This document shows, one piece after another, positions 1 through 49,345 of a stretch of DNA of 49,345 nt (positions are counted from its first letter, which is position 1; every line of letters begins with the position of its first letter). The translations under genes were made by a program, and so were the position numbers. The notes beneath the pieces were generated by a model. That model had not been told where the DNA came from. It did not search any database and was given only the letters and a program-made list of their open reading frames with translations. Origin of the DNA: a candidate division KSB1 bacterium (lineage in GTDB: Bacteria; Zhuqueibacterota; Zhuqueibacteria; JANLFK01; Oleimicrobiaceae); the NCBI GenBank assembly GCA_024655945.1, contig JANLFK010000019.1:1-49345 (forward strand). The letters run 5' to 3'.

Positions 1-119
1 ATGACATCCGCACTGTCCCGGAGCTTCTCGAGCACAAGGACGTGAAAACGGCGATGATTTACACGCACGTTCTCAACCGCGGCGGCAAGGGCGTTCGCAG
101 TCCGGCTGACACGTTGTGA
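1..119 (+). CDS. intI: Integron integrase IntI, C-terminal fragment (5' end outside window)
   Basis: The first in-frame codon is at 3 and the stop TGA at 117-119, giving 38 residues. They include [20 protein letters not shown] and GVRSPADTL, the characteristic end of IntI-type tyrosine recombinases, with the catalytic Tyr in MIYTHVL and a conserved His in LLEHKDV. XerC/XerD lack the NRGGxGVxSP tail. The enzyme inserts and excises cassettes by recombining attI with folded single-stranded attC. It lies on the same strand as the cassettes that follow, so this would be a reverse-oriented integrase. The patch-specific insertion that defines IntI is outside the window and cannot be checked here. 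Confidence 0.88.
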
Positions 120-235
120 CCGGAACGTAGCGGGCTGTCATATAGAAAGCATATAACACCCCGAGGGAGCTAGAGAAACAGGATGAATTCATTGGCAATA
201 CAGGATGTAAGAACGGATACACACCGGTGTTTTAG

Positions 236-295
236 GCCGCCCGCCAGCGGCCCAAAGGTGATACATAGAAGCTATCTAAACAAGAGTTGGGCGGC
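236..295 (+). other. Candidate attI site
   Basis: CTAAACAAGAGTTGGGC at 276-292 matches the simple site of attI1 (CTAAAACAAAGTTAGGC) at 13 of 17 positions by eye and contains the GTTRRRY crossover box at 286-292. A 7-bp inverted repeat, GCCGCCC at 236-242 and GGGCGGC at 289-295, frames it. It lies 3' of the integrase stop, where attI is expected when intI faces the same way as the cassettes. The rest of 120-235 shows no gene. Confidence 0.55.
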
Positions 296-299
296 GTGA

Positions 300-329
300 T
301 TGCAACCGTGTAGCAAGCTGTGATAGAAT
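300..329 (+). promoter_or_regulatory. Candidate promoter of the first cassette
   Basis: TTGCAA at 300-305, an 18-bp spacer, and TAGAAT at 324-329. It sits inside cassette 1, just after the attI crossover, and would start transcription near 336. That supports translation of the antitoxin from ATG 350, not from the upstream GTG at 320. Toxin-antitoxin cassettes commonly carry their own promoter. Confidence 0.5.
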
Positions 330-349
330 TGTCACTTGGAGTTAGAGAA

Positions 350-655
350 ATGGTAACCAAGATACAGCAAACACAAGCCGATTTGGTGAAAGCCGTTGCG
401 GACATCGCCGCTGCCATGCCCCGGGCGCGGACAGTGCAACTCTACCAATTTGCGCTTTTTCTCAAAACACATCCCTTACCCACCGAAGAAAGCTTTGAAG
501 AAATCGCGGCAGCTGAAGCCCTATGGGATACACAATTCGCGGCAACAGATGATGACAAACTGGCCGCACTGATAGCGGCGGTTGAGACGGAAATCAACGA
601 AGGTAAGACACTGCCGATGTTCGATGAACACGGCGAATTCATCGAACATCCATGA
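350..655 (+). CDS. Putative antitoxin of a type II toxin-antitoxin pair (cassette 1)
   Basis: A 101-residue acidic protein that I do not assign to a named DNA-binding antitoxin fold. It is predicted to be helical and ends in GKTLPMFDEHGEFIEHP. The start ATG 350 has GGAG at 338-341 with good spacing; an alternative GTG at 320 would overlap the promoter. The stop overlaps the next start (ATGA, 652-655), the usual arrangement of an antitoxin translated just before its toxin. The likely role is to neutralise the downstream ParE/RelE-like protein and stabilise the cassette array. The function is inferred from position, not from a recognised domain. Confidence 0.6.
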   Translation: MVTKIQQTQADLVKAVADIAAAMPRARTVQLYQFALFLKTHPLPTEESFEEIAAAEALWDTQFAATDDDKLAALIAAVETEINEGKTLPMFDEHGEFIEHP

Positions 656-861
656 AATCACAAACGACCAAGTCATTCTGGAAGCACTATTGGGCTTTGC
701 CTCCAGAGATTCGCCAGCGTGCACGGCAAGCCTACAAGTTGTGGCGAGATAATCCAGGCCATCCGAGTCTATTCTTCAAGCGAGTGAAAGAGAGCTGGCC
801 ACTCTATTCAGTTCCGATTGGCTTGGGATATAGAGCGCTGGGATTGCTCAAAGCGGTGTAA
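652..861 (+). CDS. ParE/RelE-like toxin, apparently truncated at its C-terminus (cassette 1)
   Basis: A 69-residue basic protein. It contains FWKHYWALPPEIRQRARQAY, then HPSLFFKRV, SVPIGLGYRALGL, the pattern of a family of small ParE-like toxins. As I recall the family, members run to roughly 85-90 residues and end in a conserved WFWIGSHxEYD-like segment. Here the protein stops after GYRALGLLKAV, and the attC site starts 8 bp later, so the last strand and its conserved residues seem to be missing. The toxin may therefore be inactive. It overlaps the antitoxin by 4 nt. Confidence 0.62.
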   Translation: MKSQTTKSFWKHYWALPPEIRQRARQAYKLWRDNPGHPSLFFKRVKESWPLYSVPIGLGYRALGLLKAV

Positions 862-868
862 TCGCTGC

Positions 869-909
869 GCCAAACGTTGGCCTGCCGCGGCCGATGCTTG
901 GCGTTGGGC
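869..909 (+). other. attC site 1, unusually short
   Basis: GCCAAAC at 869-875 pairs with GTTGGGC at 903-909 at six of seven positions. An inner stem TTGGCC/GGCCGA can form. At 41 bp it is shorter than the roughly 57-141 bp usual for attC, and the fourth base of the left box is A where a pyrimidine is expected. With the shortened toxin upstream, it may be the product of a deletion. Confidence 0.45.
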
Positions 910-946
910 GGCATCATGGCCCCCATGAAAATGTGAGGACATTTCC

Positions 947-3523
<2,577 letters not shown>

Positions 3524-3593
3524 TCGCGTCGCTGTATTCCATCAGCATGTGCGCAGTGACACCGAGATTTGGAAGTTGCCACTCCATCATGCC

Positions 3594-3662
3594 GCCCAAC
3601 ACTGCGTGCAGCCGACCCGCCTCCGCTGCACTCCGGCGAGCAGCTGACGCTAGCCGTTGGGC
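3594..3662 (+). other. attC site 2
   Basis: GCCCAAC at 3594-3600 and GTTGGGC at 3656-3662 are perfect complements. An inner stem GTGCAG (3606-3611) with CTGCAC (3626-3631) is visible. At 69 bp it is a typical attC, closing the ATPase cassette. The stretch between the ATPase stop (3523) and this site shows no gene. Confidence 0.82.
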
Positions 3663-3693
3663 GCTGTTGCGTCCCAACATAGGGTATGACCAC

Positions 3694-4179
3694 ATGAGAA
3701 AACGGGTACCTCGTCAGCTCATACCTAACCATGCGCAGATAGATCTTCTTGTCGGTGGGGCTTCCTTTGTCACAGCAGGCTTTTCAATGTTTGTCTTTAT
3801 GGGACTTCCTATTGCTTGCATTCCGCTGGCGATTGCCAGTGGAATCACTACAGGACTTCTGCTTGTCCGTAAGCAGAAACTTGGAGAGCAGGTTTCCGAA
3901 CAACTCGGCGTACAGGTCGGTCTTATCTCAGGTGCGTTAGGTTCATTGGGTCTGGCAATTCCGCTAATTGCTCTGGCTATAATGGCCCCAAAGGGAGCAA
4001 CTATTGGTCAGGAGTTCTCCAAGTGGTTTGATCCGACTCTGATTCCTAAAACCTTGAATACCGTTACCGTCGCCACGAGCCTTGTGGCATTGCTTTCCGT
4101 GATTGTTATGATCGGTTTGAATATCGAATGCTGCACATCGGCAATAAAATGGCACAAAAGGCGGAGAGCCAAAGAATGA
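3694..4179 (+). CDS. Small integral membrane protein of unknown function (cassette 3)
   Basis: 161 residues starting MRKRVPRQLIPNHAQIDLLV, with four likely membrane segments at about 17-36, 38-54, 73-95 and 122-147, and a basic tail KWHKRRRAKE. ATG 3694 is chosen because it lies just after the attC crossover; the frame is open further upstream, but that part would run through the attC and the ATPase gene. The SD is weak (AGGG near 3681). I recognise no family. Base composition is visibly more AT-rich than the ATPase cassette, which points to a different source. A cassette-borne membrane protein without known function is common in chromosomal integrons. Confidence 0.6.
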   Translation: MRKRVPRQLIPNHAQIDLLVGGASFVTAGFSMFVFMGLPIACIPLAIASGITTGLLLVRKQKLGEQVSEQLGVQVGLISGALGSLGLAIPLIALAIMAPKGATIGQEFSKWFDPTLIPKTLNTVTVATSLVALLSVIVMIGLNIECCTSAIKWHKRRRAKE

Positions 4180-4208
4180 AGATGGGTAGTTTTATATGGC
4201 CCAACAGC

Positions 4209-4333
4209 GCCTAACACCGGCTGCACCTGACCTCGCTTCGCTCGAAGGGAGCGGGCGCGATTTGCCCGCTTTGGTTCTGGTGTGCGAAGGAATCTTCCCC
4301 GCACCACTCGGCAGGTGAGCCAAGTCGTTAGCC
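4209..4333 (+). other. attC site 3
   Basis: GCCTAAC at 4209-4215 and GTTAGCC at 4327-4333, with inner arms GGCTGCACCTGACC and GGCAGGTGAGCC that pair nearly throughout. The 125-bp length lies within the normal attC range. It includes a further GC-rich hairpin (GGGAGCGGGCGCG and CGCGATTTGCCCGC region) in the variable loop. Confidence 0.82.
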
Positions 4334-4399
4334 GCCCCTTTGCAATCTCGGCGTACTGAGCTACAATGGTAAGCAGAAACCGTTTGGCAAGGTTATCCT

Positions 4400-4704
4400 G
4401 TGGATGTTCAGGACATTGTTGACCGCATCCGGTACAATCGTATTCTTATCACCGACCACGCCGACGAAGAAGCACAGGGAGGCCATCTATCCTTCGATGA
4501 AATCCTCTTCAGCCTCCTGCACGGCGAGATGATCCAAGATTATCTGTCTGACAAGCCTTGTCCGAGTTACCTGATCTACGGTGACAGTCTTGCTGGAGAG
4601 CCGATGCACAGTGTGTGGCTTACAATCACGCAACTCAATGGGCATTGTTGGTCACTGTGCACTGACCCTGAGCGATGGATAGATTGGCACATCAGGAGAA
4701 ACAG

Positions 4705-4708
<4 letters not shown>
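4400..4708 (+). CDS. DUF4258-family protein, probable toxin (cassette 4)
   Basis: 102 residues. The N-terminal ITDHADEEAQGGHLSFDEIL and the pattern GEMIQDYLSDKPCPSYLIYG fit the DUF4258 fold, small BECR-type proteins often found next to YgiT-type zinc-finger genes as putative toxins of the MqsR kind. The start is GTG at 4400 with AAGG at 4389-4392. The stop overlaps the start of the following zinc-finger gene (ATGA at 4705-4708), so the two are translationally coupled. The toxin-first order is the reverse of cassette 1 and matches mqsRA-like pairs. Toxic activity is inferred. Confidence 0.68.
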
Positions 4709-4947
<239 letters not shown>

Positions 4948-5057
4948 GTTTACATAGCGAGGACAGGCTCGCGAACACCCGCATCCGCCTGAGGGCTTCG
5001 TCGCTGAACTCAACTTCTCGCAGGCGATGCGCAGGCCGTGAGGCAACGCCGGAGGAG

Positions 5058-5412
5058 ATGGGCATGACGAGACTCAGAACCAAGATCCTCGGAGGCACCG
5101 CGAGCGTCAGGACTAATCTGGCGCCGGGAACAAGAGTAAGGGTGAAGGCTATTCCGGATGAAATGGTAGACTTGGCGGCCGACATTGCTGCCGAGTCCTC
5201 CGTGACCGACACACTTAGACAAATGGGTCTTGACATCAAGAACGCGAAGGCCCTTGATGCCTTGAAGGATTTCGCGCGCCATAGGGAAGGGTTCCATCGA
5301 AGACAAGATTCCTTGGACCGAAACAGTCGTTTCGGCCACTGGCGAGGTCTTTGTCCCCGCAGACTGGCCCCACGGCACAGAGGTAACTCTGCGTATCGAG
5401 GTGCGGACCTGA
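5058..5412 (+). pseudogene. Frameshifted small cassette protein
   Basis: The plus frame from ATG 5058 (SD GGAGGAG just upstream) reads MGMTRLRTKILGGTASVRTN through to ALKDFAR. It then loses protein-like character near 5274, while the adjacent frame continues AIGKGSIEDKIPWTETVVSA through to TLRIEVRT and stops at 5412, seven bases before the attC. The second frame has a stop at 5263-5265 and no start codon of its own, so one protein of about 117 residues has been split by a frameshift in the GCGCGCC stretch at 5274-5280. A skipped extra base restores the frame. I do not recognise the family. The loss could be real or a sequencing error. Confidence 0.55.
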
Positions 5413-5418
5413 CCGCAA

Positions 5419-5478
5419 GCCTAACAATAGCATGCAGCGGACCGCGCTGCTCGCTGCCGCTGAGGCTGAGCGTTAGCC
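5419..5478 (+). other. attC site 4, last site of the array
   Basis: GCCTAAC at 5419-5425 and GTTAGCC at 5472-5478 with inner arms GCAGCGG and CCGCTGAGGCTGAGC. At exactly 60 bp it is a classic '59-base element'. It follows the stop of the last cassette gene by seven bases and ends the recognisable array. Confidence 0.88.
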
Positions 5479-5517
5479 ACCCCCCCTCCCACTGGGCACC
5501 AATCCCACTGCGGCCGG

Positions 5518-6003
5518 TCAGCCGAGCTTGTAGCCGATGCGGCGCAGGAACTCCTTGCGATGTGCAACGTCTTCTGCCGTCTCCACCCCGAGCGGGCTCT
5601 GACCATCAACGACGCCAATTATCCCTCGCCCCTGCGGCGTCTCCACCACCAGAACCTCCACAGGGTTAGCCGTAGCGCAGCAGATGTTGACAATCTCCAT
5701 GACGTCGCGCAGCGCGCGCAGCACGTTGATCGGGTAGGCGTTTCCCAAGAGGAGGACAAACGAGTGCCCTGCGCCAATGGCCAAGGCGTTCTCTTGTGCC
5801 AGTTGCACCAAGTGGTCGTCGGTGCCGCTGGAGCGCACCAGGCGCGGCCCCGATGACTCGCAGAAGGCAAATCCGAACTTGATGTTGGGCACGGAGCAGA
5901 CAAGTGCCTCGTGCACATCCTCGACGGTCTTGATGAAGTGCGACATGCCGATGATGACATTGACCTCATCGGGCTTCTTGACCTGAACAGCCTTGATCTC
6001 CAT
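5518..6003 (-). CDS. Adenosine-specific kinase
   Basis: 161 residues over the full length of the small adenosine-specific kinase family (Adenosine_kin, formerly DUF355). Typical segments are VNVIIGMSHFIKTVEDVHEA, FGFAFCESSGPRLVR, GHSFVLLLGNAYPINVL and VVETPQGRGIIGVVDG. Members known from thermophilic archaea and bacteria are reported to phosphorylate or bind adenosine in the cytoplasm, unrelated to PfkB or eukaryotic adenosine kinases. It is the last gene of a minus-strand run, 29 bp after the upstream membrane-anchored protein. It fits the purine-salvage theme of this window. The end is intact although an integron array lies 40 bp away. Confidence 0.85.
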   Translation of the reverse strand: MEIKAVQVKKPDEVNVIIGMSHFIKTVEDVHEALVCSVPNIKFGFAFCESSGPRLVRSSGTDDHLVQLAQENALAIGAGHSFVLLLGNAYPINVLRALRDVMEIVNICCATANPVEVLVVETPQGRGIIGVVDGQSPLGVETAEDVAHRKEFLRRIGYKLG

Positions 6004-6032
6004 CTCCTACCTCCGCAGGGACGTACCCAGCT

Positions 6033-6962
6033 TTACTCCACGGGGCCCCAGTCCTTGGTCACCTCGCCGATCCACGTCCAGAGGAAGCGACTGGCCAAGG
6101 CGACTGCTGTGGACATCGGTTCGGCGGGAGCGCTCACGGCCGCGCCCGCAAAGGGGATGCCGCTTTCCTGGAAGACCTTCGCCGCAGCCGCCAAGCCCCG
6201 CTCGGTGGAGCCGGGCAACAGGCGCAGACCGTCCTGCGCTCCGTTGGCAAGAACCTCCTGCCAGCTATCGACCAGCGGCGATGAGGCAAACTCCATCTCC
6301 GTGCTCACCCCCACCCGGTCGAGATGCAAGCGGGGCAGGGGATCTGGGGAACCGGCGGCGGTGTACCTCTGCTCGGCCACGAGCAGCTCTCGCAATCTGA
6401 GGTAGCTATCAACCGCCATCGCTAAGAGACGTTGGTTCGACCAGAAGAAACGAGCGGGCCTTGCCTCTTGGAGAGTGGGGTCCCACGTCCACAGCTCTTC
6501 GGGGCGGTACCCATGGCCGTCGAGTCTGCCGCTGTGGCCGATGGCCCAGGCGCTGTTGAGCGCAATGTCGCCTGGGGAGGTGTTAGCCACGTCGCAGAGG
6601 GTCATGGCCAACACCACATCGGGACGCCAACCCTGTGGCCCGGCATGGGCCATGAGCACCGAGCTTGCCGCCACGTTCTCGGTGCCGGGGGGCAGACATT
6701 CCACGATCACCCGGGCAGCTCCGGACCCCTGGCACTCCACCAGATGGAACACCCTGCCCATGGGCGCCTCGTACGTGGAGACCCGGCTCCCCTCGCGGCG
6801 GGCCGTCGCAAGCAACGAATCAAGCATCTGGGGCTCGGTGAGCTGAACTCCAACTACGAGGCGCCGCTCATGGGGCGTTCCTCGCAGCGACAAGAGGAGC
6901 ACCGCCACGAACAGCACAAATGTCCCCACAGGGAAGGCAAACGACTTCTGCTCGCGCCTCAT
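6033..6962 (-). CDS. Membrane-anchored protein of unknown function
   Basis: 309 residues. A single hydrophobic segment (about residues 9-26, FPVGTFVLFVAVLLLSL) after basic residues MRREQK marks a signal anchor; the rest is soluble and would face outside the cytoplasm. I recognise no family. The body has a mixed alpha/beta look, with PDVVLAMTLCDVAN and DGHGYRPEELWTWDPTLQEA as the most distinctive stretches. It lies between the sigma-54 response regulator (90 bp) and the adenosine-specific kinase (29 bp), probably in the same operon. A sensory or periplasmic accessory role is possible, but nothing in the sequence proves one. Confidence 0.6.
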   Translation of the reverse strand: MRREQKSFAFPVGTFVLFVAVLLLSLRGTPHERRLVVGVQLTEPQMLDSLLATARREGSRVSTYEAPMGRVFHLVECQGSGAARVIVECLPPGTENVAASSVLMAHAGPQGWRPDVVLAMTLCDVANTSPGDIALNSAWAIGHSGRLDGHGYRPEELWTWDPTLQEARPARFFWSNQRLLAMAVDSYLRLRELLVAEQRYTAAGSPDPLPRLHLDRVGVSTEMEFASSPLVDSWQEVLANGAQDGLRLLPGSTERGLAAAAKVFQESGIPFAGAAVSAPAEPMSTAVALASRFLWTWIGEVTKDWGPVE

Positions 6963-7052
6963 CCGCTCTTCCTCCCATCATCATCCGCGCAACTTCTGCC
7001 CTTTCCCCGGACTATGGGCTCTGCACTGCAGCTCCGCTTCGAAATTCAAGTT

Positions 7053-8402
<1,350 letters not shown>

Positions 8403-8447
8403 GCCCTCTTTACCTCGGAAAAAGGAAAGCTCTTGACGCTGCTTGCC

Positions 8448-9530
8448 CTATTCCGCCGCAAGGTCGGCCAACAGCGTCTTGAGCTCGCCAAGGGGAGTGA
8501 TGCGGCATGGATAGCCGCCGCGCCGCAGCTCGCAACTGGACCAACAGGTGCATCGTGTGCTGCACACCACCTGCGGCCCCTCCTGGTTGTCCAGCACGGT
8601 AATCCTGTCCGATGGCCATCCCCGGCGCAAGCCGCGTGCGGCCAACTGGACCACGCTGGTCAATGGGTCAAGGCAACCGTCGAGAAGCGGGGACGTCCAG
8701 GTGCTGTCGCCGTGGTGGGCCCGCGAGAGCCGGCGCAGTTCCCGAAGGAACGGGACATAACCCCACAGCTCGGTGTGCATGCCCAAGAGGTCGAGCAGCA
8801 TAGCGCGCAACGTTTGCGCCACGCGCTTGTCCCCCTCCTCGCGCACGCAATTGACGACAATTCCCACCCGCAATTTCTCCAGGAGGACTTCCAACACGCT
8901 GGTCAGGCAGTGGCGTCCCTTGTTGAAGCCGCCCAGGAGCTCGCGCAGAGGTTTGTCGTCGTTGCCGCGGCGCTTGCGCAGGAACCGCAATAGCTTATTC
9001 GCCTCGGGACGCCCATAAGCCTCTCGCTCCAAGCCCCGTAAAAGGCACGCCTCCAGGAAGAGAAAAGACCCCCGGATCGCTAATGGTTCAGGAGTGGTCA
9101 CCACTACCCCGAGGTCGGCAGCCAGGAAGCAGTCCAAAGTGAACGGGGCAACGCCCGGACCCAGGTCGACAATGACCAAGCCGGATCTAAGCCCCCGCAG
9201 GGTGCGCGCAAGGCGTCCGGCCAGGCCATCGTGCTCGGAGGCATCTGACGGCGTGTGGCAGAAGCTCACCAGTTGGAGTTGGCCGCCACTCTTTTCGTGG
9301 CGTGACACCGCCATAGCGTTCCGCAGGAAACCCTCGCGGAGCGGCCCACCCGCAGGATGCATGAGAGCCGCCGCCAGATTCTGTCCCCCAAGATCTGCGT
9401 CGACGAGGGTGACCGTGTGCCCCTGAGTGCACAGGCGTTGCGCCAAAGCTAAGGAAAGCGTCGTCTTGCCCACGCCGCCTTTGCCGCTGCCCAGCGCAAC
9501 GACCACCCTCTTCCTCCCTATTTTGCTCAT
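8448..9530 (-). CDS. MinD/FleN-like P-loop ATPase with a cysteine-rich tail
   Basis: 360 residues from ATG 9530, which has SD GAGGGG eight bases upstream; the reading frame is open further up without a comparable SD. The deviant Walker A GSGKGGVGKTT at 14-24 and VDADLGGQN at 43-51 place it with MinD/ParA ATPases, closest in layout to FleN/FlhG and MrpORP-type proteins. The tail at about 323-342 holds five cysteines (CSTRCTCWSSC then YPC), a possible metal site not usual in MinD. No amphipathic membrane-targeting helix is evident at the C-terminus. Its place between a MerR-like gene and a sigma-54 regulator recalls FleN acting on FleQ, so a regulator-controlling role is plausible but inferred. 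Confidence 0.75.
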   Translation of the reverse strand: MSKIGRKRVVVALGSGKGGVGKTTLSLALAQRLCTQGHTVTLVDADLGGQNLAAALMHPAGGPLREGFLRNAMAVSRHEKSGGQLQLVSFCHTPSDASEHDGLAGRLARTLRGLRSGLVIVDLGPGVAPFTLDCFLAADLGVVVTTPEPLAIRGSFLFLEACLLRGLEREAYGRPEANKLLRFLRKRRGNDDKPLRELLGGFNKGRHCLTSVLEVLLEKLRVGIVVNCVREEGDKRVAQTLRAMLLDLLGMHTELWGYVPFLRELRRLSRAHHGDSTWTSPLLDGCLDPLTSVVQLAARGLRRGWPSDRITVLDNQEGPQVVCSTRCTCWSSCELRRGGYPCRITPLGELKTLLADLAAE

Positions 9531-9599
9531 GGCACACCCCTCGCACTTCCCATCCCAACCACCCCCGGCCTGCCGGGGTGTCGAATCCACCCCCCCGAC

Positions 9600-9833
9600 T
9601 CACTTCAGGTCAAGCTCCGACTGTGTGGGCACAGCCCTCACCTGCTGCGCGAATTCCTTGAGACGCTCCACCTCTTCCGCGGTGAACAGGCGCCAGCCTC
9701 GCCGGTCTTTCTGTTTGGCATCCCGCACCAAACGGGCGGCCTTCCAGCGGTACCAGGTGGCGCGGCTGATGCCCGCCAGTTCCAGAGCCTCGTGCGTTCG
9801 GTAGTAGGTCTTTCCCTTTATCACCAGCGGCAT
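9600..9833 (-). CDS. MerR-like helix-turn-helix regulator (single DNA-binding domain)
   Basis: 77 residues from ATG 9833, supported by SD AGGGGA seven bases upstream; an upstream in-frame extension would overlap the promoter. The sequence has a winged-helix MerR pattern: YYRTHEALELAGISRATWYR is the helix-turn-helix and RRGWRLFTAEEVERL the wing and following helix. There is no effector domain, so it resembles the stand-alone MerR/excisionase-type domains often encoded beside MinD-like ATPases. It is the first gene of the run 9833-5518 and probably autoregulates from the inverted repeat at 9858-9911. Confidence 0.78.
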   Translation of the reverse strand: MPLVIKGKTYYRTHEALELAGISRATWYRWKAARLVRDAKQKDRRGWRLFTAEEVERLKEFAQQVRAVPTQSELDLK

Positions 9834-9857
9834 CGCTTCTTCCCCTGCAACCCGCCC

Positions 9858-9929
9858 ACTCTTATCATCGTCCTCGGCTTGATATATCTTGAGACGCCTT
9901 AAGATAAGAGTTCTCATCGACAATGTCAA
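9858..9929 (-). promoter_or_regulatory. Promoter of the merR-minD-ntrC operon with overlapping inverted repeat
   Basis: On the minus strand TTGACA (9924-9929), a 17-bp spacer and TATCTT (9901-9906) form a near-consensus promoter. A perfect 9-bp inverted repeat, ACTCTTATC at 9858-9866 and GATAAGAGT at 9903-9911, has one arm over the -10 box and the other about 35 bp downstream in the untranslated leader. This is a good candidate operator pair for the MerR-like first gene. The spacer also holds GATATATC-like half sites. Confidence 0.68.
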
Positions 9930-10133
9930 GCACTATTTGCAGAGCTACGCGCATGCGCCATGTGTTGCTTCAGACAGAGCCTGGAGTGTATCGATGGAAA
10001 GAGCCCCTGGGTACCACGACCGCACGACCTTCTCCCGTGGTGAGGCCTGGCTATGAAGCACGGCTCCGTGAGGGTCTCTTCGCCTGCTCGCCTCAGCAAG
10101 GAGCGTGCAAAAGGCCGGCCCACGCAGATGCAG

Positions 10134-10622
10134 CTAAGCTGCGCCTGGCTGCGGCTCCCCCTGGCGCGCCAGAGCTGCCACCAGCTTGTCAATGATGGGA
10201 ACTTGCCCCTCGAGGATCCTCCTTTTCGCCTCCTCGACCTCGAACCAGGCAGCGCGGTCGACTTCTGGGAACTGGTGCACCTTCCCAGAGCCCTTCGGCC
10301 ACTCCAGCGGGAAGGTGTTGCTGACAAGTCGCGTCACGTCAAAGTCGTGCTCCAGAGCCCAGGCGTAGATTATCTTGCCGCTTGGTTGCCGAAACTCCCC
10401 CAGGGCAATCGGGCTGCCCTGAACCGTCAACCCGGTTTCCTCTTTCAGCTCCCTTAGTGCCGCCTGGAGTGGGTCCTCTGTTGAGTCGTCAAGACCCTTT
10501 GGTATGGACCAGGCGCCGAGGTCCCTCTTTGCCCAAAAGGGCCCGCCAGGATGCACGAGCAGGACTTCGAGCTTGCCGTGCTGGCGCCTGAAGAGCAGAA
10601 TGCCTGCGCTGTGTTGGCTCAT
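10134..10622 (-). CDS. Nudix hydrolase
   Basis: 162 residues from ATG 10622 (SD GGAGAAGG nearby). The Nudix box is complete: Gly43, Glu49, then RELKEETGL at 57-65, so the metal-binding Glu residues are present. The opening SAGILLFRRQHGKLEVLLVH and the segment GAWSIPKGL resemble the predicted NUDIX NTP pyrophosphohydrolases that cleave nucleoside diphosphate derivatives; the substrate cannot be told. It is a stand-alone minus-strand gene about 230 bp downstream of the HerA-like gene, and the gap between them shows nothing I can name. Confidence 0.85.
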   Translation of the reverse strand: MSQHSAGILLFRRQHGKLEVLLVHPGGPFWAKRDLGAWSIPKGLDDSTEDPLQAALRELKEETGLTVQGSPIALGEFRQPSGKIIYAWALEHDFDVTRLVSNTFPLEWPKGSGKVHQFPEVDRAAWFEVEEAKRRILEGQVPIIDKLVAALARQGEPQPGAA

Positions 10623-10854
10623 CGCCCTTCTCCCCTGTGGCCAGGCTCGCACCGAGGCAATTCCCTGTGCCGCGAAGCGCTCAGTGTGCAAGCCGTGCGA
10701 TGACCCCTGTTAACCCAACGGGCGCCAACTCCCAATCGCATTCCGCACGACAAACGAGGCGGCGCCATTGGGCGAAAGCCTCCTGCACTCAAACTCCCGC
10801 CGCATCATCCGGTGGAAAGCGGCGGCATAGAATTCACCCCCATGAGCTGGGGGC

Positions 10855-13275
10855 TCACCATGCCGGCGAGAGCTGTCCGGCCTGGTCCTGCCAATGGGGT
10901 ACCCAGGCTAAGGCGATCAGCGACACGTTCACGTCCGTCTTGCGTGGCCTGAGCACCACGGTCTCCAGCCGCTCGTTCATTGGGTCGGTGCGCGCCTGCA
11001 TCTCTTCTATCTCGCGGGCGAGTTGCTGCTCCAACTCTGCCAGCTGTTGACGTACCTGTTCCAGGTTTTCCTGCGCGCGCCTCACGTCCTGCTCCTCCTT
11101 CATCGCCCTGCTGGCCCCACGGGCGGCAGTGGTAGCGCGACCAAGCGTGGAATGGCTGATGGCCTTTCTGCCCACAAAGGCACCGAGCAAGGTGGTACCC
11201 AACGAGAGCGCCGTCTGCATCTTCTGCTGCTTGGCCTGTTCCACCTCTCGCTGCAAAGCCCACTCGGCACGACGGACGCGCTCCTGCAGCGACGTCATGC
11301 GCGCGGCGTACTTTTGCCGCAAGCGTTCCACCATCTCGTCCCGCTGCTCATGGGCGGCAAGCTGCAGCCGGATGCGGAAGTCTCTCGCCGTCTCGCCCGG
11401 CTTGGACACTAGGCCTAAGGACGGGCTGCGCAACAGTTGCAGAGTGTGCTTGCGAAAGAGCCATTCCTGCAAGTCCTTTTGCCACTCGGGGTAATTGGCC
11501 CTTTTAGTCGCCTCGGCAGGCAGCTCCCCGAACACCGCTTGCTCGTCGGCGGCCGCCCTTTGCAACTCAGCTTCGGCTATCGCCACTGGCTCGGCGCCGT
11601 CCCAGTCGATTAGCGCAGGTCGCTCGGGCATGGTGGCAAGGAGTGCCGCGGTCTGTTCAGAATCGATCTCCAGCTTCCTGTCCAGGTAATAGACCTTCGC
11701 CAGCCCGAGCAGCCTCGGCTCGTACCGCAGCAGGGTGCCACCTGGTTGCCCCCTGCGCACGGGCAGGAAGTACCCGGGGATGTCCGGCGGCAGCGCTGGC
11801 CGGGTTGCTGCCTGGCGTCGTGCAGTCAGCGCCCGCCCACTCACCTCTTGCACCACCGGCACCGCCTTCTTGCGCTCCTCCATGAGCTGCTTGATCTGCG
11901 TCCTGGTCATCGGACCGCGCAGGTAGGACATCGCCCACCGCGTCTCGAAAATCACGGGCTCTTTCTCGTGGACGTTATTCATGAGGAAGATTCGCTTCCC
12001 CAGGCTGGCCAACGTCTGCTCCATGCGCTTGCGGTCGAAGGCGCTGCCGAGGTTTGCCCCCTCCAGGCCGTCCAGCAGCCGCTGCTTGTCGCGGTCCGTC
12101 TGCAGCCGACCGATAAACCAGGTGCCGGCGTTGGCCAAGCCCTTGTAGTCCAGGTCCACGGGGTTCTGGGTGGCAAGGACGATGCCCAGGCCAAACGCCC
12201 GCGCCTGCTTCAGCAGGGTCATCAGCGGCGCCTTTGCGGGCGGGTTGGCGACCGGCGGGAAGTAGCCAAAGATTTCGTCCATATAGAACAGTGCCCGCAA
12301 GGTGCTGGTACCCGATTGGGTGCGCATCCACCCTAAGAGCTGGCTCAAGAGAAGGGAGACGAAGAACATACGCTCGGCGTCGTTGAGGTGGGCGATCGAG
12401 AAGATGGCCATGCGCGGCTTGCCCTCCGGCGTGTAGAGGATGCGACCGATGTCCAAGGCCTCCCCTTCCAGCCAGGTCTCAAACCCGGGGGCAGCCAGCA
12501 AGTTGTTGAGCCGCATGGCCAACGCAAAGCGCTCCTTGGTCGGAAAAAACGATTCCACATCGAACACACCGATCTTCCTCATGGGCGGGGACTGAATGGC
12601 TTGAATGAGCGCGGCAAGCTCCATGTCCTGACGTTGTCGCCATGCGCGGTCGAGGATGTTGCTCAGCAGAATGTGCTCGCGGCTCTGCAGCGGGTCAGCC
12701 TCGATGCCCATCAAATTGAGCAGGCTGGTGACGGTGGTGTTGACGCGCTCGCGCAAGAGCTCGCTATCGTCGACAATCTCTTGCGGAGGGGCGGCAAAAG
12801 AAGCAATGATGGACACCGGTAGGCCGACGGTGCTTCCCGGCGTGTAGATGGCAAAGTCTGCGGCCTCGCGCAGCCGCCGGATGCGCGCACCGTCCTGCCC
12901 CCATTCGGCCAAGCCCTTCTTCCACAACTCTGCCTGTTCCCGAGCATACTCTTCCGCAGAGAGGCCCCTCGTGCGCGCATCGTCCTCGGTGATCCAGGGC
13001 AAGAATTCTGCAGGACTCAATTCTGGAAACGTGAGGAGCAAATTGGGGAGATCGCCCTTTGGATCGACGATAATCGCCGGGATGCCATCGAGTGCGGCCT
13101 CTTCGAGAAGGCCAATGCACAGGCCCGTCTTGCCGCTGCCGGTCATGCCCACGCAGACGGCGTGCGTCACCAAGTCCTTGGAGTCATAGAGCAGAAGCTC
13201 ATCGCGGCGCGCCTTCTTCTCCAAGTCATACAGGCGGCCTAAGTAAAAGACGCCCAACTTTTCAAACTCCTGCAT
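10855..13275 (-). CDS. HerA/VirB4-like ATPase with coiled-coil C-terminus
   Basis: 806 residues from ATG 13275, preceded by GGAGGAGG; an in-frame extension upstream has no SD. An N-terminal beta segment precedes Walker A GMTGSGKT at 43-50; IIVDPKGDLPNLL follows, and a Walker B-like stretch ALFYMDEIFGYFP plus sensor ATQNPVDLDYKGLANAG are present, as in HerA-FtsK-type DUF87/DUF853 ATPases. Residues about 620-790 are charged helices (RRAEWALQREVEQAKQQKMQ, EQVRQQLAELEQQLAREIEE) with a small Gly/Ala-rich hydrophobic part between, likely a coiled coil. The family pumps DNA or moves along it; no NurA nuclease gene is adjacent, so its partner and role are open. Confidence 0.78.
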   Translation of the reverse strand: MQEFEKLGVFYLGRLYDLEKKARRDELLLYDSKDLVTHAVCVGMTGSGKTGLCIGLLEEAALDGIPAIIVDPKGDLPNLLLTFPELSPAEFLPWITEDDARTRGLSAEEYAREQAELWKKGLAEWGQDGARIRRLREAADFAIYTPGSTVGLPVSIIASFAAPPQEIVDDSELLRERVNTTVTSLLNLMGIEADPLQSREHILLSNILDRAWRQRQDMELAALIQAIQSPPMRKIGVFDVESFFPTKERFALAMRLNNLLAAPGFETWLEGEALDIGRILYTPEGKPRMAIFSIAHLNDAERMFFVSLLLSQLLGWMRTQSGTSTLRALFYMDEIFGYFPPVANPPAKAPLMTLLKQARAFGLGIVLATQNPVDLDYKGLANAGTWFIGRLQTDRDKQRLLDGLEGANLGSAFDRKRMEQTLASLGKRIFLMNNVHEKEPVIFETRWAMSYLRGPMTRTQIKQLMEERKKAVPVVQEVSGRALTARRQAATRPALPPDIPGYFLPVRRGQPGGTLLRYEPRLLGLAKVYYLDRKLEIDSEQTAALLATMPERPALIDWDGAEPVAIAEAELQRAAADEQAVFGELPAEATKRANYPEWQKDLQEWLFRKHTLQLLRSPSLGLVSKPGETARDFRIRLQLAAHEQRDEMVERLRQKYAARMTSLQERVRRAEWALQREVEQAKQQKMQTALSLGTTLLGAFVGRKAISHSTLGRATTAARGASRAMKEEQDVRRAQENLEQVRQQLAELEQQLAREIEEMQARTDPMNERLETVVLRPRKTDVNVSLIALAWVPHWQDQAGQLSPAW

Positions 13276-13322
13276 GGCTCCTCCTCCGCAACCTGAACCA
13301 ACACCGATTGCGTCACCAGACA

Positions 13323-13350
13323 AAGATATAAACCTCAGGGACAATTTCAA
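13323..13350 (-). promoter_or_regulatory. Candidate promoter of the HerA-like gene
   Basis: On the minus strand TTGAAA (13345-13350), 16-bp spacer, TATCTT (13323-13328), continuing TG, so the -10 region reads TATCTTTG, an exact match to the TAnnTTTG box known from Bacteroidetes promoters. It lies about 50 bp upstream of the start and diverges from the promoter at 13424. Confidence 0.5.
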
Positions 13351-13423
13351 GGGGAATCTTTCCCCTGCCGGCAGAACCGTGCCTCCAGTGGTTTGCCAAC
13401 CAGGCTTCCAGGAAAAATAGCAG

Positions 13424-13452
13424 TTGACTTTCATCGGAACAATTGTTATCTT
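13424..13452 (+). promoter_or_regulatory. Candidate promoter of the DUF4332 gene
   Basis: TTGACT at 13424-13429, 17-bp spacer, TATCTT at 13447-13452. A leader of about 50 nt precedes ATG 13510. It is divergent from the HerA-like promoter, with 73 bp between the two -35 boxes. Confidence 0.6.
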
Positions 13453-13509
13453 ATAGCCACAGTGGAGGCATAGTCAACTGTCGGGTTCACGAGCTGAGGG
13501 AGGCCAGCC

Positions 13510-13920
13510 ATGGCAAACTACAAGATTGTGGAAATCGAAGGCATCGGCAAGTCATACGCAAACAAGTTGGCCAAGGTCGGCGTCACGACGGTCAGCGACC
13601 TGCTCGAAAAAGGGGCCACCCGCAAGGGACGGAAGGACTTGGCAGAGGCTACCGGCATCAACGAGTCCCTGATCCTGAAGTGGGTGAACGCCGCCGACTT
13701 GTTCCGCATCCCGGGCATTGGCAGCGAGTACGCGGAGCTGCTGGAGAAGGCGGGTGTGGACAGCGTCAAGGAGCTGCGCAACCGCAAGCCCGAGAATCTC
13801 CACGCGGCCCTCACCGAGGTCAACGAGAAGCACAAGCTCGTGCGGAAGCTGCCCGGTCTTAGCCAGGTCGAAGGCTGGGTAGAGGCTGCCAAGCAGCTCG
13901 AGCCGGTCCTCAAGTACTGA
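13510..13920 (+). CDS. DUF4332 helix-hairpin-helix protein
   Basis: 136 residues, matching the DUF4332 family. Two helix-hairpin-helix motifs are visible: IEGIGKSYANKLAKVGVTTV near the N-terminus and IPGIGSEYAELLEKAGVDSV at about 61-80, each with a GIG hairpin, followed by a third weaker LPGLSQVEGWVEAAK. Such HhH folds usually bind the DNA backbone without sequence preference; the family itself has no established function. It has its own promoter and a candidate terminator, so it seems monocistronic. SD GGGAGG lies just upstream of ATG 13510. Confidence 0.82.
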   Translation: MANYKIVEIEGIGKSYANKLAKVGVTTVSDLLEKGATRKGRKDLAEATGINESLILKWVNAADLFRIPGIGSEYAELLEKAGVDSVKELRNRKPENLHAALTEVNEKHKLVRKLPGLSQVEGWVEAAKQLEPVLKY

Positions 13921-13951
13921 GCAGAGCTCGCAGCAGCACGTTCCATAGCAA

Positions 13952-13985
13952 GCGGCGCCTCACTTCCAGCGCGCCGCGCTTTTTC
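13952..13985 (+). terminator. Candidate Rho-independent terminator after the DUF4332 gene
   Basis: GCGGCGC at 13952-13958 pairs perfectly with GCGCCGC at 13971-13977 over a 12-nt loop, followed by GCTTTTT. It lies 31 bp after the stop codon. Confidence 0.55.
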
Positions 13986-14104
13986 CGAGGGAGAAAGGAG
14001 GAGTGTGGTCCTTCCACAATCCGTTGACCCCTGCGGCGTTGAACTACATCCCGCACGTTTCCTGAAGCAGACAATGTCCATCGAAGTCAAGAGGAGGCCA
14101 TCCA

Positions 14105-14545
14105 ATGGGAACCTTTAGTTTCCTGAAGAACGTGGGTGCGGCAATTTTTGGTGGAGGCAAGAACGAAGCCAAGGAGGTGGAAACGCTCCTGCGCACCGAA
14201 CTCGGAGACCGCATCAAGAACCTCAAGGTCGAATTCAAGAACGACACCATCTTCCTGTACGGTCAATGTGATACACATGCCACCAAGGAAAAGGCCATTC
14301 TGCTCGCCGGCAATGTCAAAGGCGTTGCCACCGTGAATGACGACTATTTCACCGCGCCCAAGCCGGAGGAAGAGACCGAGTTCTACACCGTGAAGAGAGG
14401 AGACTCGCTGTCCAAGATTGCCAAGGCCTACTACGGCGATGCCATGAAGTATCCGGTCATCTTCGAGGCCAACCGGGAGGTGATCAAGGACCCCAATCTG
14501 ATCTATCCTGGCCAGGTCCTGCGCATCCCCAAGATCGCGCGATAG
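14105..14545 (+). CDS. kbp: BON-LysM protein, homologue of the E. coli potassium-binding protein Kbp
   Basis: 146 residues, nearly the length of E. coli Kbp (YgaU). N-terminal BON domain at about 20-85 with GNVKGVATVNDDYF, then a LysM domain at about 95-144 (TEFYTVKRGDSLSKIAKAYY to LIYPGQVLRIPK). The start MGTFSFLKNVGAAIF matches the family's MGLFNFVKE-like opening. Kbp is a cytoplasmic K+ sensor needed for growth at high external K+; some LysM/BON proteins bind peptidoglycan instead, but no signal peptide is present here. AGGAGG eleven bases before ATG 14105 gives a clear start. Confidence 0.83.
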   Translation: MGTFSFLKNVGAAIFGGGKNEAKEVETLLRTELGDRIKNLKVEFKNDTIFLYGQCDTHATKEKAILLAGNVKGVATVNDDYFTAPKPEEETEFYTVKRGDSLSKIAKAYYGDAMKYPVIFEANREVIKDPNLIYPGQVLRIPKIAR

Positions 14546-14638
14546 GCCACCGTGGTCAGAGAACGGGTGGCAGGGGCAAGAGTTTGCCTCTGCCACTCCG
14601 GAAGGAGGCGATTCCATGCCAAGCTTGTCGAAGAGTTC

Positions 14639-15208
14639 ATGAGCAAATGGGGTGGGGAGGTAAGCAGAGAGATCGGCAACAAGCTGGGCATCAGCTCCAA
14701 CGTGGTCGCCCAGATCATTCCGCAGGTAGTCCCCCTCATCCTGAGCGGCCTTCGCAAACAGAAGGACGAACGAGGCGGCGAAGCGCGAGTCGATCATATC
14801 CTGAACGAGTACGGGAGCGCAAGCTTCTTGCAAAACATCGCCGGCCTGGTTGCGCAAAAGGCAACGGACCCGAGTGCTGACCCGCAACTGGGAGGACTTC
14901 TGGGACCGGCCGGAGTACAGGCCACCCAGGCCATAGCTAGGCAGTTCAAGCTCGACCCGGGCGTGGCCACCAAGCTCATCCCCATGGTGACCCCGTTCGT
15001 CCTGGCTGCCCTGAGGCAGAAGCGGGCCACCCAGAAAGGCGGCTCCTCGGCCGTGGCAGCCCTGCTGGATCGAGAGGGCGACGGCAACATCCTCGACGAC
15101 GCAGCAGGGTTTCTCATGAAGGGACTCATGGGCGGTTCGGGCTCTCGGGGTGGTGCCCAGGCGGTGGGAAACGTCCTATCTTCCCTTTTCGGCAAGAAGA
15201 AGCAGTAG
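14639..15208 (+). CDS. DUF937 family protein, start probably displaced by a frameshift
   Basis: 189 residues from ATG 14639. Contains helical repeats typical of DUF937, including NKLGISSNVVAQIIPQVVPL, DPGVATKLIPMVTPFVLAAL, and a Gly/Ser-rich end leading to SLFGKKKQ. The function of the family is not established. The strong SD AAGGAGG at 14602-14608 serves ATG 14616, but that ATG opens only an 8-codon frame ending at TGA 14640-14642. Reading from just after that ATG in the gene frame gives AKLVEEFMSKWGG, so one base after the start is probably missing (ATG-GCC written as ATG-CC). As it stands, translation could only begin at ATG 14639 by ATGA coupling. Confidence 0.72.
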   Translation: MSKWGGEVSREIGNKLGISSNVVAQIIPQVVPLILSGLRKQKDERGGEARVDHILNEYGSASFLQNIAGLVAQKATDPSADPQLGGLLGPAGVQATQAIARQFKLDPGVATKLIPMVTPFVLAALRQKRATQKGGSSAVAALLDREGDGNILDDAAGFLMKGLMGGSGSRGGAQAVGNVLSSLFGKKKQ

Positions 15209-15856
15209 GACAAAGCTCGCCAGCTGCGGCTCAGGCCTTGGCTGGCGGCAGGCGCGCGGCGGAGCACATACATTCACCGACTGGCTGAGACTGCTCGAGA
15301 ACATCCCGTCACCGGGGCCGCGACGAGCACTCTCACCTGGCGGGAAAAAGAGCGGATTTGCAGAGGACCACTGAGCGGGCGTGGCGGAGTGCGGTTCATT
15401 GTCCCTTTCTGTGCCTCAAGATGCGGTTTTTCGGCCGTGGCGCGTGGCACACATTGAGGGGGACTACTTTCTTCGGCTTGCAGAGGTGAACTTTCCCCCT
15501 GCAGTTCTCCGATAGCCGGCAGCGACTCTTCGCCCCGCACCTCACCCTACGGGCACTCCAGCAAGGGCGTCTGCGGAGGAACTCTCGCACCACTTGCGAG
15601 GGCTACCCGTCGCATCCGGTGGCAAAAAGACCTGTGGCCGGGCTCGGGGTGGTGGCGGCGCCGTGGGAGGCCACATGCCGCCACGACAAGCTTTGTTGCA
15701 GCAATGGAAACCACACACTCTTCGCCCACGATGCTGCGGAGGCCGGGGTTTCAATCCTCAGGGACCGGGCTCAAACCGATTCCGGGGGCAGAAGCTATGG
15801 GCGAACCAGCGGGACGTTTCCGCTGAACGCAATGGCAACAGTATGCGGAGGAGACC
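15209..15856. other. 648-bp stretch without a recognisable gene
   Basis: I read both strands and found no convincing gene. Open frames exist on both strands but show biased, non-protein-like composition and no SD. No repeat, tRNA or clear promoter was found. The last few bases hold the SD (GGAGGA, 15847-15852) of the GH116 gene. It may be decayed sequence, in line with the broken gene that follows. Confidence 0.5.
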
Positions 15857-18571
15857 ATGTGCAGGTTCATTTGCCTTTGCACCTTGTTCTTGGGTGTCGC
15901 AACGTGTTTCTCTCGCACAAGAAGCATCCCCTACGGCCGTGAGGAGCTGTACTGTGGGCCTGCCATCCGCACCTTCACCGGACCGGCCTTAGCGCAGGTG
16001 GCTTTTCCTTTGGGTGGGATAGGCACCGGCACCGTGTCGTTAGGCGGGCGGGGCGAACTCCGTGACTGGGAGATTTTCAACCGCCCGGGCAAGGGGTTTG
16101 CCCTTCCCTTCACCTTTTTTGCCATTTACGCAAACCAGGAAGGGGGAATGCCGGTGGCAAGGACTCTCGAGCGTCGGCTGCTGCCGCCGTACACTGGCGC
16201 CTTCGGTCTCCCGCAGAATCAGCAGGCCGGGGTGGCCCGTCTCCATGAGGCGGTGTTCCGCGGCGAGTACCCTTTCGCGTGGGTCGAGTTTAGGGACGGA
16301 GAACTGCCTGTGCAGGTGTCCCTGGAGGCCTGGAACCCCTTCATCCCGCACGAACCGGCCGATAGCGGATTACCTGTGGCCATCCTCACCTGGAAGGTGG
16401 CCAACCCGACGCAGCGCCGAGTGCTCGTCTCGCTTGCCGCCAGCCTGTTCAACCCGGTGGGCACAGACGGGCGCGAGCTGAGCGGGAAGACTCTCGGTGG
16501 CAATCTCAACCAGTACGTGGAGGAGGGCGCCTCCGCGGCCTCGTCCTGTCCAAGCCCGGGATGGATGCCGAAGACATCTGCTTCGGCAACATAGCCTTAG
16601 CCACCACATGGCCCGAGCTTGATGTGCAGACTCATTGGTACCGTGGCGGCTGGTGGGACCAGGCACACATCTTCTGGGACGATTTCGCCGATGACGGCCG
16701 GGTGCAGGCAATCACTGAGAGCGACCCCTCGCCAGAGGGGCGAAGCGACGTCGGCTCGCTCGTGTTGCACGCCGAGATGGAACCAGCTCAGTCGCTCACC
16801 TTTACCTTCATTCTGGCCTGGTACTTTCCCAACCGCGAGAACTACTGGAACGCCAAGCCCGCTGTTCGCCAGAGGCGGATGCGCAACTACTATGCAACGC
16901 GCTTTGCCAGTGCCTGGGAGGTGGCCCGCTACGTGCAGAGTCGCCTGGACAAGCTGGAGCACGCGACGCGACTCTTCCACAATGCGCTCTTCAATAGCAC
17001 GTTGCCCGGATACGTGATCGACGCCGTCTCGAGCCAGGCCTCCGTCATCCGCACCAACACCTGCCTGTGGTTGGACGACGGCTCGTTCTTCGCCTTCGAA
17101 GGGTGCGGCGACGCCTCAGGCTGCTGTCCAATGAACTGCCGCACGTGTGGAATTATGAACAGGCACTGGCCTATCTCTTTCCGAGCCTCGAGCGTTCCAT
17201 GCGCCGCACCGATTTTCTCCACAATACTCTGCCCAACGGGTACATGACCTTCCGCACCCTCATACCCCTCGGCGAGCACTGGTGGCAATTCAAGGCATGC
17301 GCCGATGGCCAGATGGGCACCGTCATCAAGGCCTCCCGTGAGTGGAAATTGAGCGGCGACAATGGGTTCTTGCGCGAGCTCTGGCCCAAGGTCAAGGCGG
17401 CGTTAGAGTTCGCATGGAAAGGGTGCGGCTCGCCACCACCGCAAGGGTTCGAGTGGACAGCCGCGCAGGTCACCCGGCCCTGGGACAAGGACATGGACCG
17501 GGTCATGGAAGGGGAGCAGCACAACACCTACGACATCGAGTTCTATGGGCCGAACACCATGACCGGCTCGCTCTACCTCGGCGCCCTCAAGGCGGCAGCA
17601 GAGATGGCCAAGGCCATGGGCGAGCACAAGGCCGCCACTTTGTATCGTAGCCTCTACGAGCAGGGCAGGAAAAAGTATGACCAGCTGCTGTGGAACGGTC
17701 GCTACTACCGCCAGCAGGTCGAGGTGGCTGAAGGTTTAGAAGTCCCGGAGCACCTGCGCATGCCCTCGTCCCAAGACGCACCCAGCGGTGGACAACCCAA
17801 GTACCAGTACGGCGAGGGGTGCCTGTCGGACCAGTTGCTCGGCCAGTACTTGGCGCACGTGGTCGGGCTCGGCTATCTGTTGCCGCCGGAACACGTGAGA
17901 ACCGCGATCAAGTCAGTGTTCGACTACAACTGGCGGCGGCCGCTGGGTGACCTTTGCAACGTGCAACGCGTGTACGCCCTGAACGACGAAGCGGGGTTGC
18001 TGCTCTGCTCGTGGCCTTTTGGCAAGCGACCGCTGCTGCCCTTCGTGTACAGCGACGAAGTCTGGACGGGCATCGAATACCAGGTGGCTGCCACGCTCAT
18101 CTACAACGGTTGGATTGACGAAGGGCTTTCCGTGGTGAAGGGGGCGCGCGACCGCTACGATGGACTCCGCCGAAATCCTTGGGAGGAGATCGAATGCGGG
18201 CACCACTATGCACGAGCGATGGCCAGTTAGGCGGTCTTGCTGGCGCTCTCCGGCTCTTCTTGTGACGCGGTGACAGGACAGATGGCCTTTGCCCCGGTCA
18301 TTCACAGCGAAGACTTTGCCTGCTTCTGGTCAACCGGAACGGCTTGGGGGCCTTTGCGCAACGAAAAGGCCCCGCCAGGCTCAGCGTGCTGCACGGGAGC
18401 CTCACGCTCAGCCAGCTCTCCCTGTCACCCGCGAGCCTCTTTCCGGACGAGCCACGCGCATACGTGGACGGGGTGCCGACCAAGACTCGCGCGCAGCGAA
18501 AGGAGGGGCGACCGGAGCTCACCCTCCCCCGTGTCGAGCTCGCCGCTGGGCAGACGCTGGAGGTGAGGTAG
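15857..18571 (+). pseudogene. GH116-family beta-glycosidase (GBA2-like), broken by three frameshifts and an amber codon
   Basis: Starts at ATG 15857 with a signal peptide (MCRFICLCTLFLGVATCFS), so the product was exported. GH116 signatures run through three frames: VAFPLGGIGTGTVSLGG and LRDWEIFNRPG; EDICFGNIAL, FEGCGDASGCCPMN; then HVWNYEQALAYLFP, GEQHNTYDIEFYGPN (probable nucleophile Glu region), GCLSDQLLGQYLA (probable acid/base Asp region), SDEVWTGIEYQVAA. Frame changes of one missing base each lie at 16529-16530, 17140-17141 and in the G run 18346-18350. TAG at 18228-18230 stands between MAS and AVLLALSG, where relatives have Trp. The C-terminal beta domain continues to LAAGQTLEVR at 18571. 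GH116 enzymes hydrolyse beta-glucosides, beta-xylosides or N-acetylglucosaminides. Confidence 0.8.
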
Positions 18572-18662
18572 CCACGGCTAATCCGACCAGGTGCGGGGGG
18601 ACAATACTGCCACTGACCGATTTCTCGAGTGGTGGGACGCACTGACAGGAAATGAACTTACC

Positions 18663-19100
18663 ATGGACATCCCCAGGGAGATCCGGCAGGTTTTGGAGGA
18701 GCAGAAATTCGGCGTATTGTGCACGCAGAGCCAGGGGAGGCCTTACGCCAGTTTGGTGACCTTTGCCAGCACCCACGACCTGTATTCGCTGCTCATCGCC
18801 ACGTCGCCGGCCACGCGCAAGTTCGCCAACTTAGCTGCCCGTCCACGTGCTGCTCTTCTGGTGGACAACCGCGCCAATACTCCCGAGGATTTGCAGCAGG
18901 CTATTGCCCTTACCGCCACCGGTGCGACACGGGAGGTGCACGCTCGCGAAAGAGCTGCTCTGGCGGAAGGTGACGCGGCACGTCATCCGGAACTGGCCGA
19001 GTTTGTCGAGCAGGATGGCACGGCCCTGATCTGCCTTGAGGTAGAGTGGTACTTCGTGGCCAATGGACTGAGCCGCGGGTACGCGCTGCGAATGAGGTAG
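18663..19100 (+). CDS. Pyridoxamine 5'-phosphate oxidase-like flavin-binding protein
   Basis: 145 residues with the split-barrel FMN-binding pattern: FGVLCTQSQGRPYASLVTFA, then ATRKFANLAARPRAALLVDNR, ending AFVEQDG-type strand and WYFVANGLSRGYALRMR. This is the HugZ/PPOX-like group, whose members bind FMN, F420 or heme; no substrate can be assigned. I choose ATG 18663 because the homology begins there and AGGAA lies ten bases before it; an in-frame GTG at 18591 is possible. No close operon partner upstream. Confidence 0.72.
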   Translation: MDIPREIRQVLEEQKFGVLCTQSQGRPYASLVTFASTHDLYSLLIATSPATRKFANLAARPRAALLVDNRANTPEDLQQAIALTATGATREVHARERAALAEGDAARHPELAEFVEQDGTALICLEVEWYFVANGLSRGYALRMR

Positions 19101-19203
19101 CAGGTGCGGAAAACAGGCAAGGCCGCTGTGGGGAGGCGCTTTTGCCCGAGGGAGTGCAGACGGCGGCGAGGAAGGCAGGAGCTCCAGTGGCCGTCACCGG
19201 CCC

Positions 19204-19232
19204 TTGCAACTTTCGCTGGCTTTTGCTAATTT
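19204..19232 (+). promoter_or_regulatory. Candidate promoter of the DJ-1/SixA/dCMP deaminase cluster
   Basis: TTGCAA at 19204-19209, 17-bp spacer, TAATTT at 19227-19232. It lies 68 bp before the GTG start of the DJ-1-like gene. Confidence 0.45.
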
Positions 19233-19299
19233 TCAACAAGGCCGCCGCTCTTGCGTGGTGACCTGTGCGGCCCCGAAGTTCCCACAGGCGGAGGAGAAA

Positions 19300-19875
19300 G
19301 TGAAGAAGGTCCTGGTACCCATTGCCAACGGCATCGAGGAGCTCGAGGCGGTCACCGTCATCGACGTCTTGAGGCGCGCAGGGGCAGAGGTAACGGTAGC
19401 TGCGGTTGACAACCTGCAGGTGGTGGCCTCCCGTGGCACGAAACTCGTGGCTGACGTACCGATTGGCGCATGCGAGATGCTGACATTCGACCTCATCGCG
19501 CTACCTGGCGGCATGCCAGGGGCTGAGCACCTTCGCGACTGCGCGCCCCTGGTGCGCCTTCTCAAAGAGCAGGCGTCATCCGGAAGGCTTTACGCCGCCA
19601 TTTGCGCCGCGCCGGTGGTGGTGCTCCAGCATCACGGCTTGCTGACCGGCCGGCGCGCCACTGCACACCCCTCCTTTGCGCCTCGTCTCACCAACCAGGA
19701 GGCCGTTGAGGAGCGCGTCGTGGTGGATGGCAACTGCGTGACCAGCAGGGGCCCGGGCACGGCGCTGGAGTTTGCCTTGAGCTTAGTTGAGCTCCTTTAC
19801 GGAAAGGAACGGGCCGAGCAGGTGGCGGCGCCCATGTTGGCCTTGTGGCCGGCCCGCACCGCCGAGCACGCTTAG
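19300..19875 (+). CDS. DJ-1/PfpI family protein (YajL-like)
   Basis: 191 residues from GTG 19300, preceded by GGAGGAG; the frame is open further upstream but without SD. The nucleophile Cys102 in AAICAAPVVVL and the Glu pair in GIEELEAV are in place, as are FDLIALPGGMPG and the end region VVVDGNCVTSRGPGTALEFA. DJ-1-type proteins of this subgroup are oxidative-stress proteins described as chaperones, glyoxalases or deglycases; the exact activity is disputed. It is followed 10 bp later by sixA. Confidence 0.85.
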   Translation: MKKVLVPIANGIEELEAVTVIDVLRRAGAEVTVAAVDNLQVVASRGTKLVADVPIGACEMLTFDLIALPGGMPGAEHLRDCAPLVRLLKEQASSGRLYAAICAAPVVVLQHHGLLTGRRATAHPSFAPRLTNQEAVEERVVVDGNCVTSRGPGTALEFALSLVELLYGKERAEQVAAPMLALWPARTAEHA

Positions 19876-19885
19876 GAGAAGGACC

Positions 19886-20350
19886 ATGGCTATCTTTCTC
19901 GTCCAACACGGCAAGAGCCTCCCCGAGGAAGCTGACCCAAAACGCCATCTTTCCCCTGAGGGGGCGCGCGAGGTGGAGCGAATGGCCGCTTGGGCGCAGC
20001 GGCAAGGGCTGCACGTGGGTCGTATCGTGCACAGCGGCAAGCAACGCGCCCGCCAGACGGCAGAGCTCTTCGCCAGCATGCTCCACCCGCCAGGGGGCGT
20101 GGAAGAGCGCAGCGGCCTAGCACCCTTGGACGACCCGCGGCCCGTGGTGGCCTGGTTGGAAAAAGAAGACGCGCCCATGCTCGTCGGCCATCTCCCTTTC
20201 CTTTCGCGGCTGGCAGCGCTCCTGGTGGCGGGGACTCCGGAACCGCCGGTGGTCAGCTTCACACATGGCGGGATCGTCTGCTTGGACAGCCGGGGCGAAG
20301 GCTCCGGATGGCTCCTGGCCTGGGCAGTGACGCCGGCACTGGTGGAGTGA
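19886..20350 (+). CDS. sixA: SixA-like phosphohistidine phosphatase
   Basis: 154 residues of the histidine phosphatase superfamily. Catalytic His8 lies in FLVQHGKS (RHG replaced by QHG, as in several SixA proteins), the Arg of SGKQRARQTAEL and the second His in MLVGHLPFLSRL are present. SixA removes phosphate from histidine phosphotransfer proteins. ATG 19886 follows SD AGGAGAAGGA and is 10 bp from the DJ-1-like stop, so the genes are co-transcribed. Confidence 0.82.
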   Translation: MAIFLVQHGKSLPEEADPKRHLSPEGAREVERMAAWAQRQGLHVGRIVHSGKQRARQTAELFASMLHPPGGVEERSGLAPLDDPRPVVAWLEKEDAPMLVGHLPFLSRLAALLVAGTPEPPVVSFTHGGIVCLDSRGEGSGWLLAWAVTPALVE

Positions 20351-20404
20351 GGCAATGCATCAGGGAAGGCTCAAGGGCAGGTCCCGAAAGAGGGTGAGGC
20401 CCCG

Positions 20405-20920
20405 ATGCCGGCAGAAACAAGCTCTATGGACAGCTCACGGCCGAGCTGGGATGACTACTTCTTGAACGTTGCCGCAGTAGTGGCCACGCGCTCGTCCTGC
20501 CTGCGCACCAAGGTCGGCGCGGTAATCGTGCGCGACCGGGACATCGTGTCCACTGGCTACAACGGTGCGCCTAAGTACCAGCCACACTGCTTAGAGCTCG
20601 GCTCCTGCTACCGCGACGCCCATGGCATCCCCTCCGGCACCAGGCTGGAGCTCTGTCGCGCGGTGGGCTCGCACGCCGAATCCAACGCCATTGCCTTAGC
20701 AGCGCGCAACGGCCACTCCACCAGAGGCACCACCATGTTCATCGTCGGCCATCGCCATATCTGCAACCAGTGCAAGGCACAGATCGCCAACGCAGGCGTT
20801 ATCCGTGTGCTGCTGCGCACGCCGGAAGGGGAGGTGCTGGAGTTCTTCCCAGCAAGGGACTGGACGCGTCACCCCATCGACCACGGCCAGGGCAAGCAAG
20901 GAGGAGCGAACAGGCCATAG
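20405..20920 (+). CDS. dCMP deaminase / ComEB-type cytidine deaminase family
   Basis: 171 residues. Zinc site HAE at 90-92 (GSHAESNAIALAARNG) with Cys120 and Cys123 (ICNQC), the dCMP-deaminase arrangement; the usual PCxxC proline is Ile. The N-terminus SWDDYFLNVAAVVATRSSC and the GYNGAPKYQPHC loop match the family. It would convert dCMP to dUMP for thymidylate synthesis, which complements the thymidine kinase and cytidine deaminase in the salvage operon. It lies 54 bp after sixA on the same strand. Confidence 0.85.
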   Translation: MPAETSSMDSSRPSWDDYFLNVAAVVATRSSCLRTKVGAVIVRDRDIVSTGYNGAPKYQPHCLELGSCYRDAHGIPSGTRLELCRAVGSHAESNAIALAARNGHSTRGTTMFIVGHRHICNQCKAQIANAGVIRVLLRTPEGEVLEFFPARDWTRHPIDHGQGKQGGANRP

Positions 20921-20932
20921 CAGGCGTTTGCA

Positions 20933-20967
20933 GCCCCCCGGTACTCGGGAGCGGCGCAGCCGGGGGC
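20933..20967. terminator. GC-rich hairpin between convergent genes
   Basis: GCCCCCCGG at 20933-20941 pairs with CCGGGGGC at 20960-20967, with one bulged C. It stands between the dCMP deaminase stop and the convergent membrane-protein gene. There is no T run on either strand, so it is only a possible terminator. Confidence 0.35.
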
Positions 20968-20968
20968 G

Positions 20969-21337
20969 TCACGCCTTCTCGCTAAGGCGGAAGCTGCTGA
21001 CAATCAGCACCAGGCCTGCGGCGATGAGAAGCAGCGGCCACCATTCCCCCAAGCCGGTGATTTGCCAGGCGCCGATGGCCATGAGCGCCACCGCGGCCAC
21101 CAGCCGTCCTCCCGAGCGCTGGCGGTACTGCGGCAGCACATGGCGGGCAATCACCTCCAAGAGCAGAATCACGCCCAGCCCAAAGAGGAAGTACCAGACC
21201 CACCCCACGCCGGGAGCGAGCACTCCCTGCCTGTCCAAGAGAAACACAATCCCCAGCCAGATGATAACCAGGCCGCTGACAATACCGGACAGCGCCCCGC
21301 GCTGCTGGCCGCCACGATGGGCTTGCTGCTCACCCAT
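20969..21337 (-). CDS. Small membrane protein, LiaF-TM/DUF5668-like
   Basis: 122 residues with four likely membrane segments (about 18-34, 43-63, 79-93, 98-114), ending in FRLSEKA. The arrangement SGLVIIWLGIVFLLDRQGVL followed by VWYFLFGLGVILLLEVIAR resembles the membrane part of LiaF-like and DUF5668 proteins, which act in or near cell-envelope stress sensing. The assignment rests on pattern only. It is the second gene after yjbQ, 36 bp apart. Confidence 0.6.
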   Translation of the reverse strand: MGEQQAHRGGQQRGALSGIVSGLVIIWLGIVFLLDRQGVLAPGVGWVWYFLFGLGVILLLEVIARHVLPQYRQRSGGRLVAAVALMAIGAWQITGLGEWWPLLLIAAGLVLIVSSFRLSEKA

Positions 21338-21373
21338 GCCGTCGCCTCCTCAGAAGTGGATTCTATCGACCGC

Positions 21374-21787
21374 CTACTCCCCGATGACCTTTATGACCAC
21401 GCGCTTGCGGCGCTGGCCGTCGAATTCTGCGTAGTAAACCTGCTGCCAGGGCCCCAAGTCCACGCGGCCATCGGTGATGGGCAGCACCACCTGATGGTGC
21501 ATGAGCAGGCTCTTGAGGTGGGCGTCGCCGTTGTGCTCGCCGGTGCGATGGTGGTGATAGTCCGGTCCCTCGGGGGCAAGCCGTTGCAGCCATTCTTCGA
21601 TGTCCTCAATGAGCCCCACCTCGGCGTCGTTGACGTAGACGGCAGCCGTGATGTGCATGGCCGACACCAGCACCATCCCCTCCTGGACGCCGCTCTTCTG
21701 CACCGCCTGCTCCACCTGGTCGGTGATGTTGATGTACTCGCGGTGCTTCTTGGTGTTGAACCAGAGGTACTCGGTGTAGTGCTTCAT
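21374..21787 (-). CDS. yjbQ: YjbQ / UPF0047 family protein
   Basis: 137 residues, full family length. Signature segments are [37 protein letters not shown] and [20 protein letters not shown]. The conserved His residues of the HxTAA and GEHNGDAH motifs are present. The family shows weak thiamine-phosphate synthase activity in E. coli members; its real role is uncertain. ATG 21787 heads a two-gene minus-strand run with the downstream membrane protein. Confidence 0.85.
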
Positions 21788-21898
21788 GGGCGATGTTCCC
21801 GGCTATCAGTGCCAAGCGCTGACGAAAAGCGAACCTTTCTCCACTCCCGCAGTGCATGCCCCTATTGGGCGTAGAGCTGCCATCGGGCCAAGGGCATG

Positions 21899-22956
21899 CT
21901 ATCCGTTTAGTCCATGTTTGGACACAGTGTCGATAACGTCCTCGAACCAGTTGATGATTTGGTCGATCTTTTCGTCCGTAAGGCTGTGGTCAATGCTGCA
22001 CTTCAAATACGCGCCAGTCGACACGAACAAATTCGTGTTCAACAGTCGATTGCTCAACCTGTCCAGCTCGGCCTGAGGAACAGCCGTATTCGCCGCAATG
22101 CCGACTGTCTCGCCGCGACGCGGCACGTAGTAGATCGACTGTCCACGCTCTGAGCTGAGATTATAACAAAAAAGTACAGGGATCTGCACGCCATCCTGGT
22201 CCAAGCATACAGAGAATCCTCTCCTGCCCCAATGGATAGGCAGCTTCCTTAGCTCGGCGAAGCCCAGAATCTTCTCGAACACAGGTTTGCCGAACTCGTC
22301 GGTACCCTCCGGGAACTCGCCGGGGTAAGCGTTCTCGCTGGCAACCCCTGGGGACGCCTCGCCCGAACAGATTCCTCTCCGACGGCGATATCTTGGCCCA
22401 GCAGCGCCCCTCCCCCTTTTGACTCAAAGTAGGAGAACTCTACGCAGGTAATCCTGATGCCCTTCCTCCTCAGAAAGGTTGAAGTCTCTCTCACTGGGCT
22501 ACTTACTTCTTGCGCGACGATCACAATGCGTTGTTCCTTGTTCAGCGTCACTGCCTCCTCCGGGGGCAAATCAAAATACTCCCTGTGATAGTCCGCAAGG
22601 GACAGGGACTCATCAGCCATGTACTGCTGAAACAGCTCCTCCAGTTGCTGGGCATCGAGTTGCTCCGCATAGGAAGCGTATTCGAGGGCCTGGGCCACTG
22701 TCTCTCGTGGTGTCCGCCCCCTCTTGAGTTCCACAACGACCACGGCTCCCGACCGATCCAGGCCCACGAGGTCGATGGTGCTACCCAGGTTCGTGGTAAC
22801 CTGCCTCCCGATGAGCAGTAGTTTGCCGTCCTCGACAATCCCGTCGGGATTCTTTTCCAACCACTCCTCGAGAATCTGTTCCTGGTGTTGCGCGGCGAAC
22901 TGCTTCTTGCTGAACTCCTGGAATTCGCCCTCTGCACTTATGGCGAAAAGGCGCAT
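21899..22956 (-). pseudogene. NucS-like (DUF91) nuclease, frameshifted
   Basis: From ATG 22956 the protein starts MRLFAISAEGEFQEFSKKQF; the N-terminal half has a PD-(D/E)xK site with Asp62 (TIDLVGLD) and ELK at 76-78 (VVVVELKRG), as in the C-terminal nuclease domain of NucS/DUF91 proteins. Near 22364-22370 the frame fails. The next frame carries on GEASPGVASENAYPGEFPEG and FGKPVFEKILGFAELRKLPI, stopping at 21899 after HGLNG. One missing base explains it, and a full protein would be about 352 residues. The second half looks like an unnamed domain found after such nucleases. The truncated reading would keep the nuclease residues but lose the C-terminal domain. Confidence 0.65.
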
Positions 22957-22989
22957 GCTCTCTTTCCTCCCCTGCCACCGGTGTTCTAT

Positions 22990-23508
22990 CTACTCCCCCT
23001 CCCCTCCCATCATCAGCGATTCCCGCTCGAAGAGCGCCTGGTTGAAGGCATCCACAGAGTCAGACATGCGCAAGGCCAGTTCCTGGAGCTCCGCCTCGGA
23101 GAGCACCGTCACATCCAGGTCAGAAACCTCCTCATCCAGCTCGCTCACCTCTCCGAGCAGTGCCAGCTCACAGCCATAGATGGACTCCAACAACTCCGCC
23201 GGCAGCGATGTGCTCTCGAAAAAGCTCGATTCAAGGTAGCTGGGCGCGTGCAAGCCTTCGCAAATGGTGCTCAACTTGCGGTGCAGGCGGCTGAGCGGCT
23301 CAGAAAGCTCGGGCGCACCGAGGCTCTGCGCCTGCTCGGCGGCACCGTTGAGCCTGCTCGCCAGACCTTCGAGGCGGGAGATGAGATGGGCGCGGAGGAG
23401 CTGGTCAGAACTCCTTCGTTCCGCTCTCGAGGTGTACCCCCCATAGCCAGTGACTTTGGCCTGAATCTGCCGCGGCATGGGCTCTGCCGCCCCTCCTAGT
23501 GCTTCCAT
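22990..23508 (-). CDS. Unknown helical protein upstream of the NucS-like gene
   Basis: 172 residues from ATG 23508; an in-frame ATG at 23478 is an alternative, and neither has an ideal SD. Almost entirely helical and acidic, with a long stretch LLESIYGCELALLGEVSELDEEVSDLD and an end FERESLMMGGEGE. I recognise no family and see no signal peptide or membrane segment. It lies 33 bp upstream of the NucS-like gene and shares its promoter, so the pair may form a two-component nuclease module. Confidence 0.5.
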   Translation of the reverse strand: MEALGGAAEPMPRQIQAKVTGYGGYTSRAERRSSDQLLRAHLISRLEGLASRLNGAAEQAQSLGAPELSEPLSRLHRKLSTICEGLHAPSYLESSFFESTSLPAELLESIYGCELALLGEVSELDEEVSDLDVTVLSEAELQELALRMSDSVDAFNQALFERESLMMGGEGE

Positions 23509-23771
23509 TGCCTTGTGCTTGCCTCCGCTTTGCCAACGGTTGCCACAACAAAAAGCCGTCACGTTCCAGACCCAACGCGACGGCCATCTCGAGCCTTGCC
23601 CACTCCTGCCTCTCGGCCCGCGGTCAGGAACGACTGCACCGCTGTCACTTCCAGCAACAGCTTCTCCACCATCAGGCGGAAAGTTGTCTGTATGAACAAC
23701 AGGCGCTGCTTATGCGCACCATGACTACAGGCCCAAACCAGCGGTACAGTTCCCGACGCAAGGGCGCAGCT

Positions 23772-23799
23772 AATTTAGAACTATTTTGCAAAAAGTCAA
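23772..23799 (-). promoter_or_regulatory. Candidate promoter for the unknown/NucS-like pair
   Basis: On the minus strand TTGACT (23794-23799), 16-bp spacer, TAAATT (23772-23777), in a locally AT-rich stretch. The -35 box overlaps the last codons of the upstream Nudix-like gene, so this pair has its own transcription start. The leader to ATG 23508 would be about 255 nt; 23509-23771 shows no gene. Confidence 0.5.
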
Positions 23800-24746
23800 G
23801 ATTTTTTTGCGGCCGTGTACTTCCAGAACCCTCGGTAGAGCCCGTAAACCCACAGACTGCCATAGGCAGAAGGCGTGAGCTCGCTGCGCCTTTTTTCCAA
23901 AAGCTGGCGAAGAGCAGGCGGCTCGTCCTGCACGGCGAGGAGGTCGACGAACTCGCCGGCACCGCGAGCGCCTCCTGCCCGGCGACACAGCTCCTGCAGG
24001 TCGCCCGGCACAGAACACGCGAAGACCAGTTCGGGCTTCTGATTGCAGCGGCTCTTGATGAGCCCTATGCAGCGAAGGGAATTCAGCTCGGCAGGTCGCA
24101 GGTCGAGCTCTTCACAAAGCTCGTTGCCGATTGCCACAAACGGGTGGGGCACCCCCGCCAGCACATCTACCCCCGGGTCGATGTGCCCGCCGAAGACATC
24201 CAACCGTCCGGGGAACTCACCGACGGTGTCGCTACGGCGCATAAGCGGCAGGACACCGCCCGCACTAACCACCACCGCGCTGACGCCAAGCACCCTGGGC
24301 AGGTGCTCTGCTCCCCAACGACGGACGATTTCCTGGCAATAAGCATTGGCAAAGAGGGCATAGAGGTAGCTTGTTCTGCCAAGGGAAAGGTGGAGACGGA
24401 AGCCATCCCACGAGAAGTTTCGGAGAAAACAGAGCGCCCCATCGAAGAGAACTGCACCAGGCCGCGCCTCACTGCAAAGTCGCTGCCAGTGATGGGTGGC
24501 AACGGCGACCATTTCGGCCGGGTACTGCGGCACCTGCGCGTCCCAGTGCACCTCCAGCTCCTCCTGCCCCACGGAACAGACCACCAGAACCTCGGCAGGC
24601 TCCTGGCTCTGTCCGGCGGCATGAGCCTCCCTATGCACACTCATCGCCCGCACCTGCAAGGTGCCCGTCAAGGTCTGCGTCACACGCCAGGCAAGAGAGA
24701 TGGCTGTGCGTGCCAAGAGCAGCAGGAGCGGACCGCTTTCGCTCAC
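23796..24746 (-). CDS. Nudix-like protein with divergent, extended Nudix box
   Basis: 316 residues from GTG 24746, overlapping the PduL stop by 4 nt (GTGA), so translation is coupled. A Nudix-type motif is interrupted: FGGHIDP is followed by an insertion (GVDVLAGVPHPFV) before AIGNELCEELDLR, so the REXXEE core reads NELCEE. A similar elongated layout occurs in NUDT22-like UDP-sugar hydrolases. The N-terminal part, SVGQEELEVHWDAQVPQYP, is not recognisable. Catalysis is uncertain because the Arg of the box is Asn. Its coupling to PduL suggests a role linked to CoA or acyl-phosphate chemistry, which is inference. Confidence 0.6.
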   Translation of the reverse strand: MSESGPLLLLLARTAISLAWRVTQTLTGTLQVRAMSVHREAHAAGQSQEPAEVLVVCSVGQEELEVHWDAQVPQYPAEMVAVATHHWQRLCSEARPGAVLFDGALCFLRNFSWDGFRLHLSLGRTSYLYALFANAYCQEIVRRWGAEHLPRVLGVSAVVVSAGGVLPLMRRSDTVGEFPGRLDVFGGHIDPGVDVLAGVPHPFVAIGNELCEELDLRPAELNSLRCIGLIKSRCNQKPELVFACSVPGDLQELCRRAGGARGAGEFVDLLAVQDEPPALRQLLEKRRSELTPSAYGSLWVYGLYRGFWKYTAAKKS

Positions 24747-25501
24747 ACGAAGACATTGTGCTGTTTGCCAAGATCGCGGGCCGCCGGTGTGACGATGACG
24801 CCGGGCTCCACGCGAATCTTTTGCCCCCGGAGGATGGCCTGGCGCACATCGTTCTCGGTGATGACCCTCCGCCCGTTCAGGTTAAAGTTGTAGCGCAGGC
24901 TGCTTTGCACGATGTACACCATGTCGCCGGTCTTCAGGCCTGCGGCGTTTGCCTCGTCCAGGTCGATGTGCATCTGCAGGCGGAAGGTCTCGTCGACGCG
25001 GACGAGGACGTTGCCAAAAATCACGGTGCGCAATTGCGCAGGGTCCGCCCCTGGCTGCGCCACGGGTGCCACAAACACCGCATCGCCGTGGCGCACCCCC
25101 AACTTGGCCGCTATCTCCGGGTTGACGTGAATGTGGCGGCGCGCCACCACCACGTCCTGATGGAGCGTCACCGAACCCTGCGGCCCGATGAGCACGGCCG
25201 CCTGGCCGGCAGGCAAGGGTCCCGCATCGCCCACCGGGCAATCCAGGCCAAGGCGGTAGGCGTCGGTGCGCGAGACCTCCACTTGCGTGCGGCTGCGCAG
25301 CGGTCCCAAGATGCGCATCCCCTCGATGGCCCCCTTCGGCCCGCTAATGGTCACCGTCTGCTCGGAGACGAACTGACCGCACTGGTAGAGCTCTCGTTCC
25401 CTGGTCAGCTCAAACCCCTTGCCGAACAGAACGTCCAGGTGCTCCCGGCACAAGTGGGCATGGCGGTTGGAAACGCCGACGGGGATCAGTATCCTTTCCA
25501 C
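24743..25501 (-). CDS. pduL: PduL-type phosphate acyltransferase with C-terminal extension
   Basis: 252 residues from GTG 25501 (SD GAGGAGGG). Two PduL repeats with the zinc-binding His pairs SNRHAHL (His14, His16) and RRHIHV (His123, His125). PduL converts acyl-CoA and phosphate to acyl phosphate and CoA, recycling CoA inside metabolosomes. Beyond the core, about residue 212 onwards, is a tail RRVITENDVRQAILRG ... VEPGVIVTPAARDL; similar ITExDVR...VTPxARD modules occur in several microcompartment-linked proteins. No N-terminal encapsulation helix is visible. It stands 54 bp after the aldehyde dehydrogenase gene. Confidence 0.88.
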   Translation of the reverse strand: MERILIPVGVSNRHAHLCREHLDVLFGKGFELTRERELYQCGQFVSEQTVTISGPKGAIEGMRILGPLRSRTQVEVSRTDAYRLGLDCPVGDAGPLPAGQAAVLIGPQGSVTLHQDVVVARRHIHVNPEIAAKLGVRHGDAVFVAPVAQPGADPAQLRTVIFGNVLVRVDETFRLQMHIDLDEANAAGLKTGDMVYIVQSSLRYNFNLNGRRVITENDVRQAILRGQKIRVEPGVIVTPAARDLGKQHNVFV

Positions 25502-25555
25502 GCCCTCCTCCGCTCAGCGCGTTGCAACTGGAGCCGGGTCACCATTCCCAGTCTT

Positions 25556-27142
25556 TCACCTCGTCTGAAGAAATTCGGCGACAATGCGCTCCACCTCTTC
25601 GTCGGTCAAACCGCTGCTGCCATAACGCCCTCGCGGCGCAGGCGACGGCTGGCGGGCATGGAATTCCGCCTGGGGAGCCTCTCGGCGCGAAATGCCCGCC
25701 GCCGGAGTCAGTGCCGCCTGGTACGGCGCACGCACATTCACCCTGCCATGCGTGAGCAATTCTGGGCGCCAATCGGTACTGCGCTCGGAACGGCGCAACG
25801 GCTTCGTCTCGTAGGCAACTCGTTTGATGTTCAACAGGTGCATGGGCGTCACGTTGTCTGTGGTGATGTTACCCCCGTACGTGCCGCAGCCCAGCATCAT
25901 GGATGGGTCCAGCTCGGTGGTGATCCCCACTGCTCCGTGCGTGCCGGGCGTATTGACCAGAATGCGGAAGGCAGGCTTCTTGAGGGCAAACTGCATAATC
26001 ACCTCCTCGTCCCGGGAGTGGATGACCAGCGTATGGCCGAGCCCGCCAAAGTTCAGTATTTCGATACAGCGCTCGCACCCGGCCTCCCAGCCATCCGCAA
26101 CGTAGAAGGCGATCACCGGCGAGAGTTTCTCGATGGAGAGGGGATAGTGAGGCCCAACCCCATCCAGCGGGGCGACCAGCATGCTGGTGTCGCGCGGCAC
26201 CGCTATGCCCGCCTTCTGCGCGATGACGTAGGCCGGTTGTCCGACGCAATCCGGGCTGACCGTGAGCTCGCGCGTCACCAAGGTGGCACCCACCCTGCGG
26301 CACTCGTCCGGGTTGAGAAAGTAAGCCTTGCGCGCCTGCAACTCGGCGATGACCTGGTCCTTGATGGGCAAATCGGCGATGATGGCCTGCTCGGAGGCGC
26401 ACACCGTGCCGTTGTCGAAGGTCTTGGAGGCGGCGATGTCCGCCACTGCCTTGCGCACGTCTGCAGTGCGCTCGATGAACGCCGGCACGTTGCCCGGCCC
26501 TACGCCGTAAGCCGGCTTGCCAGCGCTGTAGGCCGCCTTGACCAAACCCGCGCCGCCCGTTGCCAAGATGATGGCCACATCGCGATGGTGCATCAGCTCG
26601 TTGGTACCCTGGAGCGTAGAAAGGGTCATGCAACTGATGAGACCAGGGGGTGCGCCCGCGCTCTCTGCAGCCTGACTCATCACCGCCGCCGCCGCATTGG
26701 CACAACGCACCGCATTGGGATGGGGCGAGAAGACGATGGCGTTTCTGGCCTTCACCGCAATGAGGGATTTGAAGAGCACCGTGGAGGTGGGATTGGTGAC
26801 CGGCACAATGCCGGCGATCACTCCCATCGGCTCGGCGATCTCCAATATGCGTTTGCCGGGCAGTTCGTTGATCACCCCCACCGTCTTCATGTTCTTGATG
26901 AGGTTGTAGACATCCCGCGTGGCGAGCTGGTTTTTGGCTACCTTGTCGGCAACCACTCCGAAACCGGTCTCCTCCACGGCCAACTGCGCCAGTTGCTCTG
27001 CCGCACGAAAGCCGGCGTCTGCCATGGCCGCCACCACGCGGTCCACGTCCTTCTGGGAAAATTCCTTGAACTTGAGCTGCGCTTCGCGCGCCCGCACACA
27101 GAGATGGCGCGCCTGCTGCATGGATTCCAAGTCGCGATCCAC
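25556..27142 (-). CDS. CoA-acylating aldehyde dehydrogenase with C-terminal encapsulation peptide
   Basis: 528 residues from GTG 27142, 15 bp after the M20 gene. The catalytic Cys248 lies in [12 protein letters not shown], with [12 protein letters not shown] and the cofactor region PVTNPTS, as in EutE/PduP/AdhE-type enzymes that turn an aldehyde, NAD+ and CoA into acyl-CoA. After the catalytic domain comes a Pro/Ala-rich linker (about 455-510) and a terminal amphipathic helix [18 protein letters not shown] (511-528). That is the standard form of an encapsulation peptide that directs enzymes into bacterial microcompartments. No shell protein gene lies in the window. Acetaldehyde or lactaldehyde/propionaldehyde are likely substrates. 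Confidence 0.9.
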
Positions 27143-27157
27143 GACACCCTCGGCAAG

Positions 27158-28396
27158 CTATGCGTACAAGAAGAGGTGAGCAAACACCTTGGCATCGGCA
27201 AGAACATTGCTGATGCGACAATACTCATTGGGTTGGTGCGCGGTCTGGTCAATGGTCTCCCACACCACGGCTGGCAGTCCGGCACGCCGGAAATGGGCAG
27301 CCACCGTGCCGCCACCAATGCCCATCGGCACTGCTTTCACTCCCCGCGTCTCGGCTAAGGCGCGGGTCAATGCCTGCACCACCGGCGCGTCCACGGGCGT
27401 AGGCGGAGCCGCATCCTCGCGCTGGGGGAAGAAAAGCTCCACCTTCACGCCAAACTGTGCTTCCACCTCGCGCACCGCCGACTGCATCCAGGTAATGACG
27501 TCGTCCACCTTGTACGCGGGCAATACGCGGCAGTCAAAGTAGAACACGTCCTCCCCAGGGATCGTGTTGATGTTGGGCACGTTGGCCTCTTTTTTCGTGG
27601 GCTCGAACGTGCTGGTGGGCGGCGCGAAGACCGGATCGCTCTCCGGAAACGCTTGGTACAGCCCTTCTAACTTGACGATCAAGTGCGCCGCAGCTTTGTG
27701 CGCATTGATGCCCAAGGCCGGACGCGAGCCATGACACTGCTTCCCTATGGTCCTGAAGCCAACCCACAGGATGCTCTTCTCGGCCACTTCCACCATGGAA
27801 CCATCGGCATTTCCCGAGTCGGGCACGATGATGAGGTCTTCGGTGCCGAATAGGTGACGATGATGGGCAAGCAGGTATTGCAGGCCGTATTGGCTCCCTG
27901 TCTCCTCATCGGCCACCAATACCACGCCGACGTCATGGGCGGGACGCAGGCCCTGCTCATGGAGCGCGCGCACCGCCAGCAGCGAGGCGACCATCCCCTG
28001 TTGGTTGTCCTCAACGCCGCGGCCGTACAACAGGTCGCCATCCACTCGCACGCGATAGGGATCGCTTTGCCAAAGGCTGAGCTCACCGGGCGGCACAATG
28101 TCCAAATGCGAGAGGACCCACACGGTGCGACTGCTGTCGGCGCCCTTGAACCTGGCCACCAGGTTCGGCCGATAGCCACACGGCACGCGGGCATCCGGCG
28201 CTTTGATCTCCTGCAGCTCGTCCACGGGAAGGGTGGCGAGCAGCTTCTTGACATATTCGGCCTTGGCAACTTCACCCTCGCCACCGTTTTCTGGCGACAG
28301 GGCGGGTATCGCCGTCAATTCGATCTCCAACCTGATGACCTCGTCTCGATACCCGTCAATGCGCGCCGCGACCTGCGCAAAAGCATCTGCTTTCAT
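27158..28396 (-). CDS. M20-family metallopeptidase (ArgE/DapE/CPG2-like)
   Basis: 412 residues. Zinc ligands of the M20 family are visible: His97 and Asp99 in LSHLDIVPPG, Asp130 in GRGVEDNQQG, and the Glu164-Glu165 pair in ADEETGSQYG, with His in the end region TIDQTAHQPNEY. The central dimerisation domain is present. Members cleave dipeptides or N-acyl amino acids. It heads the operon with the aldehyde dehydrogenase and PduL genes (15 bp gap) and has its own promoter at 28439-28467. In comparable metabolosome loci a peptidase or amidase can release an amine or aldehyde precursor, but the substrate here is unknown. Confidence 0.82.
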   Translation of the reverse strand: MKADAFAQVAARIDGYRDEVIRLEIELTAIPALSPENGGEGEVAKAEYVKKLLATLPVDELQEIKAPDARVPCGYRPNLVARFKGADSSRTVWVLSHLDIVPPGELSLWQSDPYRVRVDGDLLYGRGVEDNQQGMVASLLAVRALHEQGLRPAHDVGVVLVADEETGSQYGLQYLLAHHRHLFGTEDLIIVPDSGNADGSMVEVAEKSILWVGFRTIGKQCHGSRPALGINAHKAAAHLIVKLEGLYQAFPESDPVFAPPTSTFEPTKKEANVPNINTIPGEDVFYFDCRVLPAYKVDDVITWMQSAVREVEAQFGVKVELFFPQREDAAPPTPVDAPVVQALTRALAETRGVKAVPMGIGGGTVAAHFRRAGLPAVVWETIDQTAHQPNEYCRISNVLADAKVFAHLFLYA

Positions 28397-28438
28397 CAGC
28401 GCCTCCGCGAGTGAGCTCCCAGACCTGCGACGGCCGTC

Positions 28439-28467
28439 AATATAAGAAATTTGGCACTCAAATGCAA
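28439..28467 (-). promoter_or_regulatory. Promoter of the M20-aldehyde dehydrogenase-PduL operon
   Basis: On the minus strand TTGCAT (28462-28467), 17-bp spacer, TATATT (28439-28444). The -35 box is inside the 3' end of the WbqC-like gene, 43 bp before the M20 start codon, so this operon is separately transcribed from the salvage operon upstream. Confidence 0.6.
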
Positions 28468-29186
28468 GGTGATTGCCTTGCCCTCCCCTCAGGTGCCACT
28501 TTGGCCGACTGCTGGATCAAGGCCGCCGCGCTTGGCCCCTCGTTCATCAGCAGGTCCAGCACAGAGAAGCCAGGGACGAATGGCCCAAAGAGCTGGTGGT
28601 AGATGGGCTCCGCCACATCCACAGGGCGCACTGTCAAGCCCATGCCGGCGATGCGCTCACTATCCACCAGGTGATAGTCGGCACGGAGCACCAGGTAGGT
28701 ATCGCACCCGCACGCCCGCAACAGGTCCACCACCTTATCCGTGCGCGCCGGGTGTGTGCTAAAGCGGGAAGTCAGGCCCATGGGCACTTTGAGACCCAGT
28801 TCCAGGGCGAGCATCTCGATCAGCGTCCGGTTGAGGTCAAGCAGGCTATCCCAGGAACGCCCGTACACCTCCTCAAGCGCGCCCTCGTAACGGCCCCAGT
28901 AAGGAGCTGGGGCATAGTTGACCATGAGCGAGCGCCAGTGCCTCTTGCGCCACTCATGATACGGGTCGATGCGGACGGCGGCAATACTCTGACCCAGGCG
29001 ACCCTTGCTCAGCACCGGCACCGTGAGCCATTGAGCCCCGGTGGCAGTCTTGATGCGCGCGCGATTCAGGTTGCTGCGAGTGGAGTATTGCAGGTCATCG
29101 GCCAAGAGCGCCACATCGGCGGCGGCGAGCATGGCGAAGAAGGGGATACTGGGCAGGTAGCCCGGCAGCAGGACGGCAAGCGTCAT
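28458..29186 (-). CDS. WbqC-like family protein
   Basis: 242 residues from ATG 29186 (GAGG in good position). The start LLPGYLPSIPFFAMLAAADV and the segment QYSTRSNLNRARIKTATGAQ, then LTVPV, match the WbqC family, encoded in polysaccharide and LPS clusters and thought to act as acyl- or aminotransferase-like tailoring proteins; no biochemical function is proven. It follows the glycosyltransferase by 28 bp, which supports a joint role in envelope polysaccharide synthesis. The protein's 3' end carries the promoter of the next operon. Confidence 0.8.
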   Translation of the reverse strand: MTLAVLLPGYLPSIPFFAMLAAADVALLADDLQYSTRSNLNRARIKTATGAQWLTVPVLSKGRLGQSIAAVRIDPYHEWRKRHWRSLMVNYAPAPYWGRYEGALEEVYGRSWDSLLDLNRTLIEMLALELGLKVPMGLTSRFSTHPARTDKVVDLLRACGCDTYLVLRADYHLVDSERIAGMGLTVRPVDVAEPIYHQLFGPFVPGFSVLDLLMNEGPSAAALIQQSAKVAPEGRARQSPCI

Positions 29187-29214
29187 ACAAGCCTCGCGAA
29201 TCGAGTCCTCATCC

Positions 29215-30375
29215 CTACTGGCTCGGCAAGAGCTCCCGGTAGAGGGCCAACAGCCGTGCCTCCTCGTTCTCCCAGCGATAGAGGGCATGCACTGCCTTGC
29301 GCCCCTCTAGGCGCATGCGAGTGGCCACGCGCGGATGGTCAAGCAGGTAGGCAATAGCCTCGGCATGGGCACGGGCGTCGTCAGGCCTCACGAGGAGGCC
29401 ACAGCCCGCCTTGCCTATCACCTGCCGCAGGGAAGGGAGGTCGCTGGCCACGATGGGCAAGCCGCAGGCCATATACTCGAACAGCTTGTTGGGGAAGAAC
29501 ATGCGCAGCGTCTGCTCGTTCTCTTGCCAGGGTACCAGCGCGATGCGGGACTTGAGCAGCTCGCGCGGGATCTCCTCGTGCGGCTGGTATTCGAGAAACT
29601 CCATGACCTCGGCCACTCCCAGCTCCTGGGCGTACCGCAACACTTCCGCTTTCACCTTTTCCTCGTTGAAAGAGCCGATGGCCACCAAGCGCACGTCGCG
29701 GTGCAAGCGCCCGAGCTCGGCCATGATGTCCACCAGCATCCGGGCACCTTTGACCACAGTCAGCCCACCAACGTAAATGAGGCGGTTCTCCTTTGGGGGT
29801 GCCGACTGGAACGCTTCGTCAAAAGGCTCCAGACGCGGAAAGTTCCTCACCAGCAGGGTACGACAGCCTCGGGCGCGAAACCGCTGCTCCTGATCGGGCA
29901 CCACACAGACCACCGCATCCAGCCGCCTTGCAAAAAGCGGCTCGAACACGGCCACCACCTTGGCAAGGTAGGGCTTGAAAAAAGCCGGATACCAGACGCG
30001 CTCAAATGCCGTCTCGGGAAAGTTCTCGTGGCAGTCGTAGATGACCGGCCGCCGGTAGAGCCACTTAATGAGGACGCCTCCGGGGAGCAGCTCCGGGTCA
30101 TGGAAATGGTACAGGTCTGCCCGCTGGCGAATGGCCAGGCGAACAAATTTGGCGGTGTGGGCAATGCGTTGCAGGCGATTCTTGGCCCGCCGCACCCCCT
30201 TGATCACGACCCCCTTGTCCGTCCGCTGTTGAAAGTCCGCATGGGCGATGAGCATCACCCGATACCCCGCGCGCGCTATGCCGCATGCCTCGCGGTGGAA
30301 GACGCGCACATCAAAAGGCCGGTGCACCGTGGTGAAATGGCACACAGTGGGCACGTGGGGAACCGGCTCATTCAC
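29215..30375 (-). CDS. GT4-family glycosyltransferase
   Basis: 386 residues from GTG 30375 (SD GAGGTGG), overlapping the lipid kinase stop; a longer frame upstream lacks SD. GT-B fold features: N-terminal VCHFTTVHRPFDVRVFHREA, then LYHFHDPELLPGG, and donor-site motif FFPNKLFEYMACGLPIVASD with the conserved Glu. Such enzymes add a sugar from a nucleotide donor to lipid-linked or exopolysaccharide acceptors on the cytoplasmic side. Its tight link to a diacylglycerol kinase-like gene and wbqC suggests glycolipid or cell-surface glycan assembly. Confidence 0.85.
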   Translation of the reverse strand: MNEPVPHVPTVCHFTTVHRPFDVRVFHREACGIARAGYRVMLIAHADFQQRTDKGVVIKGVRRAKNRLQRIAHTAKFVRLAIRQRADLYHFHDPELLPGGVLIKWLYRRPVIYDCHENFPETAFERVWYPAFFKPYLAKVVAVFEPLFARRLDAVVCVVPDQEQRFRARGCRTLLVRNFPRLEPFDEAFQSAPPKENRLIYVGGLTVVKGARMLVDIMAELGRLHRDVRLVAIGSFNEEKVKAEVLRYAQELGVAEVMEFLEYQPHEEIPRELLKSRIALVPWQENEQTLRMFFPNKLFEYMACGLPIVASDLPSLRQVIGKAGCGLLVRPDDARAHAEAIAYLLDHPRVATRMRLEGRKAVHALYRWENEEARLLALYRELLPSQ

Positions 30376-31294
30376 ACGCAGAACCCACCTCGTGACGCTC
30401 GCCTCCGCGGGCAGGAACGATGACCCGCAATGCCTTGGGGTCGATGGATACCCGCAAATGCGTGCCCCCCTCCACCGGCTCGCCGTCCACATGGAAGTAC
30501 CCCGGCCGCTCCCGCACTATCTCCACCTCCGTCGAACGGTAGTTCTCGTAGTGGCGCACCTTGTCGATCTTGCCGGTGAAAAGCTTGGGCAGATGAAAGA
30601 GCGCCTGGCCGAGGTTGACCTTGTGGATGATGCAGATGTCAAGCAGTCCGTCGTCAGGCTGGGCGTGCGGAGCGATGATTGCGCCGTTGCCCCATTGCTG
30701 GGTGTTGGCCACAGTGACCAAGAGCGCCGGCACGGTGATCTGGCGGTCGGCGAGGCGTAGGATGAAGGTCTCCGGTTCATAGCTAAAAAATTCGCGCACG
30801 CCGAGGTAAAAGTAAGGCAGCGGGCCGCGCAGGCTCTGGTCGTCGAATAGCTTGCCCACCACCGCGTCGAAGCCCAGTCCGGCCACCACAAAGAAGTAGC
30901 GGTCCCTTATGCGCCCCGCATCGATGGCACGCACCGTGCCGCCTTCCAGGAGCAACTGACACGCACGCCTGATGCTGATGGGTATGCCCAAGCCTCGCGC
31001 CAAACCGTTGCCCGAGCCGATGGGCACAATGCCTAAGGGAAGCCGGCTGTGCAGCAAACCGCGCGCAGCAGCGTTCACGGTGCCGTCGCCGCCAATGGCC
31101 ACCACCGCATCGAACCCCTCGCACTCGGCAGCGGAGGCCAGCTCTATGGCATGGTCCTTGTATTCGACGTTGTGGACCTCATAGCGAAAGGGAGCCTGCC
31201 GCAGGCACTCGTCCACAATACGCACCACCAGGTGAGTGTGGCGCAGCAGACCAGCCTTCGGGTTGAAAATGAGCTTCACTCTCTTTAGATTCAT
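30368..31294 (-). CDS. Diacylglycerol/lipid kinase, YegS/DagK family
   Basis: 308 residues. The catalytic GGDGT motif (AIGGDGTVNAAARGL), GIVPIGSGNGLARGLGI and DGLLDICIIHK are all typical, and the protein covers the whole family length (N-terminal nucleotide domain, C-terminal beta sandwich). It would phosphorylate diacylglycerol or a related lipid with ATP at the membrane. Its stop overlaps the GTG of the glycosyltransferase by 8 bp. The gap of 63 bp to the upstream methyltransferase shows no promoter I can name. Confidence 0.88.
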   Translation of the reverse strand: MNLKRVKLIFNPKAGLLRHTHLVVRIVDECLRQAPFRYEVHNVEYKDHAIELASAAECEGFDAVVAIGGDGTVNAAARGLLHSRLPLGIVPIGSGNGLARGLGIPISIRRACQLLLEGGTVRAIDAGRIRDRYFFVVAGLGFDAVVGKLFDDQSLRGPLPYFYLGVREFFSYEPETFILRLADRQITVPALLVTVANTQQWGNGAIIAPHAQPDDGLLDICIIHKVNLGQALFHLPKLFTGKIDKVRHYENYRSTEVEIVRERPGYFHVDGEPVEGGTHLRVSIDPKALRVIVPARGGERHEVGSACE

Positions 31295-31357
31295 GAGAAG
31301 TCGTCTCCATTCGGAGGCATAACGCTTTCTCGGTACCCGGCCCTGTTTGCCTTCCGC

Positions 31358-32002
31358 TCAGCAGGGAACCGAGAGGCCTTGGCCCTCCTCCCCCGCTTTG
31401 CGCAACACGTACAGCCGCTGGCTGCACGAAGCGAGCACCTTCACCAGCACGAAGCCCGCAGCAGTTGCGGCGCGACTGATGGAGTCGTGACTGTGCCTGT
31501 GCAGTCGATGTCCCAGGGCTCGACGCATGAACAACAGGAGGTTCGTCGGCGAGGTTGACACCAGGGCCGCGCCTCCCGGGCGCAAGGTTCTGGCTGTTTC
31601 CCTCAGGAGGCCCGTCACTGCAGGCAGATACTCTGCCAGCCCTATGCAGGTCACCAGCACGAAGCACCCGGGCCGAAACGGCAGCGCTAAGGCGTCACCG
31701 CGCACCAGTCGCATCCCTGGCAGTCGCCTCTTGGCGTAGGCCAACATCGCTCGCGAACTATCCAGTCCATACCACTCCACCTTGCCCATGAGCGCGGCGA
31801 GTCCTTCGCCGGTGCCCGTGGCCACATCCAGGGCGCGTCCCTCCCCTGCGGGTACTTCCGCAAGGCCTTGTCTGAGGAGCGCCCGTTCCCGGTTGGCCAC
31901 AATCGCAAAGGGCGGCCACCGTCGAAAGCGACGATAGAGATGGGCCCTCAGGTCCCAGAGCGCGCCCCGCCGGCCACTTGCCGGCAGCCTATTCTCGCGC
32001 AT
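31358..32002 (-). CDS. Class I SAM-dependent methyltransferase
   Basis: 214 residues. The SAM-binding glycine motif is ALDVATGTGEGLAAL at about 57-71, followed by YGLDSSRAMLAYAKRRLP and RGDALALPFRPGCFVLVTCI, a UbiE/Methyltransf_11 arrangement. The acceptor is unknown. The start overlaps the adenine deaminase gene by 14 bp, so the two are co-transcribed; it may belong functionally to the lipid/glycan genes that follow instead. Confidence 0.82.
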   Translation of the reverse strand: MRENRLPASGRRGALWDLRAHLYRRFRRWPPFAIVANRERALLRQGLAEVPAGEGRALDVATGTGEGLAALMGKVEWYGLDSSRAMLAYAKRRLPGMRLVRGDALALPFRPGCFVLVTCIGLAEYLPAVTGLLRETARTLRPGGAALVSTSPTNLLLFMRRALGHRLHRHSHDSISRAATAAGFVLVKVLASCSQRLYVLRKAGEEGQGLSVPC

Positions 32003-33713
32003 CGACGAACAGGTCCACGAAGGCGAAGCGCTCGACGTCCACCAGACCGCGGTCGGTGAGTTTCAGCTTGGGCACCACGGGCAGCGCCAAAAAGCTCATG
32101 GTCATGAAAGGGTCCGCCATCTTCGCACCCAGTGCGCGGGCTGCCTGGTTCACCCGCTTGGTGGCGGCGCTCACCTCTTCCAGCGGCCGGTCCGACATCA
32201 ACCCGCCGATGGGCAGTTGCAGTGCCTCTTTCACTTCTCCATCGGCAACGACCACCAATCCGCCTCCCATTTTGTTGACGTGAATGACGGCGCGGGCAAT
32301 GTCGCGGTCGTCAATGCCGAACACGATGACGTTGTGCGCATCGTGCGCGATGGAGGAGGCCAATGCCCCCTTGCGCAGGCCAAAGCCTCGCACCAGGCCC
32401 TTGCCGATGTTGCCGGAGGCGCGGTGGCGCTCCACCACGTAGCAACGCAGCAGGTCCCGCTCCGGTTCCGACACCACCATGCCGTCGCGGACTGGGGCAT
32501 CTTCCACCAGCGACTCGGTGACGATCTGGTCCGGCACCACGCCCATCACCCGGCACTTGTTGCCGCGTGCCGGGACGACAAACTCCCCTCCTTCCAGCCA
32601 CTTGATGTTCATCGAGCTGCGCACTTGTGCGGGGGGACGCACAGGCACGTCGTAAATGGCTTTGCCGTCTTCGGCCACCAGCCGCCCGTTCTTGAACACC
32701 TTCTTGATGGCAAAATGCTCAAAGTCATCGAACGCCACCAGATCGGCGGTGCGCCCCGGGGCGATCGCCCCCAGGCGGCGCAGACCAAAGTACTCTGCCG
32801 TGTTGATGGTGGCCAGCCGGATGGCCGTGACCGGTGGCAGACCTTCGGCAATGGCCGTCTTGATCATGTAGTTGATGTGCCCCTCTTCCAAGATGTCGTT
32901 TGGGTGACGGTCGTCGGTGACGAACATGCAGCGGCGCTCGTTCTCCGGCGTCACCAAAGGGAGCAGCGCGCGCAGGTTCCTGGTACCGGTGCCCTCCCTG
33001 ATCATGATGTGCATGCCCAAGCGCAACTTTTCGCGCGCCTCCTCCACGGTGGTGCATTCGTGGTCGGACCGGATGCCCATGGCGATGTAGGTGTTCAGGT
33101 CGCGGCCGCTCAGGCCCGGGGCGTGCCCGTCCATTCGCTTGTCCTCTACAATCTTCAGTTTGTCCAACACGTCTTCCTCACCGGCCAACACGCCGCCGAA
33201 GTTCATCATCTCGCCCAGGCCCAGCACCCACTTCTCGCGCAGGAAGGGGAAGATATCGAACGCGCGGAGCACTGAGCCTGTGGATTCCAGGTTCGTGGAG
33301 GGGATGCACGAGGGAAGCATGAAGAAGACGTTCAGCGGATTGTACTTGCTGGCGTCCATCATGTAGCGGATCCCCTCATTGCCGAGCACGTTGGCGATTT
33401 CGTGCGGGTCGGCCACCACCGACGTGGTGCCCAGGGGCACCACCGCCCTGGCGAACTGCGGCACTTCCACCATGGAGCTCTCGATGTGGATGTGGCCATC
33501 GATGAACCCGGGAGCCAGGTAAAGCCCCCGCAGGTCGATTGTTTCGCGTGCCTCGCACGCCTGCCCCACCGCAAGGATGGTGTCGCCCAAGATGGCAACG
33601 TCGGCCTCATAGATTTCGCCGGAGAGCACGTTCACCATCTTGCCGTTGCGCAGCAGCAGGTCGACGGGCAGCTCGCCTCGATGGGCTCTCAAAATCCGCT
33701 CCAACGGTACCAT
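31989..33713 (-). CDS. ade: Adenine deaminase
   Basis: 574 residues, the length of bacterial Ade. Metal-binding His74 and His76 in GFIDGHIHIESS, followed by ADPHEIANVLG, DGHAPGLSGRDL and DDRHPNDILEEGHINYMI are family signatures, and the C-terminal domain with SSIAHDAHNVIVFG and FALPVVPKLKLTDRGL is intact. It converts adenine to hypoxanthine in the cytoplasm, a key step of adenine salvage or use as nitrogen source. Next to the purine nucleoside phosphorylase and the deaminase gene, it completes an adenosine-to-hypoxanthine route. Confidence 0.92.
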   Translation of the reverse strand: MVPLERILRAHRGELPVDLLLRNGKMVNVLSGEIYEADVAILGDTILAVGQACEARETIDLRGLYLAPGFIDGHIHIESSMVEVPQFARAVVPLGTTSVVADPHEIANVLGNEGIRYMMDASKYNPLNVFFMLPSCIPSTNLESTGSVLRAFDIFPFLREKWVLGLGEMMNFGGVLAGEEDVLDKLKIVEDKRMDGHAPGLSGRDLNTYIAMGIRSDHECTTVEEAREKLRLGMHIMIREGTGTRNLRALLPLVTPENERRCMFVTDDRHPNDILEEGHINYMIKTAIAEGLPPVTAIRLATINTAEYFGLRRLGAIAPGRTADLVAFDDFEHFAIKKVFKNGRLVAEDGKAIYDVPVRPPAQVRSSMNIKWLEGGEFVVPARGNKCRVMGVVPDQIVTESLVEDAPVRDGMVVSEPERDLLRCYVVERHRASGNIGKGLVRGFGLRKGALASSIAHDAHNVIVFGIDDRDIARAVIHVNKMGGGLVVVADGEVKEALQLPIGGLMSDRPLEEVSAATKRVNQAARALGAKMADPFMTMSFLALPVVPKLKLTDRGLVDVERFAFVDLFVDARE

Positions 33714-33732
33714 GCCTGCCTCCCTTCCCGCT

Positions 33733-35049
33733 TCACCGCATCTTCCGAAGAAGGCGGCTGCTTTCCTCTTCAGCTCTCCTCACGACTTCTTCCTCGTCCA
33801 CCACCAGCACGCGGCCCTGGTGCACGACGATGTTGCCGTCGATAATGACCGTGCGCACGTCCGATGAGCGGCACGCAAAGACCAGCTGGCCGTAGATGTC
33901 GTGGCCAGGACTGTTGTGGGGTCGGTGCACGTCAACAAGAATAAGGTCGGCCTTCTTGCCTACCTCGATGCTCCCGATCTGGTCGGCCAGGCCGAGGGTG
34001 CGCGCCCCGCCCAGGGTCGCCATCTCCACCACTGCCTGTGCCGGCAGGGCCCCTGCGCCCAGCCGCGCCCCCTGGATGAGGGCAGCCATGCGCATCTCCT
34101 GGAAGGCATCGAGGTTGTTGTTGCAGGCAGCGCCATCCGACCCAAGGGCCACGTTGATCCCCATTGCTCGCATCTCCGGCACCTTAGCGATGCCGGAGCC
34201 CAGCTTGAGGTTGGCGGTTGGGCAGTGCAAGACGTGCGTACCAGTCTCGCGCAAGATGGCCATCTCCTCATCGCCGAGCCAGACGCAGTGCGCCAGGCAG
34301 AGCTGCGGCCCGGTGAGACCAAGCCCGTGCAGGTAGGCAACATTGCCCTTGCCCGTCCTGCCGCGCACACGGGCGACTTCGTCACGGTGCTCGGCTGCAT
34401 GGCTGTGCACGCGCGCATTGCGCCGCCGTGCCTCCTCGGCCACCTGACGGTGCAATTCCGCAGAGCTGGACAGGGCGAAGCGCGGCGCAAAGGCATAGCG
34501 CAAGCGCCCCTGTGCCGCGCCATGCCAGCGGCGCAACAGGGCCACGCTTTCCTCCAAGGCGGCGGACGGCTCCTCACAAAGCGCACGCGGGATCTCGTCG
34601 CCGCAGTCCATCATTGCCTTGCCGCTGCTGGCGCGTAGGCCCAAAGCCTCCAGCTCGCTGAACACGACCTCGGTGTGGTGCACGCTGCCCATGTCCAGCA
34701 CGCACGTGGTACCGCCACGCAGGAGTTCGGCCACGCCCAGCCGCACGGAAGCGCGCATGGAACGTTCGTCGTGCAGCGCCTCGAGCGGCAAGATCCAGGA
34801 GCGAAGCCACTCCAGCAGGGGCATGCCGTCTGCCACATTGCGAAAGAGCGTCTGGCAGAGATGGATGTGCGCTTGCACCAATCCAGGGAGCAGCACGCAC
34901 CCCTCGCCGTCGATCTCGCGCCTGCCGCGCGCCGCCACCGTTCCCACTGCGGCAATCGTGCTCCCGTTGATGGCCACGTCCCCGGTGAGCACCTCCCGCC
35001 GCTCGTTGATGGTCACCACCGTGGCGCTGCGCACGACAATGTCCGCCAT
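33733..35049 (-). CDS. Amidohydrolase of the SAH/5'-deoxyadenosine/8-oxoguanine deaminase type
   Basis: 438 residues from ATG 35049 (MADIVVRSATV); ATG 35058 is an in-frame alternative. His61 and His63 in GLVQAHIHLCQ, the later HSHAAEHRDEV (His of the second site), LAHCVWL and GSDGAACNNNLD are the metal and substrate signatures of the MtaD/DadD/SsnA-like group. These enzymes deaminate S-adenosylhomocysteine, methylthioadenosine, 5'-deoxyadenosine or related bases. Substrate choice cannot be read from the sequence. It lies 19 bp before ade and 11 bp after the purine nucleoside phosphorylase. Confidence 0.83.
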   Translation of the reverse strand: MADIVVRSATVVTINERREVLTGDVAINGSTIAAVGTVAARGRREIDGEGCVLLPGLVQAHIHLCQTLFRNVADGMPLLEWLRSWILPLEALHDERSMRASVRLGVAELLRGGTTCVLDMGSVHHTEVVFSELEALGLRASSGKAMMDCGDEIPRALCEEPSAALEESVALLRRWHGAAQGRLRYAFAPRFALSSSAELHRQVAEEARRRNARVHSHAAEHRDEVARVRGRTGKGNVAYLHGLGLTGPQLCLAHCVWLGDEEMAILRETGTHVLHCPTANLKLGSGIAKVPEMRAMGINVALGSDGAACNNNLDAFQEMRMAALIQGARLGAGALPAQAVVEMATLGGARTLGLADQIGSIEVGKKADLILVDVHRPHNSPGHDIYGQLVFACRSSDVRTVIIDGNIVVHQGRVLVVDEEEVVRRAEEESSRLLRKMR

Positions 35050-35060
35050 CCCCGTCACGG

Positions 35061-35909
35061 TCAGCCCGTTTTCCTCAACTCAGCGGCGATTGCCTGGACA
35101 ACCGCGGCGAGGAACTGGTGGAATCGCAAGCGCACCTGCTCAGCCACGGCAGTGACCTCCTCGTGCGACAGCGGCTGCGGCGCAAGCCCGGTGGCCAAAT
35201 TCGTGATGCAGGAGATGCCCAGCACTCTGATGCCTCGCTGTCTGGCGACAATGACCTCGGGCACGGTGGACATGCTGGCGGCGTCCACGCCAATGCGTCG
35301 CAACATTCTGACCTCGGCAGCCGTCTCGTAACTCGGCCCGCGAAGCCAACAGAACACCCCTTGCTGCACCCGGATGCCTATGCGCAGGGCGACTTGCCGG
35401 GCCATTTCCAGAAACTGGCGGTCATACGGCTCGGACATGTCCGGAAAGCGTGGGCCCAGTTGCTCCTCCGCTGGCCCCCTCAGGGGATTCGCAAAACCCA
35501 AGTTGATGTGGTCCACAATGAGCATCAGGTCGCCGGGCGAAAACCAGGGATTGACCCCGCCAGAGGCCGTGGTCACCACCAGAGCCTTGGCTCCCAATTC
35601 CGCCAGGAGGTGAACCGGGTAACCCACCTGCTGCATGGCATAGCCTTCGTAGAAGTGGATGCGCCCCTGCACTACCAGGACGCGCACCTCGGAGACTTCC
35701 CCAAACACCCAGCGGCCGGCATGTCCCGGTACTGTGGAGCGGGGATAATGAGGTATGGCGCTGGTCGGGACCGACAGGCTGTTGCGCACCAGGTCGGCAA
35801 AGCCCCCCAGTCCCGAGCCAAGGATCACTGCCACCTCGGGGGTGCCTATGCCGGCCTCGCGCAGCGCAGCCATTGATTCGCGGAGTTTTTCGCGCAGTCC
35901 TTTGCCCAT
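35061..35909 (-). CDS. Purine nucleoside phosphorylase (PNP I)
   Basis: 282 residues from ATG 35909. Family motifs are VAVILGSGLGGF, STVPGHAGRWVFG, VLVVQGRIHFYEGY, SGGVNPWFSPGDLMLIVDHI, and GPSYETAAEVRMLRRIGVDAASMSTVPE, the low-molecular-mass trimeric PNP signature. It cleaves (deoxy)guanosine and (deoxy)inosine with phosphate to base and (deoxy)ribose 1-phosphate. It therefore produces both the base for salvage and the pentose phosphate. It lies 13 bp after the nucleoside transporter gene. The SD is weak (AGAAGG immediately before ATG), which fits coupled translation. Confidence 0.92.
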   Translation of the reverse strand: MGKGLREKLRESMAALREAGIGTPEVAVILGSGLGGFADLVRNSLSVPTSAIPHYPRSTVPGHAGRWVFGEVSEVRVLVVQGRIHFYEGYAMQQVGYPVHLLAELGAKALVVTTASGGVNPWFSPGDLMLIVDHINLGFANPLRGPAEEQLGPRFPDMSEPYDRQFLEMARQVALRIGIRVQQGVFCWLRGPSYETAAEVRMLRRIGVDAASMSTVPEVIVARQRGIRVLGISCITNLATGLAPQPLSHEEVTAVAEQVRLRFHQFLAAVVQAIAAELRKTG

Positions 35910-35922
35910 ACCTTCTGGTCGG

Positions 35923-37506
35923 CTAAGACAGCAGCCCGGCAATGGTGGCCGTCATCCACGAAGCCAAGGCGCCGGCGATCATGGCGCGCAGCCCGACCTT
36001 TGCCAACTCAGGCCTTCTATTCGGCGCTAAGGCGCCGATGCCACCAATCTGGATGCCGATGGAGGAAAAGTTGGCGAACCCACACAGCGCGTAGGTCGCA
36101 ATCAAAGTCGCCCTGGGAGACAGGTCGGCCGCAGCGACATGCTTACTCAGCTCTACGTAGGCCACGAACTCGTTGGCAGCCACCTTGATCCCCAGCAGGT
36201 TGCCCACGGCAGCAGCCTCCTTCCACGGCACGCCCATCACGAAGGCCAAGGGCGAAAAGATGGCTCCAAACAGCACGCGCAGGCTGCCGGGAAAAATCCC
36301 CCGGAACTCCTGCCTCTGCGCATTGTACACACCTCCCAGCAGGCGTCCGTCGATGAACTTGTCGCCGAAGGCCAGCACCACATCCACCAGGCCGATGAGG
36401 GCGATGAAGGCAATGAGCATAGCGCCCACATTGGCGGCCAGTTTGAGCCCATCGGTCACGCCGCGCGCCGCTGCGTCCAACAAATTCTCACCCCGGGGAA
36501 TTGGCGGCAAACGCACATCGCCTGCGGTGACGGAACGCTCCGTCTCCGGCAGGAAGATCTTGGCCATGACCAGCGCCGCCGGGGTGGACATGACGCTGGC
36601 GGTAATCAAGTAAGCCGGGTTGATCCCCATGCGGATATAGCCGGCCATCACCCCGCCGGCAATGGTCGCAAAACCACCCACCATCACGGCATGCAGTTCC
36701 GAGATGGTGAGGCGATCCAAGAACGGGCGGATGAGCAACGGCGCTTCGGTCTGCCCAACGAAGATGTTCGCGGAGCACGAGAGAGTCTCTGCTCCGGAGG
36801 TGCCCATGGTCCAGCGCATGAAGCGCGCCATCATCACCACCACGGCCTGCATCACGCCCAAGTAGTAGAGAATTGCAATCACCGCCGAAAAGAAGATGAT
36901 GGTCGGGAGCACAGAAAAGGCAAACTGCACGCCGAATTGGTCAAAGAACTCCGCCTTGGCCAAGTTGCCGAACAGAAAGGTGGCGCCGAGATCGCTGAGC
37001 TTGAGGAATTTCGCCACCTGGTCGGCCAGCACCTGCATGACGCTCTGACCGTAAATGCCGCGACTGATGAGCACACCCAGCCCAAGGGTCAAAACCGCGC
37101 CGCTGCTGTAACGCGCAAACTGCGGTCGTTTGCAGGCGTGGAGCACGATAGCTGCCAGCACAGTGACCACCACCAGGGGAACGGCCGCCTGCAGCCTGTC
37201 CAAGAAGTAGCCGATTGCCACGACAGCCGCCCCCCCGGCCGCGATCACAGTCGCTGGACCAGCAGCCTTGCCCCACTGACCAGGCGTGAGGGCCGTATCG
37301 GTGAACACGTAGAGCAGCACAAGCACCAAGAACACGTACATCCCCACCCAGCTGAGCGCGTTCTGGCTGAGGATGATGACGGCAAAAAGCACCTGCAGCG
37401 CCACACCCCAGGTGACCACCCGCAAGCGAATGCGCGGCCGGTTCTTTGAAAAAAGCACGCCGATGCCAAGGAGTATCGCCAGTCCGAGCAGGCCGATCCA
37501 ACGCAT
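35923..37506 (-). CDS. nupC: Concentrative nucleoside transporter, NupC/CNT family
   Basis: 527 residues from ATG 37506 with a dozen hydrophobic segments. Hallmarks include VFGQTEAPLLIRPF-type motif (here IFVGQTEAPLLIRPFLDRLT), SELHAVMVGGFATIAGGVMAGY, and ANEFVAYVELS, plus CGFANFSSIGIQIGGIGALAP near the end, all from the CNT core. It imports nucleosides with Na+ or H+ across the inner membrane. The N-terminal part with extra helices makes it longer than E. coli NupC (about 400 residues), nearer to the larger CNT members. It lies 7 bp after tdk in a tightly spaced operon. Confidence 0.92.
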   Translation of the reverse strand: MRWIGLLGLAILLGIGVLFSKNRPRIRLRVVTWGVALQVLFAVIILSQNALSWVGMYVFLVLVLLYVFTDTALTPGQWGKAAGPATVIAAGGAAVVAIGYFLDRLQAAVPLVVVTVLAAIVLHACKRPQFARYSSGAVLTLGLGVLISRGIYGQSVMQVLADQVAKFLKLSDLGATFLFGNLAKAEFFDQFGVQFAFSVLPTIIFFSAVIAILYYLGVMQAVVVMMARFMRWTMGTSGAETLSCSANIFVGQTEAPLLIRPFLDRLTISELHAVMVGGFATIAGGVMAGYIRMGINPAYLITASVMSTPAALVMAKIFLPETERSVTAGDVRLPPIPRGENLLDAAARGVTDGLKLAANVGAMLIAFIALIGLVDVVLAFGDKFIDGRLLGGVYNAQRQEFRGIFPGSLRVLFGAIFSPLAFVMGVPWKEAAAVGNLLGIKVAANEFVAYVELSKHVAAADLSPRATLIATYALCGFANFSSIGIQIGGIGALAPNRRPELAKVGLRAMIAGALASWMTATIAGLLS

Positions 37507-37513
37507 AATGGCT

Positions 37514-38080
37514 TCATTCCTCCTGCGGCGGTTCGAAGCAATGCCGGCACCGCGCCTCGTACACGTCTTCAGCGCCCACCAGGACCCGCTCCTTCGCCTT
37601 GGTGATGCGCTGCGTGCGGTTGGCCGGGTTGCCGCACTTGACGCAAATGGCCAGCGTCTTGGTAATGTACTCGGCCACGGCCAGCAGCTGCGGAATAGGC
37701 TCAAAGGGTTTACCCCGATAGTCCTGATCGAGGCCTGCCACAATCACCCGCTTGCCCTGCGCTGCCAGCGTCTCGCAGACCGCCACCAATTCCTCGTCAA
37801 AGAACTGCGCCTCGTCGATGCCCACCACCTGCGCGTGTGCCGACTTTTCCAGAATCTCGCTGGCGCTGGCCACCGCAGTGGAGGGGATGCGCTGCTCGTC
37901 ATGGGAGACGATGTGGTCACTCGAGTAGCGGTCGTCGATGCGCGGCTTGAAGATGGCGACCCGCTGGCGGGCGATCTGCGCTCGCCTGATGCGGCGAATC
38001 AGCTCTTCGGTCTTGCCGCTGAACATGGGACCGCAGATGACCTCAAGCCAACCAACGTTGCGCGGGGCGATGGTGAGCAT
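37514..38080 (-). CDS. tdk: Thymidine kinase
   Basis: 188 residues, standard length for type II thymidine kinase. Walker [12 protein letters not shown] at 17-27, Walker B-like [14 protein letters not shown] with catalytic Glu, and a zinc site made by CVKCG and CRHC. It phosphorylates thymidine (and deoxyuridine) with ATP. It is 5 bp after udk and 7 bp before nupC, so import and trapping of thymidine are encoded together. Confidence 0.94.
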
Positions 38081-38085
38081 GGTGG

Positions 38086-38742
38086 CTACTCCTGCTTAAC
38101 TAAGGCTCTTCTGCTGGCAAGCTCTTGTTCGATGCGCCGCACCAGCGCCTGGAAACCGTCCAGGTCCTCGCCGCAACCGTCAATTACCAAATCGGCGAAC
38201 TGCCGGGACGGTTCCACATAGGCCTGGTGCATTGGGCGCACTGATTGGGCAAACTGCACCCGCACCGATTCCTCCGTGCGCCCACGTGTGGCAATGTCAC
38301 GAGCCAGGCGGCGCTGAAAGCGCACCTCCTCCGGTGCTTCCACAAAGACGCGGATGTCGCACAGAGCGCGCAGGCGAGAATCGTGCAAAACGAGAATCCC
38401 CTCCACCAGTATCACTTCGGCGGGCGACAGCGACACGGTCTCCGGCCGCCGCGTGTGGAGGGCAAAGTCATAAACCGGCCTCTGGATGGTGTTCCCCCGG
38501 ATGAGCTCCGGCAAATGGCGAACGAGCAGCGCAAAGTCGATGGCTTCGGGATGGTCGAAATTGCGCTGTGCGCGCTCGGCAACAGGCATGGTGCTCAAGT
38601 CGGCGTAGTACCAATCCTGCTCCACGCGCACGCAGCGCTCTTTCCCCAGCCGCTCCATGAGGCGGCGCACCAAATACCCCTTGCCCGACCCCGAGCCGCC
38701 GGCAATCCCCACCACCACCGGTCTGTGCACCGGGCCTGTCAT
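38086..38742 (-). CDS. udk: Uridine kinase, with an altered P-loop
   Basis: 218 residues with the family pattern: [61 protein letters not shown]. It would phosphorylate uridine and cytidine. The P-loop ends GSGSGKG: the usual Ser/Thr after the Lys, which coordinates Mg2+, is Gly. The codon is GGG in this sequence, and the rest of the protein is intact, so activity may be reduced or the position tolerated. It lies 5 bp before tdk and 3 bp after cdd. Confidence 0.88.
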
Positions 38743-38745
38743 CGT

Positions 38746-39138
38746 TCACCTCTCATGCAAGAAGTGGTTGTCGAAGGCCTCGGGGAAGAGGTCACGCAGC
38801 TTGTAGTGCTTGCGTCGGCCGGAGCGCGTCGCTAAGATGACCTCCAAGCGCGGAGCATAGTCCCATAGGAGCTGTCTGCAGGCGCCACAGGGCGGGCAAA
38901 AGTCGTCGAGGTCGGTGACAATCGCGATGCTCACCAATTCGCGGCGCCCTTCCGAGATGGCCTTGCCTAAGGCCACGCGCTCGGCGCAGAGCGTGAGTCC
39001 GTAGCTGCTGGATTCCACGTTGCAGCCGGTGTAGATGGTGCCGTCGGCGGCCAAGAGGGCAGCCCCCACGGCAAAGCCTGAGTAGGGGGTTACCGCCCGT
39101 TCCTTGGCTTCTGTCGCCCGGGCGATGAGTTCATCCAC
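38746..39138 (-). CDS. cdd: Cytidine deaminase
   Basis: 130 residues from GTG 39138, supported by SD AGGAAG; in-frame GTG 39159 is possible. The zinc site is complete: NVESSSYGLTLCAERVALGK with Cys and catalytic Glu, then CPPCGACRQLLWDYAP. The active-site start PYSGFAVGAALL is typical of the homotetrameric class. It deaminates cytidine and deoxycytidine to uridine and deoxyuridine, feeding udk and tdk. It follows ssb by 137 bp, with a hairpin between. Confidence 0.93.
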   Translation of the reverse strand: MDELIARATEAKERAVTPYSGFAVGAALLAADGTIYTGCNVESSSYGLTLCAERVALGKAISEGRRELVSIAIVTDLDDFCPPCGACRQLLWDYAPRLEVILATRSGRRKHYKLRDLFPEAFDNHFLHER

Positions 39139-39190
39139 TGCTGCTTTCTTCCTACGCACGGCGGTAGCTCTTTGGTAGATGCGGCTCAAT

Positions 39191-39228
39191 AGCAAGAATC
39201 CGAGACCGACTGATCCCGGATTCTTGCT
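39191..39228 (-). other. 12-bp perfect hairpin between ssb and cdd
   Basis: AGCAAGAATCCG at 39191-39202 and CGGATTCTTGCT at 39217-39228 form a 12-bp stem with a 14-nt loop. There is no T run on the minus strand after it, so it is unlikely to be a simple terminator; it may be an RNA-processing or mRNA-stability element, or an attenuator that separates ssb expression from the salvage genes. Confidence 0.5.
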
Positions 39229-39275
39229 CTCCGCCCATCGACACGCACGGCGGTGCGCCAACTTGCTGCACGACC

Positions 39276-39698
39276 TTAGAAGGGGAGGTCATCACCTTCG
39301 GGTGGCGGCGCCCCGATGTCGGTAACATCAGCCGGCGGCAATTCCGGCGCTGCCTCCGCCTCCCTCCTGCCGAGAATCTGCATGTTGAGGCCGACGATGT
39401 CGGTGGCAAACCGCTTCACTCCGTCCTTGTCCTCCCAGGAGCGGGTCTGCAAGCGCCCTTCCACGTACACCTGCATCCCCTTCTTCAAGTACTGGCCCGC
39501 CACCTCGGCCAACTTGCGCCAGAGCACGACGCGATGCCACTCTGTCCGTTCCTGAGTGTTGCCCTCGTTGTCCTTCCAGACCTCGTTGGTGGCCACCCGC
39601 AGGTTGGCCACGGCCGCGCCACTGGGGGTGTAGCGCAGTTCGGGATCGGCCCCTAAGTGCCCGATCAGGATGACCTTGTTTACACCTCGTGATGCCAT
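39276..39698 (-). CDS. ssb: Single-stranded DNA-binding protein
   Basis: 140 residues from ATG 39698 (AAAGGGA upstream). OB-fold core [20 protein letters not shown], then [20 protein letters not shown] and [16 protein letters not shown], and the acidic tip EGDDLPF that recruits repair and replication proteins. It binds single-stranded DNA at forks and repair sites. It is the first gene of a long minus-strand operon devoted to nucleoside use, an unusual place for ssb, and has its own promoter at 39772-39800. Confidence 0.93.
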
Positions 39699-39771
39699 GG
39701 CGGGATCCCTTTCCTCTTGGGTTACTGGTATCACGCCAACTGACCCACTCCCTCCCCGTGAACTGTAGTCA

Positions 39772-39800
39772 ATCATAAGAAAAAAAGCTCTAAGAGTCAA
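39772..39800 (-). promoter_or_regulatory. Promoter of the ssb-nucleoside salvage operon
   Basis: On the minus strand TTGACT (39795-39800), 17-bp spacer, TATGAT (39772-39777), near consensus. The start of ssb is 74 bp downstream. It diverges from the ybaK promoter at 39876-39904. Confidence 0.65.
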
Positions 39801-39875
39801 GCTCTTTTTTGCGTGACCAGGCAGAAAGCCTGCCGACGACCCCACTTGCTCTTTGTCCCTCGGAGCACATTCCGC

Positions 39876-39904
39876 TTGATTGTTTCCCCGCTTTTTCCTA
39901 TAAT
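39876..39904 (+). promoter_or_regulatory. Promoter of the ybaK-like gene
   Basis: TTGATT at 39876-39881, exactly 17-bp spacer, TATAAT at 39899-39904: a consensus -10 and near-consensus -35. The leader to ATG 40046 is about 135 nt; 39905-40045 holds no gene I can support. Confidence 0.75.
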
Positions 39905-40045
39905 TTAGTTGTTTTGACACCCGAGGTCAAGGACGGGCCTTTGCAGGAGAGGCATAAATCTTCGGGGTCACGTGGAACGACGCGCACTGCACCTCCGCGT
40001 GGTTTGGCCACCAAGGGGCGACGTTCAGTCGCCGAGGAGGGTCGC

Positions 40046-40510
40046 ATGCCGGTCAGAACGCTGAAAGAGTTCCTCGACCGTAACAAGGTCAAGTACACCA
40101 CCATCAACCACTCCACGGCCTACACGGCGCAGGAAATAGCCGCGGCAGCGCACGTGCCCGGCAAGGAGCTGGCCAAGACGGTGGTAGTCAAGATCGACGG
40201 CAAAATGGCTCTGGCGGTGCTGCCAGCCTCGCGACGCATCGACTTTGCGCGCTTGCAGCAGCTGGCCGGGGCGAAAAAGGTCGAACTCGCCTCTGAGCAG
40301 GAGTTCAAGGAACTATTCCCCGAGTGCGAGGTCGGGGCGATGCCGCCCTTCGGCAACCTCTACGGGATAGAGGTCTATGCCGCGCAAGAACTGGCCGAAG
40401 ACGAGCAGATCGCCTTCAATGCCGGCTCGCATACCCAGTTGATCAAGCTGGCCTACAAGGACTTTGAGCGATTGGTGCAGCCGAAGATCGGCCAGTTCGC
40501 CGGTCCGTAG
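40046..40510 (+). CDS. YbaK/EbsC-type aminoacyl-tRNA deacylase
   Basis: 154 residues from ATG 40046, SD GAGGAGG at 40034-40040. Family features are NKVKYTTINHSTAYTAQEIA, GKELAKTVVVKIDGKMALAV with the key Lys, LAGAKKVELASEQEFKELFP, and GAMPPFGNLYGIEVY, NAGSHTQLIKLAYKDF. Members hydrolyse mischarged Cys- or Ala/Pro-tRNA in trans. It is transcribed from a strong promoter diverging from ssb. Confidence 0.88.
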   Translation: MPVRTLKEFLDRNKVKYTTINHSTAYTAQEIAAAAHVPGKELAKTVVVKIDGKMALAVLPASRRIDFARLQQLAGAKKVELASEQEFKELFPECEVGAMPPFGNLYGIEVYAAQELAEDEQIAFNAGSHTQLIKLAYKDFERLVQPKIGQFAGP

Positions 40511-40685
40511 GCAACAAGAGTCGACAGGGGGAACAGGCCTGCGCAGGACCCTTTCTTGCCGCAAGGCTTCGGGTAGTCGCAGGCAGAATCCGTTTTGCGC
40601 GTTCCATGGTTAAGTTGGACGGTAGGACAAAGCAGGGGGGGACCGCCAAGGCGCAAGGTGGGGGCAGAAGAGGAAGTGGAGGTAC

Positions 40686-41261
40686 ATGAAGCGAGTAGGC
40701 GTGTTTATCGACATTCAGAACATCTACATGACCACCAAAGCGAGGTTTCAGCAGGGCAAGATCAACTTTCGTGTACTCCGTGATTTCTTCACCCACGACC
40801 ACACCGTCACCACCTTCACGGCGTTTACCTGTTTCGATCCGGAAAATGGCAGGCAGCGCGACTTTTTCAACCTGCTTGGGCTCATTGGCTATCGCGTGGT
40901 AGCCAAGCCCATCAAGCGGCTTCCCGACGGCTCGACCAAGGCCACCATGGACCTCGAGATGGCCGTAGAGAGCCTCAGCCAGGCGCCTCGTCTGGATGAG
41001 ATTATCCTGGTCACCGGCGACGGCGATTTTGTCGCGTTGGTGAACCATCTCTGCGCCATGGGCAAGGTGGTGAAGGTGGTCGGGCCTGACCAACTCACCT
41101 CGCCGGAGCTCATTCAGGCGTGCCACGAGTTCATGAACCTGCACCAGATCGAAGGCATCCTCGACGTGGAGAGCCACGCCGAGCGACGGCAGGCGGAGCA
41201 CGCGCCCCTCGAGACCGCCGACGACCTCCTCACCGCAGGCCAGGCCGTGCGGGAAGAGTGA
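40686..41261 (+). CDS. NYN domain protein (LabA/DUF88-like)
   Basis: 191 residues from ATG 40686 with SD GTGGAGG. PIN-like NYN nuclease pattern: MKRVGVFIDIQNIYMTTKAR (Asp9), ATMDLEMAVESL, and ILVTGDGDFVALVNHL, which supply the acidic cluster. The C-terminal 35 residues are Ala/Glu-rich and variable. NYN proteins are predicted RNases that process RNA or act in RNA surveillance. The 175-bp gap to ybaK shows nothing I can name. Confidence 0.82.
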   Translation: MKRVGVFIDIQNIYMTTKARFQQGKINFRVLRDFFTHDHTVTTFTAFTCFDPENGRQRDFFNLLGLIGYRVVAKPIKRLPDGSTKATMDLEMAVESLSQAPRLDEIILVTGDGDFVALVNHLCAMGKVVKVVGPDQLTSPELIQACHEFMNLHQIEGILDVESHAERRQAEHAPLETADDLLTAGQAVREE

Positions 41262-41306
41262 GGGCAGCCAAGACAGGCATCCGCTGCGACTGCACAGAGA
41301 CTGTTC

Positions 41307-42359
41307 GTGAGCAAAGACCCGCCCGCAACAAGTCGTCGCGCGATGACCTCGCGCGAGAGGGCAAAGATTATCTTCAGCGGTAATGAAGCCGACCGCACTG
41401 GCTTCTGGTTAGGAAAGCCCCACGAACAGACCTGGCCCATCTATCTGCGCGCCTTCGGCTGTGAGGACGAGGAGAGCGTGCGCCGCCTCTTGGGCGATGA
41501 CTTTCGCTGGATCTGCTTTCAGTACACCTGCTACCGCCATCCGCAAGGGAAACCCATCTTTGACACTCGCCCCCGCGATCGAGGGCTCGCTGCCGCCGGG
41601 GTGTTTGCCGACTGCGAAGACCCGGCCGATGTAGCATCATTCCCCTGGCCGGACCCGGACCTGCTTGATCTTGACGAGTGGCTGTGGGCCTTGGAGAACG
41701 CCGGCGAGGTCTACCGGGCCAGCGGCTTCTGGTGCCCGTTCTTCCACGACGTGGCTGCTTTCTTCGGGATGGAGAACTACTTCGTCAAGATGTACACCCA
41801 TCCGGAGGTGGTGCACGCGGTCACCCGCCGGGTGGTGGATTTCTATTTGGAGGCCAACCGCCGGCTGTACGCGCGTGCGGGCGAACTGATCGACGGCTTG
41901 TTTTTCGGCAACGACTTTGGCTCGCAGCTGGACCTCTTGTTCTCCCCTGCTCAGTTCCAGGAATTCGTCCTGCCCTACATGCGAGAACTGGTGTGCCAGG
42001 CCAAAGGGTACGGCTACCAGGTGATTCTCCACTCCTGCGGATCCGTCTACAAGGTCTTGCCCAACATAGTGGAGCTTGGCATCAACGCCTTGCACCCGCT
42101 GCAGGCGCGCGCCGCCAACATGGATGCCGAGACGCTATCCAAGACCGTCGGCGGGAGGATCGCCTTTTTGGGCGGGGTGGACACGCAGCAGTTGCTGGTG
42201 CACGGCACGCCTGAGCAGGTGAGAGCCGAGGTACATCGTCTCAAGCGGGTATTGGGCCCCTGTCTGGTGGTGAGTCCAAGCCACGAGGCGCTCCTCCCCA
42301 ACGTTCCCCCGGAGAATGTCCTGGCCATGGCCCAAGCAGCCACTGAACCAGCCCAATAG
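41307..42359 (+). CDS. URO-D-family methyltransferase-like protein, first of a pair
   Basis: 350 residues from GTG 41307; ATG 41343 is a shorter alternative and neither has a strong SD. The sequence follows the uroporphyrinogen decarboxylase barrel (MTSRERAKIIFSGNEADRTG, then LDGLFFGNDFGSQLDLLFSP-like region) but has HSCGSVYKVLPNIVELGINA with an HxC motif and FLGGVDTQQLLVHGTPEQVR, which are more like MtaA/CmuA corrinoid-dependent methyltransferases than true HemE. The expected product of zinc-dependent methyl transfer is inferred. It is 13 bp upstream of a second, related gene. Confidence 0.75.
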   Translation: MSKDPPATSRRAMTSRERAKIIFSGNEADRTGFWLGKPHEQTWPIYLRAFGCEDEESVRRLLGDDFRWICFQYTCYRHPQGKPIFDTRPRDRGLAAAGVFADCEDPADVASFPWPDPDLLDLDEWLWALENAGEVYRASGFWCPFFHDVAAFFGMENYFVKMYTHPEVVHAVTRRVVDFYLEANRRLYARAGELIDGLFFGNDFGSQLDLLFSPAQFQEFVLPYMRELVCQAKGYGYQVILHSCGSVYKVLPNIVELGINALHPLQARAANMDAETLSKTVGGRIAFLGGVDTQQLLVHGTPEQVRAEVHRLKRVLGPCLVVSPSHEALLPNVPPENVLAMAQAATEPAQ

Positions 42360-42372
42360 AGGGAGATGCGTG

Positions 42373-43455
42373 GTGCCTCGTGCAATGAGCCCCAAAGAGC
42401 GCGTGCTCACCGCCCTGGCCCATCAAGAGCCTGATAGGGTGCCTATCAACTTTGCCGCCAATCCCGGCGTGCAGGCGCGCCTCATGCAGCACTTTGGCCT
42501 GGCCCACGACGACTGGCCGCATCTGCGCGCCGCCTTAGGCGTTGACTTCCAATGGGTCTGGGCCTCGTACATCGGCCCGCGACTCCATCCTGAGGTGCCA
42601 GAGCGCCATGTGGATCCGGAGTGGGGCACGCACACGCGCTTGGTGGAACATCCGGCTGGCGGCTACTGGGACTTTTGCGATTTTCCCCTGCGCGCTGCCG
42701 ACGAGGAAGAAGTGGCGCGCTGGCCGATGCCCTCCTCGGACGACTATGACTACGCGCAGGTGCTCGCGCAGTGTCGCCAGAACAAGGAGTTTTGCCTTTA
42801 CGCGGGCGGTCCTGGGCTGGGCGACATCATCAACAGCACCACCATGCTGCGCGGCATGGAGCAAGCGCTCATCGACTTGGCCACCGACGATCCAGCCGGC
42901 ATGCTGCTCATCGACCGGCGCCTGGAGGTACAGCTGGAAGTCACCCGGCGCACGCTGGAAGCGGCCCGTGGTGAGATCGACTTCTTATGGATCGGGGAAG
43001 ACTTGGGCGGGCAGAATGGCCCGCTGATCAGCGTGGAGCTATTCCGCAAGCAGATTCGCCCGCGACTGCAGCGTTTTGTGGAGCTTGCCCGCGCCTTTGA
43101 CCTTCCGGTGATGATCCACTCCTGCGGCTCCAGTAGCTGGGCCTTCCCCGAGTTCATCGCCATGGGCATCGCCGCCGTGGATACTTTGCAGCCGGAGGCC
43201 AAGGATATGTCCCCCGAGTACCTCAAGGCGCGTTTCGGCAAGGAGCTGGCTTTCCATGGAGCAATCTCCACTGCCGGCCCTGTTGCCCACGGCTCCGTGC
43301 AGGAAGTAATCGCCTACTGTCGCCACGTCCTGGAAGTCATGATGCCCGGCGGCGGCTACTGCTTTGCGCCCGCCCATCAACTGCAGGACAACACGCCGAC
43401 GCAGAACGTGCTGGCCATGTACCAGACCGCCCTCACGGATGGCCGCTACCGCTGA
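42373..43455 (+). CDS. URO-D-family methyltransferase-like protein, second of a pair
   Basis: 360 residues from GTG 42373 (GGAG at 42361-42364); ATG 42385 is an alternative. MSPKERVLTALAHQEPDRVP is the classic opening of this family; the HSCGSSSWAFPEFIAMGIAA motif matches its neighbour, and FDLPVMIHSCG, AFHGAISTAGPV complete the barrel. It differs clearly from gene one, so the pair is not a recent duplication. Such proteins are often paired with corrinoid proteins or glycoside-metabolism genes; no corrinoid protein gene lies in the window. It is 222 bp upstream of the selenium operon, with its own promoter between. Confidence 0.76.
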   Translation: MPRAMSPKERVLTALAHQEPDRVPINFAANPGVQARLMQHFGLAHDDWPHLRAALGVDFQWVWASYIGPRLHPEVPERHVDPEWGTHTRLVEHPAGGYWDFCDFPLRAADEEEVARWPMPSSDDYDYAQVLAQCRQNKEFCLYAGGPGLGDIINSTTMLRGMEQALIDLATDDPAGMLLIDRRLEVQLEVTRRTLEAARGEIDFLWIGEDLGGQNGPLISVELFRKQIRPRLQRFVELARAFDLPVMIHSCGSSSWAFPEFIAMGIAAVDTLQPEAKDMSPEYLKARFGKELAFHGAISTAGPVAHGSVQEVIAYCRHVLEVMMPGGGYCFAPAHQLQDNTPTQNVLAMYQTALTDGRYR

Positions 43456-43487
43456 AACTGCATCGCTCACCCCCAAAAAAAACCTGC

Positions 43488-43516
43488 TTGATTGTCTGAC
43501 CCGAGTTTGCTACAAT
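43488..43516 (+). promoter_or_regulatory. Promoter of the selenium operon
   Basis: TTGATT at 43488-43493, 17-bp spacer, TACAAT at 43511-43516. The leader to GTG 43678 is about 155 nt and holds a possible hairpin GGACC (43545-43549 region) with GGTCC. No open frame with a proper SD is evident in the leader. Confidence 0.65.
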
Positions 43517-43677
43517 ACGGCAGTGCTATGGTCGCACACAAGGACCGCTGCCCGTGGGTCCGCGTTCGCATGCCTCACCATTGGACCTCTCGGGCAAAGC
43601 TGCCTCCGCCGCCTGGAGCCGCATGCGAGGCAGCGCGTACATAGGCTCTTGCCTGCTGACCGGTTAAAGGTGCAAGG

Positions 43678-44841
43678 GTGTCCGAGTACCTCTACCTGGA
43701 CAATGCGGCAACCACCTGGCCGAAGCCGCCGGCCGTGCGTCAGGCCATGGTGCAATTCATGGACAAAGTCGGGGCCAATCCGGGCAGGTCAGGCCACCGG
43801 ATGTCACTGGCCGCGGCACGGCTGCTCTATCGCGGCCGCGAAGAGATTGCCGCCCTGGTGGGGTGCGACGACCCTCTACGTGTCGTCTTTTGCGCCAACG
43901 CCACCGCCGCGCTGAATTTGGCGCTGCACGGCCTGCTCAACCCGGGCGACCACGTGGTATGCACGAGCATGGAGCACAACTCTGTGATGCGACCTTTGCG
44001 CGTCTTAGAGCAAGGTGGCGTGTTGCTGACTGTGGTGCAGTGCTCGGTCACCGGGGAGTTGACGTGCGCCGCCGTCGAGCAGGCCATTACCCCGCGCACC
44101 CGGCTGATCGTGGCCACGCACGCCTCCAACGCGGTGGGCACACTGCTTCCTGTGGATGAGCTCGCCCAACTGGCTACAAAGCGCAACGTCCTCCTCCTGG
44201 TTGACGCCGCTCAGACGCTCGGTGCCATCCCCCTGGATCTGCGGCAGACGCCAATTGATCTATTGGCATTCACCGGGCACAAGGCGCTGTTTGGGCCCAT
44301 GGGCACCGGGGGCCTGGTTATCGGTCCGCGCGTGCCGCTGTCGGCACTGAAGCCGCTTCTGCAGGGCGGCACCGGCAGCCGGTCCGAGGAGGAGGAGCAG
44401 CCAGACTTTCTGCCGGACAAGTACGAAAGTGGCACGCCGAACGTCGTGGGCGTAGCCGGACTTGCCGCCGGGGTACGTTGGCTGCGCCGTCAGGGGGTGG
44501 AGACAATCCGCGCGCGAGAAGAGAAACTCACGGCGCATCTGCTCTCGGGCCTCAAGAATGTTGCGGGCGTCACCATCTACGGGCCGGACAGTGCCGCGCG
44601 CCGCGCACCAGTGGTGCTGTTCAACGTTGAGGGTAAAGACCCCGCCGTTGTTGCCCAGCGTCTGGACCGGCAGTATGGCATCATGTGCCGCCCTGGGCTG
44701 CATTGCGCCCCGCGTGCGCACAGGACCATCGGCACCTTTCCGCAGGGGGCAGTGCGCTTCAGCCTGAGCGCCTTCACCACCCGCCGGCAGATCGAACGCG
44801 CAGTGCAGGCCGTCGCGCGCATCGCTGGGGGAAAGCGATGA
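43678..44841 (+). CDS. Cysteine desulfurase-like PLP enzyme of the selenium operon
   Basis: 387 residues from GTG 43678, SD AAAGGTG. Class V aminotransferase fold with PLP Lys202 in FTGHKALFGPMGTGG, His100 and Asp176/Gln179 around the cofactor, and a reactive Cys343 in PGLHCAPRAHRTIGT. The sequence is the type found next to yedF and selD (TIGR01977-like), proposed to release sulfur or selenium from (seleno)cysteine and pass it to downstream carriers. Its stop overlaps the next gene by 4 nt (ATGA). Confidence 0.88.
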   Translation: MSEYLYLDNAATTWPKPPAVRQAMVQFMDKVGANPGRSGHRMSLAAARLLYRGREEIAALVGCDDPLRVVFCANATAALNLALHGLLNPGDHVVCTSMEHNSVMRPLRVLEQGGVLLTVVQCSVTGELTCAAVEQAITPRTRLIVATHASNAVGTLLPVDELAQLATKRNVLLLVDAAQTLGAIPLDLRQTPIDLLAFTGHKALFGPMGTGGLVIGPRVPLSALKPLLQGGTGSRSEEEEQPDFLPDKYESGTPNVVGVAGLAAGVRWLRRQGVETIRAREEKLTAHLLSGLKNVAGVTIYGPDSAARRAPVVLFNVEGKDPAVVAQRLDRQYGIMCRPGLHCAPRAHRTIGTFPQGAVRFSLSAFTTRRQIERAVQAVARIAGGKR

Positions 44842-45062
44842 AGGAGCGCTATGCTATCCTGCTGGTCCCGTCTATCTCCCACGCCACGCGGGCGGAGGGC
44901 GTATTGAAGGCACATGGCCTGCGCTGCAAACTCATCCCCGTGCCAAGGGAGGTGAGCTCCGACTGCGGTGTTTGCGTGCGGGTGGCAAGGAGCGATTGCG
45001 CCCGCGCCACTCAGCTCCTTGCAGAGGCAGGGGTTACCGTCACGAGCAGACATGACATCTGA
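44838..45062 (+). CDS. DUF3343 putative Se/S carrier protein
   Basis: 74 residues from ATG 44838, coupled to the cysteine desulfurase by ATGA. The short protein has the motif VSSDCGVCVRV, with two Cys in the SSDCG context conserved in DUF3343. Members are small proteins in selenium and sulfur-transfer loci and are thought to carry persulfide or perselenide. Its position between the desulfurase and YedF supports that. Confidence 0.83.
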   Translation: MKERYAILLVPSISHATRAEGVLKAHGLRCKLIPVPREVSSDCGVCVRVARSDCARATQLLAEAGVTVTSRHDI

Positions 45063-45091
45063 CATTGGGCAAAAACATGAGGAAAAGTCGC

Positions 45092-45682
45092 ATGAGCCGC
45101 ATCGTTGATGCACGAGGACTTGCCTGTCCGCAACCGGTCATCCTGACCAGGAAGGCCCTGCAGGAATCTGACGAGCTGGTGGTCATCGTCGACAACGAGA
45201 CTTCGCGCCAGAATGTGAGCCGCATGGCCGAAAAGTCAGGGTACACGGTGCAGAGCGAGACCCGCCCGGATGGCATCTACCTGCACATCACCAAGGGCGG
45301 ACAGCTGGAGGCGCCCGCTAAGGCAGCCGCGGCCAAACCAGCGCAAGGCCCGCTTGTGCTGGCCATCTCCCAGGATCGCATGGGCCACGGCGACCAAGAA
45401 CTCGGCAGCATCCTGATAGGTAGCTTCTTCCACACCTTGAACGAGATGCACCCTCTGCCGCAGACCATCATTTTCTTCAACAGCGGGGTCTACCTGGTGG
45501 TGGAGGGCTCACCGGTTCTGCAAGACCTGCAGGCCTTGCAGGCGCAAGGGGTGCAGATACTCGCTTGCGGCACCTGCTTGGGCCACTTTGGCCTGAAGGA
45601 GAAGGTCGCAGTGGGCGAAGTGTCCAACATGTACACCATCGCCGAGACCCTGTTGGGCGCAGGCAAGGTGGTGAACTTGTAG
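45092..45682 (+). CDS. yedF: YedF, sulfurtransferase-like selenium metabolism protein
   Basis: 196 residues from ATG 45092 (SD AGGAAAAG). N-terminal SirA/TusA domain with DARGLACPQPVILTRKAL (Cys12-Pro-x-Pro), then a DsrE-like domain from about residue 85 (LVLAISQDRMGHGDQELGSI) with a second Cys pair, LACGTCLGHFGLKE. This two-domain form is the selenium-specific YedF of the TIGR03527 type. It probably hands Se from the desulfurase to SelD. It lies 15 bp before selD. Confidence 0.9.
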   Translation: MSRIVDARGLACPQPVILTRKALQESDELVVIVDNETSRQNVSRMAEKSGYTVQSETRPDGIYLHITKGGQLEAPAKAAAAKPAQGPLVLAISQDRMGHGDQELGSILIGSFFHTLNEMHPLPQTIIFFNSGVYLVVEGSPVLQDLQALQAQGVQILACGTCLGHFGLKEKVAVGEVSNMYTIAETLLGAGKVVNL

Positions 45683-45697
45683 CCAAGGAAGCTGACC

Positions 45698-46744
45698 ATG
45701 AGCACGAAGGTGCGGTTGACCGCCCTGACCTCGGCGGCCGGCTGAGCGGCCAAGACGGGTCCCCAGACCCTGGCGCAGGTGCTGCGCCCTCTGCAGGAGC
45801 GCTTCAGAAGCGCCGACCACCCTCAGCTTCTGGTGGGGCTGGAGCTGAGCGACGACGCCGCCGTCTACCAGCTCACCCCGGAGGTGGCGGTCATCCTCAC
45901 GGTGGACTATTTCACGCCCATCGTGGACGACCCGTATGACTATGGCGCCATCGCCGCCGCCAATGCGCTGAGCGACGTCTACGCCATGGGGGGCGAAGTG
46001 ACCCTGGCCCTCAACGTCTGCTGTTTTCCCCCTGATCTGCCGGCAGAGGTGGTCACTGAGATTCTCAAGGGCGGAGCCGATAAAGTGGCCGAAGCGGGGG
46101 CAGTCATCGCCGGCGGCCACACGGTGGACGACAAGGAGCCGAAATACGGACTTGCCGTGCTCGGACTGGTCCATCCGAAGCGCATCCTCAGCAAGGCCGG
46201 CGTCCGACCAGGCGACGTGCTCTGTCTCACCAAGCGACTCGGCGTTGGCATGGTGACCACCGCCGCAAAAGGGGACGTCGCCGACCCCGCGCACATAGCC
46301 TTAGCCGTGGCACAAATGAAGCTCCTCAACCGCACTGCTGTGCGCATCGCCGTGCGTGCTGGCGCCCATGCCTGTACCGACGTAACTGGGTTCTCGCTCC
46401 TTGGCCATGCGTGTGAGATGGCCGAAAAGAGCCGCGTACGGCTCCGCTTCTCTCTGCAGGCACTCCCCTTCCTCGACGGCGCCAGGCAATATGCTGAGGC
46501 GTGGCTCTTCCCGGGGGGCTCCTGTCGCAACCGGGATTGCTATGGGCCGCAGGTGACCTTTGCGTCTGGCATCGCCGAAGAGACTCAGCTGCTCCTTTTC
46601 ACGCCGGAGACGTCCGGGGGGCTGCTGGTCGCGGTGCCGCACGAGCAGGCAGAGGAGTTGGCGCGAATGTGCCACGAGCACGGCCAAGACTGCTGGCAAG
46701 TCGGGGAGGTGGTCCAAGGGGCCGGCGTCGAGGTGGCGGGCTAA
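45698..46744 (+). CDS. selD: Selenide, water dikinase SelD, a selenoprotein (Sec16 encoded by UGA)
   Basis: 348 residues including selenocysteine. From ATG 45698 the frame reads MSTKVRLTALTSAAG, then UGA at 45743-45745, then AAKTGPQTLAQVLRPL, in frame with the rest of SelD to TAA 46744. The UGA falls exactly where E. coli SelD has Cys17 (GCGCK); here the motif is G-U-A-A-K with Lys19 as the ATP-binding Lys. The body has DDAAVYQLTPEVAVILTVDY, DVYAMGGEVTLALNV and AGGHTVDDKEPKYGLAVLG, all SelD signatures. SelD makes selenophosphate for Sec-tRNA and selenouridine. A conventional gene finder would start at 45779 and lose the catalytic loop. SelA, SelB and tRNA-Sec must exist elsewhere. Confidence 0.9.
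45743..45774 (+). promoter_or_regulatory. Candidate bacterial SECIS element of selD
   Basis: Directly after the UGA a hairpin can form: GCCA (45749-45752) with TGGC (45771-45774), then a bulge AGAC, and GGGTC (45757-45761) with GACCC (45766-45770) around the loop CCCA. The apical part lies about 11-20 nt past the UGA, the distance range of bacterial SECIS. The exact loop G requirement is not certain. Confidence 0.5.
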
Positions 46745-46863
46745 AGGCGCGGGCCAATCCAGCAGCAAAGCGGGCCCACCACCCCCTGGAACTGGCCTGG
46801 TCGGCGCTCTGGCTTCGGAGCATTCGTACAATCGGATAGCGAAAAATGTGCGGAGGAACAGCC

Positions 46864-49106
46864 ATGAAAAGAATCACGCGCTGCCTCATGGTTGCCGCCT
46901 TAGCGACGGCAATCGGAACTGTTTCCCTCTTAGCTGCCGAGTTGACCATCCGCTCGGGCCTGGCAGACTACCAGGCCTATCAACGTGACAGCGACGGCAA
47001 TGCTTCTGTGTCATTTGCCGGAACAGTTGCCGATGGGGCGACCGGCAGAGTGGAGTGTATGGTGATTGCCCAGCGCTCAGGGGCAACGCTCCGCGACTGG
47101 GAGGAGGTAGGCGCCTGCCGTCGCGGACAGGTAGAAGGCACGATAAGGTCACTTCCGACCGGCGGCCCGTATGCCATCCTCCTGCGCGTGGTGGCCCCGA
47201 GTGGCAAGGTCATAGCCGGCGCCTAGGTACGCCACGTGTTGGTCGGCGACCTGTAGCTCCTCGCCGGGCAGTCGAACATGCAGGGGATCGGCGACCTGCG
47301 CGAGGCTGAGGACCCCAGCATTTCGGTGAACTGCTACGGCTTTGACGAAAAGTGGGGCATCGCTGCTGATCCGTTGCACTGGCTTTTGGACTCGCCGGAC
47401 CCGGTGCACCACGGCGGGCGTACGCCCTCCGAGCTTGCCAAGGCGCGCGCCGCTGCCAAGCGCGACGCACAGACGGGCGCTGGCCTGGGCTTGCCATTTG
47501 CCAAAGAGCTGGTGGCCCGCACCGGCGTGCCCATCGGTTTGGTGCCTTGCGCCCATGGAGGCACCTCCATGGAGCAGTGGGACCCTGCCAAACGCGATCA
47601 GGGTGGTGCCTCCCTCTACGGCTCCATGTACCGGCGCTTCAAGGCAGTGGGCCGCAAGCTGCGGGGCGTGCCGTGCTATCAAGGGGAGTCGGATGCAAAT
47701 CAGACTGCCGCCCGCCTGTTCCGCGAGCGATTCCTGGCCTTTGTGGCCGCGGTGCGCCGCGATTTTGGCAACCCAGAGCTCCCCTTTTACTACGTGCAAC
47801 TGGGACGGTACGTGACCGCCAACGAGAACCCCTATTGGAATGTCGTCCGCGAGGAGCAAAGGCTCTGTGCAGTTCAACTCACGCACGCCGGCATGGTGGC
47901 CAGCATTGACCTGCCCCTTGATGACCCCATCCACGTCAGCACTGCCGGGCACAAGCGCCTGGGCAGACGTCTGGCCCTCCTGGTGCTGCGCGATCTGTTT
48001 GGATGTCGCGACATCTGGCCCGGACTCCAACTGGCGGACATTTCCATCGTGCCCTTCCGCTACCCCTGCTACCGATTGCACTTTGTGGGAGCAAATGGTC
48101 GACTGTGCCGCTCCACCCCGCCTATGGGCTTTTCCATCCGGAGCTCTGAGGGGGAGGACCTGCGCCTCATCTACAAATTGGAGGCATCGTCCTCAGAACC
48201 CTCTATTGACCTGTACTTGCGGCAGGCGCGGCCACCGGACGCCTACCTGTGGTACGGGTGGGGCCTCGACCCGCACTGCACGGTGACCGACGAGCTCGAC
48301 ATGGCACTGCCCGCGTTCGGGCCAGTAGAGCTGAGCCAGGTTACCCTGGAGACCCTTGTCAAGCGGGCGGAAGTCTCTCCCGCCGACCCTTCGCTTGCGG
48401 CCATGCTGCCCCAGGTAGTGAGCCTGGCCCGCAACGACAAACAGCGCATCCACCCCCTGGTACAGGCTGTGGTAAAAGCCTCCCCGCCGGAGCTGCGGCT
48501 TGTCAGGCAGCCCTTTGTCTTTGCACTCGGCGATCTCTCCGCCTGGGACCTCTACCTTGCCCAGGCGCGTTCCGCCTCCCTTGCCCGCCGTAAGGAGCTG
48601 GCCAGGACCTGGACCACCAGTGCCCACTTTCCTGGTCTTTCTTGCCGGTTCACCACCAAGTGGCAGGTGGTGGGGCCATTCGACAATGGCGACGATGCAG
48701 GTCTTGACCGCCCCTACGGCCCAGAACGTAGCTCCTACGAGGACGGTCTCGGTGGAACCGTGGCGTGGCAGCCGGCCGAAGCCAACCGCGAAGGCTTCTT
48801 GGACCTGACTGCCTGTTTTGCGGTCAAGGAGAACGCGGTGGCCTATGCCTTTGCGGAAGTGCAAGCCACCGAGGAGCTGGAAACGCTGCTCCTTTTGGGG
48901 AGCGACGATGGCGTGGCCCTATCGGTAAACGGCGAACTTGTGCACAGGGAGCATGTCCACCGGGCAGCCGCGCCGGCGCAGGACCTGTTCGTGGTGCGGC
49001 TCAGACGCGGGGTGAACATGGTCTTGGCCAAAGTGGAACAGGCCGGGGGGATTGGGGGCTTTACCTGCACCTGGTGGACCCTCGCGCCGCGCTGCGCTAT
49101 GAGTAA
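46864..49106 (+). pseudogene. Sialate O-acetylesterase-like (SASA/GDSL) exported protein, broken by two amber codons and a frameshift
   Basis: ATG 46864 (SD GGAGG) starts a signal peptide MKRITRCLMVAALATAIGTV. The same frame holds TAG at 47224-47226 and 47254-47256, between SGKVIAGA and VRHVLVGDL and then LLAGQSNMQGIGD; the second TAG is where relatives have the Trp of GDxWL. Downstream the SASA catalytic motifs are intact: AGQSNMQG, CAHGGTSMEQWDP, CYQGESDANQT, and the catalytic pair region DDPIHVSTAGH. Near the end a G is missing in the G run 49045-49050; the correct frame gives DWGLYLHLVDPRAALRYE and TAA 49104-49106. Such enzymes remove acetyl groups from sialic acid or plant polysaccharides. 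Confidence 0.78.
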
Positions 49107-49214
49107 CCGCGGGCGGGGAGAAGGCTGTTCGTGCGGCAGTCGCGTGGCGATCTCTGGCCCTCTGCGCACCCACAGGCGGCTTCATGCGGTGGTCGCGGCG
49201 GCTGCTTCCCGGGC

Positions 49215-49289
49215 ACCTCCGGGAGGTTGATCCGCCAGGCCTACTTGACCGCATGGGCTTTCTCCGAGCCGCTACAACCTCCCGGAGGT
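49215..49289. repeat. 15-bp perfect inverted repeat
   Basis: ACCTCCGGGAGGTTG at 49215-49229 and CAACCTCCCGGAGGT at 49275-49289 are perfect reverse complements, 45 bp apart. Each arm is itself nearly palindromic (CCTCCGGGAGG; CCTCCCGGAGG). It may be an operator, a bidirectional terminator for the esterase gene, or the edge of a small repetitive element. Confidence 0.7.
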
Positions 49290-49309
49290 TGCCCGCGAAA
49301 AAAAAGTCC

Positions 49310-49336
49310 TTGACAGCGGCCCCTTTTTTTTATCTT
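49310..49336 (+). promoter_or_regulatory. Candidate promoter firing out of the window
   Basis: TTGACA at 49310-49315 and TATCTT at 49331-49336 with a 15-bp spacer, in a poly-A/T context; the -10 continues TAAA, so TATCTTTA resembles the TAnnTTTG type. It lies just after the inverted repeat, which could act as its operator. Confidence 0.45.
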
Positions 49337-49345
49337 TAAATGAGA

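Follow-up and report, generated by a model that had tools for sequence, protein, structure and literature searches.

A probable core-enzyme satellite of a FRAG-like dispersed metabolosome in a candidate division KSB1 bacterium, with L-fucose as its suggested substrate

What purpose can an aldehyde dehydrogenase tagged for encapsulation and a PduL phosphotransacylase serve at a locus without shell genes? The question is raised by contig JANLFK010000019.1 (C19) from a candidate division KSB1 bacterium of the Oleimicrobiaceae (genome G000), the whole analyzed stretch of which—49,345 nt, referred to here as the window—was confirmed to contain no bacterial microcompartment (BMC) shell gene. The four open reading frames listed in the earlier note are all present on the minus strand: an M20 metallohydrolase (27158..28396; NF010589, 567 bits against a cut-off of 333), followed after 15 bp by an acylating aldehyde dehydrogenase of 528 aa (25556..27142), after a further 54 bp by the PduL phosphotransacylase (PTAC) of 252 aa (24743..25501), and, with a 4-nt overlap, by a Nudix hydrolase of 316 aa as called (23796..24746). 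Scans for promoters and terminators returned counts at chance level. The M20 gene, previously described as heading the operon, is indeed the first of the row, but it adjoins the dehydrogenase in G000, G004, and G019 only, that is, in this genus. Given no adjacency outside the genus, the M20 peptidase was rejected as an organelle part and is probably a co-transcribed passenger. The order dehydrogenase–PduL–Nudix, on the other hand, was seen again in G004, G019, G029, G031, G035, G040, G045, G054, G056, and G077, and in named KSB1 contigs; this triad is conserved, and the M20 gene is not. Elsewhere in the window, an open reading frame begins at 33733 whose homologues in G024 and G036 are likewise neighbours of the dehydrogenase.

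Type I BMC aldehyde dehydrogenases (AldDhs) carry their encapsulation peptide (EP) at the C terminus, and type II at the N terminus (Sutter et al., 2021; PMC8217296). The window dehydrogenase combines a PF00171 domain with a C-terminal amphipathic helix behind a flexible linker, the helix occupying residues 511-528 (25559..25612, minus strand) and falling, with its 18 residues, within the 15–20 aa of the type I definition. The best-scoring model for the enzyme is that of the acetaldehyde dehydrogenase TIGR02518, although the score (616 bits) lies just below the cut-off of 620. The helix had been singled out in the earlier note, which also allowed that homologues might lack it; they retain it, with 31 of the 59 dehydrogenase reading frames recovered from 66 related loci passing a strict tail pattern. 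The hosts of these tail-bearing enzymes are nearly all Ignavibacteria, KSB1, Kryptonia, and Bacteroidota, and AdhE-type relatives have no tail. Furthermore, a comparison of the window genome with two congeners showed a variable linker before the helix and almost constant sequence over 15 residues of the helix, with a dN/dS of the dehydrogenase within the genus of 0.02–0.05. By these sequence comparisons, the tail is not a chance feature, and the enzyme behaves as a type I BMC AldDh, a putative cargo protein.

A shell for this cargo is encoded elsewhere in the genome (3.94 Mb in 26 contigs, 97.7% complete). Two BMC-H genes lie at C3:262 kb, one tandem BMC-T gene, adjoining a PduS-like RnfC gene, at C3:227 kb, and three BMC-P genes (a PF03319 triplet) at C9:138504-139365, with no site combining BMC-H with BMC-P. 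The genome search proposed in the earlier note thus yielded all three kinds of shell gene, as well as a class II aldolase beside BMC-P as a possible signature enzyme, and the absence of a shell, which would have overturned the finding, was rejected on account of the genes on C3 and C9. Because this complete shell set sits at three other sites of the same genome, the window locus—which has the only PF06130 gene and the only close acylating dehydrogenase of G000—can be read as a satellite core locus, as was earlier suggested, in an arrangement that recurs across the class. Shell and cargo, then, need not be co-located for joint inheritance. In the phylum (79 genomes), BMC-P was found in 58 genomes, BMC genes in 59, and PduL in 46; shell genes occur in every one of the 19 genomes that encode a close homologue of the dehydrogenase (identity of at least about 51%), compared with 40 of the 60 others. 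The second BMC-H protein (L010 7373-7834) is extended at its C terminus by about 60 residues, SAP-like by eye, and similar long BMC-H2 proteins occur in the Planctomycetota loci L040, L041, and L043. Directly downstream of BMC-T/PduS, in this genus only, lie a fused CitD-CitE gene and CitF (L008 9406-12163; G000:C3:224405-227162), which were rejected as signature enzymes because they are genus-specific neighbours and produce no aldehyde.

PduL (PF06130, E 7e-63; NF011652 above cut-off) is preceded by a strong Shine-Dalgarno sequence (GGAGGAGG) and has no N-terminal EP. Instead, it ends in a C-terminal module (RRVITENDVRQAI...TPAARDLGKQHNVFV; 24746..24877, minus strand). The two features go together: PduLs of scattered sets have the module and no N-terminal EP, whereas those of consolidated loci show the opposite. 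The module, a small two-helix fold in the predicted model, has no match in the PDB or Pfam; it is, however, shared with the C terminus of Acidobacteria BMC AldDhs (hhalign probability 99%, E 3.5e-18), the common motif DVRxA...TPAARD being seen at L049, L051, L054, L055, L057, L058, and L065. The module may be a docking module. The window PduL also matches TIGR02536 weakly at this module.

The Nudix protein goes undetected by Pfam and NCBIfam, and its conserved part begins only at about residue 46. A profile of 15 homologues nevertheless retrieved human NUDT22 from the PDB (E 3e-29), and a Foldseek search with the AlphaFold model (pLDDT 85) again found NUDT22 (E 3e-19; runner-up 6e-7). The Nudix box (24108..24191, minus strand) retains its glutamates, with GGH (186-188), E209, and E213 invariant in the alignment of homologues. 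The sequence and fold matches extend across most of the protein, with an identity to human NUDT22 of about 24% in the structure alignment and, unlike the human protein, a bacterial gene tied to PduL. On profile and model evidence, the protein is assigned as NUDT22-like, of the UDP-glucose hydrolase family, and by homology it would hydrolyze an NDP-sugar. Its gene, which evolves faster than its neighbours (dN/dS 0.23–0.25), had been described as a divergent Nudix gene coupled to pduL. The gene is real, but the translational coupling is uncertain: at the 4-nt overlap, the start is a GTG codon without a Shine-Dalgarno sequence, and in a sister species the Nudix start lies 83 bp downstream of PduL. 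A conserved NUDT22-like partner is thereby added to PduL; the microcompartment literature searched held no Nudix partner of microcompartments.

The dispersed layout recalls a described group of organelles. FRAG1-7 have been characterized by scattered shell genes and a BMC-P triplet in Ignavibacteria-related phyla, and were ranked, with no named signature enzyme, among the types lacking one (Sutter et al., 2021; PMC8217296). In G000, the shell genes likewise stand at separate sites (C3:227 kb, C3:262 kb, and C9:139 kb) with no main locus, a BMC-P triplet is present, the hosts belong to the FCB group, and, as in FRAG1-7, an AldDh is proximal in few only. We therefore class the predicted system as a FRAG-like dispersed metabolosome, matched on layout and host group rather than on shell-protein phylogeny. 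It differs from FRAG1-7 in having a putative EP-bearing aldolase beside the triplet and a NUDT22-like gene after PduL. The papers on KSB1 and Zhuqueibacterota that were searched discuss no BMC apart from references.

This aldolase is a PF00596 class II aldolase of 265 aa, encoded a few bases after BMC-P3 (L011 11403-12200) and ending in the tail GDLYAELDRVTEETTARMIASLRQSSG. A PF00596 aldolase with a putative EP and linkage to shell genes is the arrangement of PVM-type organelles. Among the 58 genomes with BMC-P, the distance from the aldolase to BMC-P is at most 0.3 kb in at least 13 and at most 6 kb in at least 18 more, a tally that is a lower bound, as contigs break. Across the phylum, 41 of 47 shell-bearing genomes encode the aldolase with its C-terminal helix, and none of 8 shell-less ones does (Fisher P 2.5e-6, treating related genomes as independent), as judged by a pattern that shuffled tails pass at a rate of 1.4%. 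Solitary aldolase genes, too, encode the tail (G024, G035, and G057); among the exceptions, the aldolases of G044, G065, and G073 end Cys-rich and that of G059 has no helix. In the window genus, the strict pattern is missed in two of three species, including G000, so that the EP nature of its tail rests on position and homology. NCBIfam places the aldolase under the cut-off of every equivalog, including fuculose aldolase and oxotetronate phosphate decarboxylase. We propose from sequence and context that the class II aldolase is the signature enzyme of the FRAG-like organelle, splitting L-fuculose-1-phosphate to lactaldehyde. The 2021 catalogue had left FRAG organelles without a substrate; an aldolase whose tail is kept only alongside shells provides a testable one for this genus, and indicates that the cargo of dispersed organelles can be found by tail instead of gene neighbourhood.

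A comparable arrangement occurs in the ACI microcompartment of Acidobacteria (Sutter et al., 2021), in which the class II aldolase next to a BMC-P triplet bears an EP at its C terminus and the AldDh is encoded at a satellite locus. Most ACI AldDhs are 56-58% identical to the window dehydrogenase, and a tree of tailed FCB and Acidobacteria AldDhs does not settle the order among the FCB and ACI branches. Unlike in G000, however, one ACI BMC-H gene accompanies the aldolase and another the AldDh, the TPAARD module belongs to the AldDh rather than to PduL, and no Nudix gene was seen at the ACI AldDh loci examined. Inspection by eye of the genes surrounding the G000 BMC-P triplet turned up no recognizable hydroxyacid dehydrogenase, a feature of ACI.

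For the substrate, which was unknown in the earlier note, the evidence narrows to L-fucose by way of lactaldehyde. G000 encodes the isomerase and kinase that a PVM-type organelle for L-fucose or L-rhamnose calls for: FucI (NF008220, 847.8 bits; cut-off 775) and a rhamnulokinase-like kinase (502.6 bits, below the cut-off of 528), clustered on C5 with a GH29 alpha-L-fucosidase and a sodium symporter. Together with the aldolase at BMC-P, these genes suggest that the organelle breaks down L-fucose, a substrate that we infer. Consolidated loci in the phylum group the aldolase with a rhamnulokinase-like kinase, PduS, BMC-T, PduL, a type II AldDh, acetate kinase, and Lut-type genes. That of G013 comprises a DeoR-like regulator and rhamnulokinase-like kinase (both recognized from their sequences, the kinase also recovered in the kinase search), three BMC-P genes, PduS, BMC-T, BMC-H, and the aldolase, as well as acetate kinase, a type II AldDh, genes for Lut-type lactate oxidation, and a PduL that bears an EP at its N terminus. 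This predicted content fits a pathway that takes fucose/rhamnose to lactaldehyde and then lactate. The PVM and PVM-like organelles (Erbilgin 2014; Axen 2014) likewise combine a class II aldolase signature, PduL, and AldDh with lactaldehyde chemistry from fucose/rhamnose, but their loci are contiguous, whereas the G000 shell, aldolase, AldDh, and PduL genes are split over C3, C9, and C19 and the AldDh belongs to the acetylating TIGR02518 type. Another FCB-group organism, of the Latescibacteria, was predicted to pair fucosidases with a fucose/rhamnose BMC through 1,2-propanediol and propionaldehyde (PMC4454575); the proposal here is direct oxidation of lactaldehyde. A fucose function had not previously been suggested for the scattered organelle class. 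The substrate proposal is specific and testable, and the Nudix partner and PduL module are accessory features not found reported in the literature searched.

Taken together, the window locus is probably a satellite that encodes core enzymes of a single dispersed FRAG-type metabolosome acting on L-fucose via lactaldehyde. In the proposed route, alpha-L-fucosidase would release L-fucose, FucI would isomerize it, and the rhamnulokinase-type kinase would phosphorylate the product. The encapsulated aldolase would then cleave fuculose-1-phosphate to dihydroxyacetone phosphate and lactaldehyde, the tail-docked dehydrogenase would convert lactaldehyde to lactoyl-CoA with NAD+ as the acceptor, and PduL would form lactoyl-phosphate, recycling CoA. 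PduS and the BMC-T trimer may carry electrons across the shell, regenerating NAD+. As NCBIfam cannot name the aldolase, the lactaldehyde step is drawn from context. The same organelle could instead use acetaldehyde, with the aldolase splitting 5-deoxypentulose-1-phosphate in 5'-deoxyadenosine salvage, given that class II aldolases of the superfamily act on sugars of this type and that the dehydrogenase scores best on TIGR02518. Moreover, 5 of the 19 relatives that have a close dehydrogenase homologue yielded no fucose/rhamnose-type kinase (E 1e-50), and the presence of this kinase (45 of 58 genomes with BMC-P versus 10 of 21 without) is weakly informative as an organelle profile, so that fucose use and the organelle do not always coincide. 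Against acetaldehyde, FucI, the kinase, and the GH29 fucosidase are clustered in G000, and the consolidated relatives have a rhamnulokinase-like kinase beside the aldolase; this variant is considered improbable.

We likewise regard it as unlikely that two or more assemblies are involved, with dehydrogenase, PduL, and Nudix protein in a separate process and the aldolase working with another dehydrogenase. G027 and G029, each with six BMC-P genes, do combine a consolidated aldolase locus (type II AldDh) with a scattered set, but in G000 a minimal shell set, a PduL, and a close acylating dehydrogenase are present only once each, which leaves no second organelle to assign. G027, G029, and G070, with a consolidated aldolase locus and a tailed dehydrogenase, have one aldolase each, and the signature enzyme may therefore be shared. 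Very improbably, the organelle is a relic, lost or degenerate, with cytosolic enzymes and the tail a leftover or oligomer contact, since, for all that the shell genes are dispersed among housekeeping genes (BMC-H near ispE and others in several families), the shell and core reading frames are intact and under purifying selection (dN/dS 0.02–0.25, mostly 0.02–0.16), the scattering itself is kept across families of the class, and the tail is better conserved than its linker.

Extending the fucose reading beyond this genus is more tentative. It is possible, though we consider it doubtful, that FCB-group FRAG organelles in general are deoxyhexose lactaldehyde organelles, whose EP-bearing class II aldolase would have been overlooked because it often stands alone, and into which a NUDT22-type NDP-sugar hydrolase would be built, coupling nucleotide-sugar breakdown to the organelle.

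Two further observations concern the consolidated loci. G027 and G029 (L145, L146, L181, and L188) have two microcompartment sets, a consolidated one with a type II AldDh and a scattered one with a type I AldDh. In addition, at L150, L155, L158, and L161 and at L151, L152, and L160, some consolidated-locus PduLs have a short Cys-rich start (CxxCG) before the EP, and some EP-less aldolases end in a similar CxxCG motif.

Follow-up and report, generated by a model that had tools for sequence, protein, structure and literature searches.

Introduction

Selenocysteine (Sec) was present in 19% of the SelDs of a 223-genome survey, always at the position of the UGA codon described here (PMC4561486). 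The Sec-SelDs of bacteria and archaea, such as that of Aquifex aeolicus (2yye/2zod), carry a UxxK motif, and the protein considered in this work has the same site, family and motifs. The gene families that surround it have also been seen together, since they are clustered in Enterococcus faecalis (EF_2568 (SclA)-YedF-SelD) and in Slackia (Sec lyase-DUF3343-YedF) (PMC2276186, PMC5322559, PMC13188914). Earlier surveys recorded fusions of NifS with SelD in two protists and in 2 of 8263 prokaryotic genomes, one of which is that of Geobacter sp. FRC-32 (PMC2398784, PMC4561486). Lastly, Asgard archaea may carry two or more selD genes, and several selD genes per genome are described as rare outside this group (PMC11227280).

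We analysed a window of 49,345 nucleotides, which is contig C19 (JANLFK010000019.1) in the genome of a candidate division KSB1 bacterium (3.94 Mb, 26 contigs, 97.7% complete). Compared with the Aquifex aeolicus type, the predicted Sec-SelD of this window shows no essential difference; here it belongs to a putative operon with nifS-like, DUF3343 and yedF genes and coexists with a Cys SelD. Unlike in the Enterococcus and Slackia clusters, SelD is a predicted selenoprotein and the last gene, and YqeC, a marker of selenium-dependent molybdenum hydroxylases (SDMH), was not found. The second SelD of the genome resembles the Geobacter sp. FRC-32 fusion in its N-terminal cysteine desulfurase. However, the Geobacter protein has Sec, whereas the fusion described here has Cys, occurs in 31 of 82 genomes of the phylum and is paired with a separate Sec-SelD. 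As in Asgard archaea, there is more than one selD per genome, but here the host is bacterial and the Cys NifS fusion and the stand-alone Sec-SelD are of different origin. Sec-SelD is a known and common selenoprotein form, and the joint occurrence of the cluster's gene families is also established; the Cys-fusion/Sec-SelD pairing across the phylum is the less expected part.

A gene unit ending in selD

The earlier note described a promoter, a cysteine desulfurase, DUF3343, YedF and SelD as one unit, and both the order and the coordinates were borne out by open reading frames and profile searches (Table 1). Each of the four genes exceeds a family cut-off: the nifS-like gene with TIGR01977 (447.2 bits, cut-off 377), the DUF3343 gene with PF11823 (Se_S_carrier; 71.4 bits, gathering cut-off 25), yedF with TIGR03527 (216.7 bits, cut-off 110) and selD with TIGR00476 (378.9 bits, cut-off 125). 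The SclA profile NF040779 gave 384.3 bits for the nifS-like gene, which is below its curated cut-off of 525. In yedF, an alternative start at ATG 45092, which has GAGGAAAA directly upstream as read from the sequence, is perhaps likelier than the start listed. The genes overlap or stand within about 15 nt of one another, and the four are presumably co-transcribed. The promoter-like site is the sole one within 43400-46900, where 0.4 would be expected by shuffling, and it is kept in both congeners. The stretch from the promoter to nifS diverged among the three congeners, and the idea of a conserved regulatory leader was dropped. With a leader that diverges and no terminator detected for the nifS-like/DUF3343/yedF/selD unit, the limits of the operon are only predicted. 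Within the window, an Rfam search gave no RNA family and ARAGORN gave no tRNA gene.

Table 1. Features of the gene unit and the second SelD (window positions, except for the fusion)
Feature	Location	Strand	Remarks
Sigma-70-like promoter (predicted)	43488..43516	+	TTGATT - 17 nt - TACAAT, TG preceding the -10 box
nifS/sufS-like cysteine desulfurase, candidate selenocysteine lyase, SclA-like	43678..44841	+	TIGR01977 EF2568 family
DUF3343 / PF11823, putative Se/S carrier	44838..45062	+	start overlaps the nifS stop (ATGA)
yedF (TusA + DsrE domains)	45077..45682	+	TIGR03527, PF01206, PF02635
selD, selenide water dikinase	45698..46744	+	348 aa, predicted Sec at residue 16
In-frame UGA, predicted to be read as selenocysteine	45743..45745	+	TGA conserved across congeners, class and other loci
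Accessory hairpin 1	45757..45770	+	GGGUC-CCCA-GACCC, weaker support
SECIS hairpin 2	45772..45788	+	GGCGCAG-GUG-CUGCGCC, loop starts 34 nt after UGA
NifS-SelD fusion, second SelD	G000:C3:59783-61996 (L053:4784-6997)		738 aa, no stops, GLGCACK active site

The UGA codon of selD and its SECIS element

That the in-frame UGA stands at the catalytic Cys position, as had been claimed, is upheld by its conservation and by an alignment to E. coli SelD (3u0o), in which the UGA meets the catalytic Cys and the conserved Lys follows three residues later. Both congeners share this TGA site, and so do another 20 genomes of the class that were checked and 73 Sec-SelD loci besides these. In both other genomes of the genus the whole operon is kept together with the UGA, SelD identity being 89% and 75%. 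By our own count, the SelD matches of 43 of 60 class genomes contain one in-frame TGA; it falls exactly at the catalytic motif in the 23 class loci checked, genus included, and also, with few exceptions, in the closest named relatives outside the class. The table-11 reading frame of SelD begins at GTG 45779, and a plain ORF caller consequently drops exactly 27 codons, catalytic site included, as the earlier note had stated; gene models that lose the catalytic N-terminus of SelD can be corrected in this way. The absence of selB or selC from the genome had been named as evidence against Sec insertion, and we found selA (contig C15), selB and selC. The selC gene adjoins selB on contig C1, scores 75.2 bits (cut-off 47) and is called tRNA-Sec with anticodon tca by ARAGORN.

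We then looked at the stretch following the UGA. In bacterial SECIS elements, according to the rules of bSECISearch, the loop lies about 16-37 nt after the UGA and has a G in its first two positions; the GUG loop of hairpin 2 agrees with this. Of the 15 codons that directly follow the UGA, 12 are shared by all three congeners, compared with 37% of comparable selD codons (p = 6e-4), and the three changed bases all lie outside the stems. Hairpin 2 is also present, in the same place, in Acidobacteriota, Chloroflexota, Planctomycetota and others. The less biased test used 76 Sec-SelD loci not selected for the hairpin: pairing was 10.7 SD above column-wise synonymous-codon shuffles for hairpin 2 (0 of 1000 as high) and 3.5 SD above for hairpin 1, kinship among the sequences inflating such covariation figures. 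In a subset of 43 sequences selected for having the hairpin, 96% of the cells of hairpin 2 are paired, with two-sided changes at all 7 pairs. For hairpin 1, 72.6% of the cells are paired. In sliding controls, the share of paired cells dropped to at most 50%, down from 86%. Taken alone, the window sequence has a folding energy that is no more than suggestive, since about 8% of synonymous randomisations are equally stable. Hairpin 1 was rejected as the main SECIS because it lacks a G at the loop start and has weaker support; it occupies the site of the best hairpin in several class relatives. The covariation and the codons fixed in the genus thus show that the candidate SECIS proposed just after the UGA is real. 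SelD is almost certainly a selenoprotein, and we hold it very probable that the operon, with its Sec-containing SelD and SECIS, is genuine.

A second SelD with a catalytic Cys

In the second SelD, a NifS/IscS-type desulfurase is followed by SelD in one open frame. The SelD half reaches 399.1 bits with TIGR00476 (cut-off 125), above the 379 of the Sec-SelD, and the NifS half 500.2 bits with TIGR03402, just under the cut-off of 530.75. The pairing of Cys fusion and Sec-SelD is found in all three genomes of the genus. In the phylum, 33 matches exceeded the limit and two of them cover only the NifS part, which leaves 31 full-length or nearly full-length fusions. NifS-SelD fusions, so far recorded in a handful of genomes, are therefore common within a single phylum of bacteria. 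By our own count, the first 60 relatives comprise 18 with both types, 25 with a Sec-SelD match only and 10 with the fusion only. Five of these ten were covered by the selB search and all five have selB, so that the fusion probably supplies their selenophosphate. Outside the phylum, a NifS-SelD fusion with an in-frame UGA, similar to that of Geobacter FRC-32, was observed in Clostridia bacterium SV3-B14.1 (Bacillota; L162, about 4843-6987).

Origin of the operon

A quick tree of 85 SelD domains, with SH-aLRT as its only support measure and with open forks, places the Sec-SelD of the genus within a set from Chloroflexota, Acidobacteriota, Fibrobacterota, Planctomycetota, Spirochaetota and UASB270 (SH-aLRT 96 for 15 rows, 100 for 38). 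Both the class fusions and the other Sec-SelDs of the class branch apart from it, and the NifS-SelD fusion of the genome groups with the class fusions (SH-aLRT 100). A nifS-DUF3343-(yedF)-selD cluster accompanies SelD in UASB270, Chitinivibrionales, Chloroflexota and Phycisphaerae, and is absent beside SelD in the other class members examined. Since the operon SelD groups with other phyla, away from the Sec-SelDs of the class, horizontal transfer is suggested; acquisition of the operon in this way is probably the simplest reading, in a quick tree that names no donor lineage.

Proposed selenium flow and roles of the two SelDs

According to the families present, selenium would be released by the NifS-like enzyme, which is probably a desulfurase or selenocysteine lyase, and would be carried or reduced by DUF3343 and YedF; SelD would then make selenophosphate using ATP. 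SelA would charge tRNA-Sec with selenophosphate, and SelB together with the SECIS would bring Sec to the selD UGA. Full-length SelD would thus be made only when Sec-tRNA is available, its output being gated by Sec-tRNA. The earlier note deduced from this that the supply of selenophosphate is self-dependent. This claim is not supported, since the same genome has the Cys-type NifS-SelD fusion, and with a Cys-based second SelD the selenium supply need not depend on itself. The loop would be left unclosed, as the fusion could give starter selenophosphate before any selenium has been incorporated; the acquired operon with the Sec-SelD would add to this supply when selenium is present. We tentatively propose a two-stage circuit, a possibility to which we give somewhat less than even weight, in which the vertically inherited Cys fusion starts selenophosphate synthesis and the acquired operon amplifies it. 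If true, this positive feedback, gated by selenium, would overcome the start-up problem that arises when SelD is itself a selenoprotein. It may also be that the fusion has a specialised function instead of acting as a starter. Cells that naturally hold both a Cys- and a Sec-SelD make the start-up question testable.

Alternatively, the cell could rely on the Sec-SelD alone, the fusion being inactive or serving a purpose other than Sec. The 25 relatives of 60 that have a Sec-SelD match without a detected fusion indicate that Sec-SelD alone may suffice, and in these, subject to genome completeness, self-dependence may hold. In addition, NCBIfam TIGR04369 is an oxidoreductase/SelD-related fusion family named as not SelD; the fusion of this genome is far below its cut-off (156 against 700 bits). 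However, the fusion retains the catalytic Cys, the Lys and the SelD motifs, it outscores the Sec-SelD with TIGR00476, and the five fusion-only relatives covered by the selB search have selB, so that we consider a sole role of the Sec-SelD rather unlikely. It is more improbable still that the operon chiefly serves 2-selenouridine in tRNA or selenium-dependent molybdenum hydroxylases instead of Sec. The EF2568/YedF/SelD cluster was indeed first noted next to molybdenum hydroxylase genes in Enterococcus (PMC2276186), but the full Sec machinery is present here and the markers of both other traits are missing: in this 97.7% complete genome neither mnmH (MnmH, TIGR03167; one control genome over the cut-off) nor yqeC (YqeC, TIGR03172; working controls, and the sole SDMH marker tested) was found.

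A sequencing error or nonsense mutation at the selD UGA, with SelD starting at GTG 45779, has hardly any likelihood in our view. The assembly does hold other premature stops at conserved sense codons, namely two TAG codons in the gene that follows selD, and a UGA that stands in place of a Trp codon in a NuoF/HydB-like gene. All of these fit C:G to T:A changes, however, which a change from Cys to UGA does not, and the selD UGA, together with a covarying SECIS, has been conserved not only in both congeners but well outside the genus. Moreover, a start at 45779 would delete the catalytic residue and the Lys. Sec insertion at the selD UGA is thus the reading that we retain.

Other UGA codons and premature stops in the genome

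The gene downstream of selD (46846-49230) is sialate O-acetylesterase-like by its AGQSNM motif and has in-frame TAG codons at 47224-47226 and 47254-47256, where the congener G001 has Gln and Trp. Both changes are of the C:G to T:A kind and probably reflect nonsense mutations or errors of the consensus. The NuoF/HydB-like gene (L172:7531-9456, minus strand) has a UGA at L172:8850 (FPTYRK-UGA-EICRN), which was rejected as a Sec site, as solved relatives have Trp there; an assembly error or a nonsense change of TGG to TGA is the probable cause, a type of mutation shared with the esterase-like gene.

The earlier note had suggested a search for further UGA-containing genes, and in the limited set of genome stretches and families that we scanned it yielded HdrA2 and a HycE-like hydrogenase. 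The matches of this genome to FdhA (TIGR01591), peroxiredoxin-type (PF00578) and FlpD/MvhD (PF02662) profiles showed no internal UGA, and the GrdB/PrdB profile (PF07355) matched neither the genome nor the controls. As HdrA2 and the HycE-like gene are also UGA-recoded, SelD would not be the sole selenoprotein and the Sec machinery would have other targets. HdrA2 (L171:6615-9140, plus strand) has its UGA at L171:7290, within PTMDCAIUILGPKM, and a perfect hairpin (GGAUGUC-GGUC-GACAUCC) lies downstream. The HdrA family is known to include selenoproteins, and a UGA in the CxxU motif, as seen here, is known for it.

The second gene encodes a formate-hydrogenlyase-type [NiFe] hydrogenase large subunit, HycE-like, with 7z0s_E as the closest solved chain (L173:671-2440, minus strand). 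In known [NiFeSe] hydrogenases, Sec belongs to a UxxC motif, and these enzymes are said to be restricted to sulfate reducers and methanogens (PMC13188914), and in the literature we found no report of Sec at the position seen here. In the N-terminal metal-binding motif (ERICGIUGTVHS), the UGA (L173:1648, that is G000:C1:137647) replaces the second Cys, and the C-terminal DPCFSC is intact. This is possibly a more novel finding than that of SelD. The UGA occurs at the same site in 15 class genomes and is followed by a strongly conserved hairpin of the ACAGUAC-GG-loop-GUACUGU type.
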